Part shown: piece after piece, positions 1-64,000 of the stretch | How positions within the stretch are numbered: position 1 is the first letter of the stretch | Layout of the letters: each line of letters opens with the position of its first letter | Source: Jiella mangrovi | Lineage (GTDB): Bacteria > Pseudomonadota > Alphaproteobacteria > Rhizobiales > Rhizobiaceae | Reading direction: 5' to 3' | DNA: 64,000 nt | Assembly (NCBI RefSeq): GCF_017815135.1 | Contig: NZ_JAGJCF010000010.1 | Location: 1 to 64,000, forward strand | The notes under the pieces: generated by a model | What the model was told of the DNA's origin: nothing | The model's input: only the letters and a program-made list of their open reading frames with translations | Database searches by the model: none | Position numbers and translations under genes: made by a program

Positions 1-113
1 TTCAAGCCGTCGCCGAAAGATCGGGATCGAAGAAAGTCGGCATCATCGCCGTCGCCAGAAAGCTTCTCACTGTTCTCAACGCCATGCAGAGAGACAGAAA
101 GGCGTTCGAATGA
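1..113 (+). CDS. IS110-family transposase, C-terminal end only (cut by window edge)
   Basis: Reading the plus strand from base 3 gives an open frame of 36 codons that ends in TGA at 111-113. The peptide ends in a stretch reading IIAVARKLLTVLNAMQRD, which matches the conserved C-terminal helix of IS110/IS1111-type (DEDD) transposases. The rest of the gene lies before the window, so whether the element is intact cannot be judged. It sits about 300 bases beyond the 3' end of glpK and marks the left boundary of the glycerol operon. The short length is the main uncertainty. Confidence 0.72.
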   Translation, partial: QAVAERSGSKKVGIIAVARKLLTVLNAMQRDRKAFE

Positions 114-421
114 ACACAGTTGCCAGAGACTTCTGACGCAACAGAAGCTTAAACGGCACACTGGATGCTCGGGACGGGGCCCGAGCATGACGAACGCGAT
201 GAAAGCGGACGCCTGATCTTGGAGTGTCAGGCACTCGATATGCGCAGTTCGACGAGACTGTCGTGCGCCCTGGCGACGCTCATTTCATCTCGCTCTGAAG
301 AGCCACAGTTGCCCTTGCCGCCGATCGAACCGTCCCGTCGCATAAGCGGACAGCATCCATCGTCCTCAAACGTCTGGCGATCCGAGGTTTCCACGAAGCT
401 GGCGGAAGATTGCGCCCCCCG
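114..421. other. Intergenic gap between the transposase end and glpK, with one hairpin
   Basis: No convincing gene lies here. A perfect 9-bp inverted repeat, ATGCTCGGG at 165-173 and CCCGAGCAT at 180-188 with a 6-base loop, is the only clear structure. It has no T-run on either side, so it is not a classical terminator. It could be part of the end region of the IS110 element or a transcript-end structure for glpK. Confidence 0.4.
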
Positions 422-1909
422 TCACCGCGTCAGCGTGCGCGTCACCGCATCGGCCCAGCCGCTCAACTTGCGGCCTCGGGTGACGGCGTCCATCTGCGGC
501 GTGAACTGGCGGTCCAGCCGCCATTTGGCTGCAAAGCCCTCCATGCCGGGCCACACGCCCGCCTTCTGGCCGGCGAGCCAGGCCGCGCCGAGCGCCGTCG
601 TTTCCAGCACCACGGGCCGGTCGACGGGCGCGTCCAGGAGGTCGGCGAGGCGCTGCATGGTGTAGTCCGAGGCGACCATGCCGCCATCGACCCGCAACAC
701 TGTGCCCGCCGCCGCCGGCCAGTCCTTCTTCATGGCGTTGAGGAGGTCGGCGGTCTGGTAGCACACGGCTTCCAGCGCTGCGCGGGCGATCTCGTTCGGC
801 CCGGTCTTGCGGGTGAGGCCGAAGATCGCGCCGCGGGCTTCGGCGTCCCACCAGGGCGCGCCGAGGCCGGTGAAGGCCGGGACGAGATAGACGTCCTGCT
901 CCGGATCGGCCTTGGCCGCGAGCGGCCCGCTGACATCGGCCTTGTCGATCAGCTTCAGCCCGTCACGCAGCCACTGCACCGCCGCCCCCGCGATGAAGAT
1001 GGATCCCTCCAGCGCATAGGTGGTCCGGCCGCCGAGGCGATAGGCGATGGTGCTCAAGAGCCGGTTGTGCGAGGCGACGCGCTCGGTGCCGGTGTTGAGG
1101 ACGGCGAAACAGCCGGTACCGTAGGTCGATTTCAGCATGCCGGGTTCGAAGCAGGCCTGGCCGAGGGTCGCGGCGTGCTGGTCGCCGGCGATGCCGAGAA
1201 TGGGGATGGCCGCGCCGAAGAGGGCGGGCTCGGTCTCGCCGAACTCCGCGTCGCAGTCCATCACCTGCGGCAGCATCGCCCTTGGCACGTTCAGAAGCTT
1301 CAAAAGCTCGTCGTCCCAGTCATTGGCCGAGATGTCGAACAGCAGCGTGCGCGAGGCGTTGGTCGCGTCCGTCGCATGGACCTTGCCGCCGGTGAGGCGG
1401 AAGAGCAGGAAACTGTCGATCGTCCCGAAGGCGAGCTTGCCGGCCTCGGCCTTATCCCGCGCGCCCTCGACGTGATCGAGCAGCCAGGCGATCTTGGTGC
1501 CGGAGAAATACGGATCGACGATCAGCCCGGTCTTTTCGGTGATCATCGGCTCGGCGCCGTCCGCCACCAGCTTGCGGCAGAACTCGGCGGTGCGCCGGTC
1601 CTGCCAGACGATGGCGTTGTGGATCGGCTTGCCGGTGTCGCGATCCCAGACGACGACGGTCTCGCGCTGGTTGGTGATGCCGATCCCGGCGATGTCGGAG
1701 GCCGAAAGCGAGGCGTCGGCGATGGCGCCCTTGACCGTGTCGACGACGGAATTCCAGATGTCTTCCGGATCGTGCTCGACCCAGCCGGAACGCGGAAAAT
1801 GCTGGGCGAATTCCTGCTGGGCGACGCCCTTGATGCGAGTGCCGTCGTCGAAGACGATCGAGCGCGTCGAGGTGGTTCCCTGATCGATGGCGAGAACGTA
1901 GCCGGACAT
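422..1909 (-). CDS. glpK: Glycerol kinase
   Basis: Phosphorylates glycerol to sn-glycerol-3-phosphate with ATP in the cytoplasm, feeding GlpD. The 495-residue product has the usual length of bacterial GlpK. It carries the FGGY-kinase N-terminal phosphate-binding motif DQGTTSTR (residues 9-16), [11 protein letters not shown], the PYFSGTK signature, the GDQHAAT loop holding the catalytic aspartate, and STYGTGCF. The ATG at 1909 is preceded by GGGAAA. It is the last gene of the minus-strand glp operon, 75 bases after glpV and separated from it by a strong stem-loop. Its place next to a glycerol ABC importer suggests that incoming glycerol is trapped by phosphorylation. Confidence 0.97.
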
Positions 1910-1941
1910 GATGATTTCCCGAGTTCATTCAGCATAAAAGG

Positions 1942-1969
1942 CGAAAGCCGGGGCGGACCCCGGCTTTCG
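1942..1969 (-). terminator. Intra-operon stem-loop between glpV and glpK
   Basis: A perfect 12-bp stem (CGAAAGCCGGGG pairing with CCCCGGCTTTCG) with a 4-base loop fills most of the glpV-glpK gap. On the minus strand it is followed by CCTTTTATG. Such structures after a binding-protein gene commonly protect the upstream mRNA or terminate part of the transcripts, which would make GlpV more abundant than GlpK. The T-run is short, so partial termination or a 3'-end stabiliser is more likely than a full stop. Confidence 0.6.
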
Positions 1970-1984
1970 TGTCAGTGAGACGGC

Positions 1985-3805
<1,821 letters not shown>

Positions 3806-3893
3806 GAAGTATCCTCCCGTTGATAAGAGCCGGTCGATTCATCCCGAGACCCGAGCCGACCGGCGGCGGCGCGAATCCATGTTCCCTTCCGCC

Positions 3894-4178
3894 TCAGACG
3901 ACGCGGAAGACGAGAGCGAAGAAGGCCGCGCAGACGATCAGCGCGTACCAGAGCGACAGATCGGTGGCCCAGAGCCAGCCGAGGCAGATGAAGGCGGAGC
4001 CGAGCAGGGACACGAACAAGCGGTCGCCCCGCGTCGTCTCGAAGCGCAGGATGCCGGTGCGTGGGCTACCGCCGGGCGAGGCGTATTCCCACACGCCCAT
4101 CAAGGCGATCAGCCCGAAGATGACGATGAAGAAGATTGCCGTAGGCCAGGTCCAGGCCATCCAGGATAGGTCGATCAT
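3894..4178 (-). CDS. glpU: Small membrane protein of glycerol transporter (DUF2160)
   Basis: A 94-residue membrane protein with three predicted hydrophobic segments (about residues 8-28, 53-70 and 73-93). It matches the DUF2160 family called GlpU in rhizobial glycerol operons, where its exact role in the importer is unknown. The start at 4178 is chosen because GGGAG lies seven bases upstream; the longer open frame to 4316 runs into the opposite-strand toxin gene. Normally glpU follows glpQ directly. Here 1.4 kb of foreign-looking DNA separates them, leaving only about 70 bases of clean upstream sequence for a private promoter. Confidence 0.88.
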   Translation of the reverse strand: MIDLSWMAWTWPTAIFFIVIFGLIALMGVWEYASPGGSPRTGILRFETTRGDRLFVSLLGSAFICLGWLWATDLSLWYALIVCAAFFALVFRVV

Positions 4179-4246
4179 CTGGTGACTCCCATTGCAGCCA
4201 TATTCGTTCTTGCGTATTTTTTGACTGAGTGAAGACGGATAAGCGT

Positions 4247-4483
4247 ATGGACATTCGATTCTCGAACGCGGCCCGTCGAGGTCTGAAAGCCATGCCTGCC
4301 AAAGATCAGGCGGCAATGGTCACCAAGCTCATCCGCTACGCCGACACTGGCGAGGGCGACGTCGTCAAGTTGACGGATCAGACGGGGTATCGCCTGCGGC
4401 ATGGAAACTGGCGTGCGGTGTTCGAGCTGATCGACGGGATCTACGTCGTCAAAATCGCCCACAGGCGAGAAGTCTATCGTTGA
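4247..4483 (+). CDS. RelE/ParE-like toxin of a type II toxin-antitoxin pair
   Basis: A 78-residue basic protein with the RelE/ParE-fold features TKLIRYADTGEGDVVKL, RLRHGNWRAVFEL and a C-terminal HRREVYR. In the RelE family these residues lie around the mRNA-cleaving groove. ATG 4247 is preferred over an in-frame GTG at 4229 because GGA lies seven bases before the ATG. It is followed after 12 bases by an HTH antitoxin gene, a toxin-first order as in higBA. The pair stands opposite to the glp operon it interrupts. Whether it acts as an mRNA interferase or a gyrase poison cannot be told from sequence. Confidence 0.82.
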   Translation: MDIRFSNAARRGLKAMPAKDQAAMVTKLIRYADTGEGDVVKLTDQTGYRLRHGNWRAVFELIDGIYVVKIAHRREVYR

Positions 4484-4495
4484 CGGAGCAACGCC

Positions 4496-4852
4496 ATGAA
4501 CGAAGCGGTCAATCTGAAGGGCGATAAACTCATCGTCCTGACAGAGGAAGAGTATCGGACAATCATCGAGGACGCGGGCGATGCGGCGATCGCCGAGCAG
4601 GCAATGATCGACTACGAGCGCGCCCCCTCGATGCCTTCCGAACTCGTGCTGGCGTCGCTGAACGGCGAGCTCCACCCGCTCGCCGCCTGGCGCAAGTCCG
4701 TCGGCTTGACGCAGGCCGATCTGGCGGCGGCCGCGGGCCTTCGTCCGGCGACGGTGTCGGACATCGAGAGCCGAAAGATCGACCCGCGACTGTCGACGCT
4801 GAAGGCACTGGCCAAGGCGCTGAAGCTCGGGATCGAGGACATCGTGGACTAA
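4496..4852 (+). CDS. XRE-type HTH antitoxin
   Basis: A 118-residue protein whose C-terminal half (about residues 60-118) is a Cro/C1-type helix-turn-helix with the pattern GLTQADLAAAAGLRPATVSDIES. The N-terminal half is acidic and probably binds the toxin encoded just upstream. GGAG lies eight bases before the ATG. As in other type II modules it most likely represses its own operon and neutralises the toxin. The gene ends ten bases before a palindromic repeat block. Confidence 0.85.
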   Translation: MNEAVNLKGDKLIVLTEEEYRTIIEDAGDAAIAEQAMIDYERAPSMPSELVLASLNGELHPLAAWRKSVGLTQADLAAAAGLRPATVSDIESRKIDPRLSTLKALAKALKLGIEDIVD

Positions 4853-4870
4853 GTCAGCCGTCTGCGCCGC

Positions 4871-4923
4871 CATTCCCTCGCCCTTCGAGGCCGCCTGCGG
4901 CGACACCTCAGGATGAGGGAATG
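4871..4923. repeat. Palindromic REP-like element A1
   Basis: Inverted repeat with outer arms CATTCCCTCGCCCTTCGAGG and CCTCAGGATGAGGGAATG and a central GCCGCC/GGCG stem. It belongs to the most frequent repeat family of the window (family A, eight copies) and pairs head-to-head with A2. Confidence 0.9.
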
Positions 4924-4994
4924 GGGTGGCGATGGAGCTTTTCCAGCAGCTCGAGCAAAACGCGGCGTCTCCAGTCTGCCGCCGCCCTAGCAGT

Positions 4995-5047
4995 CGCCCC
5001 CTCATCCTGAGGTGCGAGCGCAGCTCGCCTCGAAGGGCGAGGGGGCG
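4995..5047. repeat. Palindromic REP-like element A2
   Basis: Reverse-oriented family A copy. The outer arms are CGCCCCCTCATCCTGAGG and CCTCGAAGGGCGAGGGGGCG, and the inner stem is GAGC/GCTC. Together with A1 and the roughly 70 bases between them it forms a composite of about 190 bases (4862-5053), which recurs at 5447-5602. Confidence 0.9.
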
Positions 5048-5125
5048 TCGCGCAGACGACTGCCAATGCTTGCCTCCGTCAACGTCTCTCAGCAAACTGC
5101 AATCCGTGTTTGCAGGAGAGCTGCC

Positions 5126-5431
5126 ATGGAAGCGACGGTCTACATCCTGCGCTGCGCCGACGGCAGCTACTATACCGGCCTCACCAGGCAGCCGGTCGAA
5201 GCCCGTGTCTGGGAGCACAACAACGATCCCGACCCCAAGGCCTTCACCTTCAGGCGGCGCCCGGTGCAGCTCGTTTTTACCGAGACCTATGACCGTCTGC
5301 TCGACGCGATCGCGCGGGAAAAGCAGATCAAGGGCTGGAACCGTCGCAAGAAGGAGACGCTGATTGCGATGAATTACGTGGGACTGCCGGTGCTGTCGCG
5401 CCGTGGGCATCTGGTGGGGAAGAAGGAGTAG
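5126..5431 (+). CDS. Single-domain GIY-YIG nuclease
   Basis: A 101-residue protein of the small bacterial GIY-YIG group (UvrC-N/URI-like, formerly UPF0213). VYIL near residues 5-8 and YYTGLT near 15-20 correspond to the GIY and YIG strands. EARVWEHNN and AIAREKQIKGWNRRKKETLI supply the conserved helix and the metal-binding glutamate. ATG 5126 has AGGAGAG six bases upstream, and the longer open frame to 5012 only reads the repeat. The gene is bracketed by two near-identical copies of a composite palindromic repeat and lies opposite to the glp operon. Its cellular target is unknown; a role in moving the flanking repeats is a hypothesis. Confidence 0.9.
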   Translation: MEATVYILRCADGSYYTGLTRQPVEARVWEHNNDPDPKAFTFRRRPVQLVFTETYDRLLDAIAREKQIKGWNRRKKETLIAMNYVGLPVLSRRGHLVGKKE

Positions 5432-5455
5432 AGCCCCGGTTCGATGCTGCGGCGC

Positions 5456-5508
5456 CATTCCCTCGCCCTTCGAGGCCGCCTTCGGCGGCACCTCAGGATG
5501 AGGGAATG
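5456..5508. repeat. Palindromic REP-like element A3
   Basis: Same sequence type and orientation as A1, differing at a few bases in the centre (GCCGCCTTCGGCGGC). It opens the second composite repeat, 15 bases after the nuclease gene. Confidence 0.9.
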
Positions 5509-5543
5509 GGTTGACGTCGGAGCTTAGCCGCCGCCCTAGCAGT

Positions 5544-5596
5544 CGCCCCCTCATCCTGAGGTGCGAGCGCAGCTCGCCTCGAAGGGCGAGGGGGCG
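5544..5596. repeat. Palindromic REP-like element A4
   Basis: Identical to A2 over its whole length. A3-A4 repeats the A1-A2 composite with a deletion of roughly 35 bases in the spacer. It ends 29 bases before the glpQ stop codon. Confidence 0.9.
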
Positions 5597-5625
5597 TCGC
5601 GCCGGCGTTGGAGCAAGCACCCCCA

Positions 5626-6519
5626 TCACACCCGCCCCAGGGCAAAGCCCTTGGCGATGTAGTTCCTGACGAACCAGATCACGATCGCGCCCGGAATGAT
5701 CGTCAGCGCGCCGGCGGCCGCGAGCACCCCCCAGTCCATGCCGGAGGCCGAGACCGTGCGCGTCATGATCGCCGAGATGGGCTTGGCGTCGGTGACCGTC
5801 AAAGTGCGGGCGAGCAGAAGCTCGACCCAGGAGAACATGAAGCAGAAGAAGGCAGCGACGCCGATGCCGGAGGCGATCAGGGGGGTGAAGATCTTGAAGA
5901 AGAACTTCGGGAAGGAATAGCCGTCGATATAGGCGGTCTCGTCGATTTCCTTGGGAACGCCCGACATGAAGCCCTCCAGAATCCACACCGCCAGCGGCAC
6001 GTTGAAGAGGCAGTGGGCAAGTGCCACCGCGATGTGAGTGTCGATCAGGCCGAAGGCCGAATAGAGCTGGAAGAAGGGCAGGGCAAAGACCGCCGGCGGC
6101 GCCATGCGGTTGGTAAGCAGCCAGAAGAACAGGTGCTTGTCGCCCAGAAACCGGTAGCGCGAGAAGGCATAGGCTGCCGGCAGGGCGACGGCCACCGAGA
6201 TCACCATGTTCATGAGGACGTAGATGATCGAGTTGACATAGCCCATGTACCAGGAGGGATCGGTGAAGATCACCTCGTAGTTGCGCAAGGTCGGGTTCTG
6301 CGGCCAGAGCGTCAGCGTGCCGAGGATCTCCTGGTTGGTCTTGAAGCTCATATTGACGAGCCAGTAGATCGGCAGGAGCAGGAAGACGATGTAGAGCGCC
6401 GGGATCAGCGCCTTCCATTTAAAATGGCCGGTCTTCATCCGCGAGCGGGCGGCGATCGCGCTTTCGGAATGGGCGGCCCCGGGCAGGCTCGGATGGGCGG
6501 TGGTCGCCTGGTCGCTCAT
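5626..6519 (-). CDS. glpQ: Glycerol ABC transporter permease 2
   Basis: Inner-membrane permease of the MalG/UgpE type, 297 residues, with about six membrane segments. The permease EAA loop is seen as EIDETAYIDGYSFPKFFFKI, the contact site for an ATPase subunit. The start is set at 6519, where ATG overlaps the TGA of glpP (ATGA), a sign of translational coupling. The open frame upstream of this ATG is only a shadow of glpP. An alternative start at the methionine 27 codons downstream would remove a non-membrane N-terminal arm. The gene is the last one before the 1.4-kb interruption of the operon. Confidence 0.93.
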   Translation of the reverse strand: MSDQATTAHPSLPGAAHSESAIAARSRMKTGHFKWKALIPALYIVFLLLPIYWLVNMSFKTNQEILGTLTLWPQNPTLRNYEVIFTDPSWYMGYVNSIIYVLMNMVISVAVALPAAYAFSRYRFLGDKHLFFWLLTNRMAPPAVFALPFFQLYSAFGLIDTHIAVALAHCLFNVPLAVWILEGFMSGVPKEIDETAYIDGYSFPKFFFKIFTPLIASGIGVAAFFCFMFSWVELLLARTLTVTDAKPISAIMTRTVSASGMDWGVLAAAGALTIIPGAIVIWFVRNYIAKGFALGRV

Positions 6520-7403
6520 TCTGCGCCTCCCGTCATCGGCTTGTCGTTTCCGGCATTGGTCATCACCGTGTAGAAGATCCACGACAACAACAGGATGATC
6601 AGGAAGTAGATCAGGCTCATCGCCGCTGCCTCGCCGATGTTGAACTGGCCGATGGCGAGCTTGACGAGGTCGATGGACAGGAAGGTCGTCGAGTTGCCCG
6701 GGCCGCCGCCGGTGACGACGAAGGGCTCGGTGTAGATCATGAAACTGTCCATGAAGCGCAGGAGGACGGCGATCAGAAGCACGCGCCCCATCTTCGGCAG
6801 CTGGATGTAGCGGAAGACCGCCCAGCGCGAGGCGCCGTCGATCTTGGCGGCCTGATAGTATGCGTCGGGGATCGAGACGAGACCGGCGTAGCACAGGAGG
6901 ACGACGAGGCTCGTCCAGTGCCACACGTCCATCACCACCACGGTCACCCAGGCGTCGAGGACGTTGCGCACGTAGTTGTAGTCGATGCCGAGCGCATCCA
7001 CCGTGTAGCCGAGAAGGCCGATGTCGGTGCGGGCGAAGACCTGCCAGATGGTGCCGACGACGTTCCAGGGGATGAGCAGGGGCAGCGCCATCAGGACGAG
7101 GCAGACCGGCACCCAGATGCCCTTCTTGGGCATGGCCAGGGCAACGAGGATGCCGAGCGGCACCTCGATGGCGAGGATGATGGCCGAGAACAGGAGGTTG
7201 CGCAAAAGCGCGTCGTGGAAGCGCTCCGACGTCAGCACCTCGCGGAACCAGTCGGCGCCGTACCAGAAGAACTGGTTGTTGCCGAAACTATCCTGCACCG
7301 AATAGTTCACCACCGTCATCAGCGGGATCACCGCCGAGAAGGCGACGAGCAGGAGCACCGGCAGGACGAAGAACCAGGCCTTGTTGTTCCAGGTCTTTTC
7401 CAT
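6516..7403 (-). CDS. glpP: Glycerol ABC transporter permease 1
   Basis: Inner-membrane permease of the MalF/UgpA type, 295 residues, starting with a hydrophobic helix (about residues 9-30) and followed by five further segments. The EAA loop reads YYQAAKIDGASRWAVFRYIQLP. Together with GlpQ it should form the glycerol channel energised by GlpS and GlpT. A GGGGGG ribosome site precedes ATG 7403, 12 bases after glpT. The name in this operon refers to the rhizobial ABC importer and not to the enterobacterial glycerophosphodiesterase genes. Confidence 0.93.
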   Translation of the reverse strand: MEKTWNNKAWFFVLPVLLLVAFSAVIPLMTVVNYSVQDSFGNNQFFWYGADWFREVLTSERFHDALLRNLLFSAIILAIEVPLGILVALAMPKKGIWVPVCLVLMALPLLIPWNVVGTIWQVFARTDIGLLGYTVDALGIDYNYVRNVLDAWVTVVVMDVWHWTSLVVLLCYAGLVSIPDAYYQAAKIDGASRWAVFRYIQLPKMGRVLLIAVLLRFMDSFMIYTEPFVVTGGGPGNSTTFLSIDLVKLAIGQFNIGEAAAMSLIYFLIILLLSWIFYTVMTNAGNDKPMTGGAE

Positions 7404-7415
7404 GGTTGTCCCCCC

Positions 7416-8492
7416 TCAGGCCCGCGCCACGAGCCAGGAATCGGCGTAAAGGTTCAGCCGCTCCTCGGCAAAAGCGATGTCGGCATCGGCCGGGACGCTC
7501 TGATCCTCGTGGAGGATCGCGCTGACGCGGTGCTCGCCGAGCCTTGCGCGGACGATCTTTTCCGAGCCGATGTCCTCGACCTTTTCCACCTTGACGGGAA
7601 TTCCCTGTCCGCGCGGGACGAGGCTGACGAATTCGGGACGGATGCCGAGCTCGGTCGTCTTGCCGGATTTCGCCCGGCCGATCGCGGCCGGCAGCTTGAT
7701 CCGCTCGCCGGAGATCGTCGCCTCGCCGCCGTCGAGCTTGCAGGGCAGGACGTTCATGCCGGGCGAGCCGATGAAATAGCCGACGAAGGTGTGCTGCGGG
7801 CGCTCGAACAGCTCTTCCGGCGTGCCGATCTGGACGACCTCGCCGGCATACATGACGACGACCTTGTCGGCGAAGGTCAAAGCCTCGGTCTGGTCGTGGG
7901 TGACATAGACCATGGTCATCTGGAACTCGCGATGGAGCTGCTTCAGCTCCGAGCGCAGCTGCCATTTCATATGCGGGTCAATGACCGTCAGCGGCTCGTC
8001 GAAGAGGATGGCGTTGACGTCGGAGCGCACGAGGCCGCGACCAAGGGAGATCTTCTGCTTCTCGTCGGCGGTGAGGCCGCGCGCCTTGCGGTCGGCCTTC
8101 GCCGCAAGGCCGATGCGGCGCAGCATGTCGTCCACGCGCGGCCCGATCTCGGCCTTCGGCACCTTGCGGTTCTTCAGCGGGAAGCCAAGATTTTCGCGCA
8201 CCGTCATGGTGTCGTAGATCACCGGAAACTGGAACACCTGGGCGATGTTGCGCGCCTCGGGCGTCAGCATGGTGACGTCCCGGTCGTCGAAGCGGACATG
8301 GCCTTCGGATGGCGTGAGGAGGCCGGAAATGATGTTGAGGAGCGTGGTCTTGCCGCAGCCCGACGGCCCGAGCAGCGCATAGGCGCCGCCGTCCTCGAAG
8401 GCGGTGTCGACTTCGCGAAGGGCATAGTTGTTCGCCTTGGCAAGCTCGGGCGAATAGGCGTGGCGGATATGATCGAGCCGGATGCGGGCCAT
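7416..8492 (-). CDS. glpT: Glycerol ABC transporter ATPase GlpT (degenerate signature motif)
   Basis: A 358-residue ATPase of the UgpC/MalK group with a C-terminal regulatory (TOBE/OB) region from about residue 240. Walker A (GPSGCGKTT, 42-50), the Q-loop (FQFP), Walker B (ILFDEP, 162-167) and the H-loop histidine (YVTHD, H199) are canonical. The ABC signature is not: where LSGGQ is expected the sequence is LTADE (140-144), and the D-loop reads TVID. GlpT therefore supplies a good nucleotide-binding face but a poor signature face. It lies 11 bases after glpS, with AAGGAG before the ATG. It is not related to the MFS glycerol-3-phosphate antiporter also called GlpT. Confidence 0.93.
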   Translation of the reverse strand: MARIRLDHIRHAYSPELAKANNYALREVDTAFEDGGAYALLGPSGCGKTTLLNIISGLLTPSEGHVRFDDRDVTMLTPEARNIAQVFQFPVIYDTMTVRENLGFPLKNRKVPKAEIGPRVDDMLRRIGLAAKADRKARGLTADEKQKISLGRGLVRSDVNAILFDEPLTVIDPHMKWQLRSELKQLHREFQMTMVYVTHDQTEALTFADKVVVMYAGEVVQIGTPEELFERPQHTFVGYFIGSPGMNVLPCKLDGGEATISGERIKLPAAIGRAKSGKTTELGIRPEFVSLVPRGQGIPVKVEKVEDIGSEKIVRARLGEHRVSAILHEDQSVPADADIAFAEERLNLYADSWLVARA

Positions 8493-8503
8493 CGGGTTCT
8501 CCT

Positions 8504-9580
8504 TCAGGCCGCCAATGCGGCGGGCGCGCCGACGGCGTCGCCGGCCTCGTCGAAGACGAGGATTTCAGCCGGATCGAAAGACAGGTGGACGGTGTCGCCG
8601 GCCTCGACACGCCGCACGCCATGGACGAGGGCGATGATCTCGGCGCCGGCGTGATCGGCATGGATGAAGGTCTGCGAACCGGTGACCTCGGTCAGCGAAA
8701 CCCGCGCGTCGAAGCCGGCGCCTTGCGTCTTGCCGAGTTCCAGCCGGTGCGGGCGAATGCCGATCCGGTAGCGTCCATCGGCCAGGCCGGCATGGGCGCC
8801 GCTCGCGGCAAAATCGACGCCGTCCTTGCCGGTGAAGCGGCCGCCGCGCTTGTCGACGGCAAGGACGTTCAGCGGCGGGTCGGAGAAGGTGGTCGCGGTG
8901 ACGATGTCGCGCGGCTGGCGATAGACGGTGGTGGTGTCGCCGAACTGGGTGACACGGCCCTTCGACAAGGTCGCGGTCTTGCCGCCGAGGAGCAGCGCCT
9001 CGTGCGGCTCGGTGGTGGCGTAGACGAAGATCGCCCCGGTCTCGGCGAAGATCTTCGGCAGTTCCTCGCGCAGTTCCTCGCGCAGCTTGTAGTCGAGATT
9101 GGCGAGCGGCTCGTCGAGGAGGACGAGATCGGCGTTCTTGACGAGGGCCCGGGCAAGCGCGGTGCGCTGCTGCTGGCCGCCGGACAGATTGAGCGGCGTG
9201 CGATCGAGATAGGGCGTCATCTGGAGAAGGTCGGCGGCCTTCTTCACCGCCTTGTCGATCTCGTCCTTGGGCCGTCCGGCGACGCGCATCGGCGAGGCGA
9301 TGTTCTCGTAGACCGTCAGCGTCGGGTAGTTGATGAACTGCTGGTAGACCATGGCGACGTTGCGCCGGCGCACGGGAGTGCCGGTGACGTCCTTGCCGTC
9401 CATGATCACCTGGCCGGAGGTCGGCGCGTCGAGCCCGGCCATCAGCCGCATCAGCGAGGTCTTGCCGGCAAGGGTCGGGCCGAGCAGGACGTTGATCGAG
9501 CCGCGCTGGAGCTGCAGCGAGACATCGACGATGTGATCCTCGGCGCCGACCTTGCGGCTGACATTGATGAGTTCGAGCAA
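8504..9580 (-). CDS. glpS: Glycerol ABC transporter ATPase GlpS (altered Walker A, no H-loop His)
   Basis: A 358-residue ATPase, partner of GlpT. The ABC signature LSGGQQQR (132-139), Walker B (LVLLDEP, 152-158) and the D-loop ANLD are canonical. Walker A reads GPTLAGKT (34-41), with leucine where the second glycycine position of GxxGxGK normally has glycine. The switch motif reads YATTEP, with threonine 190 where the catalytic H-loop histidine is expected. A TOBE-like domain fills the C-terminal third. Translation starts at TTG 9580, preceded by a strong GGGAGG, so the rare start codon is well supported. Combined with GlpT, this gives one complete and one degenerate ATP site. Confidence 0.93.
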   Translation of the reverse strand: MLELINVSRKVGAEDHIVDVSLQLQRGSINVLLGPTLAGKTSLMRLMAGLDAPTSGQVIMDGKDVTGTPVRRRNVAMVYQQFINYPTLTVYENIASPMRVAGRPKDEIDKAVKKAADLLQMTPYLDRTPLNLSGGQQQRTALARALVKNADLVLLDEPLANLDYKLREELREELPKIFAETGAIFVYATTEPHEALLLGGKTATLSKGRVTQFGDTTTVYRQPRDIVTATTFSDPPLNVLAVDKRGGRFTGKDGVDFAASGAHAGLADGRYRIGIRPHRLELGKTQGAGFDARVSLTEVTGSQTFIHADHAGAEIIALVHGVRRVEAGDTVHLSFDPAEILVFDEAGDAVGAPAALAA

Positions 9581-9619
9581 TCCGTCCTCCCAAACGGCGC
9601 AAGGGTCCCGGCAAGTCGC

Positions 9620-11122
9620 CTATTCGGCGGCGGCCCTGTGCTGTGCGGTTGCAGTCTCGACGTATTCGGTCAGGCGTTTCGTCTCGGACGGCGCAAAGCG
9701 CAGACCGAGCTTCGAGCGGCGCCAGAGGATGTCCTCGGCGCTTTGGGCCCATTCCCGTTCGATCAGGTAGTCGACCTCGGCGGCGAAGAGGCCGTGGCCG
9801 AATTCCTCGCCGAGTTTTCCGGCGGCGACGAAGCTTTCGGCATTCGTGCCATAGGCCCGCACCAGCCGGCGGATCGTCTTTTCGCCGAGCTCGGGGGCCT
9901 TTTTGGCAAGGTGGCTTTCCAGCGATGCGATGGCATCGACGGCAAAGTCGCCGCCGGGCAGGGCGGCATCGCCCGTCCAGCTGCGGCCCTTCTTGCCGAT
10001 CGCGTCCTCGATCTTGTCCAGCGCGTCTTCCGCAAGCACCCGATAGGTGGTGATCTTGCCGCCGAAGCAGTTGAGGAGCCCCGGCTCGCCCTTTTCGCCC
10101 TCGACCTTCAGGACGTAGTCGCGGGTCGCTTCCTGGGCCTTTGAAGCGCCATCGTCGAAGAGCGGGCGCACGCCTGAAAACGACCAGACGATGTCCTCGC
10201 GCCGGACAGGCTTTTCGAGATATTCGCTCGCGGCTTCGAGCAGATAGTCGGTCTCGGCCTCGGTGATCGCCGCGCCCGCCGGGTCGTCCTCGAAGTCCTG
10301 ATCGGTGGTGCCGACGAGAGTGAAGTCGTCCTCATAGGGGATGGTGAAGATGATCCGTCCGTCGGCATTCTGGAAGATATAGGCCCGGTCGTGGTCGTAG
10401 AGCTTCTTCGTGACAATGTGCGAGCCCTGGACGAGGCGGATGTGATGGGCCTCGTTGCGGCCGACGGCATTGCGCAGGACGAGATCGACCCATGGGCCGC
10501 CGGTATTGACCAGGAACTTCGCGGCGACCTTGATTTCCTTGCCGGTTTCGCTGTCGCGCAGGGTGAGCTGCCACAGGCCGCCCTCGCGCCGAGCGCCGGC
10601 GACCTTGGTGCGCACCATGATGTCGGCGCCTTTTTCGGCAGCCGAGCGGGCGTTGAGGACGACCAGCCGGGCATCGTCCACCCGGGCGTCGGAATATTCG
10701 AAACCGGTGACGTATTCGCTCTTCAGCGGCGCGCCGAGCGGGCCGGAAAGATCGACCTTGGTCGTCGCCTTCAGCTTCTTGCGGCCGCCGATATGATCGT
10801 AGAGGAACAGCCCGGTGCGCAAGAGCCATTTCGGGCGCAGGCCGTCATGATGGGGCAGGATGAAGCGCAGCGGCCGGATGATATGCGGTGCGATCGCCCA
10901 CAGCACCTCGCGCTCCATCAGCGCGTGGCGCACGAGCGAGAATTCGTAGTGCTCGAGATAGCGCAGGCCGCCATGGATCAGCTTGGTCGACCATGACGAC
11001 GTGCCGGAGGCGAGATCGTTCATCTCGGCAAGTCCGACGGTATAGCCACGGCCGGCCGCATCGCGCGCGATGCCGCAGCCATTGATGCCCCCGCCGATGA
11101 CGAAGATGTCGTAAGTCTTCAT
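9620..11122 (-). CDS. glpD: FAD-dependent glycerol-3-phosphate dehydrogenase
   Basis: Oxidises sn-glycerol-3-phosphate to dihydroxyacetone phosphate at the inner membrane, passing electrons to ubiquinone. The 500-residue product has the length of E. coli GlpD. It opens with the FAD-binding motif VIGGGINGCGIARDAAGRG (GxGxxG at residues 10-15), followed by the ASGTSSWSTKLIHGGLRYLE segment typical of GlpD. A GGGAGG site precedes ATG 11122. It is separated from glpR by 110 bases holding a phased set of CGAA motifs, and is likely the first structural gene under GlpR control. Confidence 0.97.
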   Translation of the reverse strand: MKTYDIFVIGGGINGCGIARDAAGRGYTVGLAEMNDLASGTSSWSTKLIHGGLRYLEHYEFSLVRHALMEREVLWAIAPHIIRPLRFILPHHDGLRPKWLLRTGLFLYDHIGGRKKLKATTKVDLSGPLGAPLKSEYVTGFEYSDARVDDARLVVLNARSAAEKGADIMVRTKVAGARREGGLWQLTLRDSETGKEIKVAAKFLVNTGGPWVDLVLRNAVGRNEAHHIRLVQGSHIVTKKLYDHDRAYIFQNADGRIIFTIPYEDDFTLVGTTDQDFEDDPAGAAITEAETDYLLEAASEYLEKPVRREDIVWSFSGVRPLFDDGASKAQEATRDYVLKVEGEKGEPGLLNCFGGKITTYRVLAEDALDKIEDAIGKKGRSWTGDAALPGGDFAVDAIASLESHLAKKAPELGEKTIRRLVRAYGTNAESFVAAGKLGEEFGHGLFAAEVDYLIEREWAQSAEDILWRRSKLGLRFAPSETKRLTEYVETATAQHRAAAE

Positions 11123-11161
11123 GGCCTCCCACTTCGCAGTGCAGCATTTTGGTTGCGATTG

Positions 11162-11218
11162 CGAATGTCAGGAAGTGTAATGCGAAACTGAAGCGAACGT
11201 CAAACGAAATAATACGAA
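11162..11218 (-). promoter_or_regulatory. Candidate GlpR operator array before glpD
   Basis: Five CGAA tetramers (TTCG on the glpD coding strand) start at 11162, 11183, 11194, 11205 and 11215, giving spacings of 21, 11, 11 and 10 bases. The last four are on one face of the helix. DeoR-family repressors, including GlpR, bind repeated short half-sites containing TTCG, and the gene for such a repressor lies just upstream. Operator function is inferred; no promoter boxes are assigned. Confidence 0.55.
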
Positions 11219-11232
11219 AGCCGGACTGATCG

Positions 11233-12036
11233 TCAGGCAGCGTTATCGCCGATCCGGGCCGCCGCCATCCCGCCGCCGGCCGGGCCGGCCTCGATCAGCC
11301 GCACCTCCGCTGCCTGGCAGATCTCGCGGATCTGGGCCTGCGCCTCGTCGGTGACGAAGGTCTGGACCTGGTCGAGATGGCCGATGCGGACCGGCGCCGA
11401 GCGTTCGAACTTGGAGGAATCGGCGGCGAGGATGACGTGGCGGGCATTGCCGATGATCGCCTGGGCGACCCGCACCTCGCGATAGTCGAAATCGAGCAGC
11501 GAGCCGTCGAGGTCGATGGCCGAGGCGCCGATGACGGCGAAATCCACCTTGAACTGGCGGATGAAATCCACCGCCGCCTCGCCGACGATGCCGCCGTCGG
11601 AGCGCCTGACGACGCCGCCGGCGATCACCACCTCGACGTCGGGATAGGGCCGCATGGCGGTGGCGACGTTGATATTGTTGGTGATCACCATCAGGCCTGA
11701 ATGGCGCAGGAGCTGGTGGGCGACCGCCTCGGTGGTGGTGCCGATATTGATGAACAGCGAAGCCTGGTTGGGGATGAGGTCGGCCACCGCCCGGCCGATC
11801 GCGGCCTTCTCGTCGGCGGCGATGACGCGCCTTGCGTCATAGCCGACATTCTCGACGCCGGAGGAAAGGATCGCCCCGCCATGAACGCGGGTCAGCATGC
11901 GCGCGTCGCAGAGCTCGTTGAGATCCTTACGAATGGTCTGAACCGAGACCTCGAACCGGCCGGCGAGCTCGTCGACGAGCACACGGCCGGACCGCTTGGC
12001 GCTCTCCAGAATCTGGAGCTGGCGATCCGAAAGCAT
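11233..12036 (-). CDS. glpR: DeoR-family glycerol-3-phosphate regulon repressor
   Basis: A 267-residue transcription regulator. The N-terminal winged HTH (MLSDRQLQILESAKRSG..., with SVQTIRKDLNEL as recognition helix, about residues 30-42) is followed by RVHGGA, a signature of DeoR proteins. The remainder is the sugar-phosphate-sensing domain with NIGTTTEAVA and the conserved GASAIDLDGS. In this family glycerol-3-phosphate relieves repression. It heads the minus-strand glp operon. CGAA motifs occur in front of both glpD and, more loosely, glpR itself (12076, 12093, 12107), suggesting autoregulation. Confidence 0.93.
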   Translation of the reverse strand: MLSDRQLQILESAKRSGRVLVDELAGRFEVSVQTIRKDLNELCDARMLTRVHGGAILSSGVENVGYDARRVIAADEKAAIGRAVADLIPNQASLFINIGTTTEAVAHQLLRHSGLMVITNNINVATAMRPYPDVEVVIAGGVVRRSDGGIVGEAAVDFIRQFKVDFAVIGASAIDLDGSLLDFDYREVRVAQAIIGNARHVILAADSSKFERSAPVRIGHLDQVQTFVTDEAQAQIREICQAAEVRLIEAGPAGGGMAAARIGDNAA

Positions 12037-12352
12037 GGCGGTTCCTTCCCGGTTTTTGCCGGATCATGGGCAAAACGAAAGAAAAGCGCAATCGAAACGC
12101 GGGCAGCGAAAGAGCGGCGGTGGTGCCGCCCACCGCCGCAATTGGCGACGACGACACGCCCCTGGCCGTCGTCGCGGATCCGGCGGAGGAGGACGCGCCG
12201 GACGGGCACTGAACCTGTCAAGGCGGGGCGTCGATGGGGGGAAAACCGCAGTCGGTCACATCCGATGACATTCCGGCGCCAAGAGCCAACCCAATGCCGA
12301 AACAAATAGCGATGCCAGATATTTGTGAAAAGTGGGGCGTGATGACGCAAGG
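12037..12352. other. Intergenic region between glpR and the MATE gene
   Basis: No gene is supported here. It should carry the glpR promoter. Three CGAAA motifs on the plus strand (12076, 12093, 12107) resemble the glpD array but are less regularly spaced. A 9-bp inverted repeat (GCGACGACG at 12145-12153 with CGTCGTCGC at 12167-12175) could fold in RNA. No T-rich terminator is visible. Confidence 0.4.
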
Positions 12353-13750
12353 TCAGGTTGCGGGAGTGGAATGCGTCCCCGCCGGGGCGCCCGGGCCAGG
12401 GCCGAAGGTGCGCCCGCGCTGACGCGGCAATACGGCGAGAAGGCTCGCGCCGCGAAGGCCGAGAAATACTTCCAGCGCCAGCCAAAGACCATGATTGCCG
12501 AAAACCGGCGTCAGCGCGTAGCCGAGCGCGACGAAGACGAGGAGCGAAAGGATCATCATGTCACGCATCGCCCGCGACCAGGTGGCGCCGATGTAGATGC
12601 CGTCCATGACGAAGGCGAGCGCACCGACGATCGGCGTCGCCGCCGCCCAGGGCAGGAAGATGCGCGCGGCGGCGCGAACATCCGGATCGGTGGTCAGAAA
12701 GTCGATCAGCGCCTCCCCGCCGATCAGGATGATGGCGGCGAGCGCAGCGGCGATGAAGCCGCCCCACAGGCTCGTCAGGCTGACTGTCCGGTCGAAGGCG
12801 AGCCTTCGGCGCGCCCCCACGGCGACGCCGGCGAGCTGTTCGCTTGCCGTCGCCACGCCGTCGAGGAAATAGGAACCGGTCATGAAGATGGTCATCAACA
12901 GGCCGTTGGCGGCGAGCGTGACCGGACCGAAACCGGCGCCGAGCCGGGTGAACAAAGTGAAGCCCGCCAAGAGGCAGAAGGAGCGGATCATGATGTCGCG
13001 GTTGACGCCCAGCATCTGGCGAAAACCGCCCCAGTCGAAGACCTCTTCGAGCCGTGGCAGGCGCCCGGCGGAAAAGCCCCTGGCGAGAACCACGAGCCCC
13101 GCGAGGCAGCCGGCCGCCTCGCCGCAGATCGTGCCCAGCGCGACGCCGGTGATGCCCCAGCCGAGGACGAGGCCGAATAAGATCGACAGGGCGATGTTGG
13201 TGCCGTTGACGACGATCTGCAGCACCAGAGCAAGGCCGCTGCGCCCGCGCCCGAGGACGGAGCCGAGAATGGCGTAGTTGGTGAGCGCGAAGGGGGCCGA
13301 GAACATCCGCACGAAGACATATGTCGATGCCGCCTCGGCGACATTCGGCCCCGGCGCGATGGCGAGAAGCCCCAGATGCATGAGGAGGGGCTCGGCGACG
13401 ATGAGGCCAAGGCCGATCGCGAGCGAAAGAATGGCGGCGCGAAAGAACACGGCCTCCACCTCGCGCGGACGGCGGGCGCCGAGCGCCTGCGCCGTCAGGC
13501 CGGTGGTGCCCGCGCGCAGGAAATTGCAGACCGCGAAGACGAAGTCGAAGACCAGCGCCCCGACGACGAGGCCGCCGAGGGTCTCCGCGTCGCCGATCCG
13601 TCCGATGACGGCAATGTCGGTCATGCCGAGGAGAGGCGTCGTCAGAAAGGCGAGCGTCATCGGCAGGGTGATGGCCAGAACCTTGCGGTGATTCACCTCG
13701 AATGGTTCGCCGACCTCGTCGGTGGCGGGCTCGGATCTCGATATCGTCAC
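12353..13750 (-). CDS. MATE-family multidrug/toxin efflux transporter
   Basis: A 465-residue inner-membrane exporter with about twelve hydrophobic segments in two halves, as in MATE/DinF proteins that use H+ or Na+ to expel cationic compounds. Typical stretches are LPMTLAFLTTPLLGMTDIAVIGRIGD near the N-terminus and the second-half repeat beginning NRDIMIRSFCLL. The GTG at 13750 is chosen because GGAAAG precedes it; another in-frame GTG at 13780 would add ten residues. It is transcribed alone, divergently from the deacetylase-like gene. The substrate cannot be deduced. Confidence 0.88.
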   Translation of the reverse strand: MTISRSEPATDEVGEPFEVNHRKVLAITLPMTLAFLTTPLLGMTDIAVIGRIGDAETLGGLVVGALVFDFVFAVCNFLRAGTTGLTAQALGARRPREVEAVFFRAAILSLAIGLGLIVAEPLLMHLGLLAIAPGPNVAEAASTYVFVRMFSAPFALTNYAILGSVLGRGRSGLALVLQIVVNGTNIALSILFGLVLGWGITGVALGTICGEAAGCLAGLVVLARGFSAGRLPRLEEVFDWGGFRQMLGVNRDIMIRSFCLLAGFTLFTRLGAGFGPVTLAANGLLMTIFMTGSYFLDGVATASEQLAGVAVGARRRLAFDRTVSLTSLWGGFIAAALAAIILIGGEALIDFLTTDPDVRAAARIFLPWAAATPIVGALAFVMDGIYIGATWSRAMRDMMILSLLVFVALGYALTPVFGNHGLWLALEVFLGLRGASLLAVLPRQRGRTFGPGPGAPAGTHSTPAT

Positions 13751-13965
13751 GCTTGCTTTCCGTTGCTCTCGCCGATCCACGGTTCGGCCGTGTTCCTCGC
13801 GTCACATGCGAATCGTCCCGCAAGCACGTCCGCCAATAGACTCATCAGTCAGTGATAGCATTCAGCGGCGTTGCCCGCTCGTCATAACAGCTGAATGGGC
13901 TCGGCGGCGGAGCCCCGCAGCCATGTCCTGTTACGCGTCGCCTCACCGCCTATCTATGGCGAACC

Positions 13966-14868
13966 ATGGCCGTTCCGATCATCCATCATCCCGCCTTCGA
14001 TGCGAATTTCGACGCGCATCACCGGTTTCCGATGTCGAAATTCACCCGCCTTGCCGAAATCCTGCGCGAGGACGGCGTCGTCGGTCCTGCCGGCTATCAC
14101 GTTCCGGCCCCGGCGCTGCCCGGCTGGCTGCGCCTCGCGCATGATCCGCGTTATGTCGACCAGGTGCTGTTTCAGGCGGTGCCGGCCTCGATCGAAAAGG
14201 CGATCGGCTTTGCGGTCGACGAAAAGGTGGCGATGCGCTCGCGCTGCGCGACGGGCGGGACGGTGCTCGCCGCGCGCCTTGCGCTCGCCGAGGGGCTGGC
14301 CTGCAACACGGCCGGCGGCAGCCATCATGCCGGGCGGAGCGGCGGCGCCGGTTTTTCGGTGTTCAACGATGTCGGCGTCGCGGCCTCGCTGCTTCTGGCC
14401 GATGGCGATGTCGGACGCGTCCTCGTCGTCGATTGCGACGTTCACCAGGGCGACGGCACGGCGAAGATCTTCGCGGACGAAGCGCGCGTCTTCACGCTCT
14501 CGATCCACGCGGAGCGCAACTACCCGACCGAAAAGGCGCAATCCGATCTCGATGTCGGGCTCCCTGACGCGACCGGCGACGCGGCCTATCTGGAGGCTCT
14601 CGGCGGCGCTCTCGATCATGGCTTTGCCGCCGCTGCGCCCGAAATCGTCTTCTACAACGCCGGCGTCGATCCGCACCGGGACGACCGGCTCGGGCGCCTC
14701 GCCCTGAGCGATGAAGGGCTCGCCGAACGGGACCGCCGGGTCATCGGCTACTGCCGCGATCGCGGCGTTGCTGTGGCTGCGGTGATCGGCGGCGGTTACT
14801 CGCGCGATATCGAAGCGCTTGCCCGCCGCCATTCCATTCTCCACCGGGTGGCCGGCGAGTTCGGCTGA
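13966..14868 (+). CDS. Histone-deacetylase-family hydrolase (AcuC/acetylpolyamine amidohydrolase type)
   Basis: A 300-residue arginase/deacetylase-fold enzyme that should remove an acyl group from lysine or a polyamine. Visible active-site elements are GGSHHA (tandem histidines 120-121), the zinc ligands in [11 protein letters not shown] (D156/D158/H160) and the third ligand in AGVDPHRDD (D235), plus a late GGGYS. All catalytic residues are present. It stands alone on the plus strand, divergent to the MATE gene. The substrate is unknown; bacterial relatives act on acetyl-CoA synthetase, acetoin-related targets or acetylpolyamines. Confidence 0.9.
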
Positions 14869-15170
14869 AGCCGTGCGGGCGCGGGCCGGCGCATCGGCCA
14901 GTGGTCGAGCCGGTCCCGGCTTTCGGGCGATCCCTGCACAATGAAAGCCGCCATGGTCGGCCCAAGCCCCCGACAAATCGTGCGGTGCTTTGTCGCAGGC
15001 GCTCGCCATGCCTGCCGATCCCGCGATCTCCGCAGGCCGTCGCCGTCGTTCCTTTTCCCCCGTGGCAAATTGCATCGCGCCTTGCCGATTTCGCACCGCC
15101 GGTGGTTGTCGCAGGGCACTTGTCAAACTAGCTTCACCCTGAGTGCATTTCGATCGTCGGGAGATCACGG
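14869..15170. other. Intergenic region before the helix-hairpin-helix protein
   Basis: I see no gene, repeat or terminator here. It probably holds the promoter for the gene starting at 15171. Confidence 0.4.
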
Positions 15171-16544
15171 GTGTGGGCGAAGGCAGGACGACTGCTTCTT
15201 TTGCTGGCGGGAGCCGCGGTCGCCTTCCGTCGCCGCCGGCCCGATCATGATGCCGGAAAGGATGGACCTGCCGTCCCGGATGCCGTTACCGGCGGGGACG
15301 ATGCCGGCAGGGCCGGTGCCGGCAAGTCTGATGCAGGCAGGATTGATGCCGGCGAGTTTGATGATGGTGCAGACGGCGCCGTTACGCGCGTGCCGCCGCC
15401 ACAAGACGACAATGCCTCCCGGCGGCCGGCTCACGCCTCCGCGTCGACCCTCAGTCACGATCAAGGGCCAACGACCATGAGTGCAAACGATCCCAAGATC
15501 CCGCAATCGGACCTCGAGGCGGACCACCCCGTCGCGGCCTCGCGGGAATCGAGCGAGCGTCTGAAGGGCCGCGACCAGGCTCTGCCCGCCCGCAAGATCG
15601 AAGATCCGCTGGAAGAAAAGCACAAGGCCGGGGCTTTCGACCGCGACTTTCGCACCATCGACTATTCCAACATCTCGGCGGACGAGGCGGCCCGGGAAAA
15701 AGAGCGCATGCGTCGCAAGCGCGAGGCCTCGACCTGGCATCCGCCGAGCGAGCGGGCGCGCAACGAGACGCAGGATCCGCCCAGCCACGCCCAGTTCGCG
15801 ACCTTCGGCGGCAGCATGGTCTCGGCCGAGGTCGTGCGCGGCAAGAGCAACGCGCGGGTTCCCGACATGATGCCGACGCTTGCACCGGGCGCCCCGCCGG
15901 CCCCAGCCAAGGCGGAAAAACCGAAAAGCGTCCATGCCGAGCGTCGGGCGAAACTCGCCTTTTCTAATCCGGACGGGCCGACGCCGGCCAAGGACGAGCG
16001 GCGGCTGCCGCCCGATCCGCTGGCCGAAAAACACAAGGCGGAGAAATTCGACAAGGACTTTCGCACCCTCGACTACCGCAAGCTCGGCAAGAAGGCGGAC
16101 GGCAAGAAGGACAGGCTGAAGATCGAGCCGGACGGCATTCTCGACAAGGAAAGCCTCGTCGTCGATACTTCGCAGAGCGGCGAGCCGGCCGAGGATGATC
16201 TCGGGATGGGCGCGTTCCGTACGCCGGGAGCGCAGGCGCCGCTGGCGACGGTCGCGCTTGGTTCGGGACACGAAATGCCCGCCTCCGACGTGCCGCCCGT
16301 CGGCGCCAGCGCTCCGTCCGGCCTGCCGGCCCCGCGTCATGGCAACCCCGACGATCTGACGCGGATCGAGGGGATCGGCACCGCGATCGAGAAACTGCTG
16401 TTCGACCGCGGCATCTATCACTTCGACCAGATCGCAGGGCTGGAACCGCACGAGGTCGTCTGGGTCGAGCAGGAAATCGGCTTTCCCGGACGTATCGCGC
16501 AAGAGCGGTGGATCGAGCAGGCCTGCCGCCTCATCGAAGGCTGA
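15171..16544 (+). CDS. Hypothetical protein with duplicated motif and C-terminal helix-hairpin-helix domain
   Basis: A 457-residue protein starting at GTG 15171 (or at ATG 15477, which would give 355 residues without the hydrophobic N-terminus). The GTG form begins with a short hydrophobic stretch (RLLLLLAGAAVAF) and a G/D/A-rich linker. A 21-residue block is duplicated: DPLEEKHKAGAFDRDFRT at about 145 and DPLAEKHKAEKFDKDFRT at about 282, each followed by a DY pair. The last 65 residues (DDLTRIEGIGTAIEKLL...) resemble the helix-hairpin-helix domain seen in NADH-dehydrogenase-associated and flap-endonuclease-like proteins of rhizobia. The rest is disordered and charged. The function is unknown. 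Confidence 0.75.
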   Translation: MWAKAGRLLLLLAGAAVAFRRRRPDHDAGKDGPAVPDAVTGGDDAGRAGAGKSDAGRIDAGEFDDGADGAVTRVPPPQDDNASRRPAHASASTLSHDQGPTTMSANDPKIPQSDLEADHPVAASRESSERLKGRDQALPARKIEDPLEEKHKAGAFDRDFRTIDYSNISADEAAREKERMRRKREASTWHPPSERARNETQDPPSHAQFATFGGSMVSAEVVRGKSNARVPDMMPTLAPGAPPAPAKAEKPKSVHAERRAKLAFSNPDGPTPAKDERRLPPDPLAEKHKAEKFDKDFRTLDYRKLGKKADGKKDRLKIEPDGILDKESLVVDTSQSGEPAEDDLGMGAFRTPGAQAPLATVALGSGHEMPASDVPPVGASAPSGLPAPRHGNPDDLTRIEGIGTAIEKLLFDRGIYHFDQIAGLEPHEVVWVEQEIGFPGRIAQERWIEQACRLIEG

Positions 16545-16673
16545 CCTGCCCAAGGGCGTCAGGCCGCGAGTCCTCCAACCGGAACCCGGCGCCGCGAAGG
16601 CGAACATGCGCTGGCGCCGGCGGATCCCATGGAAATGTGGCTCAAAGCGAATGCCCGGCCGTTGCCCCGACGA

Positions 16674-17369
16674 TCAGCTGTCGGGACAGTGGGCTCCTGT
16701 CGCGGCCCAAGCCTTATAAAGGTCGCCGAACTGTTTCTGCGTTCCGGGGACGGGCTCTCGGCCCTTGCCCGGATGCCAGCCCCATCCGACGAGATCGTCG
16801 CTCGCCATATGGTCGACGAGTTCGGCCAGGGTCTTTCCGCCGTTGCGGTCCTGATCCTTGATCTGGCGGCAGATCTCGGCCAGCGAACGGCCCTGCCATG
16901 CCATCTCGATCGGCGCGAGATGCCAGTTGGGATTGCCGGGGATCGACTTGATGTCCTCGCTCTGGGCGACGACCGGTACGTTCTTGGGCCCGTGACAGGT
17001 GTTGCACATCATGCCCGGGACGCCGAAATTGGCATCGCCGCGCTGCACAGGCGGCTGGTGCAGATGCTCGTCCATGCCCTGTAGTGGACGATCGCCGGCC
17101 GGATGACAGTTGACGCAGCGCGGATGCAGGAGAACCTTGCCGGTCTCCTGGAAGATCGCGATCGAGCGTTCTCTCTCGTCCTTGATGTTGTCGAAGTCGG
17201 CGACGCTTTTCAGGCTCTTCTGCTGGTTCGTGTCGCTTGGCGCCAGAGCGGGCGTCGAAGGGGCGGGCGCCTCGGGAGCGCGGTCCTGGGCAAAGCCCGG
17301 CGCGAGACCTGCCAGAGCGGAGGCGAAAAGGAAGGCGGATACGAACCCGGCCCGTGTGTAATTGCGCAT
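16674..17369 (-). CDS. Periplasmic di-haem cytochrome c of a molybdenum hydroxylase system
   Basis: A 231-residue protein with a Sec signal peptide (cleavage near GFAQ, residue 28), an A/P-rich linker and two haem c sites, CVNCH (85-89) and CNTCH (122-126). It lies 122 bases behind the molybdopterin-subunit gene on the same strand. Isoquinoline-1-oxidoreductase-like and aldehyde-oxidising enzymes of this group pass electrons to such cytochromes in the periplasm. The family match rests on the haem motifs and context. An axial methionine could be supplied by the GMMC or HMAS stretches. Confidence 0.85.
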
Positions 17370-17491
17370 CGTGATCCTAAGTGTCGTCTCTTCTGTCGCA
17401 TTGTCGCCCGGAAGGGCGACCGGAATGCGACGGGGCGGCGATCGGTTCGAGGCGCCCCGTCCGTCTTTGTTCGTCGCGGCGCTTCCCGCCG

Positions 17492-19648
17492 TCAGGCGAC
17501 GAGCCCGCTCGCCAGAGGCAACTTCTGCACCGGCTGCCCGGTGAGCCGGCGCCAGGCATTGGCGACGGCCGGGCCGATCGGTGGGACGCCGGGCTCGCCG
17601 ACGCCCGTCGGCGCCTCGTTCGACTGGACGATCGCCACTTCGACCTCGGGCATCTCACTGATGCGCAGCGAGCGGTAGTCGTTGAAGTTCGACTGGACGA
17701 CCCCGCCGCCTTCGCCAAGATCGATCGCGTCGAAGAGGATCGCGCCGAGACCGTAGCCGATGCCGCCCTCCATCTGGGCGTGGATGATGTTCGGATTGAC
17801 CGCGACGCCGCAATCGACCGCGCACCACACCTTGTGGACCTTGGGCAGGCCCTGGTCGCCGATCGATACCTCAGCGATCTCGGCGACATAGGTGTCGAAG
17901 CTCTTGTGGACGGCGACGCCGCGCTGGCGTCCGTCGGGAACCTGCGAGCCCCAGTTGGCGATCTCGGCGACCTTCTTCAGGACGCCGACATGCCGCGGCG
18001 AATCCTGCAACAGCGCAAGCCGCCCCTCGACGGGGTCCTTCTTCGCCCGCTCCAGCAGCCGGTCGAGGAACGTCTCGACGGCAAACGCCGTGTGGGTATG
18101 TCCGACCGAGCGCCACCACAGGACCGGCACGCCGAGGGACGGCTGGTGGGCGACGACCCTCAGATTGGGGATCTTGTACGGCATGTCGGCCGTTCCCTCG
18201 ACGGTGGTCTCGTCGAGATCGTCCTTCTTCATGATGGACTGGCCGACGATGGTGTGGTCCCAGGCCGTGACATTGCCGTCCTTGTCGATCGCGCCCTTGA
18301 TCGAGTGCACGTAGATCGGCCGGTAGAAACCGCCGCGAATGTCGTCCTCGCGGGTCCACATGTGCTTGACCGGCCGCTTCATGCCGGACGCCTTGAAGAC
18401 CGCCGCGGCCTCGCGCATGTAGGGCGAGCCGAACTGCGCCCTGCGGCCGAACGAGCCGCCGGCGAGCTGGACGTTGATGCGCACCTTGGCGGGATCGACA
18501 CCGCAGATTTCGGCGATCGCCGCCTTGTCCTGGCCGGGAAACTGCGAGCCGTTGTAGCAGTCGATCGAGCCGTCATCGGCCATCATCAGGACGGCATCGA
18601 GCGGCTCCATCGGGGCGTGCGCAAGGAAGGGAAAGACGATTTCGGTGTCCATGGTGGTGATGCCCTCGGCCGAAAGCGCGGCATCGGCATCGCCATTGTT
18701 CGCCGCCTCCAGACCCTTGGCCTTCATCTCAGCCCGGTAGTCGTCATAGATCCGCTGGCTGGAGCGGGTTTCGGCCTTGGAAAGATCCCAGTCGATCTTA
18801 AGCGCCGCCCGCGCCTTCAGCGCCGCAAAGGTGTTTTCGGCGTAGACCGCGATGCCCTGCGGCACCTGCTTGACGTCGACGACGCCCTTGATCCGGCGGG
18901 CCTCGCCATCGTCGAAGCCTTTGACGGTCGCGCCGAAATGGTCCGGATGGGCGACCATCGCGATCAGCATGTCATCGGCCATGACGTCGAGGGTGAAGAT
19001 CGCCTTGCCGTTCGTCTTCTCGTCGGTGTCGAGCTTGTGCCTGTCCTTGCCGATGAGGACGAAGTCCTTGGGGTCCTTCAGCTTCACGTCGGATGGCGGA
19101 TCCATCGCGGCGGCCTTTTCGGCGAACTCACCGAAACCGGCGTCCTTGTTCTTGCCCTCGTGGCGGATGCGACCCCTGGCGACGGTGATCTCGCCAGCGG
19201 CAACGTCCCACTCCTTGGCGGCGGCGGCAACCAGCATTGCCCTTGCGGTCGCGCCGGCCTTGCGCAGCTGATCGTAGGAATTGGCGATGGAGGTCGAGCC
19301 GCCGGTGCCCTGGAGCCCGAAAGCGAGATTCTTGTAGACGTCGTCGTCGGCGGGCGCTGCCGCAACGCGCATCTGGTCCCAGTCGGCGTCGAGTTCCTCG
19401 GCGACGATCGTCGTCAGACCCGTATAGGGGCCCTGACCCATTTCCAGATGCTTGGACAGGACGGTGACGAGGCCGTCCGGCGCAACGCGCACGAAGGCGT
19501 TGAGATCGGCCTGCTTTCCGGGCGCGCCCTCAGCGACGCCCTTTATCAGCGCGGCGCCGGCCTGACGGCCGACAAGCGTCAGGCCGACGACGAGGCCGGT
19601 GCCGGCAAGAAACCCGCGGCGTGTCGGGCGGATGGTCTCGATCCCCAT
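17492..19648 (-). CDS. Molybdopterin-binding subunit of a periplasmic aldehyde/isoquinoline-type oxidoreductase
   Basis: A 718-residue subunit resembling IorB. The N-terminus carries a twin-arginine signal ([10 protein letters not shown] followed by a hydrophobic stretch), so the folded molybdenum enzyme is exported. Xanthine-oxidase-family landmarks include [21 protein letters not shown] and the C-terminal [17 protein letters not shown], holding the conserved catalytic glutamate. It follows the 2Fe-2S subunit gene after three bases and precedes a di-haem cytochrome gene, giving a complete electron path Mo to FeS to haem. The substrate is not predictable; aldehydes and N-heterocycles are typical. 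Confidence 0.92.
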
Positions 19649-19651
19649 GGC

Positions 19652-20110
19652 TCAGCCCTCCAGCGTCTTGGCGGCGTCGTGGATCGCCTGACGGATGCGT
19701 TTGTAGGTGGCACAGCGGCAGATGTTGCCGGCCATCGCACCGTCGATGTCCTCGTCGGTGGGATTGGGCGTGAACTGCAGGAGCGAGACCGCCGACATGA
19801 TCTGCCCGGACTGGCAGTAACCGCATTGCGGCACGTCGATCGCCTTCCAGGCGGCCTGGACGGCTTCGGCCTCGGTGCCTTCGAGCCCCTCGATGGTGGT
19901 CACGCTGGATCCGTCGAGAGTGGAGACCGGCGTGATGCAGGATCGCCGGGTCATGCCGTCGACATGCACGGTGCAGGCGCCGCACTGGGCGATGCCGCAG
20001 CCATATTTCGTGCCGGTGAGCCGCTCGGCGTCGCGGATCACCCACAGAAGCGGCGTATCCGGATCGCCATCGAACGTCGTGTCCTGGCCATTGAGGGTGA
20101 AAGTGACCAC
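19652..20110 (-). CDS. 2Fe-2S subunit of the molybdenum hydroxylase
   Basis: A 152-residue IorA-like iron-sulfur subunit carrying two 2Fe-2S clusters. The ferredoxin-type cluster is seen in [18 protein letters not shown] and the C-terminal cluster in [10 protein letters not shown] and NICRC. The start is set at GTG 20110 because GAGGAGG lies six bases upstream; a longer frame from 20206 lacks such a site and would add a stretch foreign to the family. It has no signal peptide, as expected for a subunit carried out by the TAT-tagged partner encoded three bases downstream. Confidence 0.92.
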
Positions 20111-20385
20111 GGTCGCCTCCTCGTCGTCGAAATGCAATCTGTCGATATTCGGCGGTCTTTGTCGATGATCGTCAATCACGATGCCTGTTTCGAAAGCCCT
20201 CGACACATCAAAGTTTTGACCCGCTCCAAACTAGACGGTTATGCGATGATCGCAAGGGATGCAATCGCGACGATCAAGACCCGGCCCGTGACAGGCGGCC
20301 GGCTGTGAATCATCCAGACCCGCGCGCTCATCGCGAGATGCAGGCTTTGCGGGCAGTCGAGATTCCGGTCGCGGCACTGGAGGCA

Positions 20386-20424
20386 ACGAAAACGGCCGCC
20401 CGTTGCCGGGCGACCGCTTTCGTT
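20386..20424 (-). terminator. Rho-independent terminator after csbD-like gene
   Basis: On the minus strand a GC-rich stem (CGGTCGCCCG, loop GCAA, CGGGCGGCCG) is followed by TTTTCGTT, 23 bases after the stop of the CsbD-family gene. Confidence 0.75.
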
Positions 20425-20446
20425 ACGATGATGTGATCGGGTGTGA

Positions 20447-20635
20447 TCAGTGCGAGTGGGTCTGATCCTTCACCGCATCCTTGACCTTGCCGTAGTTCTT
20501 CTGGGTCTTGCCCTCGACCTGGTCCACCTTGCCTTCGGCTTCCATGCGCTCGTTGCCGGTCGCCTTGCCGGCCGTTTCCTTGACCTTGCCGCCCATTTCC
20601 TTGGCAGCGCCCTTGATTTCATTCTTGTCGACCAT
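20447..20635 (-). CDS. CsbD-family stress protein
   Basis: A 62-residue hydrophilic protein with the CsbD pattern NEIKGAAKEMGGKVKETAGKATGN and a second KVDQVEGKTQKNYGKVKDAV. Members are induced by general stress in many bacteria, but their biochemical role is not known. AGGAGG lies six bases before ATG 20635, and a good terminator follows, so it is a single-gene unit. Confidence 0.9.
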   Translation of the reverse strand: MVDKNEIKGAAKEMGGKVKETAGKATGNERMEAEGKVDQVEGKTQKNYGKVKDAVKDQTHSH

Positions 20636-20813
20636 GGTCGTTCCTCCTGAAGGTCACCCGTGCTTGGCTGACCGATGGGCTAAGAACGGCGATGGTGATC
20701 GCAGAGTTCCCTTAGATTTCAGGTATTTGTTGTCACGCCTGCGGACGTGCATCGGGTCTCGTGACAGGCAGAAGTCGTGTTGACGGGGACGATCACGTCG
20801 ACGATGACCGGAT

Positions 20814-21215
20814 CTACTCGGCAATCTCGCGCTTTGCGGCGCTGGCAAGAAAGGCAGAGCGGGTCTGCCCGCGCGCGCGCGCGGCTGCATCGATTGCTTC
20901 GAGGAGACCGAGATCAAGGGAGACGTTGATTCTCGTCGTCGCCCCGCGATCGCGCACGAGCGGCACAACGGTCAGCATGGCGCCTTCCCGGTCGACCTGC
21001 AAAGCTGGATCCGCAACGATCTCGTCGAGGCTGCGCGGCGCGGGCAGGGTTTCGCCATCCGCCTCGATCATGCGCGCATGGCCGCTCAACGCCTCCACGG
21101 CGTTCGAGGCCGCCTCCTCAAGTGTGTCACCAGCGGAGATACATCCGGGAACGTCGGGGAAGCTGACACCGTAGCTGCTGCCGGGCTCCTTGTGAATGAA
21201 AGCGATGTAGCGCAC
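20814..21215 (-). CDS. hicB: HicB-family antitoxin with C-terminal ribbon-helix-helix
   Basis: A 133-residue antitoxin. The N-terminal partial-RNase-H fold is seen in YIAFIHKEPGSSYGVSFPD and VPGCISAGDTLEEAASNAVEAL. The C-terminus (TTRINVSLDLGLLEAIDAAARARGQTRSAFL) is a ribbon-helix-helix DNA-binding segment for autoregulation. GTG 21215 is taken as start since this gives the family length; the frame upstream reads through hicA. It follows hicA after 16 bases, the usual toxin-first order of this system. Confidence 0.88.
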   Translation of the reverse strand: MRYIAFIHKEPGSSYGVSFPDVPGCISAGDTLEEAASNAVEALSGHARMIEADGETLPAPRSLDEIVADPALQVDREGAMLTVVPLVRDRGATTRINVSLDLGLLEAIDAAARARGQTRSAFLASAAKREIAE

Positions 21216-21231
21216 TGATCCCGAGCGAGAT

Positions 21232-21432
21232 TTACGATTGTTGATTGAGGAGTCCAGCTTGCCGAAGCACGGATCTGACTGTCCCTTGCGGTAGGTCCTT
21301 TTCAGGATGCGGAACGGTGACCTTACCCGGTTTGACGGCATGCTTGTAGTGATGATGGGAGCCGGTCACGCCCACTTCGAACCAACCATCCCTGCGCAAA
21401 AGCTTGATGAGATCACGACTGCTCATGGACAT
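21232..21432 (-). CDS. hicA: HicA-family mRNA interferase toxin
   Basis: A 66-residue double-stranded-RNA-binding-fold toxin. The family landmarks are SRDLIKLLRRDGW, GSHHHYKH with the catalytic histidine, and VTVPHPEKDLPQGTVRSVLRQAGL. ATG 21432 and ATG 21426 are both possible starts. In this family translation is blocked by mRNA cleavage until HicB binds. A dyad overlapping an A/T-rich promoter-like box lies just upstream. Confidence 0.92.
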   Translation of the reverse strand: MSMSSRDLIKLLRRDGWFEVGVTGSHHHYKHAVKPGKVTVPHPEKDLPQGTVRSVLRQAGLLNQQS

Positions 21433-21442
21433 GGTCGATCCC

Positions 21443-21475
21443 GTGTGAAATAATACACACCTTGGCGGACGTCAA
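21443..21475 (-). promoter_or_regulatory. Putative hicAB promoter with GTGTG/CACAC dyad
   Basis: An inverted repeat (GTGTG at 21443-21447, CACAC at 21456-21460, 8-base A/T spacer) lies 11 bases before the first hicA start codon. On the minus strand the spacer contains TATTATTT as a -10-like box, and TTGACG at 21475-21470 is a -35-like box 14-16 bases away. A dyad over the -10 is what HicB autorepression would need. The spacing is short, so the call is tentative. Confidence 0.45.
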
Positions 21476-21480
21476 ACGGT

Positions 21481-21828
21481 TCACTCGCTTTCGAACTCGA
21501 CCCGGAGTTTTACCCGATCGATCGCGATGCCGGTGATTTGTGAAATTTCGTTTTGCGCCTCCGTTATGACGTCGGCGACCGTCTTGGCTCTTCGCGTGCG
21601 GGGGGGCGGCGACAGGTTTTCGGGAGGACGACCTGTGCGCAGGAATTCTACCGATACACCGACCGCTTTCGCGATCGCCGGGATTTTGTCGTCCCGGGGT
21701 ACGGAGCCATTCTTCTCCCAATTCCACACCGCCGTCGGAGACACGTTTGTCTCTCTGGCGAGATCACTAGCTGTTAGACCGGCCTTTTCTCGTGCTTTGG
21801 CAAGTCTTTTTCCGAATGCGGTTGCCAT
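21481..21828 (-). CDS. XRE-family transcription regulator next to hicAB
   Basis: A 115-residue protein with an N-terminal Cro/C1-type HTH (FGKRLAKAREKAGLTASDLARETNVSPTAVWNWEKNG). A proline-rich linker (PPENLSPPPRTRR) leads to an acidic C-terminal segment. ATG 21828 is chosen because CAGGAG lies seven bases upstream. It is encoded on the same strand immediately before hicAB, with a 48-base gap. A perfect 8-bp-arm palindrome upstream is a likely autoregulatory operator. Whether it also controls hicAB is open. A third component of the toxin locus or a phage-remnant repressor are both possible. Confidence 0.82.
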   Translation of the reverse strand: MATAFGKRLAKAREKAGLTASDLARETNVSPTAVWNWEKNGSVPRDDKIPAIAKAVGVSVEFLRTGRPPENLSPPPRTRRAKTVADVITEAQNEISQITGIAIDRVKLRVEFESE

Positions 21829-21861
21829 TCCCAACTCCTGTTTCACTTAAAATGAACCAAA

Positions 21862-21890
21862 ACTTGAAAAGTTTCAAGTCAAACTTGAAA
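21862..21890 (-). promoter_or_regulatory. Operator-like palindrome before the XRE regulator
   Basis: ACTTGAAA and TTTCAAGT form a perfect inverted repeat around AG (21862-21879). A third half-site, AACTTGAAA, follows at 21882-21890. On the minus strand the cluster includes TTGACT as a -35-like box. The region is strikingly A/T-rich compared with the surrounding DNA. Confidence 0.6.
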
Positions 21891-21898
21891 CGCCCGAC

Positions 21899-21928
21899 AA
21901 AAAAAAGGGCGGTCCCGAAGGACCGCCC
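21899..21928 (-). terminator. Rho-independent terminator of groESL
   Basis: On the minus strand GGGCGGTCC, loop TTCG and GGACCGCCC are followed by eight T residues. It lies 135 bases after the groEL stop, behind a relic copy of the groEL 3' end. Confidence 0.9.
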
Positions 21929-21964
21929 TGTAACGCTTGGCTGAGAAGCGCTGGTCAACCGGAC

Positions 21965-22062
21965 TTAGAAGTCCATGCCGCCACCTGAAACCGGGCTTGC
22001 CCGGTTTCAGCATCTTCAAGGATGGGCGGGCTTGATGGTCTTCTTCGAAGCCTATCGGCTTC
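21965..22062 (-). repeat. Relic of groEL 3' end and short insert downstream of groEL
   Basis: The last bases of groEL (encoding GGMDF and TAA) recur at 21965-21983 with one or two changes, exactly 98 bases after the functional copy at 22063. The DNA between holds a perfect hairpin (TGAAACCGGGC / GCCCGGTTTCA) and a smaller one around CGAAGCC/GGCTTC. This looks like a small insertion that duplicated the gene end, moving the terminator away from the stop codon. Confidence 0.6.
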
Positions 22063-23793
<1,731 letters not shown>

Positions 23794-23808
23794 TCAGGCC
23801 GTCTCGCC

Positions 23809-24108
23809 TCAGGCGGCGACGACGCCCATGATGTCGGACTCTTTCATGATCAGAAGGTCTTCGCCGTTGAGCTTGACCTCGGTGCCCGACCACTTGCCGA
23901 AGAGGACGCGATCGCCTTCCTTGACGTCGAGCGGAACGACCTTGCCGGACTCGTCACGAGCGCCGGAACCGACGGCGACGATCTCGCCTTCCTGGGGCTT
24001 TTCCTTCGCGGTGTCCGGAATGATGATGCCGCCAGCGGTCTTGGCTTCGGACTCCACCCGGCGAACCACGACGCGGTCGTGCAGGGGACGGAAGTTCACA
24101 GCTGCCAT
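23809..24108 (-). CDS. groES: Co-chaperonin GroES (10 kDa)
   Basis: A 99-residue lid of the GroEL chamber, beginning [19 protein letters not shown]. The mobile loop lies in [21 protein letters not shown], with the IIIP residues that contact GroEL, and the roof loop follows. ATG 24108 is the family start; the longer frame from 24156 reads the leader. The gene lies 64 bases after a CIRCE element and is the first gene of the groESL operon. Confidence 0.98.
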
Positions 24109-24171
24109 GTTCGTTTGAACCCTTCGTTGGACGATAGTGCCGGAGCTCGTGAGCATCCGGCTGAAACAGTA

Positions 24172-24198
24172 TTAGCACTCACCCGATGGGAGTGCTAA
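24172..24198 (-). promoter_or_regulatory. CIRCE operator of groESL (HrcA site)
   Basis: A perfect match to the CIRCE consensus: TTAGCACTC, nine bases, GAGTGCTAA. It lies between the promoter and groES, where the heat-sensitive repressor HrcA binds. It predicts an hrcA gene elsewhere in the genome. Confidence 0.97.
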
Positions 24199-24206
24199 CA
24201 GCCGCT

Positions 24207-24236
24207 ACCTAGTGAGCGAGCCGGGTGAGTGTCAAG
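24207..24236 (-). promoter_or_regulatory. Probable sigma-70 promoter of groESL
   Basis: On the minus strand CTTGACA (24236-24230) is followed after 17 bases by CTAGGT (24212-24207). This fits the alphaproteobacterial housekeeping pattern of CTTGAC and CTATAT-like boxes. The CIRCE element begins eight bases further on, over the expected transcription start. Confidence 0.6.
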
Positions 24237-24447
24237 GGGATGGGAGACAAAAAACAGCGATCGGGGGTCGTCGCCCAGATCAGAAAACTGCCGCATTCGC
24301 AGTGGCCACGGCGGCACAGGCCAAGAGCCGGGGCATACGATTGCAGAGGCCATCTGCGAGCGCACTCGACTTGACCGCTCGCGCCCTCATCTCTATCGCC
24401 TCGGGGCGAGATTCAAGCCCGAAACGCCAATTCGCCTGGAACAGTTA

Positions 24448-25305
24448 ATGCCGAACCCGTCGTCTGCCGCGCCGCGCCGCATCGCGCATCTCGCCGAGAT
24501 CGCCGGCGGCTACGACGCGATCTTATGCGATATCTGGGGCGTCGTGCATGATGGTCTGGCCAAGCATGCGGCGGCCGAACGGGCGCTTGCCGACGCCCGG
24601 GCCGCCGGGGCGACCGTTGTTCTCATCACCAATGCGCCGCGCCAGGCGGCCGGCGTCGTCGCGCAGCTCGATTCCTTCGGTTTCTCGCGCGAGGCCTTCG
24701 ATCAGATCGTCACGTCGGGCGATGTCACACGCGCCCTGATCTCCAGGGCCGAGGGGCCGCTCTTTCACATCGGGCCACCGCGCGACGTCGATCTTTTCGA
24801 TGGGCTCGGGGTCGAGACGACCGACGATCCCGGCGCGGCGAGAGCCGTGATCGCGACGGGTCTTTACGACGACGAGACGGAAACGCCGGAGGACTACCGG
24901 GACCTGATCGCCACCTTCCGCAAGAACGACCTGCCGATGGTCTGCGCCAATCCCGACATCGTCGTTCATCGCGGCGAAAAGCTCGTCTATTGCGCCGGTG
25001 CCGTCGCAAAGGCCTATCAGGATGCCGGCGGCCGGGTCTCCATGGCCGGCAAGCCCTATCCGCCGATCTATCAGGAAGCGCGGCGGCTTGCGCGAACGAG
25101 CGAGACTTCGCGCATCCTTGGCATCGGCGATGGCCTCGCCACCGACATCAAGGGCGCCAACGAGGCCGGCCTCGACGTGCTTCTGATCACCGGCGGCATC
25201 CACGGCAAGGACTTCGGCGACCGGCCCGAGGATCCGGCAGCGGTCGCCGGGGTTCTCACCGAGAAGGGTCTGTCTTCGCAATATTTCATGGCGGCGCTCG
25301 AATGA
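24448..25305 (+). CDS. HAD-superfamily hydrolase, TIGR01459 type
   Basis: A 285-residue phosphatase of the HAD IIA group. Motif I reads AILCDIWGVVHDG with the nucleophile aspartate in DIW, motif II lies in VVLITNAPR, and the acidic motif in ILGIGDGLATDIKGANEAGLD. The exact phosphate ester is unknown. ATG 24448 is used; the open frame upstream extends into the groESL promoter region. Its stop overlaps the ribF start (ATGA). This pairing with ribF is common in alphaproteobacteria and hints at a role near flavin metabolism. Confidence 0.9.
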   Translation: MPNPSSAAPRRIAHLAEIAGGYDAILCDIWGVVHDGLAKHAAAERALADARAAGATVVLITNAPRQAAGVVAQLDSFGFSREAFDQIVTSGDVTRALISRAEGPLFHIGPPRDVDLFDGLGVETTDDPGAARAVIATGLYDDETETPEDYRDLIATFRKNDLPMVCANPDIVVHRGEKLVYCAGAVAKAYQDAGGRVSMAGKPYPPIYQEARRLARTSETSRILGIGDGLATDIKGANEAGLDVLLITGGIHGKDFGDRPEDPAAVAGVLTEKGLSSQYFMAALE

Positions 25306-26288
25306 GCGCACCGGCCGCCATCGCCAGACTGTCCGGCGAGAGACCGATACCGGCGAAGTTCCAGGGCGGCGTCGTCGCCATCGGGAATTTCGACGGCGTC
25401 CATCGCGGCCACCAGGCGGTGCTCGCCTCGGCGCGCGAGATCGCCCGCGCCGAGGCAAAGCCGCTGATCTGCCTGACTTTCGAGCCGCATCCGCGAACGG
25501 TCTTCAATCCCGAGCGGCCGGTGCCGAGGCTGACCCCGGCGCCGATCCGGGCAAGGCTCCTCGGCGCCCTCGGCTTCGATGCGGTCGTCGAGCAGGGCTT
25601 CGACAGGGACTTTGCGGGGATCGAGCCGGAGACCTTCGTGAAGGCGATCCTCGTCGAGCGGCTGCAGGCCGCCCATGTCGTTGCAGGCTTCGACTTTCAC
25701 TATGGCGCCAAGCGGGCCGGGACGCCGCAGACCCTGATCACCTCCGGCGAGCGCCACGGCTTTGGCGCGACGCTCGTCCCGGCGATCGACGACGGTGGCG
25801 GCGAGACGATCTCCTCGAGCCGGATCCGCGCATTGCTCGAAGCCGGTGATACAGCGCGCGCCGCCGAGCTTTTGGGATATCGCTGGACGATCGGCGGCTC
25901 GGTGTCGGAGGGACAGCGGCTCGGCCGCACCCTCGGCTATCCCACCGCGAACATCCATCTGATGCCCGACACGATGCTGAAATTCGGCATCTATGCCGTG
26001 CGTGTGCGCCGCGCCGACGGGACGATCCATGACGGTGTCGCAAGCTTCGGCCGCCGCCCGACCTTCGATAACGGCGCCGCCCTGTTCGAGACCTTCCTGT
26101 TCGATTTTTCCGGCGATCTCTACGGCGAGACGATCGCCGTCTCGATCTTCGAGTTCCTGCGCGGCGAGGAAAAGTTCGACACCGCCGAAGCGCTGGTCGC
26201 GCAGATGGACGTGGATTCGGAAAACGCCAAGGCGGTGCTCGCTGCGGCAGCCCCGCTGAGCGATCTCGACCGGGCGATCTCCTTCTGA
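25302..26288 (+). CDS. ribF: Bifunctional riboflavin kinase / FAD synthetase
   Basis: Converts riboflavin to FMN and FMN to FAD. The 328-residue protein has the N-terminal nucleotidyltransferase motif AIGNFDGVHRGHQA (about residues 27-40) and the C-terminal riboflavin kinase domain with GRTLGYPTANIHL. The start overlaps the preceding stop codon (ATGA), so the two genes are translationally coupled. No FMN riboswitch is visible, as expected for an internal operon gene. Confidence 0.95.
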   Translation: MSAPAAIARLSGERPIPAKFQGGVVAIGNFDGVHRGHQAVLASAREIARAEAKPLICLTFEPHPRTVFNPERPVPRLTPAPIRARLLGALGFDAVVEQGFDRDFAGIEPETFVKAILVERLQAAHVVAGFDFHYGAKRAGTPQTLITSGERHGFGATLVPAIDDGGGETISSSRIRALLEAGDTARAAELLGYRWTIGGSVSEGQRLGRTLGYPTANIHLMPDTMLKFGIYAVRVRRADGTIHDGVASFGRRPTFDNGAALFETFLFDFSGDLYGETIAVSIFEFLRGEEKFDTAEALVAQMDVDSENAKAVLAAAAPLSDLDRAISF

Positions 26289-26522
26289 TCGCTCGTCGCC
26301 GGACACGCGGCGACGGGCGTTCTTTTCATCGCGCCGCGAAATTGCTAAAGCCGGCCCATGTTGACACGGCACATCGTCTCGATCGGTCTGCGAATTAGTC
26401 GCCCGGCCTTCCGGCAGTCCTGACGGGCGCGCGGAGGGACCGGGCCGTATCGCGTTTCAACGCTCACTTCTCTTTCGCCGCCGCTTGAGATTTTCGCGGC
26501 CGCAACAGGACTGACCCGCATC

Positions 26523-29500
26523 ATGACCGACGAGACGAAACCAGAAGCCGGCATCGACTACGCCAAGACCCTCAACCTGCCGCAGACCGATTTCCCCATG
26601 CGCGCCGGGCTGCCCAAGGCCGAGCCGGAATGGCTGGCGAAATGGGACGGCATGGATCTTTACGGCAAGCTGCGTCAGGCGTCGAAGGGACGGCCGAAAT
26701 ACGTCCTCCACGACGGCCCGCCCTATGCCAACGGCAACCTCCATATCGGCCACGCGCTGAACAAGATCCTGAAAGACGTCATCAACCGCTCCTTCCAGAT
26801 GCGCGGTTACGACGCCAACTACGTCCCCGGCTGGGACTGCCACGGCCTGCCGATCGAGTGGAAGATCGAGGAGGCCTACCGCGCCAAGGGCAAGAACAAG
26901 GACGAGATCGAGATCAACGAATTCCGGAAAGAGTGCCGGGAATTCGCGACCCATTGGGTCGGCGTCCAGACGGAAGAGTTTCGGCGCCTCGGCGTCGAGG
27001 GCGATTTCAAGAACCCGTATCTCACGATGAACTTCGAGGCGGAGTCGGTGATCGCCGGCGAGCTGTTGAAGTTCGCCATGTCGGGCCAGCTCTATCGGGG
27101 GTCGAAGCCGATCATGTGGTCGGTGGTCGAGAAGACCGCGCTGGCCGAAGCCGAGGTCGAGTATCACGACTACGAGTCGGATACGGTGTGGGTGAAGTTT
27201 CCAGTGGCAGGGGATGGACGGCTCGCCGGCGCATCCGTCGTCATCTGGACCACCACCCCCTGGACGATGCCGGGCAACCGCGCGATCGCCTTCTCCACTC
27301 GCATCGCCTATGGCCAATACGAGGTCACGGCGCCCGAAGACGCCGACAACCCGCGTTGGGCGAAGCCGGGCGACAAGTTGATCCTCGCCGATGCCCTGGC
27401 TGCCGACGTCTTCGCCAAGGCGCGCGTGCCGGAAGGCGGATGGCGGAAGGTAGCCGACGTGAAACCGTCCGATCTGCAGGGTCTCGTCGTGGACCACCCG
27501 CTGAAGGGTTGGGCGACAACCTCCCCCTTGAGGGGAGGTCCGAGAGCCGAAGGCGATCGGGGTGGGGGTGATGCCGCAACGCCTGTCCTGGGCGATCCCG
27601 CTCGGCGCTCGGCACGGGACCCCCACCCTCAATCCCTCCCCACAAGGGGGAGGGAGGTCTCTGTGCCATATTCCTTCCCCGTCCCCCTCATCGCCGGCGA
27701 TCACGTCACCGACGATGCCGGCACCGGCTTCGTCCACACCGCGCCCGGCCACGGCCGCGAGGACTTCGACGCCTGGATGGAGATGCGCCGCGATCTCGAA
27801 GCGCGCGGTATCGACACGGCGATTCCCTTCACCGTCGACGATGACGGCTTCTATACCAAGGACGCGCCGGGCTTCGGGCCGGATGCCGAGGGCGGGCCTG
27901 CGCGGGTCATCGACGACAAGGGCAAGAAGGGTGACGCCAACAAGCGCGTCATCGCCGCACTGATCGAGCAGGGAAATCTGCTGGCGCGCGGCCGGCTGAA
28001 GCATTCCTATCCGCATTCGTGGCGCTCGAAGAAGCCGGTGATCTTCAGGAACACGCCGCAGTGGTTCGTTCATATGGACCGGGACCTGGGTGGCTATGGG
28101 CTGGAGGGCGCACCCTCGCCCTTCGAGGCTCCGCTTCGCTCCGCACCTCAGGATGAGGGTGCTAGCGTCGCGGCCTCCGCTGACGGTGCTGGCGCCAGTG
28201 CTTCCACAAGCGCTGAAGCTGCAGCCGCAAACGCTAGCCCTCATCCTGAGGTGCCGCCGCAGGCGGCCTCGAAGGGCGAGGGCGGCTCGCAGCAGCCCTC
28301 GGCCGAAGGCCGCAAGCCCGAACGGGCGTTGGCCGGTCAGGCCGCCCCCGCGGAGCGCAGCCGCGCCAGCGGCGACAGCGTGAGCGAAAATAGCTTGGAT
28401 ACCCTCCGCTCCCGCGCCCTCTCCGCCATCGACCACACCCGCTTCGTCCCCGCCTCCGGCCAGAACCGCCTGCGCGGCATGATCGCCGACCGGCCGGACT
28501 GGGTGCTGTCGCGCCAGCGCGCCTGGGGCGTGCCGATCTGCGTCTTTGCCGATGCGGACGGCAATGTCCTGAAGGATGACGCCGTCAACGCCCGCATCCT
28601 CGAAGCCTTCGCCAAGGAAGGCGCCGATGCGTGGTTCGCCGCTGGCGCCAAGGAGCGATTCCTCGGCAACGAGCACGACGTCTCGAAATGGACCATGGTC
28701 CGCGACATTCTCGACGTGTGGTTCGATTCCGGCTCGACCCATGCCTTCTGCCTGGAACAGCGCCCTGACCTAAAATGGCCGGCGGACCTTTATCTCGAAG
28801 GCTCCGACCAGCATCGCGGCTGGTTCCACTCCTCGCTTCTGGAAAGCTGCGGCACGCGCGGCCGGGCGCCCTATGACGCCGTCCTCACCCATGGCTTCGT
28901 CATGGACGAGGAGGGGCGCAAGATGTCGAAGTCGCTCGGCAACGTCGTCACCCCGCAGGAGGTGATCAAGCAGTCCGGCGCCGACATTCTCCGGCTCTGG
29001 GTGGTTTCGTCGGATTATTCGGAGGATCTGCGTCTCGGCAAGACGATCCTCCAGACCAATGTCGACAGCTATCGCAAGCTCAGAAACACCATGCGCTGGA
29101 TGCTCGGCACCCTCGCTCATGACGAAGGCGAAACGGTGCCGCTCGATCAGATGCCCGAGCTCGAACGGCTGATGCTCCACCGCATCGCCGAACTCGACGA
29201 GGTCGTGCGCAAGGGCTACGACGCCTTCGACTTCAAGCGGGTCGCAAGGGCGCTTCTCGATTTCGTCGTCGTCGAGCTTTCGGCCTTCTATTTCGACGTG
29301 CGCAAGGACGCGCTCTATTGCGATCCGATCTCTTCGGTAAAACGCAAGGCGTCCCTTCAGGTGGTGCGGACGCTGTTCGACCATCTCGTCACCTGGCTCG
29401 CGCCGATGCTGCCCTTCACCATGGAAGAGGCCTGGCTCGAGCGCTATCCCGACGCCGTGTCGGTTCATCTCGAACAGTTCCGCGCCGTCGATCCGGCCTG

Positions 29501-29915
29501 GAAGGACGAGGCGCTCAGCCTTCGCTGGCAGACGATCCGCAAGGTCCGCCGCGTCGTCATGGGCGCGCTGGAGGAAAAGCGCCGCGACAAGGTGATCGGC
29601 TCGTCGCTCGAAGCCTGGCCAACGGTACATGTCGCCGACGCCGAGACCCGCGCCCTCGTCGCAGCGTCGGATTTCGCCGAAACCTGCATCACCTCCGGGA
29701 TCGAGGTCAGCGGCGATCCGGCCCCGGAGGGCGCCTTCACCCTCGCCGACACGCCGGGCGTCGCCGTCGTCTTCGCCAAGGCCGAGGGCAGGAAATGCGC
29801 GAGATCCTGGAAGATCTCCGGCGATGTCGGCTCGGACCCCGACTATCCGGATGTCTCGGCGCGCGATGCCAAGGCCTTGCGGGAGCTGAAGGCCGCGGGC
29901 CGTCTTGCAGCATGA
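26523..29915 (+). CDS. ileS: Isoleucyl-tRNA synthetase with two repeat-derived insertions
   Basis: Charges tRNA-Ile. The class I landmarks are intact: HIGH at 74-77, the editing-domain segment [25 protein letters not shown], and KMSKS at 800-804. The protein has 1130 residues, about 150 more than usual. The excess lies in two blocks whose DNA is palindromic repeat. Residues about 330-380 (27511-27660) lie between HPLKG and the [16 protein letters not shown] segment of the editing domain. Residues about 525-625 (28096-28397) lie between MDRDLG and [12 protein letters not shown]. Both keep the frame and have no stop codons, and both flank conserved motifs without breaking them. The gene is essential, so the insertions are presumably tolerated surface loops. 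Confidence 0.95.
27519..27658. repeat. Palindromic element C inside ileS (editing domain)
   Basis: ACCTCCCCCTTGAGGGGAGGT opens the block, GGTGGGGGTG pairs with GACCCCCACCC further on, and CCCTCCCCACAAGGGGGAGGG closes it. This is a second repeat family, seen once in this window, resembling the T/C-rich intergenic palindromes of rhizobia. It is translated as a Pro/Arg/Gly-rich insert. Confidence 0.8.
28112..28160. repeat. Palindromic REP-like element A5 inside ileS
   Basis: ACCCTCGCCCTTCGAGG and CCTCAGGATGAGGGT form the arms, with GGCTCCGCTTCGCTCCGC at the centre. It has the same orientation as A1 and A3 and forms the left half of the second ileS insertion. A GCTAGCG motif follows it and is mirrored by CGCTAGC just before A6. 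Confidence 0.9.
28237..28283. repeat. Palindromic REP-like element A6 inside ileS
   Basis: GCCCTCATCCTGAGGTGC and CCTCGAAGGGCGAGGGC form the arms, with GCCGCCGCAGGCGGC at the centre. It is the reverse-oriented partner of A5, so the A5-A6 pair has the same architecture as A1-A2 and A3-A4. Confidence 0.9.
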
Positions 29916-30280
29916 CGGAGGCTTTCGCGCCCGGGGATCGATCGATCATGGCTGCGGTTGCGCGATGAAACGTGACCGCAGCCGGAAAATTCGTCACCTG
30001 CCGTAAGGTTATGCCCGGAATTTGCCGGATTTTAATGCGATCCAGCCAGCTTGTCGCAGAATCGGGCTTGGCCTTCGGCCGTGTTCCGCCTATGCGATTG
30101 GGGCTTGCTCGTTCAAAGGGGGAATGGGCGGGCCCAAAGCGGCAGTCGGCGAATATGCGCGGCTGGCGGATCTTTCCGGGAGCTGGTGATCTTCAGCCGG
30201 CCTCGGCAGTCGGATTTCGAGTTGTTCGAAGCGACGGGGTCACTTGCGGCCCCGCCGTCCGAATGAGGGGACGTATCGTG
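29916..30280. other. Intergenic region between ileS and a lipoprotein gene
   Basis: No gene is convincing here. A 9-bp inverted repeat (GGCTGCGGT at 29950-29958, ACCGCAGCC at 29975-29983) could end the ileS transcript but lacks a T-run. The rest probably carries the promoter of the downstream lipoprotein gene. Confidence 0.4.
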
Positions 30281-30964
30281 ATGATGCCGAACACCGCCCG
30301 CAAGGGGGTCACCGCAGCCATGTTGGTGCTTGGGTGCCTGTCGCTCGGCGGCTGCCTCGGCCCCACCTACGGCACCGGAAAATCGCAGGGCGAGACGCTC
30401 TTCGACGACATCAACAATTTTGTCGCGATCGGCGGCGCGGACGAGGGCAAGAAGATTGCCTACACGCCGCGACCGGAACTGGTGAAGCCGGAGAACACGG
30501 CGGTGTTGCCGCAGCCGCAGGTGGCGCGCAACACGACGGGCGACCCGAACTGGCCCGAAACCCCCGAGGAACGCTCTGCCCGCATTCAGGCTTCCGCCTA
30601 TCAGGGCGATGGTCCGCTGCCGGCCGAGTTCGCCACGAAGCGCAAGGAAGGCGTCACCCAGGGCTATCTCAATCGCACCACCGGCGAAGGCTATACCTTC
30701 GGCAAGAATTCCGACGAGGCCGGCGTTCTGACGCCGGCAGAGATGACCAGCCGATCGGAGATGATCAAGGAGCGGCTGGCCGAGCGCAATCAGGGCAGCC
30801 CGACCCAGCGCCGCTATCTCTCCGAGCCGCCCATCAAGTATCGCGAGCCGGCCGCGAGCGCGCCGATCGGCGATCCCGGCGAGGACGAGGCCATCAAGGA
30901 ACGGCGCATGCGGGGCAAGAACCCCGGCGTTCTCGACAAGCTGGGCGACCTCCTGCCATTCTGA
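30281..30964 (+). CDS. Hypothetical lipoprotein
   Basis: A 227-residue protein with a lipoprotein signal: MMPNTARKGVTAAMLVLG, then LSLGGC with the lipid-modified cysteine at 25. The mature part is hydrophilic and rich in P, E and R, with no recognised domain. It ends in NPGVLDKLGDLLPF. The start could also be ATG 30263 (six residues longer); GAGGGG lies between the two candidates. It stands between ileS and the convergent tadA gene. I do not recognise a function. Confidence 0.8.
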   Translation: MMPNTARKGVTAAMLVLGCLSLGGCLGPTYGTGKSQGETLFDDINNFVAIGGADEGKKIAYTPRPELVKPENTAVLPQPQVARNTTGDPNWPETPEERSARIQASAYQGDGPLPAEFATKRKEGVTQGYLNRTTGEGYTFGKNSDEAGVLTPAEMTSRSEMIKERLAERNQGSPTQRRYLSEPPIKYREPAASAPIGDPGEDEAIKERRMRGKNPGVLDKLGDLLPF

Positions 30965-30987
30965 TCGAAAGTCGCGCGTGACCGGCC

Positions 30988-31434
30988 TCAGCGCCGGTCG
31001 GCGAAGAACCGCTTGAGGATGGCAGCGCTTTCGCTTTCGGCGATCCCCGAATAGACGTCCGGCGCGTGATGGCAGCTTGCCTGGGAATAAAAGCGCGGCC
31101 CGTTTTCGACCGCGCCGGCCTTTTCGTCCGACGCGCCGTAATAGAGCCGGCGGATCCGGGCGAAGGAGATCGCCGCCGCGCACATGGCGCAGGGCTCCAG
31201 CGTCACATAGAGATCGCAGTCGGGCAGCCGCTGCGATCCGACGGCCTCGCAGGCCATGCGGATTGCGACGACTTCGGCATGGGCCGTCGGATCGGGCCGC
31301 AGGATCGTCTCGTTGCCGGCCGCCGCGATGACGCGTCCGTCCTTCACGACGACCGCGCCCACGGGCACCTCGCCGCGCATGGCCGCGAGTTTTGCCTGTT
31401 CGAGGGCAAGATCCATGAAATTGACGCGTGGCAT
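30988..31434 (-). CDS. tadA: tRNA-specific adenosine deaminase
   Basis: Converts adenosine-34 of tRNA-Arg(ACG) to inosine, allowing the anticodon to read CGU, CGC and CGA. The 148-residue enzyme has the cytidine/deoxycytidylate-deaminase zinc site: HAE at 52-54 with the catalytic glutamate, and PCAMC (Cys82 and Cys85). ATG 31434 gives the family length. A very long open frame on this strand continues upstream, but it is antisense to the pseudouridine synthase gene. Transcribed convergently to the lipoprotein gene. Confidence 0.95.
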   Translation of the reverse strand: MPRVNFMDLALEQAKLAAMRGEVPVGAVVVKDGRVIAAAGNETILRPDPTAHAEVVAIRMACEAVGSQRLPDCDLYVTLEPCAMCAAAISFARIRRLYYGASDEKAGAVENGPRFYSQASCHHAPDVYSGIAESESAAILKRFFADRR

Positions 31435-31656
31435 GGGCGGATCGGTCTTACTCGGCGGTGAAAGCCTTGCTATAGCAGTCCTGAACGATGACGGAAGCCG
31501 CCGGACGACCGCGCCTTTGGGAACGGTCGAAGCGGCGAGGGCGCAATGCCCGGCTTTGTAGGCAGATCGGCCCGCGAGCGAAGAACCGGCAGATCGGATC
31601 TGGAACATGCGAACGTCCGGGCGGAGCGCCCGTCGACGGCGCGAGACATTGGAACG

Positions 31657-33684
31657 ATGGCAATGAGCGACGAGGGAAACAGCGCCGGCGGGCGCGGCGG
31701 GCGCGGTCCGCGCAAGGGTGGCGATCGCTCGGGCGCCGGCGGCAGAGGGCGTGGCCCGGCTGGTGGCGTAAGGGGCGACAAGCCGCGCGCCGGGGCCCGG
31801 CCCGCGCGGTCGGGCGACGCGGCAAAACGCTCTGACGGCGACAGGCCCCGCAAGCCCTATGCCGGCAAGCGCGATGGCGCGGGAAGCGAGGGGGCACAGC
31901 AAGGCTCCGGCGACCGGCCGTTCCGTGCGAGGGCCGAAGGCGGCAAGCCGTTCACGCCGAAAAGCCGGGGCATGATCTCCCATGGTGGCGGCAAGGCCGA
32001 GGACGGGCGGGCGGCAAGGCCGAAGAGCTACGGCAGCCGCAGTCACGACGGCACGAGCGCCAGCGATGGTCCGAGCGGCGGGCGCAAGCCGCGGCCGATG
32101 AATGCCGGACGCCACGACGACCGGGGGCAAGGCCCGCGCGGCAAGGACGGCGCTGGCGCCGGCGAAAGGGGCGGCTTTCGCAAGGAGCGCCCGGCGCGGG
32201 CGCCAAGGCCGGACGGCACCGAGCGCTCGCCGCGCAGCGCCAGCCGGACCCGCCGGGACACTGGCGAAGGGGCGGCGACGACCGACGCGGCGGGCGAGAC
32301 CGCCCTCACCATGCGCATCGCCCGGCGGCTGGCCCGCGCGGGTGTCGCCTCGCGCCGCGACGCCGAGGCGATGATCGCCGAGGGCAGGGTTTCGGTGAAT
32401 GGCAAGGTCCTGGAAACGCCCGCCCTCGACGTCGGGCCGAAGGACAGGATCACCATCGACGGCGAGGCGCTGCCGGCGATCGAGCGCACGCGGCTGTGGC
32501 TGTTCCACAAGCCCGCCGGGCTCGTCACCACCAACAAGGACCCGGAAGGCCGCCCGACCGTCTTCGAGAAACTGCCGGCCGACATGCCGCGCGTTCTCAC
32601 CATCGGCCGTCTGGACATCACCACCGAGGGGCTGCTGCTCCTGACCAATGATGGGGGCCTTGCCCGGGTGCTGGAGCTTCCCGCCACCGGCTGGCTGCGG
32701 CGCTACAGGGCCAGAGCCCATGGCACGATCGATCAGGCGAAACTCGACGAGCTGCGCGAGGGTATCGCCATCGACGGCGTCTTCTACGGTGCGATCGAGG
32801 CCTCGCTCGACCGGGTTCAGGGCGCCAATGTCTGGCTGACGCTGGGACTTCGCGAGGGCAAGAACCGCGAGGTCAAGCGCGTTCTCGGCCATCTCGGCCT
32901 CGACGTGAACCGGCTGATCCGCCTGTCCTACGGCCCGTTCCAGCTCGCCGATCTGAAGGAAGGCGCGGTGCGCGAGATCCACGGCAAGACCCTGCGCGAC
33001 CAGCTCGGGCCGCGGCTCATCGAGGAATCGGGCGCCGATTTCGACGCCCCGATCGTCAATCCCTTTTCCAACAAGCCGGTGGAAGCCGAGCGGGCGCCGA
33101 GGGCCAAGGATAGCGAGGCGAGAAAGCCCCGCGCCGAAACGGCGCCGAACAGGAAGCGCCAGCGTGAGGAGCAGCGCGCCGACGCGCTCGGCCGGCTGGC
33201 GACGCGGGCCGATCGGCCGGGCCGTTCGGAGGGCGAGGGCCGGCGCGGGCGGACCGATGCTGCCGGCAGGACGTTCGGCGACAAGCCGCAGCGTGCCCGC
33301 AGCAACGCCCGCGATTCCGAACGCTTTTCGAGCGACAGGCCGGCTCGGTCCGGCTTCGGCGACAAGCCGTCTGGCGGCAGATCGTCCGGCCAGAAATCCT
33401 TCGGCGAAAAGCCGTTCGGCGCCGGCAAGCGCGGCGATAAGGCCCCGGAGGAGCGGCCTGACCGTCCAGCCTCCGCCGGCCGGCGTCTCTCCAATGTCTG
33501 GATCGCGCCCGGCGGCCGTCCGATGGGGCCGAAGAAGGCCGCGAACGAGGAGGCCAAGGCCGAGCGCGCCGACAAGCCGCGCGCCTTCGATCCGACCCAG
33601 CGGATGGGCAAGAAGCGCGCAGGTGCAAAGTCCAAGGGCGGAGCATCGGGCGCTTCCGGCCCGAAGCGGCCGAAGAAGGGCTAG
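31657..33684 (+). CDS. RsuA/RluB-family pseudouridine synthase with long low-complexity arms
   Basis: A 675-residue protein that should modify uridine in 23S rRNA (RluB type). The central catalytic part is ordinary: an S4 RNA-binding domain (MRIARRLARAGVASRRDAEAM, from about residue 219) and the synthase domain with GRLDITTEGLLLLTNDG (catalytic Asp about 320), ending near 455. It is flanked by about 218 residues (N-terminal) and 220 residues (C-terminal) rich in G, R, K, D and S with repeated FGDKP and GEKPFG-like units. Such basic disordered arms occur on rhizobial homologues and probably bind RNA. ATG 31657 is preferred; a frame from 31546 is possible. rsmD follows after six bases. Confidence 0.92.
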   Translation: MAMSDEGNSAGGRGGRGPRKGGDRSGAGGRGRGPAGGVRGDKPRAGARPARSGDAAKRSDGDRPRKPYAGKRDGAGSEGAQQGSGDRPFRARAEGGKPFTPKSRGMISHGGGKAEDGRAARPKSYGSRSHDGTSASDGPSGGRKPRPMNAGRHDDRGQGPRGKDGAGAGERGGFRKERPARAPRPDGTERSPRSASRTRRDTGEGAATTDAAGETALTMRIARRLARAGVASRRDAEAMIAEGRVSVNGKVLETPALDVGPKDRITIDGEALPAIERTRLWLFHKPAGLVTTNKDPEGRPTVFEKLPADMPRVLTIGRLDITTEGLLLLTNDGGLARVLELPATGWLRRYRARAHGTIDQAKLDELREGIAIDGVFYGAIEASLDRVQGANVWLTLGLREGKNREVKRVLGHLGLDVNRLIRLSYGPFQLADLKEGAVREIHGKTLRDQLGPRLIEESGADFDAPIVNPFSNKPVEAERAPRAKDSEARKPRAETAPNRKRQREEQRADALGRLATRADRPGRSEGEGRRGRTDAAGRTFGDKPQRARSNARDSERFSSDRPARSGFGDKPSGGRSSGQKSFGEKPFGAGKRGDKAPEERPDRPASAGRRLSNVWIAPGGRPMGPKKAANEEAKAERADKPRAFDPTQRMGKKRAGAKSKGGASGASGPKRPKKG

Positions 33685-33690
33685 GGCAGG

Positions 33691-34251
33691 ATGCGCATCG
33701 TCGCCGGCGAGTTCCGCGGCCGCAAGCTCGCCGAGCCGAAGAGCGAGCGCGTCCGCCCCACCACCGACCGCAATCGCGAGACCCTGTTCAACATCCTCGC
33801 GCACCGCGCCGAACCCGATCTCGTCGGCGCGCGCGTCCTCGATCTGTTTTCCGGCACCGGTGCTCTCGGCATCGAGGCCTTGTCGCGCGGCGCGCGCTTC
33901 TGCCTGTTCGTCGAGGAAGACGCCGAGGCGCGGGGACTGATCCGCTCGAACATGGAAGCGTTCGGCCTGAACGGCCGGGCGAAGATCTTCCGGCGGGATG
34001 CGACGAAGCTCGGGGTTCCGGGCACGATGGAGCCCTTCGACATGGTCTTCGCCGATCCGCCCTATGGCAAGGCGCTCGGCGAGAAGGCCGTGAGCGCGGC
34101 GAGCGATGGCGGCTGGCTGAAGCCGGGTGCCCTGGCCGTCGTCGAAGAGGCCGCGAGCGCCGCCTTCAACTTGCCGGATCACTTCGAACTGATCGACGAG
34201 CGCGCCATGGGTGCGACGATCCTGCGGTTCTTGCGGCTGAATCGCCCATAA
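33691..34251 (+). CDS. rsmD: 16S rRNA (guanine966-N2)-methyltransferase
   Basis: Methylates G966 of 16S rRNA using S-adenosylmethionine. The 186-residue enzyme shows MRIVAGEFRGRKL, RPTTDRNRETLFNIL, the SAM-binding LDLFSGTGALGIEALSRGA and the catalytic DPPYG (in VFADPPYGKAL). It lies six bases behind the pseudouridine synthase gene, so two rRNA-modifying enzymes share a transcript. Confidence 0.95.
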   Translation: MRIVAGEFRGRKLAEPKSERVRPTTDRNRETLFNILAHRAEPDLVGARVLDLFSGTGALGIEALSRGARFCLFVEEDAEARGLIRSNMEAFGLNGRAKIFRRDATKLGVPGTMEPFDMVFADPPYGKALGEKAVSAASDGGWLKPGALAVVEEAASAAFNLPDHFELIDERAMGATILRFLRLNRP

Positions 34252-34426
34252 ACTCGCCATCCTCGCGCTGCATATGAGGGCCGCCGGTGATTCAATAAGT
34301 TAAAGCGTCATTCGTGCGTTCATTGGGACGCACGGCGCTCTAACGAAAGCGTAAGTGGCCTCGGCAAAGGCGCTCCGGCATAGTCGAGACGACGCTCTGC
34401 AACTGCAACGAGGATAGCTGACCGAG

Positions 34427-35938
34427 ATGATTCAGGTGATTCGGGCCCTTTCGGCCACAGCCCTTGCGGGCACCCTCGCTTTCGGCCCGGCCTCGACCGC
34501 CGCCGCCGAAACGTTGTCGAAGACCGAAGCGAAGCCCGACACCGCGATCGAAGCCGCGTCGCAAGCGAACGCTGCCGCGGGGACGGCGGAGGATCACAAG
34601 CCCGTCGAGGAGCGGATCACCGAGTTCACGCTTTCCAACGGCCTGCAGGTGGTCGTCCTGCCCGATCACCGCGCGCCGGTCGTCACCCAGATGGTCTACT
34701 ATCATGTCGGCGCGGCCGACGAGGCGCCCGGCGAAAGCGGCATTGCGCATTTCCTCGAACATCTCATGTTCAAGGGCACGAAGACCCATCCCGAGGGCGA
34801 GTTCTCGCGCGCCGTCGCCGATATCGGCGGACAGGAAAACGCCTTCACCACCGATGACTACACCGGCTATTACCAGCAGGTGCCGTCCTCGGCCTTGAAG
34901 ATGGTGATGGGCTACGAGGCCGACCGCATGGCCAATCTCGTCCTCACCGACGCGGTGGTGAAGCCAGAGCGGGACGTCATCCTCGAAGAGCGCCGCATGC
35001 GGGTCGACAACGATCCCGGCGCCCAGCTCCAGGAGGCCGTCCAGGCGGCGCTGTTCCAGAACAGCCCCTATGGCATCCCGGTGATCGGCTGGCGCAGCGA
35101 GATGGAGAAGCTCTCGCGCGCCGACGCCATCGCCTTCTACGACAAGTATTATACCCCGAACAACGCGACGCTGCTGGTCGCCGGCGACGTAACCGCCGAC
35201 GAGGTGAAGACCCTTGCCGAGGAGACCTACGGCAAGGTGAAGCGCCGGGCCGATCCCGGCGAGCGCGAGCGCGCGCTCGAGCCAGAGCCGCTTGCGGCAA
35301 GGACCGTGACCCTCACCGATGCCAAGGTGACCCAGCCCTCGATGCAGCGGACCTATCTCGCCCCCTCGGAAAACACCGCCGAGCCCGGCGAATCCGAAGC
35401 GCTCGACGTCCTGGCCGACATTCTCGGCGGCGGCACGACCAGCCGGCTCTACCGCGCGCTGGTGGTCGACAAGGCGATCGCCGCGGGGACCGGCGCCTAC
35501 TATTCCGGCTCGGCGCTGAAGGAGAGCCAGTTCGTCGTCTACGGCATGCCGCGCGGCAAGGCGACGCTGTCCGACATCGAGACGGCGATCGACGCCGAAA
35601 TTCAGAAGATCAGGACGAAGGGCGTCACCGAGGCCGAGCTCGAACGGGCGAAGAACCGGGTGCGCAAGAACGTCATCTATCTGCGCGACAGCCAGACGGC
35701 GATGGCCCGGCGGGTCGGCGCGGCGCTTTCGACCGGTCGCACCGTCGAGGACGTCGAGACATGGCCGGACCGGATCGAGGCGGTCACGGTCGCAGAGGTC
35801 AACGCTGCGGCGAAGAAATATCTCCAGCCGAAGCGTTCCGTCACCGGCTATCTGAAGCCCGAGGCTCCGCAGACAGCCGCCGATGCCAACGACGCCAAGG
35901 CCGATGCGCCGAAGCCCGACGCCGCCTCGCGCTCCTGA
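34427..35938 (+). CDS. M16-family zinc peptidase, active subunit
   Basis: A 503-residue exported peptidase with a signal peptide (to about AAAE, residue 28) and the inverted zinc motif HFLEH at 108-112, followed by the second glutamate in E...ENAFTTDDYT. Two M16 domains are present, the second starting near residue 230. Twenty bases later a second M16 gene lacking the zinc motif begins. The pair matches the periplasmic alphaproteobacterial heterodimers in which one chain is catalytic and the other shapes the chamber. The substrate is unknown; small peptides are likely. Confidence 0.92.
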   Translation: MIQVIRALSATALAGTLAFGPASTAAAETLSKTEAKPDTAIEAASQANAAAGTAEDHKPVEERITEFTLSNGLQVVVLPDHRAPVVTQMVYYHVGAADEAPGESGIAHFLEHLMFKGTKTHPEGEFSRAVADIGGQENAFTTDDYTGYYQQVPSSALKMVMGYEADRMANLVLTDAVVKPERDVILEERRMRVDNDPGAQLQEAVQAALFQNSPYGIPVIGWRSEMEKLSRADAIAFYDKYYTPNNATLLVAGDVTADEVKTLAEETYGKVKRRADPGERERALEPEPLAARTVTLTDAKVTQPSMQRTYLAPSENTAEPGESEALDVLADILGGGTTSRLYRALVVDKAIAAGTGAYYSGSALKESQFVVYGMPRGKATLSDIETAIDAEIQKIRTKGVTEAELERAKNRVRKNVIYLRDSQTAMARRVGAALSTGRTVEDVETWPDRIEAVTVAEVNAAAKKYLQPKRSVTGYLKPEAPQTAADANDAKADAPKPDAASRS

Positions 35939-35957
35939 CCCTTCCCGAAAGACCATC

Positions 35958-37289
35958 ATGACACTCAACGCCCAGATCAGCGGCCTCAAGGGGCTTTTCG
36001 CAGCGGCCTCCTTCGGCCTTCTCGCCTTTTCGGCGGCGCCCGCGGCGGCGGTCGACATTCAGGAGGTGGAAAGCCCCGGCGGGATCAAGGCCTATCTCGT
36101 CGAGGATCATTCCAACCCGCTGATTGCCGTCAATTTCGCTTTCAAGGGCGGCGGCTCGACCCAGGACCCGGATGGCAAGGAGGGGCTTGCCAACCTCCTG
36201 ACCGGCCTTCTCGACGAGGGCGCCGGCGACATCAGGAGCGCCGACTTCCAGGCCAAGCTCGATGACCTCGGCGTCTCGATGAGCTTCGATGCCGGCTACG
36301 ACAATTTCACCGGCTCGTTCCGCACGATCACCGAATTCGAAGACGAGGCCTTCGATCTCCTGAGCCTTGCGCTGACAAAGCCGCGCTTCGACGAGGAGCC
36401 GGTGAACCGAATCCGCGGCCAGATCGTCACCGGCATCCTCGCCGACAAGAACGATCCCGGCGAGATCGCGTCGAAAGCCTTCCGTGAGACGGTGTTCGCC
36501 GGCCATCCCTATTCGCGCCCGAACGAAGGCACGCCGGAGACACTGGCCAATGTGACTGCGGCCGACCTCGAGACATTCCGCTCCAAGGTCTTCGCCAAGG
36601 ACGATCTCGTCGTCGGCGTCGTCGGCGACATCACGCCGGAGAAGCTGAAAAAACGCCTCGACGAGGTTTTCGGCGGTCTGGCGGACAAGGCCGATCTTGT
36701 ATCCGTGCCGATGGCGACTCCCGTCATGGGCAAGGAGGTCGCCGTCGATCTCGCCGTTCCCCAGACGAACATTCGCGTCGCGATGCCGGGCCTTCTGCGC
36801 TCCGACAAGAATTTTTTCGCAGCCTATCTGATGAATCACGTTCTCGGGGGTGGTTCCTTCACGTCGTGGCTCTATGAAGAGATCAGGGAGAAGCGGGGCC
36901 TCGCCTATGGCGCGTCTTCCTATCTCGCGAGCTACGACCACGCCGGCATCCTCGGCATCGCGACGGCGACGCGGGCGGATGCCGCGGCCCAGACCGTCGA
37001 CATCATCCGCAAGGAGATCAAGCGTATGGCCGACACAGGCCCGACCCAGGAGGAGCTCGACAAGGCCAAGGCCTATGTGAAGGGCTCCTATGCGGTGCGA
37101 AATCTTGATTCGTCGCTGGCCGTCGCCCAGACCCTCGTCGGCATCCAGCTCGACGATCTCGGCATCAACTACATCGACGAGCGGCAGTCGCTGATCGACG
37201 CCGTCACGCTCGATGACGTCAAGGCGGAAGCCAAGCGTCTCCTCGACACCCAGCCGACCATCGTGACGGTCGGCCCGGCCGGCGCCTGA
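35958..37289 (+). CDS. M16-family peptidase homologue, non-catalytic subunit
   Basis: A 443-residue protein with a signal peptide (MTLNAQISGLKGLFAAAS... to AAAV, about residue 33). The M16 fold is evident (NFAFKGGGSTQDPDGKEGLANLLTGLLDEGAG). Where the active subunit has HFLEH this protein has LANLL, so no zinc can be bound. The R/Y pair used for substrate binding (in SFTSWLYEEIREKRGLAYG) is kept. It thus looks like the beta-type partner of the preceding gene. Confidence 0.92.
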   Translation: MTLNAQISGLKGLFAAASFGLLAFSAAPAAAVDIQEVESPGGIKAYLVEDHSNPLIAVNFAFKGGGSTQDPDGKEGLANLLTGLLDEGAGDIRSADFQAKLDDLGVSMSFDAGYDNFTGSFRTITEFEDEAFDLLSLALTKPRFDEEPVNRIRGQIVTGILADKNDPGEIASKAFRETVFAGHPYSRPNEGTPETLANVTAADLETFRSKVFAKDDLVVGVVGDITPEKLKKRLDEVFGGLADKADLVSVPMATPVMGKEVAVDLAVPQTNIRVAMPGLLRSDKNFFAAYLMNHVLGGGSFTSWLYEEIREKRGLAYGASSYLASYDHAGILGIATATRADAAAQTVDIIRKEIKRMADTGPTQEELDKAKAYVKGSYAVRNLDSSLAVAQTLVGIQLDDLGINYIDERQSLIDAVTLDDVKAEAKRLLDTQPTIVTVGPAGA

Positions 37290-37299
37290 GGCGGGCGCG

Positions 37300-38181
37300 T
37301 TGCGGCTGGGCATCGCCCTCGGTGGCGGCGGCGCGCGGGGCCTTGCCCACATCCATGTCCTCGAAGCGCTGGACGATCTCGGCCTGAGGCCGGCGCGGAT
37401 CACCGGTTCCTCGATCGGCGCGATCATCGGGGCCGGCTATGCCAGCGGCATGCCTGCCCGGGACATTCGCGCCTATCTGCTCGACTGTTTCATCAGCCCG
37501 CGCATCGTCATCGGCCGGCTCTGGCAGACGCGGCCGGTCTCCCTGCAGGAATTTCTGAGCGACGGCGGCTTCCGCATCGGCCAGCTGAACGCCCGGCGGG
37601 TGATCATGGCCTTCATGCCGCCGGACGTGCCGCTGACCTTCGAGGCGTTGGAGATCCCCCTCGGGGTGATGGCGACGGACTTTTACGCCCGGGCGGAATG
37701 CGAACTCGACGAGGGCGATCTGCGCAGCGCGATCGCCGCTTCGGCTGCGATCCCCGCGATCTTCCGCCCGGTGCGGCGCGACGGGCGCGTGCTGGTCGAT
37801 GGCGGCATCTACAATCCCTTGCCCTTCGACCGGCTGAAGGGGACATGCGATTTCACCATCGCGGTGGACGTCAATGGTGGCCCGGAGGGCGACAACAGCC
37901 GCATCCCCACACCGATGCAGGCGATGATCGGCGCCTCGCAGCTCACCATGCAGTCGATCATCGACACCAAGCTGATGATCTCGCCGCCCGATCTCCTGTT
38001 TCGCCCCGCCGTCTCGTCCTATGGCGTCCTCGACTTCCTTCGCTCGCGCGAGATTCTCGAGGCGACCGACGGTCTGCGGGACGAAGCCAAGCGCGCGATC
38101 GAACGGCATGTCGAGGGGCGGCTGAAGGGGCACGGACGCCTGTCACCCCGGCTTGAGGCAGCGGCGTCGCCGTCGCGGTAA
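37300..38181 (+). CDS. Patatin-like phospholipase
   Basis: A 293-residue lipid acyl hydrolase of the RssA/YchK-like group. It has the oxyanion loop GGGGARGLAHI (about residues 8-18), the nucleophile elbow GSSIGA (serine about 43) and the catalytic aspartate in VDGGIYNPLP. Translation starts at TTG 37300, ten bases after the M16 gene; no ATG fits the conserved N-terminus. The last 15 codons read a stretch resembling a repeat of family B, so the C-terminal tail may be repeat-derived. Confidence 0.9.
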   Translation: MRLGIALGGGGARGLAHIHVLEALDDLGLRPARITGSSIGAIIGAGYASGMPARDIRAYLLDCFISPRIVIGRLWQTRPVSLQEFLSDGGFRIGQLNARRVIMAFMPPDVPLTFEALEIPLGVMATDFYARAECELDEGDLRSAIAASAAIPAIFRPVRRDGRVLVDGGIYNPLPFDRLKGTCDFTIAVDVNGGPEGDNSRIPTPMQAMIGASQLTMQSIIDTKLMISPPDLLFRPAVSSYGVLDFLRSREILEATDGLRDEAKRAIERHVEGRLKGHGRLSPRLEAAASPSR

Positions 38182-38208
38182 GTGGCCGGGCGTCCCGCCT
38201 CGACCCGT

Positions 38209-38240
38209 CGTCATCCCGGGCTTGACCCGGGACCCATTCC
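38209..38240. repeat. Palindromic element B1
   Basis: GTCATCCCGGGCTTGACCC with a mirrored CGGGACC end. It belongs to family B, a second dispersed palindrome type. It forms an inverted pair with B2 about 100 bases away, between the patatin gene and the convergent MFS gene. Confidence 0.85.
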
Positions 38241-38338
38241 AAATCGCCGGCGATATGCCGACTGCATTCGCAGCCGCCGCTCGACTAAGCGAAGGCTGGC
38301 GCCGATCCTCCACCGGAGAGGCGCGTCCCCGGCAGAGG

Positions 38339-38370
38339 AGTGGATCCCGGGTCAAGCCCGGGATGACGAG
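38339..38370. repeat. Palindromic element B2
   Basis: GTGGATCCCGGGTCAAGCC followed by CGGGATGACG, the reverse complement of B1 over most of its length. Confidence 0.85.
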
Positions 38371-38443
38371 GCGGATTTATCCGCGCCTTTCGCCGGCCCG
38401 AACGGCGGCAGGGCAAGGGCGAGTGGCCAACGCGATGCGCTCC

Positions 38444-39859
38444 TCACCCTCCACTCGTTTCCGGCGGTCCCTCTGTCCGCACCACCAGTACCAGCCCCAC
38501 CACGAAGAACACGATGAGGCTGGCCATGCCGATGCGTGAGGCCGTGATCGGATCGAAGCTTTGAGCCGCGAGCGCGGTTGCCGCCGCGACGGCGGCCGGT
38601 GCCAGGAAGGACGTCGCCCGGCCGATGAAGGCGTAGAAGCCGAAATAGCGGCCGGCCTCGGCGGCCGTGACGGATTTTGCCATCCAGGACCGGGACGAGG
38701 CCTGGATCGGACCGAAGGCGAGGCCGATCAGCAGGCCGAAGACGATGTAGCTCTTCTCCGCACCGCTGGCGAAGACGCCGCCGCCTTCGCCGGGCGGGGC
38801 AAATGTCATCAGGCCGAACAGGGCGGAATCCGGGCTGGTCGAGATGATGCCGATGGTGGCGAGCGACAGGCAGAGGATCGCCATCACCACCACCGCTTTC
38901 GAGCCAAGCCGCGCGTCGAGCATGCCGGCGAGGAAGCAGCTGGGAATGGCGACGACGTTGAGGATGATGCCGAAGAGGCCGCTTTCGGTCAGCGTCCAGC
39001 CGAACATGCCCGCCGCAAAGGCCCCGCCGAGGACGACGAGGGCGTTGACGCCGTCCTGATAGATCATCCGCGCGATCAGAAACTGGAGCAGCGGCCGGCG
39101 CTGGCGAATCTCGCGGAAGGTCGCCTTGAGATCGCCGAGGCCCTGGCGGACCGCCGCCGTCACCTTCTCGCCGCGCGGCCGGTCCGGCGTCAGGAGGAAC
39201 ATCGGCAGGATGAAGACGAGATACCAGAGCGCCGCCAGCGGGGCCGTCGCCCGCGCGCCTTCGCCCGTCGCCGGGTCGAGGCCGAAGGCGGGAGGAAGGC
39301 CGAGAAGCGTCAGCCCGGTCTCCTTCGAACCGGCGAGAAAGGCGAGTGCCACGATGAGAAAGACGATGCCGCCGGCATAGCCGAGGCCCCAGGCGATGTT
39401 GGAAATCCGGCCGATCTCGTCGTTGCGCAACAGCCGTGGGATCATCGCGTCGTTGAAGACGATCGAGAACTCTGCCGCCACCGTCGCCACGACGACGAGC
39501 ACGGTGGCGACGAAGAGCGACGAGCCGGGCGCGGAAAACCACAGGAGGCATAGCGCGCCGATCTTGAAGCCTGCAAAGAGGCCGATCCAGGGTTTGCGCG
39601 GGCCGGCACGATCGGCGACGGCGCCGAGAAACGGCGAGCCGAAGGCGACGAAGAGGCCGGCGACGGTCGCAGACAAGCTCCACCAGGCCTGGCCCGTCGC
39701 CGGGTCCGGCGCCAGCTGCGAGACGAAATACGGGCCGAAGACGAAGGTCAGAACGACGGTGAAGAAGGGCTGCGCGGCAAAGTCGAAGGCCATCCAGCCC
39801 CACACGCCGGGGCGTCTGAGGGCAGGCCGGGCGTCGCCCGTCAGATCATTCGATGTCAC
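38444..39859 (-). CDS. MFS transporter, UMF1 family
   Basis: A 471-residue inner-membrane transporter with about twelve helices. It has the UMF1/Atg22-like start (RRPGVWGWMAFDFAAQPFFTVVLTFVFGPYF) and the loop GAVADRAGPRKPWIG. A conserved FGPIQASSRSWMAKSV segment lies in the second half. The substrate is unknown for bacterial members. Its 3' end faces the patatin gene, with the B1-B2 pair between them. The ATG lies at 39859. Confidence 0.88.
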   Translation of the reverse strand: MTSNDLTGDARPALRRPGVWGWMAFDFAAQPFFTVVLTFVFGPYFVSQLAPDPATGQAWWSLSATVAGLFVAFGSPFLGAVADRAGPRKPWIGLFAGFKIGALCLLWFSAPGSSLFVATVLVVVATVAAEFSIVFNDAMIPRLLRNDEIGRISNIAWGLGYAGGIVFLIVALAFLAGSKETGLTLLGLPPAFGLDPATGEGARATAPLAALWYLVFILPMFLLTPDRPRGEKVTAAVRQGLGDLKATFREIRQRRPLLQFLIARMIYQDGVNALVVLGGAFAAGMFGWTLTESGLFGIILNVVAIPSCFLAGMLDARLGSKAVVVMAILCLSLATIGIISTSPDSALFGLMTFAPPGEGGGVFASGAEKSYIVFGLLIGLAFGPIQASSRSWMAKSVTAAEAGRYFGFYAFIGRATSFLAPAAVAAATALAAQSFDPITASRIGMASLIVFFVVGLVLVVRTEGPPETSGG

Positions 39860-40087
39860 GTGAGAGCCCCCGTCGCAGCCGCAGCGATGGCGCTAGGTGC
39901 AACGATTTTGCGCGATGGCGCAAGGCGGGAGCTTGCATCGGGCCATGGGCGACCGGCGTCTGTCTCAAGGCGGAGCCCGACGGCTGACCGCGAGCAAGAT
40001 AGACGCGTTTCGTGTCTCAGAAAATCGTCTGCCATGGATGGCTTGCGGTCTGTCGGCTTTATACCGCAATCGGCAGGACGTTGCCGT

Positions 40088-40756
40088 TCAGCTGTCTCGA
40101 TCGATCGCACCGTAAAGGGTATCCCTGAGTGCCGTCTCAATGCCGGTGCTGGCCTTGTCCACGATGGACAGGAATTTTTCCTTCGCAAGCTTGGCGGCTC
40201 CGTTCTTTCGGAAATCCTGGTGCGCTTGGGCAAAGGCGACTGTCCATGCCGCCAAAAGGAGGCTGGCTGCGAGATGGGCGTCGATATCGTCGGCTGGCTG
40301 ATCGACGGAGGCAGCGAGTGCGTGCGCCAGCGAATTGACCATTTCGTCGCGGATCGCCCGTGCGCGAGCCTTCAACGCATCGCTCGCCGCAATGGTCTCG
40401 ACGAAGTGACTGCTTTCGTCGCCGAAGCGGATATAGGGACGCTCCTCCGCGACCAGCCGATGCGCGAGGAGGCGGAGCGCAACGATCGGGGCGACATGCG
40501 GATCGCGGTTTCGCGCGGCATCGAGCACCACCTGCCGGGCTTCGGGATCTTGATCGAAGAACATGTCCTCCTTGCGGGGGAAATGGTTGAACACCGTCAT
40601 ACGGCCGACGTCGGCGGCATCGGCGATCTCGTCCACCGTGACGTGATCGAAGCCTCGCTCGAAGAACAGACGCGTGGCGACGTCGGAGATCCTTTGGCGC
40701 GTGGCGAGCCGTTTCCGGGTGCGGCGGTCAGGGAGTGTCGACATCGGCCCTTGCAA
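40088..40756 (-). CDS. TetR-family transcription regulator
   Basis: A 222-residue regulator with the TetR HTH (TRQRISDVATRLFFERGFDHVTVDEIADAADVGRMTVFNHFPRKEDMF, about residues 16-63) and an all-helical ligand domain. It is divergent from an FAD monooxygenase gene with only 68 bases between. This classical layout suggests it represses both genes until an inducer binds. A small perfect dyad in the gap is a possible operator. Confidence 0.9.
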   Translation of the reverse strand: MQGPMSTLPDRRTRKRLATRQRISDVATRLFFERGFDHVTVDEIADAADVGRMTVFNHFPRKEDMFFDQDPEARQVVLDAARNRDPHVAPIVALRLLAHRLVAEERPYIRFGDESSHFVETIAASDALKARARAIRDEMVNSLAHALAASVDQPADDIDAHLAASLLLAAWTVAFAQAHQDFRKNGAAKLAKEKFLSIVDKASTGIETALRDTLYGAIDRDS

Positions 40757-40790
40757 TTTATTTATACCCAGTACATTTATGATCGAGGTA

Positions 40791-40803
40791 CATGATTGTC
40801 ATG
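40791..40803. promoter_or_regulatory. Dyad in the TetR/monooxygenase intergenic gap
   Basis: CATGA-TTG-TCATG is a perfect 5-bp-arm inverted repeat 21 bases before the monooxygenase ATG. TATGAT follows at 40808-40813. GTACAT also occurs twice nearby. A TetR site here is plausible but usually longer. Confidence 0.35.
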
Positions 40804-40824
40804 CGTATATGATGGGGTGTCAGC

Positions 40825-41991
40825 ATGGAAGCGCAAGATGGTGGCCGTCTCCGTCACGCCGCTCAGGCGGGTGGCCGCGTGCTCATTTCCGGAGCGAGCT
40901 TTGCGGGGCTTGCCACGGCCTACTGGATGAAGACGCTTGGCTACGACGTGACGGTCGTCGAAATCGCTGCGGGCCTGCGCAAGGGCGGCACGCCCGTCGA
41001 CATCAGGGGCGAAACGATCGGGGTCGTCCGTCGCATGGGGCTTCTGGACGCCATCCGCCGCAAAGCACTGCCGCCCCGCCGGACCGAGTTCAAGAACGCG
41101 GACGATATCACGCAAGCCCGGATCCCTGCCCGGCCGGCCGTCCTCGACAGTCCTGACGAGGAGTATGAGATCGATCGGGACGATCTGCTCGACATCATGT
41201 TCGGCGCGGTTTGCGCCGATGTCGACATCCTTTTCGGGACATCGGTGCTTCGCCTTCAAGAAACGTCGGACGGTGTTTCGGCCTGGTTCTCCGACGGGGC
41301 ACGACAGGATTTCACGCTCGTCTTCGGCTGCGACGGCACTCGCTCCAGCACCAGACGACTGGTGTTCGGAAACGACGAAGACGTGATGCACTTCATGGGG
41401 CTGTATTCTTTTCTGAAGGTCGTGGACCGGAGGTTGATCGAGAGCAACGTCACGCAGATTTTCAGCGTCCCGGGAAAGACGGTGATGCTGAATGGTTATG
41501 ACGACAAGACCGACATCGCCTTCGGCTTCCGTTCGGATCGTGAGATCCCCTATGAGCACCGTGACATCGAGCAGCAGAAACAGTTGATCCGCGATCAGTT
41601 CGAGGGGCTGGGCTGGCGCATACCCGACCTTCTCAAGGAAGTGGACGCTGCTGAAGACTTCTACTTCGACAAGCTCTGCCAGATCAGGATGCCCGCCTGG
41701 TCCAGGGGCCGCGTGGCGCTCGTCGGCGACGCTGGCTACTGCCCGTCTCCGGCTGCCGGAATGGGTGGATCTATGGCGATTATCGGCGCGGCGGCGTTGG
41801 CGGACGCCCTCGAACGGCATGGCGATGACCATGTCGCCGCGTTCCGGGACTATGATGAAGGCCTGCGCCCGTTCGTGGAGAAGGTGCAGGAGGATGCGAT
41901 GAGCTTTGGTCTAACGATGTTTGCGCCGGAAACGGAAGCAGCCATCGCCGATCGCGATCGCAGGCTCGCTGAAATGTCAGCGGAACGCTGA
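40825..41991 (+). CDS. FAD-dependent monooxygenase (class A flavoprotein)
   Basis: A 388-residue enzyme of the PHBH/TetX group. It has the FAD dinucleotide motif VLISGASFAGLATAYWMKTLGYDVTVVE (GxSxAG, about residues 19-24), the GCDGTRSSTRR segment and the second FAD motif VALVGDAGYCPSPAAGMGGSMAI. Such enzymes hydroxylate aromatic or polyketide substrates with NAD(P)H; the inducible TetR partner suggests detoxification. The real substrate cannot be given. A TetX-like drug-modifying role is only one possibility. Confidence 0.9.
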   Translation: MEAQDGGRLRHAAQAGGRVLISGASFAGLATAYWMKTLGYDVTVVEIAAGLRKGGTPVDIRGETIGVVRRMGLLDAIRRKALPPRRTEFKNADDITQARIPARPAVLDSPDEEYEIDRDDLLDIMFGAVCADVDILFGTSVLRLQETSDGVSAWFSDGARQDFTLVFGCDGTRSSTRRLVFGNDEDVMHFMGLYSFLKVVDRRLIESNVTQIFSVPGKTVMLNGYDDKTDIAFGFRSDREIPYEHRDIEQQKQLIRDQFEGLGWRIPDLLKEVDAAEDFYFDKLCQIRMPAWSRGRVALVGDAGYCPSPAAGMGGSMAIIGAAALADALERHGDDHVAAFRDYDEGLRPFVEKVQEDAMSFGLTMFAPETEAAIADRDRRLAEMSAER

Positions 41992-42108
41992 AATCCGTCT
42001 TTGCTCCGAAACAGAGGCCTTCGCGACGATGCCGCGCACGAATTAACAGGCGTTCTCTCTTGCCCCATGCTATCTCCCGCCATCGCAACCTCATGGAGGA
42101 TCAGGGCA

Positions 42109-42240
42109 ATGGCCAAGGGTCAGATGCGCAGCAACAAGGAAGTCCGCAAGCCGAAGGCCGACAAGAAGGCCAAGGCTGCGGCTCCCTCGACCGTGCCCGG
42201 CAAGTTCGCCGCGCCGCAGACGAGCGACAAGAAGAAGTGA
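42109..42240 (+). CDS. Small basic protein conserved in Hyphomicrobiales
   Basis: A 43-residue lysine-rich peptide (MAKGQMRSNKEVRKPKADKK..., ending TSDKKK). GGAGGA lies eight bases before the ATG, strong support for real translation. A hairpin follows the stop. Similar short proteins of unknown function are common in rhizobial genomes. The high charge suggests nucleic-acid or ribosome contact, but nothing more can be said. Confidence 0.75.
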   Translation: MAKGQMRSNKEVRKPKADKKAKAAAPSTVPGKFAAPQTSDKKK

Positions 42241-42247
42241 GCGGCCT

Positions 42248-42278
42248 GCCGGCGCCGAAAAAGGGCGCCGGCCCCTTC
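42248..42278. terminator. Stem-loop between convergent small gene and glutamate dehydrogenase
   Basis: GCCGGCGCC and GGCGCCGGC pair perfectly around a 7-base A-rich loop, followed by CCCCTTC on the plus strand. It lies between two converging genes and could serve both; the T-tract is poor. Confidence 0.5.
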
Positions 42279-42290
42279 ACGCGGCGGAGG

Positions 42291-45200
42291 TCATACCTGC
42301 GCCGCAAGATCCGACAGAAGACCCGCCGCGACCGTCAGCCTCGGCACCGAGGTCTCGCCGCTGCCGGCAAGGGTCACGAGCTGGCTGCGGATCCGGTCGA
42401 CGGTGCCGTGGCGCTCCCTGGCCCAGTCTTCGGGTGACTGGCCGCTGCGCATCGTCGCCGTGGTCAGTTGGCGCCGCGCCCGGGCGATCTGGCTCTCGGC
42501 CCGCTGCAGCGCCAGCGTCTCGAAATAGTCGCTGGTGTCCAGCCGGAACAAGGCCGCTTCCAGCCGGCCGATCTCGAACAGCCGGGTAATCTCGAAATAG
42601 GTCTCGACGGTCTCTTCCAGGGACTTGCCGGTTTCGCGCGAGACGGCGTCGATATCGGGGATGAGGGCGAGAAGCGGCAGCAGCGCGACCTCTTCGGCGA
42701 TACCCTGTGGCACGCCCTGGCGCGTCCACTCGCCGACCCGTTGCTCGGCCTCCTGCCTGGCGGCCTCGGAAGCGAGTTCGGCGAGCCGCCCCTTCAGTTT
42801 GCCGAGGGCGTCGCGGCTCTCGATGGCGACGCTGGTCAGCCCCGAGCCGAAGCCCTCGTTGCGGACATACCAGGTCGTCAGCCGGCGCAGAAAGCGCCCG
42901 ACCTGATGATAGAGCCCGTTCTGGACAGCGCCGGGAAGCCTTGCATCGAGGGCGTCGATCCGCTCGTAGAGATCGCGCATGTCGAAGCCGTCCATCGCCG
43001 CGACGAAGGCCTCGACGATGGCGGCAGGCGAGGCGCCGGTCGCTTCCTCCACGGTGGTCACGAAGGTCGGGCCGGTGCGGTTGACCACCTCGTTCGCCAG
43101 CACCGTCGCGATGATCTCGCGGGCGAGGCGATGGCTCTTGATGTCCTTGGTGAAATCCCGGCGCATCGGCACCGGGAAATAGTCGTGCAGCCGATCTTCC
43201 AGATAGGGGTCGTCCGGCAGATCGCTGGCCACGACGGAATCGAAGAGCGTGATCTTGGCATAGGCGAGAAGGACGCCGATCTCCGGCCGGGTGAGGCCCT
43301 GGCCGATGCTTCTGAGATCGGCGATCGCACTGTCCGAGGGCAGCGTTTCCACCGCCCGGTCGAGATGGCCGGCGCCCTCCAGAACGCTCATGAAGCGCTG
43401 CTGCAGCGCAAGCGCCGAGGCGCCGTCGCGCTCTTCCAGGGAGATTGCGAGGGTCTGCTCGTAATTGTTGGCGAGCACGAGATCGGCCACCTCGTCGGTC
43501 ATCGAGGCGAGCAGCCTGTCGCGCTCCTCGCGTGACAGCCTGTCTCCCGCCATGGCGCCCTTGAGCGCGATCTTGATGTTGACCTCGACGTCGGAGGTGT
43601 TGACGCCGGCGGAATTGTCGATCGCGTCGGAGTTGATCCGGCCGCCCTTCTTGGCAAATTCGATGCGGCCCCTCTGGGTGACGCCGAGATTGGCGCCTTC
43701 GCCGATCACCTTGGCGCGGACATCGGCGCCGGTGATGCGCACGGCGTCGTTCGCCCGGTCGCCGACATCGACATTGCTCTCGCTCGAGGCGCGGATGTAG
43801 GTGCCGATGCCGCCGAACCAGAGAAGATCGACCGGCGCCTTGAGGATCGCGGTGATGATCTCGGTGGGTGTGCCCTCGTTGCTATCGAGGCCGATGGCCG
43901 CGGCCGCCTCGTCGGACAGGTGGATGATCTTCTCCTTGCGCGAGAAGATGCCGCCCCCATGGGAGATTTTGCTGGCATCGTAGTCCTGCCAGGAGGAGCG
44001 GGGCACGTCGAACAGCCGTTTGCGCTCGGCGAAGGATGCGGCCGGATCCGGGTTCGGGTCGATGAAGATGTCGCGGTGATCGAAGGCGGCGACGAGCCTG
44101 GTTTTTTCCGACAACAACATGCCGTTGCCGAAGACGTCGCCCGACATGTCGCCGCAGCCGGCGGCCGTGAAGGTCTCGGCCTGGATGTCCCAGGCGCCTT
44201 CGCCGCCCTCGCCGTCGCGGGGGATCTCGCGGAAATGCCGCTTCACCGCCTCCCAGGCGCCCTTGGCGGTGATGCCCATGGCCTTGTGGTCGTAGCCGGC
44301 TGAACCGCCGGAGGCAAAGGCGTCGTCGAGCCAGAAATCCTCTGACTGGGCAATCGCATTGGCGGTGTCGGAGAAGGTCGCCGTGCCCTTGTCGGCGGCG
44401 ACGACGAAATAGGGGTCGTCGCCGTCATGGCGGCGGACGCCGTCGGGCGTCACCACCGCGTCGCCGACGAGATTGTCGGTCACCGACAGGAGCGAGGCGA
44501 TGAAGACGACATAGGCCGAGCGGCCGGCGGAAAACCAGGCGTCGCGTTTCGAGGCGTCGGGCAGGCGCTTGGGGTAGAAGCCGCCCTTGGCGCCGACCGG
44601 CACGATGACGGCGTTCTTGACCTGCTGCGCCTTGACGAGACCGAGCACTTCGGTGCGGTAGTCCTGCGCCCGGTCGGACCATCTGAGGCCGCCGCGCGCG
44701 ACCGAGCCGAAGCGCAGATGGACACCCTCGACGCGGGCGTCGAAGACGAAGATCTCGCGATAGGGGACGGGCGCCGGCAGCCCTTCGACGGCGCCGGAAT
44801 CGAGCTTGAAGGCCAGCGCCGGCTGGACCTTGCCCGGCTCGGAACCCTCCTCGGCGGAAATGCCGTCGACGGCAAAATAGTTGGTCCTGAGCGTCGCCAG
44901 AATGGCGTTGAGAAAGCGGCGGACGATGCGGTCGTCATCGGCCGAATCCACCTCGTCGAGGGCATCGAGGATTTCGGCATAGACGTCGGCGCAGCCGCGC
45001 ACGACCGCGCGGCGGTGCTGCCGCGTTTCGCGCTCGTCTGCGGCGATGGAGGCGTCGTCGCTGTCGGGGGCTCCTTTCGCCGGATCGAAGGATGTCTCGA
45101 AGACGCGCCACAGCGCCTGGGCGATGCCGGTATGCCGCACGAGAGCTTTCGCCAGATAATCCTGCGAATAGGACAGCCCCGCCTGGCGCAGATAGCGGGC

Positions 45201-47210
45201 ATAGGCCCGCATCACGTTCGCCTTGCGGAAGTCGAGCCCGGCTTCGAGCACGAGGGCGTTGAAGCCGTCATTCTCGATCCGCCCGCGCCACACGGCGCCG
45301 AAGACGTCCTCCAGCGACTTGCCGCTGTCGGCGAGCGGGATCTTCTTGCCGACGCCGGCCCTGACGAGATCCATGTCGTGGAGATGGACGGCGTCGCCAT
45401 CGGGCCGGGCGAGCCGGAAGGTCCGCTCCGAAATGACGGAAAAGCCCATGTTTTCGAGGATCGGCACGCGGGTCGAGAGTGCCACGGCCTGGCCGAGGTG
45501 ATAGACCTTCAGCCGCACCGTCTCTTCCAGATCGCCGTCGCGGCGATAGAAGTCGACGAAGAGCGGCTCATCTGCCGACAGCTTCTCGATGACCGAAACG
45601 TCCCGCACGGCCTCGGCCGGCGAGACGGTGTCGCGGTAGCTGCCCGGCATGCCGCTGGCAAAGCGTTGATGATGGCTCGGGGCGTGGGCTTTCTCGAGCG
45701 CGGTGACGAATTCGTCGTCCCAGTTCTTCGCCATTTCGGCGATGCGCGCTTCCAGCCGCGCGACGTCGACCTCGGGCGTCGGCTCGCCAGAGCGGCCGAC
45801 GATGATGTGGACGCGCGCCAGAAGCCCTTCCGGAAAGGCCGGGTAATAGGCCGAGACATGGCCCTCGTAATTGTCGGCGAGAAGGCGTCCGATCCGTTCT
45901 CTGAGCCGCGAATCGTAGCGATCGCGCGGCACGTAGACCATCACCGAGACGAACCGGTCGAACCGGTCGATCCGCGGCAGGACGCGCACCCGCGGCCGCT
46001 CGCCGAGTTCGACGACGATCGCCGCGTAGCGTTCGAGAAGATCGACGTCGATCTGGAAGACTTCGTCGCGCGGATAGGATTCCAGCGCGTTGAGCAGCGC
46101 CTTGGCCGAATGGGAGCCCGGCCGGAAGCCGGAGCGCTCGATCACCGTCTCGGCCTTCAGCCTCAGATAGGGGATCGTCAGGATCGAGCGGGTATAGGCC
46201 GAGGAGGTGAACAGGCCGACGATCCTGAGTTCGCCGGTCAGGCGGCCCTCGTCGTCATATTGCTTGACGCCGACATAATCCATGTAGGCGCGGCGATGGA
46301 CCAGCGAGCGGGCGTTGGCCTTGGTGACGATCAGCGGGCTCGCGGCCTCGAGAAAGGCGCGGATCTCCGGCGTCGTCACCATTGGCCGGCCGGGCCGTCC
46401 GAGAATGCGGATGTCGGGATCGGCGAGGATGCCGAGCGCGTCGCCCTGGCGCCGCTCCAGGATCTCGCCGTCGCGTTCGCCCTGATAGTCGTAGTCGCAG
46501 GCGCCGAGAAAGATGAAGTTGTCGTCGCGCAGCCATTCGAGCAGGCGGGCGGCTTCCGTGACATTCGTGCGCTCGTCCTCGGGCACGGCGGCGGCCCGCC
46601 GGTCGAGATCCTCGACCGCGCGGCTGACCCGCTCGCGCATGGCCGAAAAGTCGCGATTGCTGTGGGCGACCTGGACGAGGATCTTCTCCAGCGCCTCCGC
46701 CAGGCCCGAGCCCTGCTCGCCGCCTGCCATGGGGTCGATGGCAAACTGGATGAGGCTGGTGCGCGTCGTGCCCGGTCGCGTCTCCTGGCCGGTCCGCGAG
46801 GCGGCGAAATCGGTCACGCTGCCGTCCTCGCCCCGGGTTACGTCGATGATCGGATGGGAGATGTAGTGGATCGCATTGGCCCGCTCGGCGATTTCCGCCG
46901 TGAGCGAATCGAACAGGAAGGCCATGTCGTCGGAGACGACGGTCACGAGATCCTGCGGCTCGCCGTCGTGGCGGAAGTCGTCCGGCCGGTCGATCCAGAC
47001 CAGCGGCCGGCCGGGGCGGTTGACGGCGAGCGCTTCGGCGCCGGTCTTGGCGGCAGCGGCGAGCGCCGCGGTGTCGAAGGCTTCGAGATCCTCGACCGGC
47101 GGCCGAGCAAAGAGGAGGGGGGCGAGCCTGGCGCCGGGGCTGTCGGCACCGAGCTCTTCGCCGACCCTGGCGACCACGGCCGCCTTTCGCGGATTTGTGT
47201 CTTCCTGCAT
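42291..47210 (-). CDS. NAD-specific glutamate dehydrogenase, large (180-kDa) type
   Basis: Oxidatively deaminates glutamate to 2-oxoglutarate and ammonia with NAD+. The 1639-residue chain is the size of the L_180 class (Streptomyces/Pseudomonas GdhB type). The N-terminal ACT-like regulatory half is followed by the catalytic region. There HLRFGSVARGGLRWSDRAQDYRTEVLGL, VPVGAKGGFYPK and NSAGVNTSDVEVNIKIAL mark the substrate- and NAD-binding segments (about residues 800-1250). A C-terminal helical domain closes the protein. ATG 47210 has GAGGAGGG upstream. It is transcribed alone, divergently from an AhpD-like gene. It likely serves glutamate catabolism. Confidence 0.96.
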   Translation of the reverse strand: MQEDTNPRKAAVVARVGEELGADSPGARLAPLLFARPPVEDLEAFDTAALAAAAKTGAEALAVNRPGRPLVWIDRPDDFRHDGEPQDLVTVVSDDMAFLFDSLTAEIAERANAIHYISHPIIDVTRGEDGSVTDFAASRTGQETRPGTTRTSLIQFAIDPMAGGEQGSGLAEALEKILVQVAHSNRDFSAMRERVSRAVEDLDRRAAAVPEDERTNVTEAARLLEWLRDDNFIFLGACDYDYQGERDGEILERRQGDALGILADPDIRILGRPGRPMVTTPEIRAFLEAASPLIVTKANARSLVHRRAYMDYVGVKQYDDEGRLTGELRIVGLFTSSAYTRSILTIPYLRLKAETVIERSGFRPGSHSAKALLNALESYPRDEVFQIDVDLLERYAAIVVELGERPRVRVLPRIDRFDRFVSVMVYVPRDRYDSRLRERIGRLLADNYEGHVSAYYPAFPEGLLARVHIIVGRSGEPTPEVDVARLEARIAEMAKNWDDEFVTALEKAHAPSHHQRFASGMPGSYRDTVSPAEAVRDVSVIEKLSADEPLFVDFYRRDGDLEETVRLKVYHLGQAVALSTRVPILENMGFSVISERTFRLARPDGDAVHLHDMDLVRAGVGKKIPLADSGKSLEDVFGAVWRGRIENDGFNALVLEAGLDFRKANVMRAYARYLRQAGLSYSQDYLAKALVRHTGIAQALWRVFETSFDPAKGAPDSDDASIAADERETRQHRRAVVRGCADVYAEILDALDEVDSADDDRIVRRFLNAILATLRTNYFAVDGISAEEGSEPGKVQPALAFKLDSGAVEGLPAPVPYREIFVFDARVEGVHLRFGSVARGGLRWSDRAQDYRTEVLGLVKAQQVKNAVIVPVGAKGGFYPKRLPDASKRDAWFSAGRSAYVVFIASLLSVTDNLVGDAVVTPDGVRRHDGDDPYFVVAADKGTATFSDTANAIAQSEDFWLDDAFASGGSAGYDHKAMGITAKGAWEAVKRHFREIPRDGEGGEGAWDIQAETFTAAGCGDMSGDVFGNGMLLSEKTRLVAAFDHRDIFIDPNPDPAASFAERKRLFDVPRSSWQDYDASKISHGGGIFSRKEKIIHLSDEAAAAIGLDSNEGTPTEIITAILKAPVDLLWFGGIGTYIRASSESNVDVGDRANDAVRITGADVRAKVIGEGANLGVTQRGRIEFAKKGGRINSDAIDNSAGVNTSDVEVNIKIALKGAMAGDRLSREERDRLLASMTDEVADLVLANNYEQTLAISLEERDGASALALQQRFMSVLEGAGHLDRAVETLPSDSAIADLRSIGQGLTRPEIGVLLAYAKITLFDSVVASDLPDDPYLEDRLHDYFPVPMRRDFTKDIKSHRLAREIIATVLANEVVNRTGPTFVTTVEEATGASPAAIVEAFVAAMDGFDMRDLYERIDALDARLPGAVQNGLYHQVGRFLRRLTTWYVRNEGFGSGLTSVAIESRDALGKLKGRLAELASEAARQEAEQRVGEWTRQGVPQGIAEEVALLPLLALIPDIDAVSRETGKSLEETVETYFEITRLFEIGRLEAALFRLDTSDYFETLALQRAESQIARARRQLTTATMRSGQSPEDWARERHGTVDRIRSQLVTLAGSGETSVPRLTVAAGLLSDLAAQV

Positions 47211-47354
47211 GTGCGATCCCTCCTCTTGCGCCCCTGTTTGTGGCATCAATCATAGGGGAGAGGACCGGAACTGCGAGGCTTGAACCGGTCCCTTGCGGGC
47301 GAAAAGCGCCGCAGGCCCCGGCGAGACCCGAGGCACCACATGGGAGGACGGCAG

Positions 47355-47933
47355 ATGACATTGAAACGCGACAGGCCGGTGACGGCGCTCGATCTCGGCC
47401 TCGCCGAGCCGATGTCGGAGCGCACGAAGGCCTATTTCGACAAATGCGAGGAAAAGCTTGGCCTCGTGCCGAACGTGCTCCTCGCCTATGCCTTCGACGA
47501 AAAGAAGCTCGAGGCGTTCTCGCGCTTCTACAACGAGGTGATGCTGGCCGACAGCGAGCTATCAAAGCTCGAGCGGGAGATGATCGCGGTCGTCGTGTCG
47601 GCGATCAATCACTGCCACTACTGCCTCGTCGCCCATGGCGCGGCGCTGCGCGAACTTTCCGGCGATCCGGTCTTCAGCGAGACCATCGCCCAGAACTGGC
47701 GCGCCGCCGGTCTCGACGAGCGGCAGACCGCGATCCTGGATTTCGTGACGAAGCTCACCGAGCGGCCGGACACGATCGTCGAGCAGGACCGCGAGGCCTT
47801 GAGGAAAGCCGGCTTCTCCAACCGCGCGATTTTCGACATCGCCCAGACGGCGGGCTTCTTCGCCATGTCGAACCGCGTCGCTTCGGCGAGCGAGATGCGT
47901 CCGAACGAGGTGTATCACGGGATGGCGCGGTGA
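47355..47933 (+). CDS. AhpD-like/peroxidase-related carboxymuconolactone decarboxylase-family protein
   Basis: A 192-residue helical protein with the AhpD-type redox site: EMIAVVVSAINHCHYCLVAHGAAL holds the CxxC pair and the distal histidine. Members reduce peroxides or serve as disulfide relays. GGGAGG precedes ATG 47355. The gene is divergent from glutamate dehydrogenase. The physiological electron donor is not evident. Confidence 0.88.
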   Translation: MTLKRDRPVTALDLGLAEPMSERTKAYFDKCEEKLGLVPNVLLAYAFDEKKLEAFSRFYNEVMLADSELSKLEREMIAVVVSAINHCHYCLVAHGAALRELSGDPVFSETIAQNWRAAGLDERQTAILDFVTKLTERPDTIVEQDREALRKAGFSNRAIFDIAQTAGFFAMSNRVASASEMRPNEVYHGMAR

Positions 47934-48092
47934 TGGGTAGGGCGCGTCAAACCCGCACAGCATTTCGACCGCGATGACGGCGGCGTCGGCGATTTCCTAA
48001 CCGGACCTTAACGACTTGGGCCCAGCCTGCCGCCTGATCTGACGCCGTGCCGACGTGGCGCGGCGAACCCGGCAGTCGAAAGGCACGGCCGC

Positions 48093-48806
48093 ATGATGAT
48101 TGCCCGTATCGGCATGATGCTGATCCTCGGCGCCGTTTCGGCGATCGGACCAGTGAGCGGCGCGGCCGCACAATATCTCACCGACCACGACTTCCAGGAC
48201 TGGCAGACCGCGCAGCTGATCTTCGAGGAGGAGGAAGGTCCGCTCGCCGAGGCCCTTCAGGCTGCGACGAAGAGCCCTTACACCCATGTCGGCATCGTCA
48301 GGATCACCGGTGGCGGCCCGGTGGTTCTCGATACGAAGCCGGCGCTGTGGGAGAATTTCGTCGAGGAATTCATCGCGAACGGGGTCGGTGGCCATTATGC
48401 CGTCTACGAGGTTCGCGGCTTGTCCGGGGACGCGATCTTCACCCCCGCGCGGATGGCCAACGACTATCTCAACGCGCCGGACGATCCCTATCTGCGCCCC
48501 GGCGGCCCGGAGCTTTCCGGGGCCGAACTCGTCCAGCTCGTCTATCGATCGGTCGGCTATGAACTCGGGCGTTCCGTTCGGTTCGAGGATCTCGATATCG
48601 AGCGGCCGGAATTTCGGCGCTGGTTCGAGACCGTCTGGCGCGATCATCCCGATTGCACCGCGCGCTCCCTCGATCGCAAGGCCTGCCGGGCGCTCGTCGG
48701 GCGTCAGATGGTGCTCACCCCGGCGAGCATCGCGGCCGATCCGAAGGTGATCTGCGTCTGGTCGAATTTCGCGGCCGACAAAGGGCGGTGCCCGGGACCT
48801 CGGTAA
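48093..48806 (+). CDS. YiiX/YebB-like exported protein (permuted NlpC/P60 fold)
   Basis: A 237-residue protein with a signal peptide (MMIARIGMMLILGAVSAIG... to AAAQ, about residue 27). The segment SPYTHVGIVRITGGGPVVLDT matches the histidine strand of YiiX/YaeF-type cysteine hydrolases. The position where the family has a Cys-Ser-Glu-Leu-Val motif reads GAELVQLVY, so the nucleophile cysteine seems to be missing. Cysteines at the C-terminus (HPDCTARSLDRKAC, ICVWS) may form disulfides. It may be an inactive, perhaps binding, member; the assignment is moderate. Confidence 0.65.
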   Translation: MMIARIGMMLILGAVSAIGPVSGAAAQYLTDHDFQDWQTAQLIFEEEEGPLAEALQAATKSPYTHVGIVRITGGGPVVLDTKPALWENFVEEFIANGVGGHYAVYEVRGLSGDAIFTPARMANDYLNAPDDPYLRPGGPELSGAELVQLVYRSVGYELGRSVRFEDLDIERPEFRRWFETVWRDHPDCTARSLDRKACRALVGRQMVLTPASIAADPKVICVWSNFAADKGRCPGPR

Positions 48807-48910
48807 TCATGTTCCGATCCCGGCCAAAAGGGTGTATCGGGCCGGGGAGGGGACAGGTCCATGCCAATGATCCTGCCTCATGCCGGTATCGCCAATCGTC
48901 TCGGTGTTTC

Positions 48911-49948
48911 ATGCGCAATCTCTTCGCGGCCATCTTCCTCTCGATCACGGCCTTTGCCGTTCCGGCCATGGCGACGCCCGCCCTCGTCGTCGATGTCGGC
49001 AGCCGCGCGGTGCTTTATGCCGACGACGCCGGGCACCCCTGGTTTCCCGCCTCGACCACCAAGCTGATGACCGCGCTCGTCACCTTCGAGGCCTTGCAGG
49101 CGGGGGAGGTGACGCTGGACACCCCCGTCGTCATGACGCCCAAGGCAATGAGCCAGAAGTCGCTGCATGCCGGCCTCAGCGTCGGCCGGGGGATGCGGCT
49201 GGAGGATGCCCTCTACGCCGCCTTTGCGGGGTCGGCCAACGAGGTCGCCGTGGCGTTGTCGCAGACCGTGGCCGGAAGCGAGGCGGCCTTCGTCGAGCGG
49301 ATGAACGCTGCGGCCGAACGCCTCGGTATGACCGCCAGCCATTTCGCCAATGCCAATGGCCTGTTCGATCCCTCCCAGCACGTCTCGGCGCGCGATCTCG
49401 CCATCCTGGCGATGACCATCAATCAGCGATTTCCCCAGTATCGGCAGATCTTCCGCACCGCGCGGGTGGTGATCGACGGCAAGGCGGTCGATTCCTTCAA
49501 CGAGCTTCTCACCCGCTATCCCGGCGCCGTCGGGATGAAGACTGGATTTCTGTGCGCCTCCGGCCGCAACCTCGTCGGGATCGCCGAGCGCGACGATCGC
49601 CGCATCATGGTGGTGCTGCTCGGCGCGACGACGGACAGGGAGCGCGCGGAGCGCGCCGCCAAGCTCCTCGACGAGGCGTTTTCGGGCAAGCTGCAGCCGA
49701 TCGGCAAGACGATCGACGAGATCGCCGATCAGCCGAACGAGGCGCCGCCGGACATGCGGATGAAACTGTGCAGCGACCAGACCGCGCCCTACGAGGCGGC
49801 GCGCGATGCGCTCTATCCGATGGGGCTGCCGGGCCACGAGAGCTATCTCGGCCCCGCAACGGAGCCGGCGACCCATGTCGTTCACACCTTCGAAGCCGAT
49901 CCGAACGGGCGCGTTCCGGTCCCGACGCCGCGCCCGGAAGCCGGCTAG
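48911..49948 (+). CDS. D-alanyl-D-alanine carboxypeptidase (PBP5/6-like, class C low-molecular-weight PBP)
   Basis: A 345-residue periplasmic enzyme that trims the terminal D-alanine of peptidoglycan pentapeptides. It has a signal peptide (to about AMAT, residue 21) and all three active-site motifs: STTK (48-51), SAN (108-110) and KTG (210-212). The C-terminal beta domain and membrane anchor helix of classical PBP5 are not obvious; the end is P/R-rich (VPVPTPRPEAG). Start ATG 48911. Confidence 0.93.
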   Translation: MRNLFAAIFLSITAFAVPAMATPALVVDVGSRAVLYADDAGHPWFPASTTKLMTALVTFEALQAGEVTLDTPVVMTPKAMSQKSLHAGLSVGRGMRLEDALYAAFAGSANEVAVALSQTVAGSEAAFVERMNAAAERLGMTASHFANANGLFDPSQHVSARDLAILAMTINQRFPQYRQIFRTARVVIDGKAVDSFNELLTRYPGAVGMKTGFLCASGRNLVGIAERDDRRIMVVLLGATTDRERAERAAKLLDEAFSGKLQPIGKTIDEIADQPNEAPPDMRMKLCSDQTAPYEAARDALYPMGLPGHESYLGPATEPATHVVHTFEADPNGRVPVPTPRPEAG

Positions 49949-50168
49949 ACGGCAGGCCCCGACCGCTGCGGTCATGAGTGAAGCCGGCGATCCGGTCGGC
50001 ATTCTCCTTAGTATCGAACGTCAGGCTGGTCAGGGTTCGGCGGCCGAGCTTTCGTCAGATTGGCGGACGGGAGGGCGATCGGGATTTCATCGGCCGCAGC
50101 TCGTTCTGCTCGTGACGAGGTCGTCATTGCCTGTTGCCCTTGGCGGCCATTTCGTGAAGATGCGAGGC

Positions 50169-50420
50169 ATGAGCGGCAAACCATCCGAAGACGAGCGCCA
50201 GCGCGAGGCCAAGGCCATTCTCGAACGCGTGCGCCAGGAGACCGACCCGCAGATCGGGGCGCACACCCAGGCGGCGCTGACGCGAACCGGCGATCACTTC
50301 ATGGCGCGGGACGTCGATCAGTCCGACAGGATCGAGGTTCTCGGCTCGCGCATCGGGCGGATCGCCAGCATCGGCGGCTTCATCGTCCTGGCGCTGATTC
50401 TCGCCAACCACTTTTCTTAA
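50169..50420 (+). CDS. Small predicted membrane-anchored protein upstream of pdxY
   Basis: An 83-residue protein with a charged N-terminal part (MSGKPSEDERQREAKAILERV) and a C-terminal hydrophobic segment (IASIGGFIVLALILANHF). It is probably tail-anchored in the inner membrane. ATG 50160 would add three residues. It ends 11 bases before pdxY, so the two are probably cotranscribed. Function unknown. Confidence 0.72.
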   Translation: MSGKPSEDERQREAKAILERVRQETDPQIGAHTQAALTRTGDHFMARDVDQSDRIEVLGSRIGRIASIGGFIVLALILANHFS

Positions 50421-50431
50421 GGCACGGCGCG

Positions 50432-51322
50432 ATGACGAAAGACGGCAATCCGGCCGGTGACCGGCAAGCGGTGATCTCGATCGCGAGCCACGTCGTGCGC
50501 GGAACGGTGGGCAATCGCGCCGCGGCCTTTGCGCTGGAATCGCTCGGGTTTCCCGTCTGGTCGGTGCCGACGGTGACGCTGCCCTGGCATCCGGGCCATG
50601 GCGCATCGACGCGGATCGTGCCGCCTGAAGCAGATTTCGCCGCGATGATGGCGGAGCTTGCGCAGTCGCCCTGGCTCGGCGAGGTCGGCGCCGTCCTGGT
50701 CGGCTATTTCGGGGCCAGCCACCAGGTCGAGCCGGTGGCGCAATTGGTCGAGGCGGTCCGCAGGAAGAACCCCGGAGCAATCGTCCTGTGCGATCCGGCG
50801 ACCGGCGATGGCGGCCGCCTCTATCAGCCCCGCGAGACGCTGGAGGCGACGCGCGACAGGCTTCTGCCGCTCGCCGATATCGCGACGCCCAACCGGTTCG
50901 AACTGGAGTTTCTGACCGGGCTCGACCTCACCGACAATCGAGAGCTCATCGAGGCAGCGAGCGCGCTCGGGCCGCGCACCGTCGTCGTCACCTCGGCCTT
51001 CGCCATGTTGCGGGGCGGCACCGGCAACCTTCTCGTCGACGACCGCGACGTCATGCTCGCCGAACACCGGCTGATCGAGAACGCCCCGAAGGGCCTGGGC
51101 GATCTGACCTCGGCGGTGTTTCTCGCCCGCATCCTTTCGGGCGCCACGCCGGAGAAGGCGCTGCAGTCGACCACGGCGACGGTGTTCGAGCTCCTTGCCC
51201 GCACGATCAAGCGCGGCGCCGACGAACTGACCATCGAGACCGATCTCGACAGCCTGAGGCATCCGATGGCCATGGTCCAGATGCGCCGGCTCGGCCGCTC
51301 GGTGCCGAAGCAGCCGGCTTGA
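50432..51322 (+). CDS. pdxY: Pyridoxal kinase
   Basis: Phosphorylates pyridoxal in the B6 salvage pathway. The 296-residue ribokinase-fold protein shows SIASHVVRGTVGNRAAAFALESLG at the substrate-binding N-terminus, CDPATGDGGRLY, TPNRFELEFLTG and the C-terminal GLGDLTSAVFLARIL, where the anion-hole GxGD is formed. All expected residues are present. A shorter membrane-protein gene precedes it. Confidence 0.92.
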   Translation: MTKDGNPAGDRQAVISIASHVVRGTVGNRAAAFALESLGFPVWSVPTVTLPWHPGHGASTRIVPPEADFAAMMAELAQSPWLGEVGAVLVGYFGASHQVEPVAQLVEAVRRKNPGAIVLCDPATGDGGRLYQPRETLEATRDRLLPLADIATPNRFELEFLTGLDLTDNRELIEAASALGPRTVVVTSAFAMLRGGTGNLLVDDRDVMLAEHRLIENAPKGLGDLTSAVFLARILSGATPEKALQSTTATVFELLARTIKRGADELTIETDLDSLRHPMAMVQMRRLGRSVPKQPA

Positions 51323-51455
51323 CCGTTGACGGGACCGCTTCCTCTTGTTGCCAAGCTGGGGATTTGCGCTTATTTGTTGCATTGCGGTTGGGAGAACTGC
51401 CTTTGCAGTTCGTCGAGGCGATTGCTTCGCCCGGCCGCCTTTCAACGCGAGGCCG

Positions 51456-52196
51456 ATGTATCTGCTGTATCTGGACGATTCCGGCTCATCAGGAAATGCC
51501 GCCGATGGGCATGTCATCCTGGCGGGATTCGCCGTTTTCGAGCGTCAGCCGCATTGGCTTTCCCTTCAGCTAGACGATTTGGCGCGGGAAATTTGGCCGC
51601 AGAATCCTGATGGTTTGGAGTTTCGGGGAGCTGACATTTTCAGCGGCAAGAGACACTGGCGTGGTGTCGGCAAGGTTCAGCGTTTAGATTGCTATCGCCG
51701 CGCTTTGAGCATTCTTGGAACGTCGCGGCTTGTGCATGTCTTCGGCATTGCAGTCCATAAGGCTTCGGTGTCTCCGGACGATCCGATGGAGCGGGCGTTC
51801 GAGGAGATCGCAAACCGTTTCGACCGTTTCCTCGGCCGCTTGCACAGGCAGAACAATACGCAGCGCGGTCTGATTGTTCTCGACAAGTCGTCTTATGGGA
51901 CGTCTCTTCAGGGACTGGCCACAAATTTTCGTTCTGTCGGACACCGATGGGGCCAGCTTTTCAATCTCACGGATGTGCCGTTATTCGTCGATTCTCGAGC
52001 GACCCGGCTCATCCAGTATGCCGACATGGTTGCCTATGCGCTGCGGCGCTACTACGAAAACGGACAATCGGAATATTTCGACCTGATCAGTAGGCGTTTT
52101 GATGCGCAGGGTGGCGTTGTGCACGGCCTTGCCCATCTGGTCAGGCCCGAGAATGCGTGTCATTGCCAAGCATGCCGGCAGCGCGTTCGGAACTAG
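51456..52196 (+). CDS. DUF3800 domain protein
   Basis: A 246-residue protein starting MYLLYLDDSGSSGNAADGHVILAGF, the hallmark N-terminus of DUF3800, followed by LIVLDKSSYG and DSRATRLIQYADMVAYALRRYYENG. These acidic residues suggest an RNase-H-like nuclease fold. DUF3800 genes are scattered by horizontal transfer and often lie near defence or mobile genes. Base composition here is visibly less GC-rich and codon use less biased than in neighbours, supporting recent acquisition. No partner gene is adjacent; the flanking genes are housekeeping. ATG 51456 is chosen at the conserved start. Confidence 0.85.
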   Translation: MYLLYLDDSGSSGNAADGHVILAGFAVFERQPHWLSLQLDDLAREIWPQNPDGLEFRGADIFSGKRHWRGVGKVQRLDCYRRALSILGTSRLVHVFGIAVHKASVSPDDPMERAFEEIANRFDRFLGRLHRQNNTQRGLIVLDKSSYGTSLQGLATNFRSVGHRWGQLFNLTDVPLFVDSRATRLIQYADMVAYALRRYYENGQSEYFDLISRRFDAQGGVVHGLAHLVRPENACHCQACRQRVRN

Positions 52197-52208
52197 GACC
52201 CTTAGTAT

Positions 52209-52856
52209 ATGGCGAAACGTCTCCCCGATCATCTGATGGCAGGCTACAATTCCTTCATCGCCAAGCGTTTGCCGGGCGAGCGGCAGCTGTTTCGCGAGCT
52301 TGCCGACAAGGGACAGCATCCCAAGACGATGGTGATCGCCTGCTGCGATTCCCGGACCGCGCCGGAAACGCTTTTCGACTGTGCACCGGGCGATATCTTC
52401 GTGGTGCGCAACGTCGCCAATCTCGTCCCCCCTTACGAGCCGGACGGCGAGTATCACTCGACCTCCGCGGCGCTGGAATTTGCCGTCAATTCGCTGAAGG
52501 TCGAGCACATCGTCATTCTCGGCCACGGCAATTGCGGCGGCATCCACGCTGCGCTGTCGCCATCGGCCGAGCCGCTGTCCTCCGGCGATTTCATTGGCCG
52601 CTGGATGAGCCTGCTCGATCCAGCGGCCAAGGCCGTCGGCGCCAACGAGCTGATGACCGGGCGCGAGCGGCAATCGGCACTGGAGCGAATCGCCATTCGC
52701 TACTCGCTGAAGAACCTGCGCAGCTTCCCCTTCATCGCCGCCTTGGAGGCGGAGGGAAAGATCACGCTGCACGGCGCCTGGGTGGACATTTCGTCCGGTG
52801 CGCTCTGGGCGATGGATCCGGAGAGTGGCGATTTTTCGATGACGACCGAGGAGTAG
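52209..52856 (+). CDS. Beta-class carbonic anhydrase
   Basis: Interconverts CO2 and bicarbonate. The 215-residue cytoplasmic enzyme has the beta-class zinc site: CCDSR (zinc-ligand Cys45, with Asp47 and Arg49), and HGNC with His106 and Cys109. It follows the DUF3800 gene by 12 bases but probably has its own history, since its base composition matches the host. Confidence 0.95.
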   Translation: MAKRLPDHLMAGYNSFIAKRLPGERQLFRELADKGQHPKTMVIACCDSRTAPETLFDCAPGDIFVVRNVANLVPPYEPDGEYHSTSAALEFAVNSLKVEHIVILGHGNCGGIHAALSPSAEPLSSGDFIGRWMSLLDPAAKAVGANELMTGRERQSALERIAIRYSLKNLRSFPFIAALEAEGKITLHGAWVDISSGALWAMDPESGDFSMTTEE

Positions 52857-53067
52857 GGCCGGCGTTTCTTTACGCCCGAAGGTCGATGCCGACGCCGATC
52901 GTTGCATATCGGCGATGGTGGCGGTGGATTCTCGTGCAAAGAAGCGGCCATCTGTCGCGTTTTGATACATTGATGCCTTGCGCAGCAGCCAACGCGTCCG
53001 CTTTACTGAGGACGACAACATCGACAGGCCGCCCGTGCGGGCCTGATCGTTCCGGGGAATTGATTTC

Positions 53068-53643
<576 letters not shown>

Positions 53644-53704
53644 GCCACACCGCGACGTCGGATTCGCGTCTGTCGGACGCGCGTGCTGAAAATCGCAAAT
53701 GGGA

Positions 53705-53733
53705 GGGTCGCCGGTTTCGCCGGCGGCCCTTTT
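53705..53733 (+). terminator. Rho-independent terminator after the Omp19-like gene
   Basis: GGGTCGCCGG, loop TTTCG, CCGGCGGCCC (one G-T pair), then TTTT. It lies about 60 bases after the stop codon. Confidence 0.8.
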
Positions 53734-53884
53734 CACGTTTTGCCGGCCGCTCATCGAACTGTTGGGGATCGGCAAACGGTTGTTCTTGTGCGCGCGGCGA
53801 CAATAATGCTGCATTGCAAAGACGCGCAAAGCCGCGTCCGCACTCTTGCCGGTCGACGAACGAGACGAAGGAACCGACGAACCG

Positions 53885-55063
53885 ATGGCCCCCAGCGCAA
53901 CCGTCGAACCCAAGTCGCGGCAAGGCCCGGTCCGCTCCGCGCTGGAGCGGCTGATCCAGTCCGGCGAGATCGAGAGCGATCCGATCCAGCGACGGCTGGC
54001 CGACCGGCTCGACGCTCTCGACCGGCGCCTTTCGGCGGAGGTCGGAGCCTCCAAGAAGAGCGCGCTCGGCTGGCTTTTCGGCCAAAAGCGCGATGCCGAC
54101 CCGGTGAAAGGGCTTTACGTCTATGGCGACGTCGGCCGGGGCAAGACCATGCTGATGGACATGTTCTTCCGTCAGAGCTCGGTCGCGGCAAAGCGCCGGG
54201 TGCATTTTCACGCCCTCATGGGCGAGGTGCACGAGCTGATCGGCGAACACCGGCGGGCCCACAAGAACGGCGAGGTGAAGGGCGACGATCCTATCCCGCC
54301 GGTCGCGGCCAGAATCGCGGAAAAATCCAGGCTCTTGTGCTTCGACGAATTCACCGTGACCGACATCGCCGACGCGATGATCCTGTCGCGGCTGTTCAAG
54401 GCCCTGTTCGCCAACGGCCTCGTTCTCGTTGCGACATCGAACGTCGCGCCCGACGATCTTTATCCCGACGGGCTCAACAGGCCGCTCTTCCTGCCCTTCG
54501 TGAAGGTGCTCAAGGAGCATGCCGAAGTGTTCGAGCTAGCCGGGGAGGAGGATTATCGGCTGGCGTTTCTGGGCGAGGAGGACATTTATGTCGAGACCTC
54601 CGATCCGGCTGCCGGCCAGCGCATCGACGCGGCATGGGAGCGCCTTCTCGACGGTTCGAAGGAGACGACGGCCTCATTGTCGGTGAAGGGGCGTACCATT
54701 CCCGTTCCGCGGGCCGGAAACGGCGCTGCCCGGTTTGCCTTCGACGATCTTTTGAAGCGGCCGCTGGGATCCCAGGACTATCTCGCCCTTGCCCAGCGCT
54801 TTCACACGATCCTCGTCGAGAACGTTCCGGTAATGGACGAGGCCGAGCGGAACGAGGCCAAGCGGTTCATCACTCTGGTCGACACCTTCTATGATGCCGG
54901 CAAAAGGCTCGTCGTTTCGGCGGACGCTCCCGCGAACGAGCTCTATCAGGGACGTTCGGGCACCGAAGCCTTCGAGTTCGACCGAACCACGTCGCGTCTC
55001 TTCGAGATGCGTTCGCGGGAGTATCTCGAGAAGGCGAGCGCCAGAGAAGACGCGCGGAGCTGA
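53885..55063 (+). CDS. zapE: Cell-division ATPase ZapE (AFG1-like)
   Basis: A 392-residue AFG1/ZapE-type ATPase. In other bacteria it modulates the FtsZ ring and in mitochondria it handles respiratory-chain proteins. Walker A is GDVGRGKTML (81-90), Walker B lies in RLLCFDEF, and further AFG1 landmarks are VLVATSNVAPDDLYPDGLNR and FLPFVKVLKEHAEVFEL. ATG 53885 is used; an in-frame TTG at 53846 is less likely. It is encoded alone, between the Omp19-like gene and DUF1328. Confidence 0.9.
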   Translation: MAPSATVEPKSRQGPVRSALERLIQSGEIESDPIQRRLADRLDALDRRLSAEVGASKKSALGWLFGQKRDADPVKGLYVYGDVGRGKTMLMDMFFRQSSVAAKRRVHFHALMGEVHELIGEHRRAHKNGEVKGDDPIPPVAARIAEKSRLLCFDEFTVTDIADAMILSRLFKALFANGLVLVATSNVAPDDLYPDGLNRPLFLPFVKVLKEHAEVFELAGEEDYRLAFLGEEDIYVETSDPAAGQRIDAAWERLLDGSKETTASLSVKGRTIPVPRAGNGAARFAFDDLLKRPLGSQDYLALAQRFHTILVENVPVMDEAERNEAKRFITLVDTFYDAGKRLVVSADAPANELYQGRSGTEAFEFDRTTSRLFEMRSREYLEKASAREDARS

Positions 55064-55173
55064 TTGCGGCGCATACGCGCCATTGCGGGCCGGATGCGAA
55101 AGGTCGGCGACAGCCGCGAGGACGCGTGATCATTGTGTCGGAAACGAACGGTCGAGCGCGTGCGGCGCAAAGA

Positions 55174-55207
55174 AAAAGCCGCCCCGTCGCAAGACGGAGC
55201 GGCTTTT
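55174..55207 (-). terminator. Rho-independent terminator after DUF1328 gene
   Basis: On the minus strand AAAAGCCGCTCCGTC, loop TTGC, GACGGGGCGGCTTTTT. It lies 23 bases after the stop codon. The A-run on the other side lets it also end the zapE transcript. Confidence 0.9.
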
Positions 55208-55230
55208 GTGATGCGGACTGGTACAGCCGA

Positions 55231-55395
55231 TCAGAGCGCGCGGCGGCGACCGAAGATCAGCGACAGCACGAAGAGCACGATCGCGACGAAGAAAATGATC
55301 TTGGCGATGCCGACGGCTGTGCCGGCAATACCGCCGAAGCCAAGAACAGCCGCGATCAAGGCGACCACGAGGAAAGTAATTGCCCAACCGATCAT
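55231..55395 (-). CDS. DUF1328-family small membrane protein
   Basis: A 54-residue peptide that begins [21 protein letters not shown] and ends [16 protein letters not shown]. It consists of two hydrophobic helices joined by a glycine-rich turn, the standard DUF1328 (YtjA-like) form. The coding frame is complete, and an excellent terminator follows. Relatives are abundant in alphaproteobacteria and often stress-induced, with unknown role. Confidence 0.9.
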
Positions 55396-55599
55396 GGCTG
55401 GTACTCCTTTTCACGAAGATTTTTGTTGCCTCGGAAACGGACTGCCAGCGGTAAAGGTTGCAAGCCTGCGAACAATTCTTTTTCGGCAGCCATCAAGAAA
55501 CGTCCGGCGAAGGATGACGATCGCCCAATGGGCCGGATGCGATACGGGCGAGCCATCGGCCCGCCCGGGTCCTGTCGTCCGATGATCGGGAACGGCGGG

Positions 55600-57426
55600 T
55601 CACCGTCCGAGGTGGTGGGTTTCCTGCTGGCCCCAGACCGGCGTCGCAATCCCCTCCATCCGCGCCTTCAGCTGCAAGGCGAGATAGAGCGAGTAGTGCC
55701 GTGACTGGTGCAGGTTGCCGCCGTGGAACCACAGATGCTCGACCTGTGTCGGCTTCCACATATTGCGCTGCTCGCCCTCCCAGGGGCCGGGATCCTTTGG
55801 CGTATCCGAGCCGAGGCCCCAGACCTTGCCGACCTTGTCGGCCGCTTCCTGGCTGACGAGATCGGCGACCCAGCCGTTCATCGACCCGTAGCCGGTGGCA
55901 TAGACGATGAGGTCGGCCGGCAGTTCGGTGCCGTCGGCGAGCTTCACGCCGGTCTCGGTGATCTCCTCGACCTGGCCGGCCTTCAGCTTGATCTTGCCGT
56001 CGATGATCAGCTGCGAGGCGCCGACGTCGATATAGTAGCCCGAGCCGCGCCTCAGATACTTCATGAACAGGCCGGAGCCGTCGGCGCCGAAATCGAGCTG
56101 GAAACCGGCCTTCTCCAGCGCGTCGTAGAAGGCTTTGTCGACCTCGCGGATCTTGTCGTAGATCGGGATCTGGAACTCGTGCAGGATCCGGTAGGGGATC
56201 GAGGCGAAGATCATGTCCGCCTTGTGGGTGTCGATCCCCGCCTTCAGCGCCCGCTCCGAATAAAGATCGCCGAGGCCGTATTCCATCAAGGGGTCCGAGC
56301 GGACGATGTGGGTGGTCGAGCGCTGCACCATGGTAACGTCGGCACCCGCTTCGTAGAGTGCCGCGCATATGTCATGGGCCGAATTGTTCGAGCCGACGAC
56401 GACGACGGTCTTGCCCTTGTAGGCGTCCGGACCCGGATGCTGGGATGAATGCTGCTGCTCGCCCTTGAACCGGTCCATGCCGGGAAATTTCGGCATGTTG
56501 GGCTTGGCCGACATGCCGGTGGCGAAGACCAGTTCCTTCGGCCGGAGTGTCACCTCCTCGCCGTCGCGGTCGACCACGACCTCCCACTCGCCTTTGGCTT
56601 CGTCGTAGCGGGCGCTCCTGGCCGTCGTCTTCGACCAGTAGTTCAGCTCCATCACCCGCGCATACATTTCCAGCCAGTCACCGATCTTGTCCTTGGGGGC
56701 GAAGACCGGCCAGTTCTTCGGAAACTGGATGTAGGGCAGGTGGTCGTACCAGACCGGATCGTGCAGGCAGAGCGACTTGTACCGCTTGCGCCAGGAATCG
56801 CCGGGCTTGTCGTTCTTTTCGACGACGATCGTCGGAACCCCGAGCTGGCGCAGCCGCGCGGCGAGCGCGATGCCGCCCTGGCCGCCGCCGATGATCACCG
56901 TGAAAGGCTGGGTGCCATAGCCGAGATCGCGCGCCTCTGCCTCGCGCTTTTCCAGCCAGCTCTTGCGGTTGGGATCGGAGCCGTGTTCGGCACCCATAGG
57001 CCGGCGCTCGCTCATCGGCTCCTCGAAGCCCTTGAGCTCGGTCATGGCGGTGAGGAAGGTCCAGGCCTTGCCGTCCTTCAGCCGCATGACGCCTTCGCCG
57101 CGGGCGACGTCGGTCTCGAAGGTGAAGAAGCCGGTGGCGACGCCGCCCTCTTCGCTCGGCTCCTCGGAAAGCTGGAAGTTTCGCGGCTTTACGCCGTCAA
57201 GGACGGCCGTGAGCATCTCCTTGATTCCATCGGGATTTTCGACGGTCTTGATATTCCAGGTAAACGCGATGAGATCGCGCCAGAAGCTCGTCGCCGCGAA
57301 CATCGACGCCGCCTTGCCGGCATCTTTCGCGGCGAGGGCCGCCTCGAAATCCGAAAGCCAGGCTTCGGCCTTCGCACGCGCAGCACTCGCCGTCCCTGCG
57401 GACGGTCGTTCCAGGGTCTCGCTCAT
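55600..57426 (-). CDS. Flavin-containing monooxygenase with N-terminal SnoaL-like domain
   Basis: A 608-residue protein. Residues about 15-135 form an NTF2/SnoaL-like domain (AKAEAWLSDFEAALAAKDAGKAASMFAATSFWRD). The remainder is an FAD monooxygenase: FAD motif IIGGGQGGIALAARL (GxGxxG at 180-185), CLHDPVWYDHLPYIQFPKNWPVF, and a second dinucleotide motif VVVVGSNNSAHDICAAL for NADPH. The late motif IVYATGYGSMNGWV is typical of FMO and Baeyer-Villiger relatives. ATG 57426 has GGGGAGG upstream. Substrate unknown; the fused small domain may bind it. Confidence 0.9.
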   Translation of the reverse strand: MSETLERPSAGTASAARAKAEAWLSDFEAALAAKDAGKAASMFAATSFWRDLIAFTWNIKTVENPDGIKEMLTAVLDGVKPRNFQLSEEPSEEGGVATGFFTFETDVARGEGVMRLKDGKAWTFLTAMTELKGFEEPMSERRPMGAEHGSDPNRKSWLEKREAEARDLGYGTQPFTVIIGGGQGGIALAARLRQLGVPTIVVEKNDKPGDSWRKRYKSLCLHDPVWYDHLPYIQFPKNWPVFAPKDKIGDWLEMYARVMELNYWSKTTARSARYDEAKGEWEVVVDRDGEEVTLRPKELVFATGMSAKPNMPKFPGMDRFKGEQQHSSQHPGPDAYKGKTVVVVGSNNSAHDICAALYEAGADVTMVQRSTTHIVRSDPLMEYGLGDLYSERALKAGIDTHKADMIFASIPYRILHEFQIPIYDKIREVDKAFYDALEKAGFQLDFGADGSGLFMKYLRRGSGYYIDVGASQLIIDGKIKLKAGQVEEITETGVKLADGTELPADLIVYATGYGSMNGWVADLVSQEAADKVGKVWGLGSDTPKDPGPWEGEQRNMWKPTQVEHLWFHGGNLHQSRHYSLYLALQLKARMEGIATPVWGQQETHHLGR

Positions 57427-57772
57427 TTTTCCTCCCCTTTGACTGATGGTGGCGCGTGGATGGACGCGCCGATCACCGGCCGGATCCCTTTTGACCATCG
57501 CCGGACCTCCGCCTATGGCTGGCGGTTTCAGGGGCCCGGCTTCTCCCGGCCGAAGGTCTTCACGAGGGGAGTTTGCGCCGACGCAGGGGCGCGCGCAAGA
57601 CGGCACCGTTTCGACGGCATCGGCCCGAAAACCGGAATCGGTTTTCTGACGAGTACGATGCGGCGCTTGAGACGCTGCGAGCAACGAGTCGCCGCTGCCG
57701 AAACGAAAAAAGCGCCGCGCAAGCAACTGCACGGCGCCTCGACGGACGGACTGTGTTGGTCTTTGGCGAAGC
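57427..57772. other. Intergenic region with terminator for the upstream small gene
   Basis: No gene is supported here. It contains the terminator listed at 57705-57737 and presumably the promoter of the monooxygenase. Confidence 0.45.
57705..57737 (-). terminator. Rho-independent terminator after small exported protein gene
   Basis: On the minus strand GCGCCGTGCA, loop GTTGCT, TGCGCGGCGC (one mismatch), then TTTTTTCG. It lies 36 bases after the stop codon at 57773. Confidence 0.82.
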
Positions 57773-58054
57773 CTACTGGCGCTCTTCAGGGAAATACACC
57801 GGACCGACGATGCGAATGCCGGTGGCGGTGCGCCGGATCTTCGGATCGGGCGATGCAACGGCGTCGATCCCGCTCCTGGTGTCTGCTCCAGAACCGATCG
57901 CCTCGGCGCGAGATGTGGGAATGGGCAGGCTGTCCAGCCGAAGACTTGAGACCTCGAAGCTTTCCTGCGAGCTTGCATCCTGTGCGTGGACGAAAGACGA
58001 AGTCGAAACCAGTACAGACGCTGCGGCAAAAAGCGTAAAAATCTTCGTATTCAC
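57773..58054 (-). CDS. Small exported protein of unknown function
   Basis: A 93-residue protein starting at GTG 58054 (AGGGG upstream), with a clear Sec signal (NTKIFTLFAAASVLVSTSSFVHAQ, cut after about residue 25). The mature part is about 68 residues, polar (QESFEVSSLRLDSLPIPTSRAEAIG) and ends with IRIVGPVYFPEERQ. No known domain is recognised. A solid terminator follows, so it is a monocistronic secreted or periplasmic protein. Confidence 0.72.
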   Translation of the reverse strand: MNTKIFTLFAAASVLVSTSSFVHAQDASSQESFEVSSLRLDSLPIPTSRAEAIGSGADTRSGIDAVASPDPKIRRTATGIRIVGPVYFPEERQ

Positions 58055-58256
58055 TGGTAACCCCTGTTTCGTCACGGCGATGATGGACGATCGTCTTGGG
58101 GTATAAAGGCGCGTGGCGGAAGTCTGGTTCCCGCGAAAGATTGAAAGTCGGTAAAAATCGGCTCTGGAACGGCGGGCCGTGAAATTTCGGCGGTTCCAGT
58201 CGGGCGACTGGCGGGTGGGGAGCCACGGCTCACCCATCCCCCTCATGTCTCAAGAA

Positions 58257-58305
58257 AGACGACACCGTCGTCTCACCCCCTTTTTTCTCGGTCCTCTCGG
58301 ACCGA
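58257..58305 (-). terminator. Two stem-loops after the rlpA-like gene
   Basis: Two hairpins follow the stop on the minus strand: TCGGTCC-GAGA-GGACCGA (58305-58288) and AGACGAC-GGT-GTCGTCT followed by TTCTTG (58273-58257). The second has a weak T-tract and may be the functional terminator. Confidence 0.4.
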
Positions 58306-58323
58306 CCCCTCAGTCGACAGGTC

Positions 58324-58713
58324 TTAAAGAATGTCGATCTTGACCGGCGCGGTGCCGGAACGGACCATGCCGATGCGTGCGGCGGCCGCCTTCGAAAGGT
58401 CGATGACCCGGCCATGGGCATAAGGCCCGCGATCGTTGATCCTGACGACGACGGACTTGCCGTTCCGCCGGTTGGTGACGCGCACCTTGGTTCCGAACGG
58501 AAGCGATTTGTGAGCCGCCGTCATGGCGTTCATGTTGAAGCGCTCGCCATTGGCGGTGCGGCGGCCGTGGAATCGGGCGCCATAATAAGAAGCATTGCCG
58601 GCGCGGGCCTTCTTGGCCCCGGCGAAGGCCTGATCGGCGACCATCGGCGCATGGGTGATTGCCGGGGCTGCAAGGAGCGCGACCGCCAGGGCGAGGGATT
58701 TCGCGATTTTCAT
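58324..58713 (-). CDS. RlpA-like septal ring lytic transglycosylase family protein
   Basis: A 129-residue protein with a signal peptide ([19 protein letters not shown]...) followed by a single double-psi beta-barrel domain. It shows [43 protein letters not shown] and [18 protein letters not shown], all RlpA hallmarks. Unlike E. coli RlpA it lacks a C-terminal SPOR domain and a lipobox, so it is a short secreted form that probably acts on denuded peptidoglycan or only binds it. Confidence 0.92.
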
Positions 58714-59137
58714 GGATGTCCTTTGCTGCGTTGCGTTTCCGCTGGCGGCTCTTTCGGCAACTCCTTTGACGAAACCGTGATCGAAACCCGGCGAGAGGAA
58801 GATTATTTCTGGGCAGAAGGAACCTTTTCCAGTTTGGCTCCAACTTCCTGACTTTTTGGAGAAAATTTCGCCCCTCTTTGGGCGCGAATGCGACAGGGAC
58901 GTCGCAATTTGGCGAAATGTGGCAGGGTGGATGAGGGCCGGGATGGGGGGTCGGCCGTTCCGTTGACAACCATTATGGCGAGCGCATTTCGGGGCCGGCG
59001 AGCCCGCCGCCCTATTGCCGGGTATTTTCGTTTCGCACCACTTTCGAGCGCTTGCCGTGCCCCGCGCTTTGGTCTATCTGCCGCGGTGGGACACCTCTCC
59101 CCAACGAGAGGCGCCTATCTGAAAGGGTAGCTACAAG
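58714..59137. other. Intergenic region between rlpA-like gene and serC
   Basis: This divergent region holds the promoters of the rlpA-like gene and serC. TTGACA at 58963-58968 could be a -35 box for serC, but the matching -10 is weak. The 3' part forms the serC leader structure listed separately. No gene is seen. Confidence 0.45.
59088..59137 (+). promoter_or_regulatory. Candidate serC leader RNA
   Basis: Just before serC, CCTCTC (59094-59099) and GAGAGG (59106-59111) form a perfect hairpin. A second one, CTATC (59115-59119) with GGTAG (59126-59130), follows and encloses the AAGGG ribosome-binding sequence. The layout recalls the serC RNA motif described upstream of serC in alphaproteobacteria, which could control translation start. 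I cannot align it to the published consensus here. Confidence 0.5.
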
Positions 59138-60313
<1,176 letters not shown>

Positions 60314-60331
60314 AGGCCGCGGGGCGTTTCC

Positions 60332-60384
60332 TCATCCCTCATCCTGAGGTGCCACCGCAGGTGGCCTCGAAGGGCGAGGGATGA
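60332..60384. repeat. Palindromic REP-like element A7
   Basis: TCATCCCTCATCCTGAGG and CCTCGAAGGGCGAGGGATGA arms, centre GTGCCACCGCAGGTGGC. It has the A2-type orientation, here followed and not preceded by its partner. Confidence 0.9.
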
Positions 60385-60399
60385 CGGGCGCCGAGGCTC

Positions 60400-60448
60400 G
60401 CCTCTCGCCCTTCGAGGCTCGCTTCGCTCGCACCTCAGGATGAGGGGC
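60400..60448. repeat. Palindromic REP-like element A8
   Basis: GCCTCTCGCCCTTCGAGG and CCTCAGGATGAGGGGC arms, centre CTCGCTTCGCTCG. It has the A1-type orientation, so the A7-A8 pair is the mirror arrangement of the other three pairs. Confidence 0.9.
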
Positions 60449-60518
60449 TCAGGCCTGCCGTAGTTTGCATCAGGTTTTCGCGCTTCGGCCTCCGGCCCCC
60501 AGCGACCTCCAACGCTTC

Positions 60519-60546
60519 GTCATCCCGGGCTTGACCCGGGATCCAT
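60519..60546. repeat. Palindromic element B3
   Basis: GTCATCCCGGGCTTGACCC followed by GGGATCCAT, nearly identical to B1. Confidence 0.88.
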
Positions 60547-60618
60547 GCCAAATCGCCGAACATGAACCGATCGGGCCGAGATCACCCCCGGCCGGACTGC
60601 CCGCCGAAAAGGCCGCGG

Positions 60619-60648
60619 AATGGATCCCGGCTCGAGGCCGGGATGACG
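60619..60648. repeat. Palindromic element B4
   Basis: ATGGATCCCGGCTCGAGG followed by CCGGGATGACG, the inverted partner of B3, as B2 is of B1. Confidence 0.85.
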
Positions 60649-60726
60649 ACCAGGTTCATCGTTCGCACCCGTCATTCAGCCGGCGCTGCCTAAAGGCCAA
60701 GCGCCGCAGACAAAAGGACCAAACCC

Positions 60727-62334
60727 ATGGCACCCCGCGTACTCGTTTCCGACGCGCTTTCCGAAACCGCCGTGCAGATCTTCAAGGATCGCGGCATCGA
60801 GGTCGATTTCCAGCCGCAGCTCGGCAAGGACAAGGACAAGCTCGCCGAGATCATCGGCCAGTATGACGGCCTCGCCATCCGCTCGGCCACCAAGGCGACC
60901 GAAAAGCTCATCGAGGCGGCGACCAATCTGAAGGTCATCGGCCGCGCTGGCATCGGCGTCGACAACGTCGACATCCCGGCGGCAAGCCGTAAGGGCATCA
61001 TCGTGATGAACACGCCCTTCGGCAATTCGATCACTACCGCCGAACACGCCATCGCGCTGATGTTCGCCGTCGCCCGCGAGCTGCCCGCCGCCGATGCCTC
61101 GACCCAGGCCGGCAAGTGGGAGAAGAACCGCTTCATGGGCGTCGAGATCACCGGCAAGACCCTCGGCATCATCGGCTGCGGCAATATCGGCTCGATCGTC
61201 GCCTCGCGCGGTGTCGGCCTGAAGATGCGCGTCGTCGCCTTCGATCCGTTCCTGTCGGCCGAGCGCGCCGCGCAGATGGGCATCGAGAAGGTCGAGCTCG
61301 ACGAGCTCTTCAAGCGCTCCGACTTCATCACGCTGCACACGCCGATGACCGACAAGACCCGCGGCATCATCAACAAGGCGGCGATCGCCAAGATGAAGGA
61401 CGGCGTGCGCATCATCAACTGCGCCCGTGGCGGCCTCGTCGTCGAGGCGGATCTCGCCGAGGCGCTGAAATCCGGCAAGGTGGCGGGTGCCGGTGTCGAC
61501 GTCTTCGAGACCGAACCGGCCAAGGAGAGCGTGCTCTTCGGCCTGCCGAACGTCGTCTGCACGCCGCATCTCGGCGCTTCCACCTCGGAGGCTCAGGAGA
61601 ACGTCGCGCTCCAGGTCGCCGAGCAGATGTCCGACTATCTCCTTCGCGGTGCCGTTTCCAACGCCATCAACATGCCGTCGATCACCGCCGAGGAGGCGCC
61701 GATCCTGACGCCCTTCGTCAAGCTCGCCGAGTGCCTCGGCGCCTTTGTCGGCCAGGTCACGGAAGAGCCGATCAAGTCGGTGGAGATCGTCTATGACGGC
61801 ACCGTCGCGACGATGAACACCAAGGCGCTGACCTCGGCGGCGCTCGCCGGGCTGATGAAGAGCCAGGTCGCCGACATCAACATGGTCTCGGCGCCGGTGA
61901 TGGCGAAGGAGCGGGGCATTCAGGTGACCGAATCGCGCCGCGACCAGTCCGGCGTCTTCGAGACCTATATCCGGCTCCAGATCACCACCGAGAAGCAGAC
62001 CCGGGACGTTGCCGGCACCGTGTTCTCAGACGGCAAGCCGCGCTTCATCCAGATCAAGGGCATCAATCTCGACGCCGAGATCGGCCGCTACATGGTCTAC
62101 ACCACCAACAACGACGCGCCCGGTATCATCGGCCTGCTCGGCACGGTGTTTGGCCAGGCGGACGTCAACATCGCCAACTTCCAGCTCGGCCGCAACCGGC
62201 CCGGCGGCGATGCGATCGCGCTGCTCTATGTCGATTCTCCCGTGTCGGAAGAGGTGCTCGACAAGGTCCGCTCGCACAAGGCGATCGCCAGCGCCAAGCC
62301 GCTGGTCTTCGACGTGGCCGAAGCGACGGCCTGA
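60727..62334 (+). CDS. serA: D-3-phosphoglycerate dehydrogenase
   Basis: First step of serine synthesis, oxidising 3-phosphoglycerate with NAD+. The 535-residue protein is the long type: a catalytic and Rossmann domain (GIIGCGNIGSIVASRG) with the catalytic Arg in NCARGGLV, Glu in FETEPA and His in TPHLGAST. An intervening domain follows (about residues 320-450), then a C-terminal ACT domain (VYTTNNDAPGIIGLLG, from about 455) that probably binds serine for feedback control. It lies behind serC with repeats between; a strong terminator follows. Confidence 0.97.
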   Translation: MAPRVLVSDALSETAVQIFKDRGIEVDFQPQLGKDKDKLAEIIGQYDGLAIRSATKATEKLIEAATNLKVIGRAGIGVDNVDIPAASRKGIIVMNTPFGNSITTAEHAIALMFAVARELPAADASTQAGKWEKNRFMGVEITGKTLGIIGCGNIGSIVASRGVGLKMRVVAFDPFLSAERAAQMGIEKVELDELFKRSDFITLHTPMTDKTRGIINKAAIAKMKDGVRIINCARGGLVVEADLAEALKSGKVAGAGVDVFETEPAKESVLFGLPNVVCTPHLGASTSEAQENVALQVAEQMSDYLLRGAVSNAINMPSITAEEAPILTPFVKLAECLGAFVGQVTEEPIKSVEIVYDGTVATMNTKALTSAALAGLMKSQVADINMVSAPVMAKERGIQVTESRRDQSGVFETYIRLQITTEKQTRDVAGTVFSDGKPRFIQIKGINLDAEIGRYMVYTTNNDAPGIIGLLGTVFGQADVNIANFQLGRNRPGGDAIALLYVDSPVSEEVLDKVRSHKAIASAKPLVFDVAEATA

Positions 62335-62374
62335 GCCGCCGAAGTCTCTGACATCGTCCTCCCATGACGACCTT

Positions 62375-62413
62375 GTGCCGGCGACATTCCTTCGTGTCGC
62401 CGGCACATTTTTA
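62375..62413 (+). terminator. Rho-independent terminator after serA
   Basis: GTGCCGGCGACA, 8-base loop, TGTCGCCGGCAC (a perfect 12-bp stem), then ATTTTTA. It is one of the clearest terminators in the window. Confidence 0.93.
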
Positions 62414-62500
62414 TGCATGCGGCCTGCCGGGTCGGTTGCTATCCGTCATCGTGACCGGGCTGCCGGTCTGGCAGCCGGGGTTTTCGGCGAGAGGCACAGG

Positions 62501-63181
62501 ATGTCCAGCATGACCCGATCAGGCGAGCTCCCCATCCGCGTCCCGGCGACGATGCCTGAGCGAACCGTGCTCGACGGCCGGTATGCCCGGCTCGAACCGC
62601 TCGATCCGGCCCGCCACGCCGACGCCCTCTTCGCGGCGATCCGCACGGACGCCGAGGCCCGCCATCGCTATCTCTTCGACGTTCCGCCTTTGAGCGCTGC
62701 GGCCCTGCGCGAATGGGCCGAGGGCGCCGTAGCCGCGGCCGATCCGTTGTTCTTCGCCGTCGTCGACAAGGCGAGCGGGCGTGCCGGGGGCCGGCAGTCG
62801 CTGATGCGGATCGCGCCCGAACACGGCGTGATCGAGATCGGCAACATTCTCTGGGGCGAGGGCATCGCCGGGACGCGGGTCGCCGCCGATGCGCTCTTCC
62901 TCACCGCGGCCTATGTGTTCGAGACCCTCGGCTATCGTCGCTTCGAATGGAAATGCAACGACGCGAACGTGCCCTCGAAGCGCGCGGCGATAAGGTTCGG
63001 CTTCACTTTCGAGGGCGTCTTTCGCCAGCACATGGTGGTAAAGGGAGAAAACCGCGACACGGCCTGGTTCGCGATGCTCGACCGCGAATGGCCACGGCTG
63101 AAGGCGGGATATGAGGCATGGCTCGACCCGGACAATTTCGACGGCGGGGGGAGGCAGAGGACGCCCCTGCGCTTCATGTGA
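62501..63181 (+). CDS. GNAT-family N-acetyltransferase (RimJ/RimL type)
   Basis: A 226-residue acetyltransferase. It begins with a RimL-like substrate region (LDGRYARLEPLDPARHADALFAA). The acetyl-CoA-binding part includes IEIGNILWGEGIAGTRVAADAL and FEWKCNDANVPSKRAAIRFGFTFEGVFRQHMV, the latter diagnostic of ribosomal-protein/RimJ-like members. Substrates range from protein N-termini to small amines. ATG 62501 follows the serA terminator, so it has its own promoter. Confidence 0.88.
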   Translation: MSSMTRSGELPIRVPATMPERTVLDGRYARLEPLDPARHADALFAAIRTDAEARHRYLFDVPPLSAAALREWAEGAVAAADPLFFAVVDKASGRAGGRQSLMRIAPEHGVIEIGNILWGEGIAGTRVAADALFLTAAYVFETLGYRRFEWKCNDANVPSKRAAIRFGFTFEGVFRQHMVVKGENRDTAWFAMLDREWPRLKAGYEAWLDPDNFDGGGRQRTPLRFM

Positions 63182-63472
63182 GCATTTGCGCCGAGGCGAC
63201 GACGCTCCGTTCCTGAGAAGCCGTCGCCCCGCGGCGCTTCTGCGGGACCCGCCGTCATCCTAGGCCCCCCGTGCCGAGGGTCTACCTTCTGTCGTCCCGC
63301 CCGGTCCGCAGGCGGAAATGCGTCATCGGCATCGGTCCATCGCCTCACTGGCAGGAGATCCTCGACACAAGGCCGAGGATGAGAGGGCGTGGCCGTCTTT
63401 GGATGACGCGGCGGGGCCAACGTATCGATGCCAGCCGCGATGCGTCTGCCGTCTATGCGCGGGCCGGCTGCA

Positions 63473-64000
63473 TCAGCCCCTGGTGCGGGCCATGCCGTCC
63501 TTGGCCGGCTGGTATTTCGGGTTGAGCTGCGCAGCGCGCGCATAGGACTTGAAGGCCCGGCTTCTGTCGCCCTTGCGCTCATAGGCGAGCGCCTGGTTGG
63601 TCCAGTATTCGGCCTTGGTGTCGTCGAGCCGGAGCGCGGTGTTGAAGTCCTCGAAGGCGTTGTCGTCGTCGCCGGTCGCCAGATAGGAGACGCCCCTTGC
63701 CGAATAGGGCTCGGCGGCGTTCGGCTGCAGGGAGATCGCGCGGGAAAAATCCTCGATCGCCAGCTTGTGCTGGCCGTCGAGCTGATAGAGCAGGCCGCGA
63801 TTGTGATAGGCGCGCGGATCGGAGGTGCCGAGATCGATCGCCTTCTGGAAGTAACCCAGCGCTTCCCGGTTTCGTCCCGCCACCCGGTAGACGTTGCCAA
63901 GGCCGATATAGGCCGAGGCGTAATTCGGATTGATCTGGATCGCCTTGTTGTAGTCGGCGGCGGCCTTGGCCGGATCGTTGATCTGCCGGTAGATCAGCGC
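63473..64000 (-). CDS. Tetratricopeptide-repeat protein, 5' end beyond window
   Basis: The frame stays open from the window edge to the stop at 63473 and gives 175 residues without a start. It consists of consecutive 34-residue TPR units, for example DPAKAAADYNKAIQINPNYASAYIGLGN, then NREALGYFQKAIDLGTSDPRAYHNRGLLY, HKLAIEDFSRAISLQPNAAEPYSARGV, NAFEDFNTALRLDDTKAEYWTNQAL and SRAFKSYARAAQLNPKYQPA. It is a scaffold for protein contacts; the partner is unknown. An internal ATG at 63883 is not the true start because the repeat pattern continues upstream. Confidence 0.9.
   Translation of the reverse strand, partial: ALIYRQINDPAKAAADYNKAIQINPNYASAYIGLGNVYRVAGRNREALGYFQKAIDLGTSDPRAYHNRGLLYQLDGQHKLAIEDFSRAISLQPNAAEPYSARGVSYLATGDDDNAFEDFNTALRLDDTKAEYWTNQALAYERKGDRSRAFKSYARAAQLNPKYQPAKDGMARTRG

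Follow-up and report, generated by a model that had tools for sequence, protein, structure and literature searches.

In-frame palindromic repeats of several families in two loops of isoleucyl-tRNA synthetase in Jiella and related bacteria

Palindromic repeats inserted in frame into protein-coding genes, ileS among them, are already known in kind (PMC3733652, PMC3767692). Rickettsia palindromic elements (RPEs), reported to be 100-150 bp long, have been tabulated for the genes of isoleucyl-tRNA synthetase (RPE-7), an ATP-dependent DNA helicase (RPE-7 or RPE-6) and excinuclease subunit C (RPE-6 or RPE-4); a given gene may carry different RPE groups depending on the species, and insertion hotspots are one of the two explanations given (PMC3767692). 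GTAG- and CGTC-tagged REPs, according to Di Nocera et al. (2013; PMC3733652), are short head-to-head palindrome dimers found mostly outside genes, with some intragenic; genes with intragenic copies include, in several bacteria, those for Uvr and recBCD proteins, DNA ligase and tRNA synthetases, and two Xanthomonas carry different REPs at about the same recB site. The Coxiella MITEs QMITE1 and QMITE2 are likewise described as overlapping or lying within ORFs (PMC5896051), and Br-REP1 and Br-REP2 of Bradyrhizobium as palindromic repeats, reported to be intergenic (PMC5082802). Our searches, made in open-licence papers, returned none on Jiella and palindromic repeats and none on ileS insertions in Hyphomicrobiales. 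As far as these searches show, what is new here is the presence of three families (A, B and C) in Hyphomicrobiales genes, the re-use by many families of two loops of isoleucyl-tRNA synthetase (IleRS) and one of the helicase PcrA, and a further repeat, T.

The sequence analysed (the window) is a stretch of 64,000 nucleotides (G000:C41:1-64000) from a 4.93-Mb, 41-contig draft genome of Jiella, a genus that we take to belong to the Aurantimonadaceae in the Hyphomicrobiales. Labels in G and L denote genomes and loci, respectively: G000 is the genome of the window, G002 J. flava, G003 J. avicenniae, G007 J. pacifica and G009 J. endophytica. The features of the window are:

26523-29915, forward strand: ileS, isoleucyl-tRNA synthetase (ORF of 1130 codons, 1130 aa)
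27513-27668 (about), forward strand: site I insert, a family-B palindromic pair, residues 331-382, in frame (fold z -5.2)
27520-27538, forward strand: family-B core copy 1, CCTCCCCCTTGAGGGGAGG
27635-27653, reverse strand: family-B core copy 2
28080-28397, forward strand: site II, the ileS stretch outside the family profile (residues ~520-625; TIGR00392 gap)
28113-28159, reverse strand: family-A element A5, 47 bp, translated as 16 residues
28160-28237, forward strand: A-pair spacer, Ala/Ser-rich, 78 nt, with GCTAGC close to either end
28238-28282, forward strand: family-A element A6, 45 bp, translated as 16 residues
about 28300-28393 (within 28284-28398), forward strand: repeat T, low-copy and dispersed, with a 35-residue reading, adjoining the A pair in ileS
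4875-5043, no strand assigned: A pair for comparison, outside coding-like ORFs, with a different spacer
5460-5592, no strand assigned: A pair for comparison, outside coding-like ORFs
60336-60446, no strand assigned: A pair for comparison, outside coding-like ORFs

This ileS is the only locus above the TIGR00392 cut-off in the G000 genome, and the second gene that might have made it dispensable was absent above that cut-off in the profile search. The profile match reaches position 429 at nucleotide 28079 and picks up again at 28398. Within the gap, A5 and A6 stand head to head (inverted) with 17-nt perfect arms and, together with their spacer (28113-28282), are read in frame as ~57 residues with zero stops. 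The palindromic pair that a sequence-only reading had proposed to lie in frame and stop-free within ileS was thus confirmed by the ORF, the inverted arms and the profile gap. That reading had treated 28096-28397 (~100 residues) as a single composite; the A pair and its spacer account for 28113-28282 and the remainder proved to be the separate repeat T. It had also held that the same GCTAGCG-flanked composite recurs elsewhere in the window, and here it was mistaken: both occurrences of GCTAGCG/CGCTAGC in the window are in the ileS copy, the GCTAGC spacer ends were not found at the other window A pairs, and the ileS spacer, used alone as query, matched just itself in the window. In ileS, the length and sequence of this spacer vary from species to species. 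The family-B pair at site I, unrelated to A, was absent from the sequence-only reading. The A pairs at 4875-5043 and 5460-5592 are 416 bp apart, and the close resemblance of their flanks would suit a partial duplication. A match to a known RNA family over the hairpin, mir-4847 (23.4 bits versus a gathering score of 100), was sub-threshold and judged to be due to chance.

All three families are dispersed. The A core, CCTCATCCTGAGGTGC, is present in 41 exact copies in the 4.93-Mb genome, or 56 with at most one mismatch, and family C (ATCTCCCCCCTTGNGGGGGAGAT, at most two mismatches) in 97 copies in G000 and none in G002; the reversed-pattern controls in G000 gave 0 in each case. The B core has 11 matches in G000 at up to two mismatches, 2 of them in ileS, and 27-368 copies in all six other genomes searched (those of L081, L085, L088, L089, L090 and L093; controls at most 1); the ileS inserts of L081, L088 and L089 are B-like, and those of L085, L090 and L093 resemble other families. 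Fetched A elements have mostly a 37-nt core (45 bp overall), and longer classes also occur. In an alignment of 37 copies (31 distinct) from G000, confined to the 37-nt-core class, 94.5% of the cells of a 17-pair hairpin were paired, and this collapsed once the partner was slid. Double-changed cells numbered 34 against a shuffled mean of 14.7 (0/500 shuffles as high); of the five covariation measures, two gave little or no signal (pairs with changes on both sides, 9/500; further pair types, 222/500). The reverse A copies of ileS and of a hydantoinase ORF have cores of 39 and 48 nt, a divisible-by-three class that makes up 5/59 copies among the fetched loci of the G000 genome; at such a length the reverse copy escapes the TGA that falls in frame in copies of the usual length, a post hoc reading of two cases. 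That the two additional nucleotides of A5 arose within ileS was considered and rejected, since extragenic copies with a 39-nt core are also present (L065, L068).

Like the GTAG/CGTC REPs, A and C form head-to-head dimers, although some A copies look single at the stringency of the search pattern; unlike them, A and C are without a fixed tag. The flank consensus of A and C had neither GTAG nor CGTC at a fixed position: within 14 nt of 58 A copies, GTAG was found once upstream and never downstream and CGTC seven times upstream and three downstream, and around 91 C copies GTAG was absent from the 14 nt upstream and found 10 times in the 34 nt downstream, the counts for CGTC being 10 and 4. An inverted pair around a spacer is also the presumed mobile unit of REPINs, which are associated with RAYT transposases. 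In G000, by contrast, the one match to a Y1 transposase (Y1_Tnp) itself has a stop and no A copy lies on its contig, so that no cognate RAYT flanked by the same repeat was found in that genome; the nearest C copies, among the matches listed, are ~25 kb off. Of MITE-type termini, the ileS A pair has the inverted pair, and the ileS comparisons established no clean target-site duplication, with a possible short direct repeat in J. endophytica only. QMITE1/2 share with the Jiella repeats that they are small, non-autonomous and overlapping or inside ORFs, but they are larger, and Br-REP1/2, likewise palindromes of Hyphomicrobiales, have consensus sequences that by eye are unlike A, B or C.

Comparison with the ileS of close relatives revealed a presence/absence polymorphism, with filled, scarred and empty sites. 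Among ten Jiella-group genomes, three have the A pair at site II (G000, G009 and G007), and the others a C pair (G005), a short C remnant or half-scar (G003), T alone (G008), a short non-palindromic stretch (G001) or nothing (G002, G004 and G006). Site I is occupied by B in G000 and in J. avicenniae (G003/L094), where the same B element sits at the same place, by C in G009 and G005 and, in G001, by an insert that is not palindromic; no insert is present there in G002, G004, G006, G007 or G008. In other genomes, B-like pairs were recognised at site II in two Mesorhizobium (L088 and L089) and in Tianweitania (L081), by peptide and, for L089, also by DNA; E-type ileS inserts are carried by G011, L083 and L084; and both sites are empty in G029. 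Repeat families A, B and C, scars and empty sites at the same places indicate that an essential IleRS has recorded repeated, tolerated invasions. Relatives with the same extra domain but no palindromic DNA had been named as a possible objection to insertion; these exist for the T tail only, in G008 and Fulvimarina manganoxydans (L098), and do not refute insertion because the A pair is absent from both. At site I of the ileS of a metagenome-assembled genome (L086), an A-like stretch is nested inside another repeat element, that is, two insertion layers in one loop.

The ileS A pair thus fits an in-frame intragenic palindromic repeat: it is dispersed, lies without a stop in an ORF of known function, and has orthologues that lack it. 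Its likeness to RPEs, put forward in the sequence-only reading, stands as regards the dispersed palindrome, the kept frame, the lack of stops and the loop being empty in some close relatives, and does not extend to the host order: Jiella belongs to Hyphomicrobiales, neither Rickettsia nor Wolbachia, and the likeness is of kind and not sequence-based. RPEs and the Wolbachia elements are, like the Jiella repeats, dispersed palindromes that keep the frame of the functionally assigned genes holding them, but the Jiella units are shorter and in head-to-head pairs, and have close relatives with empty sites and with other families at the same place.

To place these sites in a wider sample, a first IleS alignment of 20 relatives (G032, a wrong ORF, was disregarded) was followed by a set of 87 sequences, namely 90 (80 named loci, 9 fetched regions and the window) minus L140 (partial), L097 (stop) and one duplicate; nine of the 20 fetched regions entered this set directly and nine via named loci, G029 and G032 not being carried over. 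Inserts of at least 20 aa were present at site I in 11/87, at site II in 26/87 and in a third variable loop, near residue 231, in 36/87 (there 20-42 residues long). By a palindrome criterion (inverted-repeat arm of at least 12, or fold z of -5 or lower) that was chosen after seeing the values, palindromic inserts were 7/11 at site I, 13/26 at site II and 0/36 at the third loop, used as control, indicating that two loops accept palindromic elements and an equally variable third does not. Ordinary, non-palindromic inserts also occur at site II, for example in L091 and L110. These, and the draft state of the assembly (41 contigs), would be the grounds for attributing the insert to an assembly error or to chance palindromes in an ordinary variable loop. 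Against this stand the dispersal of A, the control loop, and the presence of the same A pair at the same place in J. endophytica (L080) and J. pacifica (L079), with a right junction identical to that of G000 and different spacers. On these sequence comparisons an assembly error behind the A pair appears unlikely, and error and chance taken together scarcely deserve credence.

In this set, every one of the 37 insertions at the two sites is in frame and stop-free, a count that the ORF filter favours and from which L097, a complete locus with a stop there, was left out. This bears on whether the repeats might be removed before or during translation, by RNA excision or by ribosomal bypass of the hairpin, to give a protein without them. 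Long hairpins are predicted for the ileS stretch, and ribosomal bypass hairpins exist elsewhere; excision or bypass would, however, require neither an open frame nor the lack of stops, and removal thus seems highly improbable. In the ileS of Aurantimonas marianensis (L097), an in-frame stop lies at site II near locus base 4453, directly before a T copy, and may be a lesion or a sequencing error.

In a sequence alignment to the solved IleRS structure 8c9e, query residues 327 and 389 at site I correspond to 301 and 308, with six residues bridging, and 517 and 626 at site II correspond to 414 and 416, with one residue bridging, where the inserts sit. CP1, the editing region, presumably includes site I and ends just short of site II. 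In an AlphaFold2 model (mean pLDDT 71.7, 41 sequences), whose best PDB matches were IleRS structures, residues 334-379 and 525-624 had pLDDT below 50 and no secondary structure, in a model that is not strong overall, since 189-216 and 497-517, for example, likewise fall below 50. The inserts are thus predicted to be disordered peptide. Such peptide might be adaptive, tuning IleRS in editing, stability or partner binding, and the filling of sites I and II in several genera (11/87 and 26/87) would agree with this. Adaptation is nevertheless quite improbable, given that one loop holds different sequences, that inserts are missing from close relatives, that the spacer varies greatly and that no structure is predicted for the inserts.

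We consider it very probable that mobile, non-autonomous palindromic elements insert widely and that within genes only in-frame, stop-free copies in tolerant loops are kept. REP/REPIN-like palindromic pairs (A and B, and C in relatives) would move around the genomes of Jiella and related bacteria by transposition, most copies ending outside genes. Where a stop-free copy landed in frame in a loop that tolerates disordered peptide, the host would survive and the copy would stay as translated protein, and different families would have entered the two IleS loops on several occasions, with partial clearance in between. The dispersal of the repeats, their polymorphic presence, the open frame and the predicted lack of structure speak for this reading; arrival by transposition, translation of the insert and its near-neutrality are inferred. 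Counting against it are the failure to establish a clean target-site duplication, the lone Y1 match with no A copy on its contig, ileS trees that do not unite the A carriers, the low third-position divergence of arms and T, the stop beside T in L097 and the two poor covariation measures for A.

Divergence within the A insert is uneven. Between G000 and G009, third-position differences were 1/31 in the arms, 0/30 in T, 7/15 in the spacer and 55/177 in the flanks (arms versus flanks, Fisher p=0.00036); between G000 and G007 they were 2/31, 2/19, 11/27 and 51/177 (p=0.0044), and between G009 and G007 3/31, 2/19, 5/15 and 40/177 (p=0.075). Arms and T being less diverged than the neighbouring codons argues against simple neutral decay, which does not predict this. 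The REP hairpin in the ileS mRNA or DNA might then be functional, for example by slowing ribosomes just after CP1 has been made, and be kept by selection. Consistent with this are the low arm divergence beside a spacer that differs at 7/15 and 11/27, the A6 loop, which is identical in the three species, A5, which is near-identical (the same in G000 and G009, slightly changed in G007), and the inner-stem covariation among A copies. Against it, the contrast is weaker for G009-G007, most relatives are without any hairpin there, and the B and C inserts show no dip or only a slight one in synonymous divergence (0.29 for B between G000 and G003, with 0.46 and 0.20 in its neighbours; 0.21 for C between G005 and G009, with 0.71 and 0.28). 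Moreover, T, hardly palindromic by itself (fold z 0.9 in G008), is as conserved as the arms (0/30, G000-G009), so that recent shared descent or conversion would explain the low arm divergence as well. A selected hairpin is hence improbable as the general explanation, if less so than an adaptive peptide; for the low divergence of arms and T beside a hypervariable spacer, hairpin selection, conversion and recent exchange are all possible.

The history of the A pair points in two directions. Trees of three parts of ileS conflict and are poorly supported at some points; they yield no group of the three A carriers that leaves out G008, G004 and G003, so precise losses or lateral exchange would be needed. 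The common right junction and the same or similar loop variants argue for a single origin of the A pair, followed by such losses or exchange.

Insertion into genes was not confined to ileS. In the G000 genome, 9/85 A or C clusters (3/30 for A, 6/55 for C) lie in coding-like ORFs, in a scan that demanded coding-like codon usage on both sides and a minimum score, and that may overlook cases or wrongly count them. Besides the A pair of ileS, these are:

L054:1-2559, in frame: A in the C-terminal extension of UvrB
L061:802-4200, in frame: A in a caprolactamase-like hydantoinase A/B ORF
L214:700-3630 (G000:C3), open frame: C in PcrA/UvrD helicase
L163:1103-3199 (G000): C pair in GlyS, glycyl-tRNA synthetase beta subunit
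L162, L165, L189 and L199, open frames: C elements in CobN, an ABC transporter permease-ATPase ORF, BchB (protochlorophyllide reductase) and an ATP-dependent DNA ligase

Because its C element sits between the permease and ATPase domains, the ABC transporter ORF may be two neighbouring genes in one open frame. Family-A peptides (PHPE...- and APQDEG-type) recur in ileS, the hydantoinase/caprolactamase-like ORF and uvrB, and 10/12 family-C copies in genes, counted by eye, are read in one frame as ISPxxGEM- or ISPxRGEI-like peptides. The Jiella targets (IleRS, GlyRS, PcrA/UvrD, UvrB and DNA ligase) overlap those reported for other repeats (PMC3733652, PMC3767692), and what makes genes for DNA repair and tRNA synthetases permissive to insertions, or attractive to them, hence becomes directly testable. 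In-frame palindromes in ileS and repair genes are thereby extended from Rickettsiales to Hyphomicrobiales, in an experimentally handier system in which close species have empty, A-, B- and C-filled and scarred forms of one essential enzyme. In this the Jiella group differs from the GTAG/CGTC REPs: its IleS and PcrA loops are common to several families over several genomes.

Repeat T had 17 matches in 8/10 Jiella-group genomes, 12 of them inside ileS (4), pcrA (7) or glyS (1). Two more are at uvrB (L203 by profile, L207 by flanking peptide), upstream or in an N-terminal extension, the start being uncertain, and the remaining 3/17 are non-coding or of unclear context. The glyS copy, in J. avicenniae (L211:1425-3986), has sequence surroundings that differ from those of the C pair in G000 glyS. 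The seven pcrA copies (L214, L202, L206, L208, L210, L212 and L213), in genes confirmed by profile in G000, G009 and G008 and otherwise assigned by flanking motif, share one place, between QYxWLRLLAQ and INICCVGDD. Next to T in pcrA, six genomes have C-like sequence, as C pairs in G000, G009 and G004 and as single units in G005, G003 and G001, and G008 has another stretch; the pcrA frame of G001 is broken at the site. A tentative reading, less likely than not, is that a pair of IleRS loops and a single PcrA/UvrD loop serve different palindromic elements as reusable landing pads, with T mainly gene-resident and usually beside REP units. If true, T and the unusually low third-position divergence of arms and T in ileS would mean that these repeats spread and are maintained as translated, not extragenic, elements. 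In J. pelagia, the ileS frame (L123) shifts at about residues 880-890, away from the inserts, and pcrA (L212) is also out of frame, perhaps in both cases through sequencing errors.
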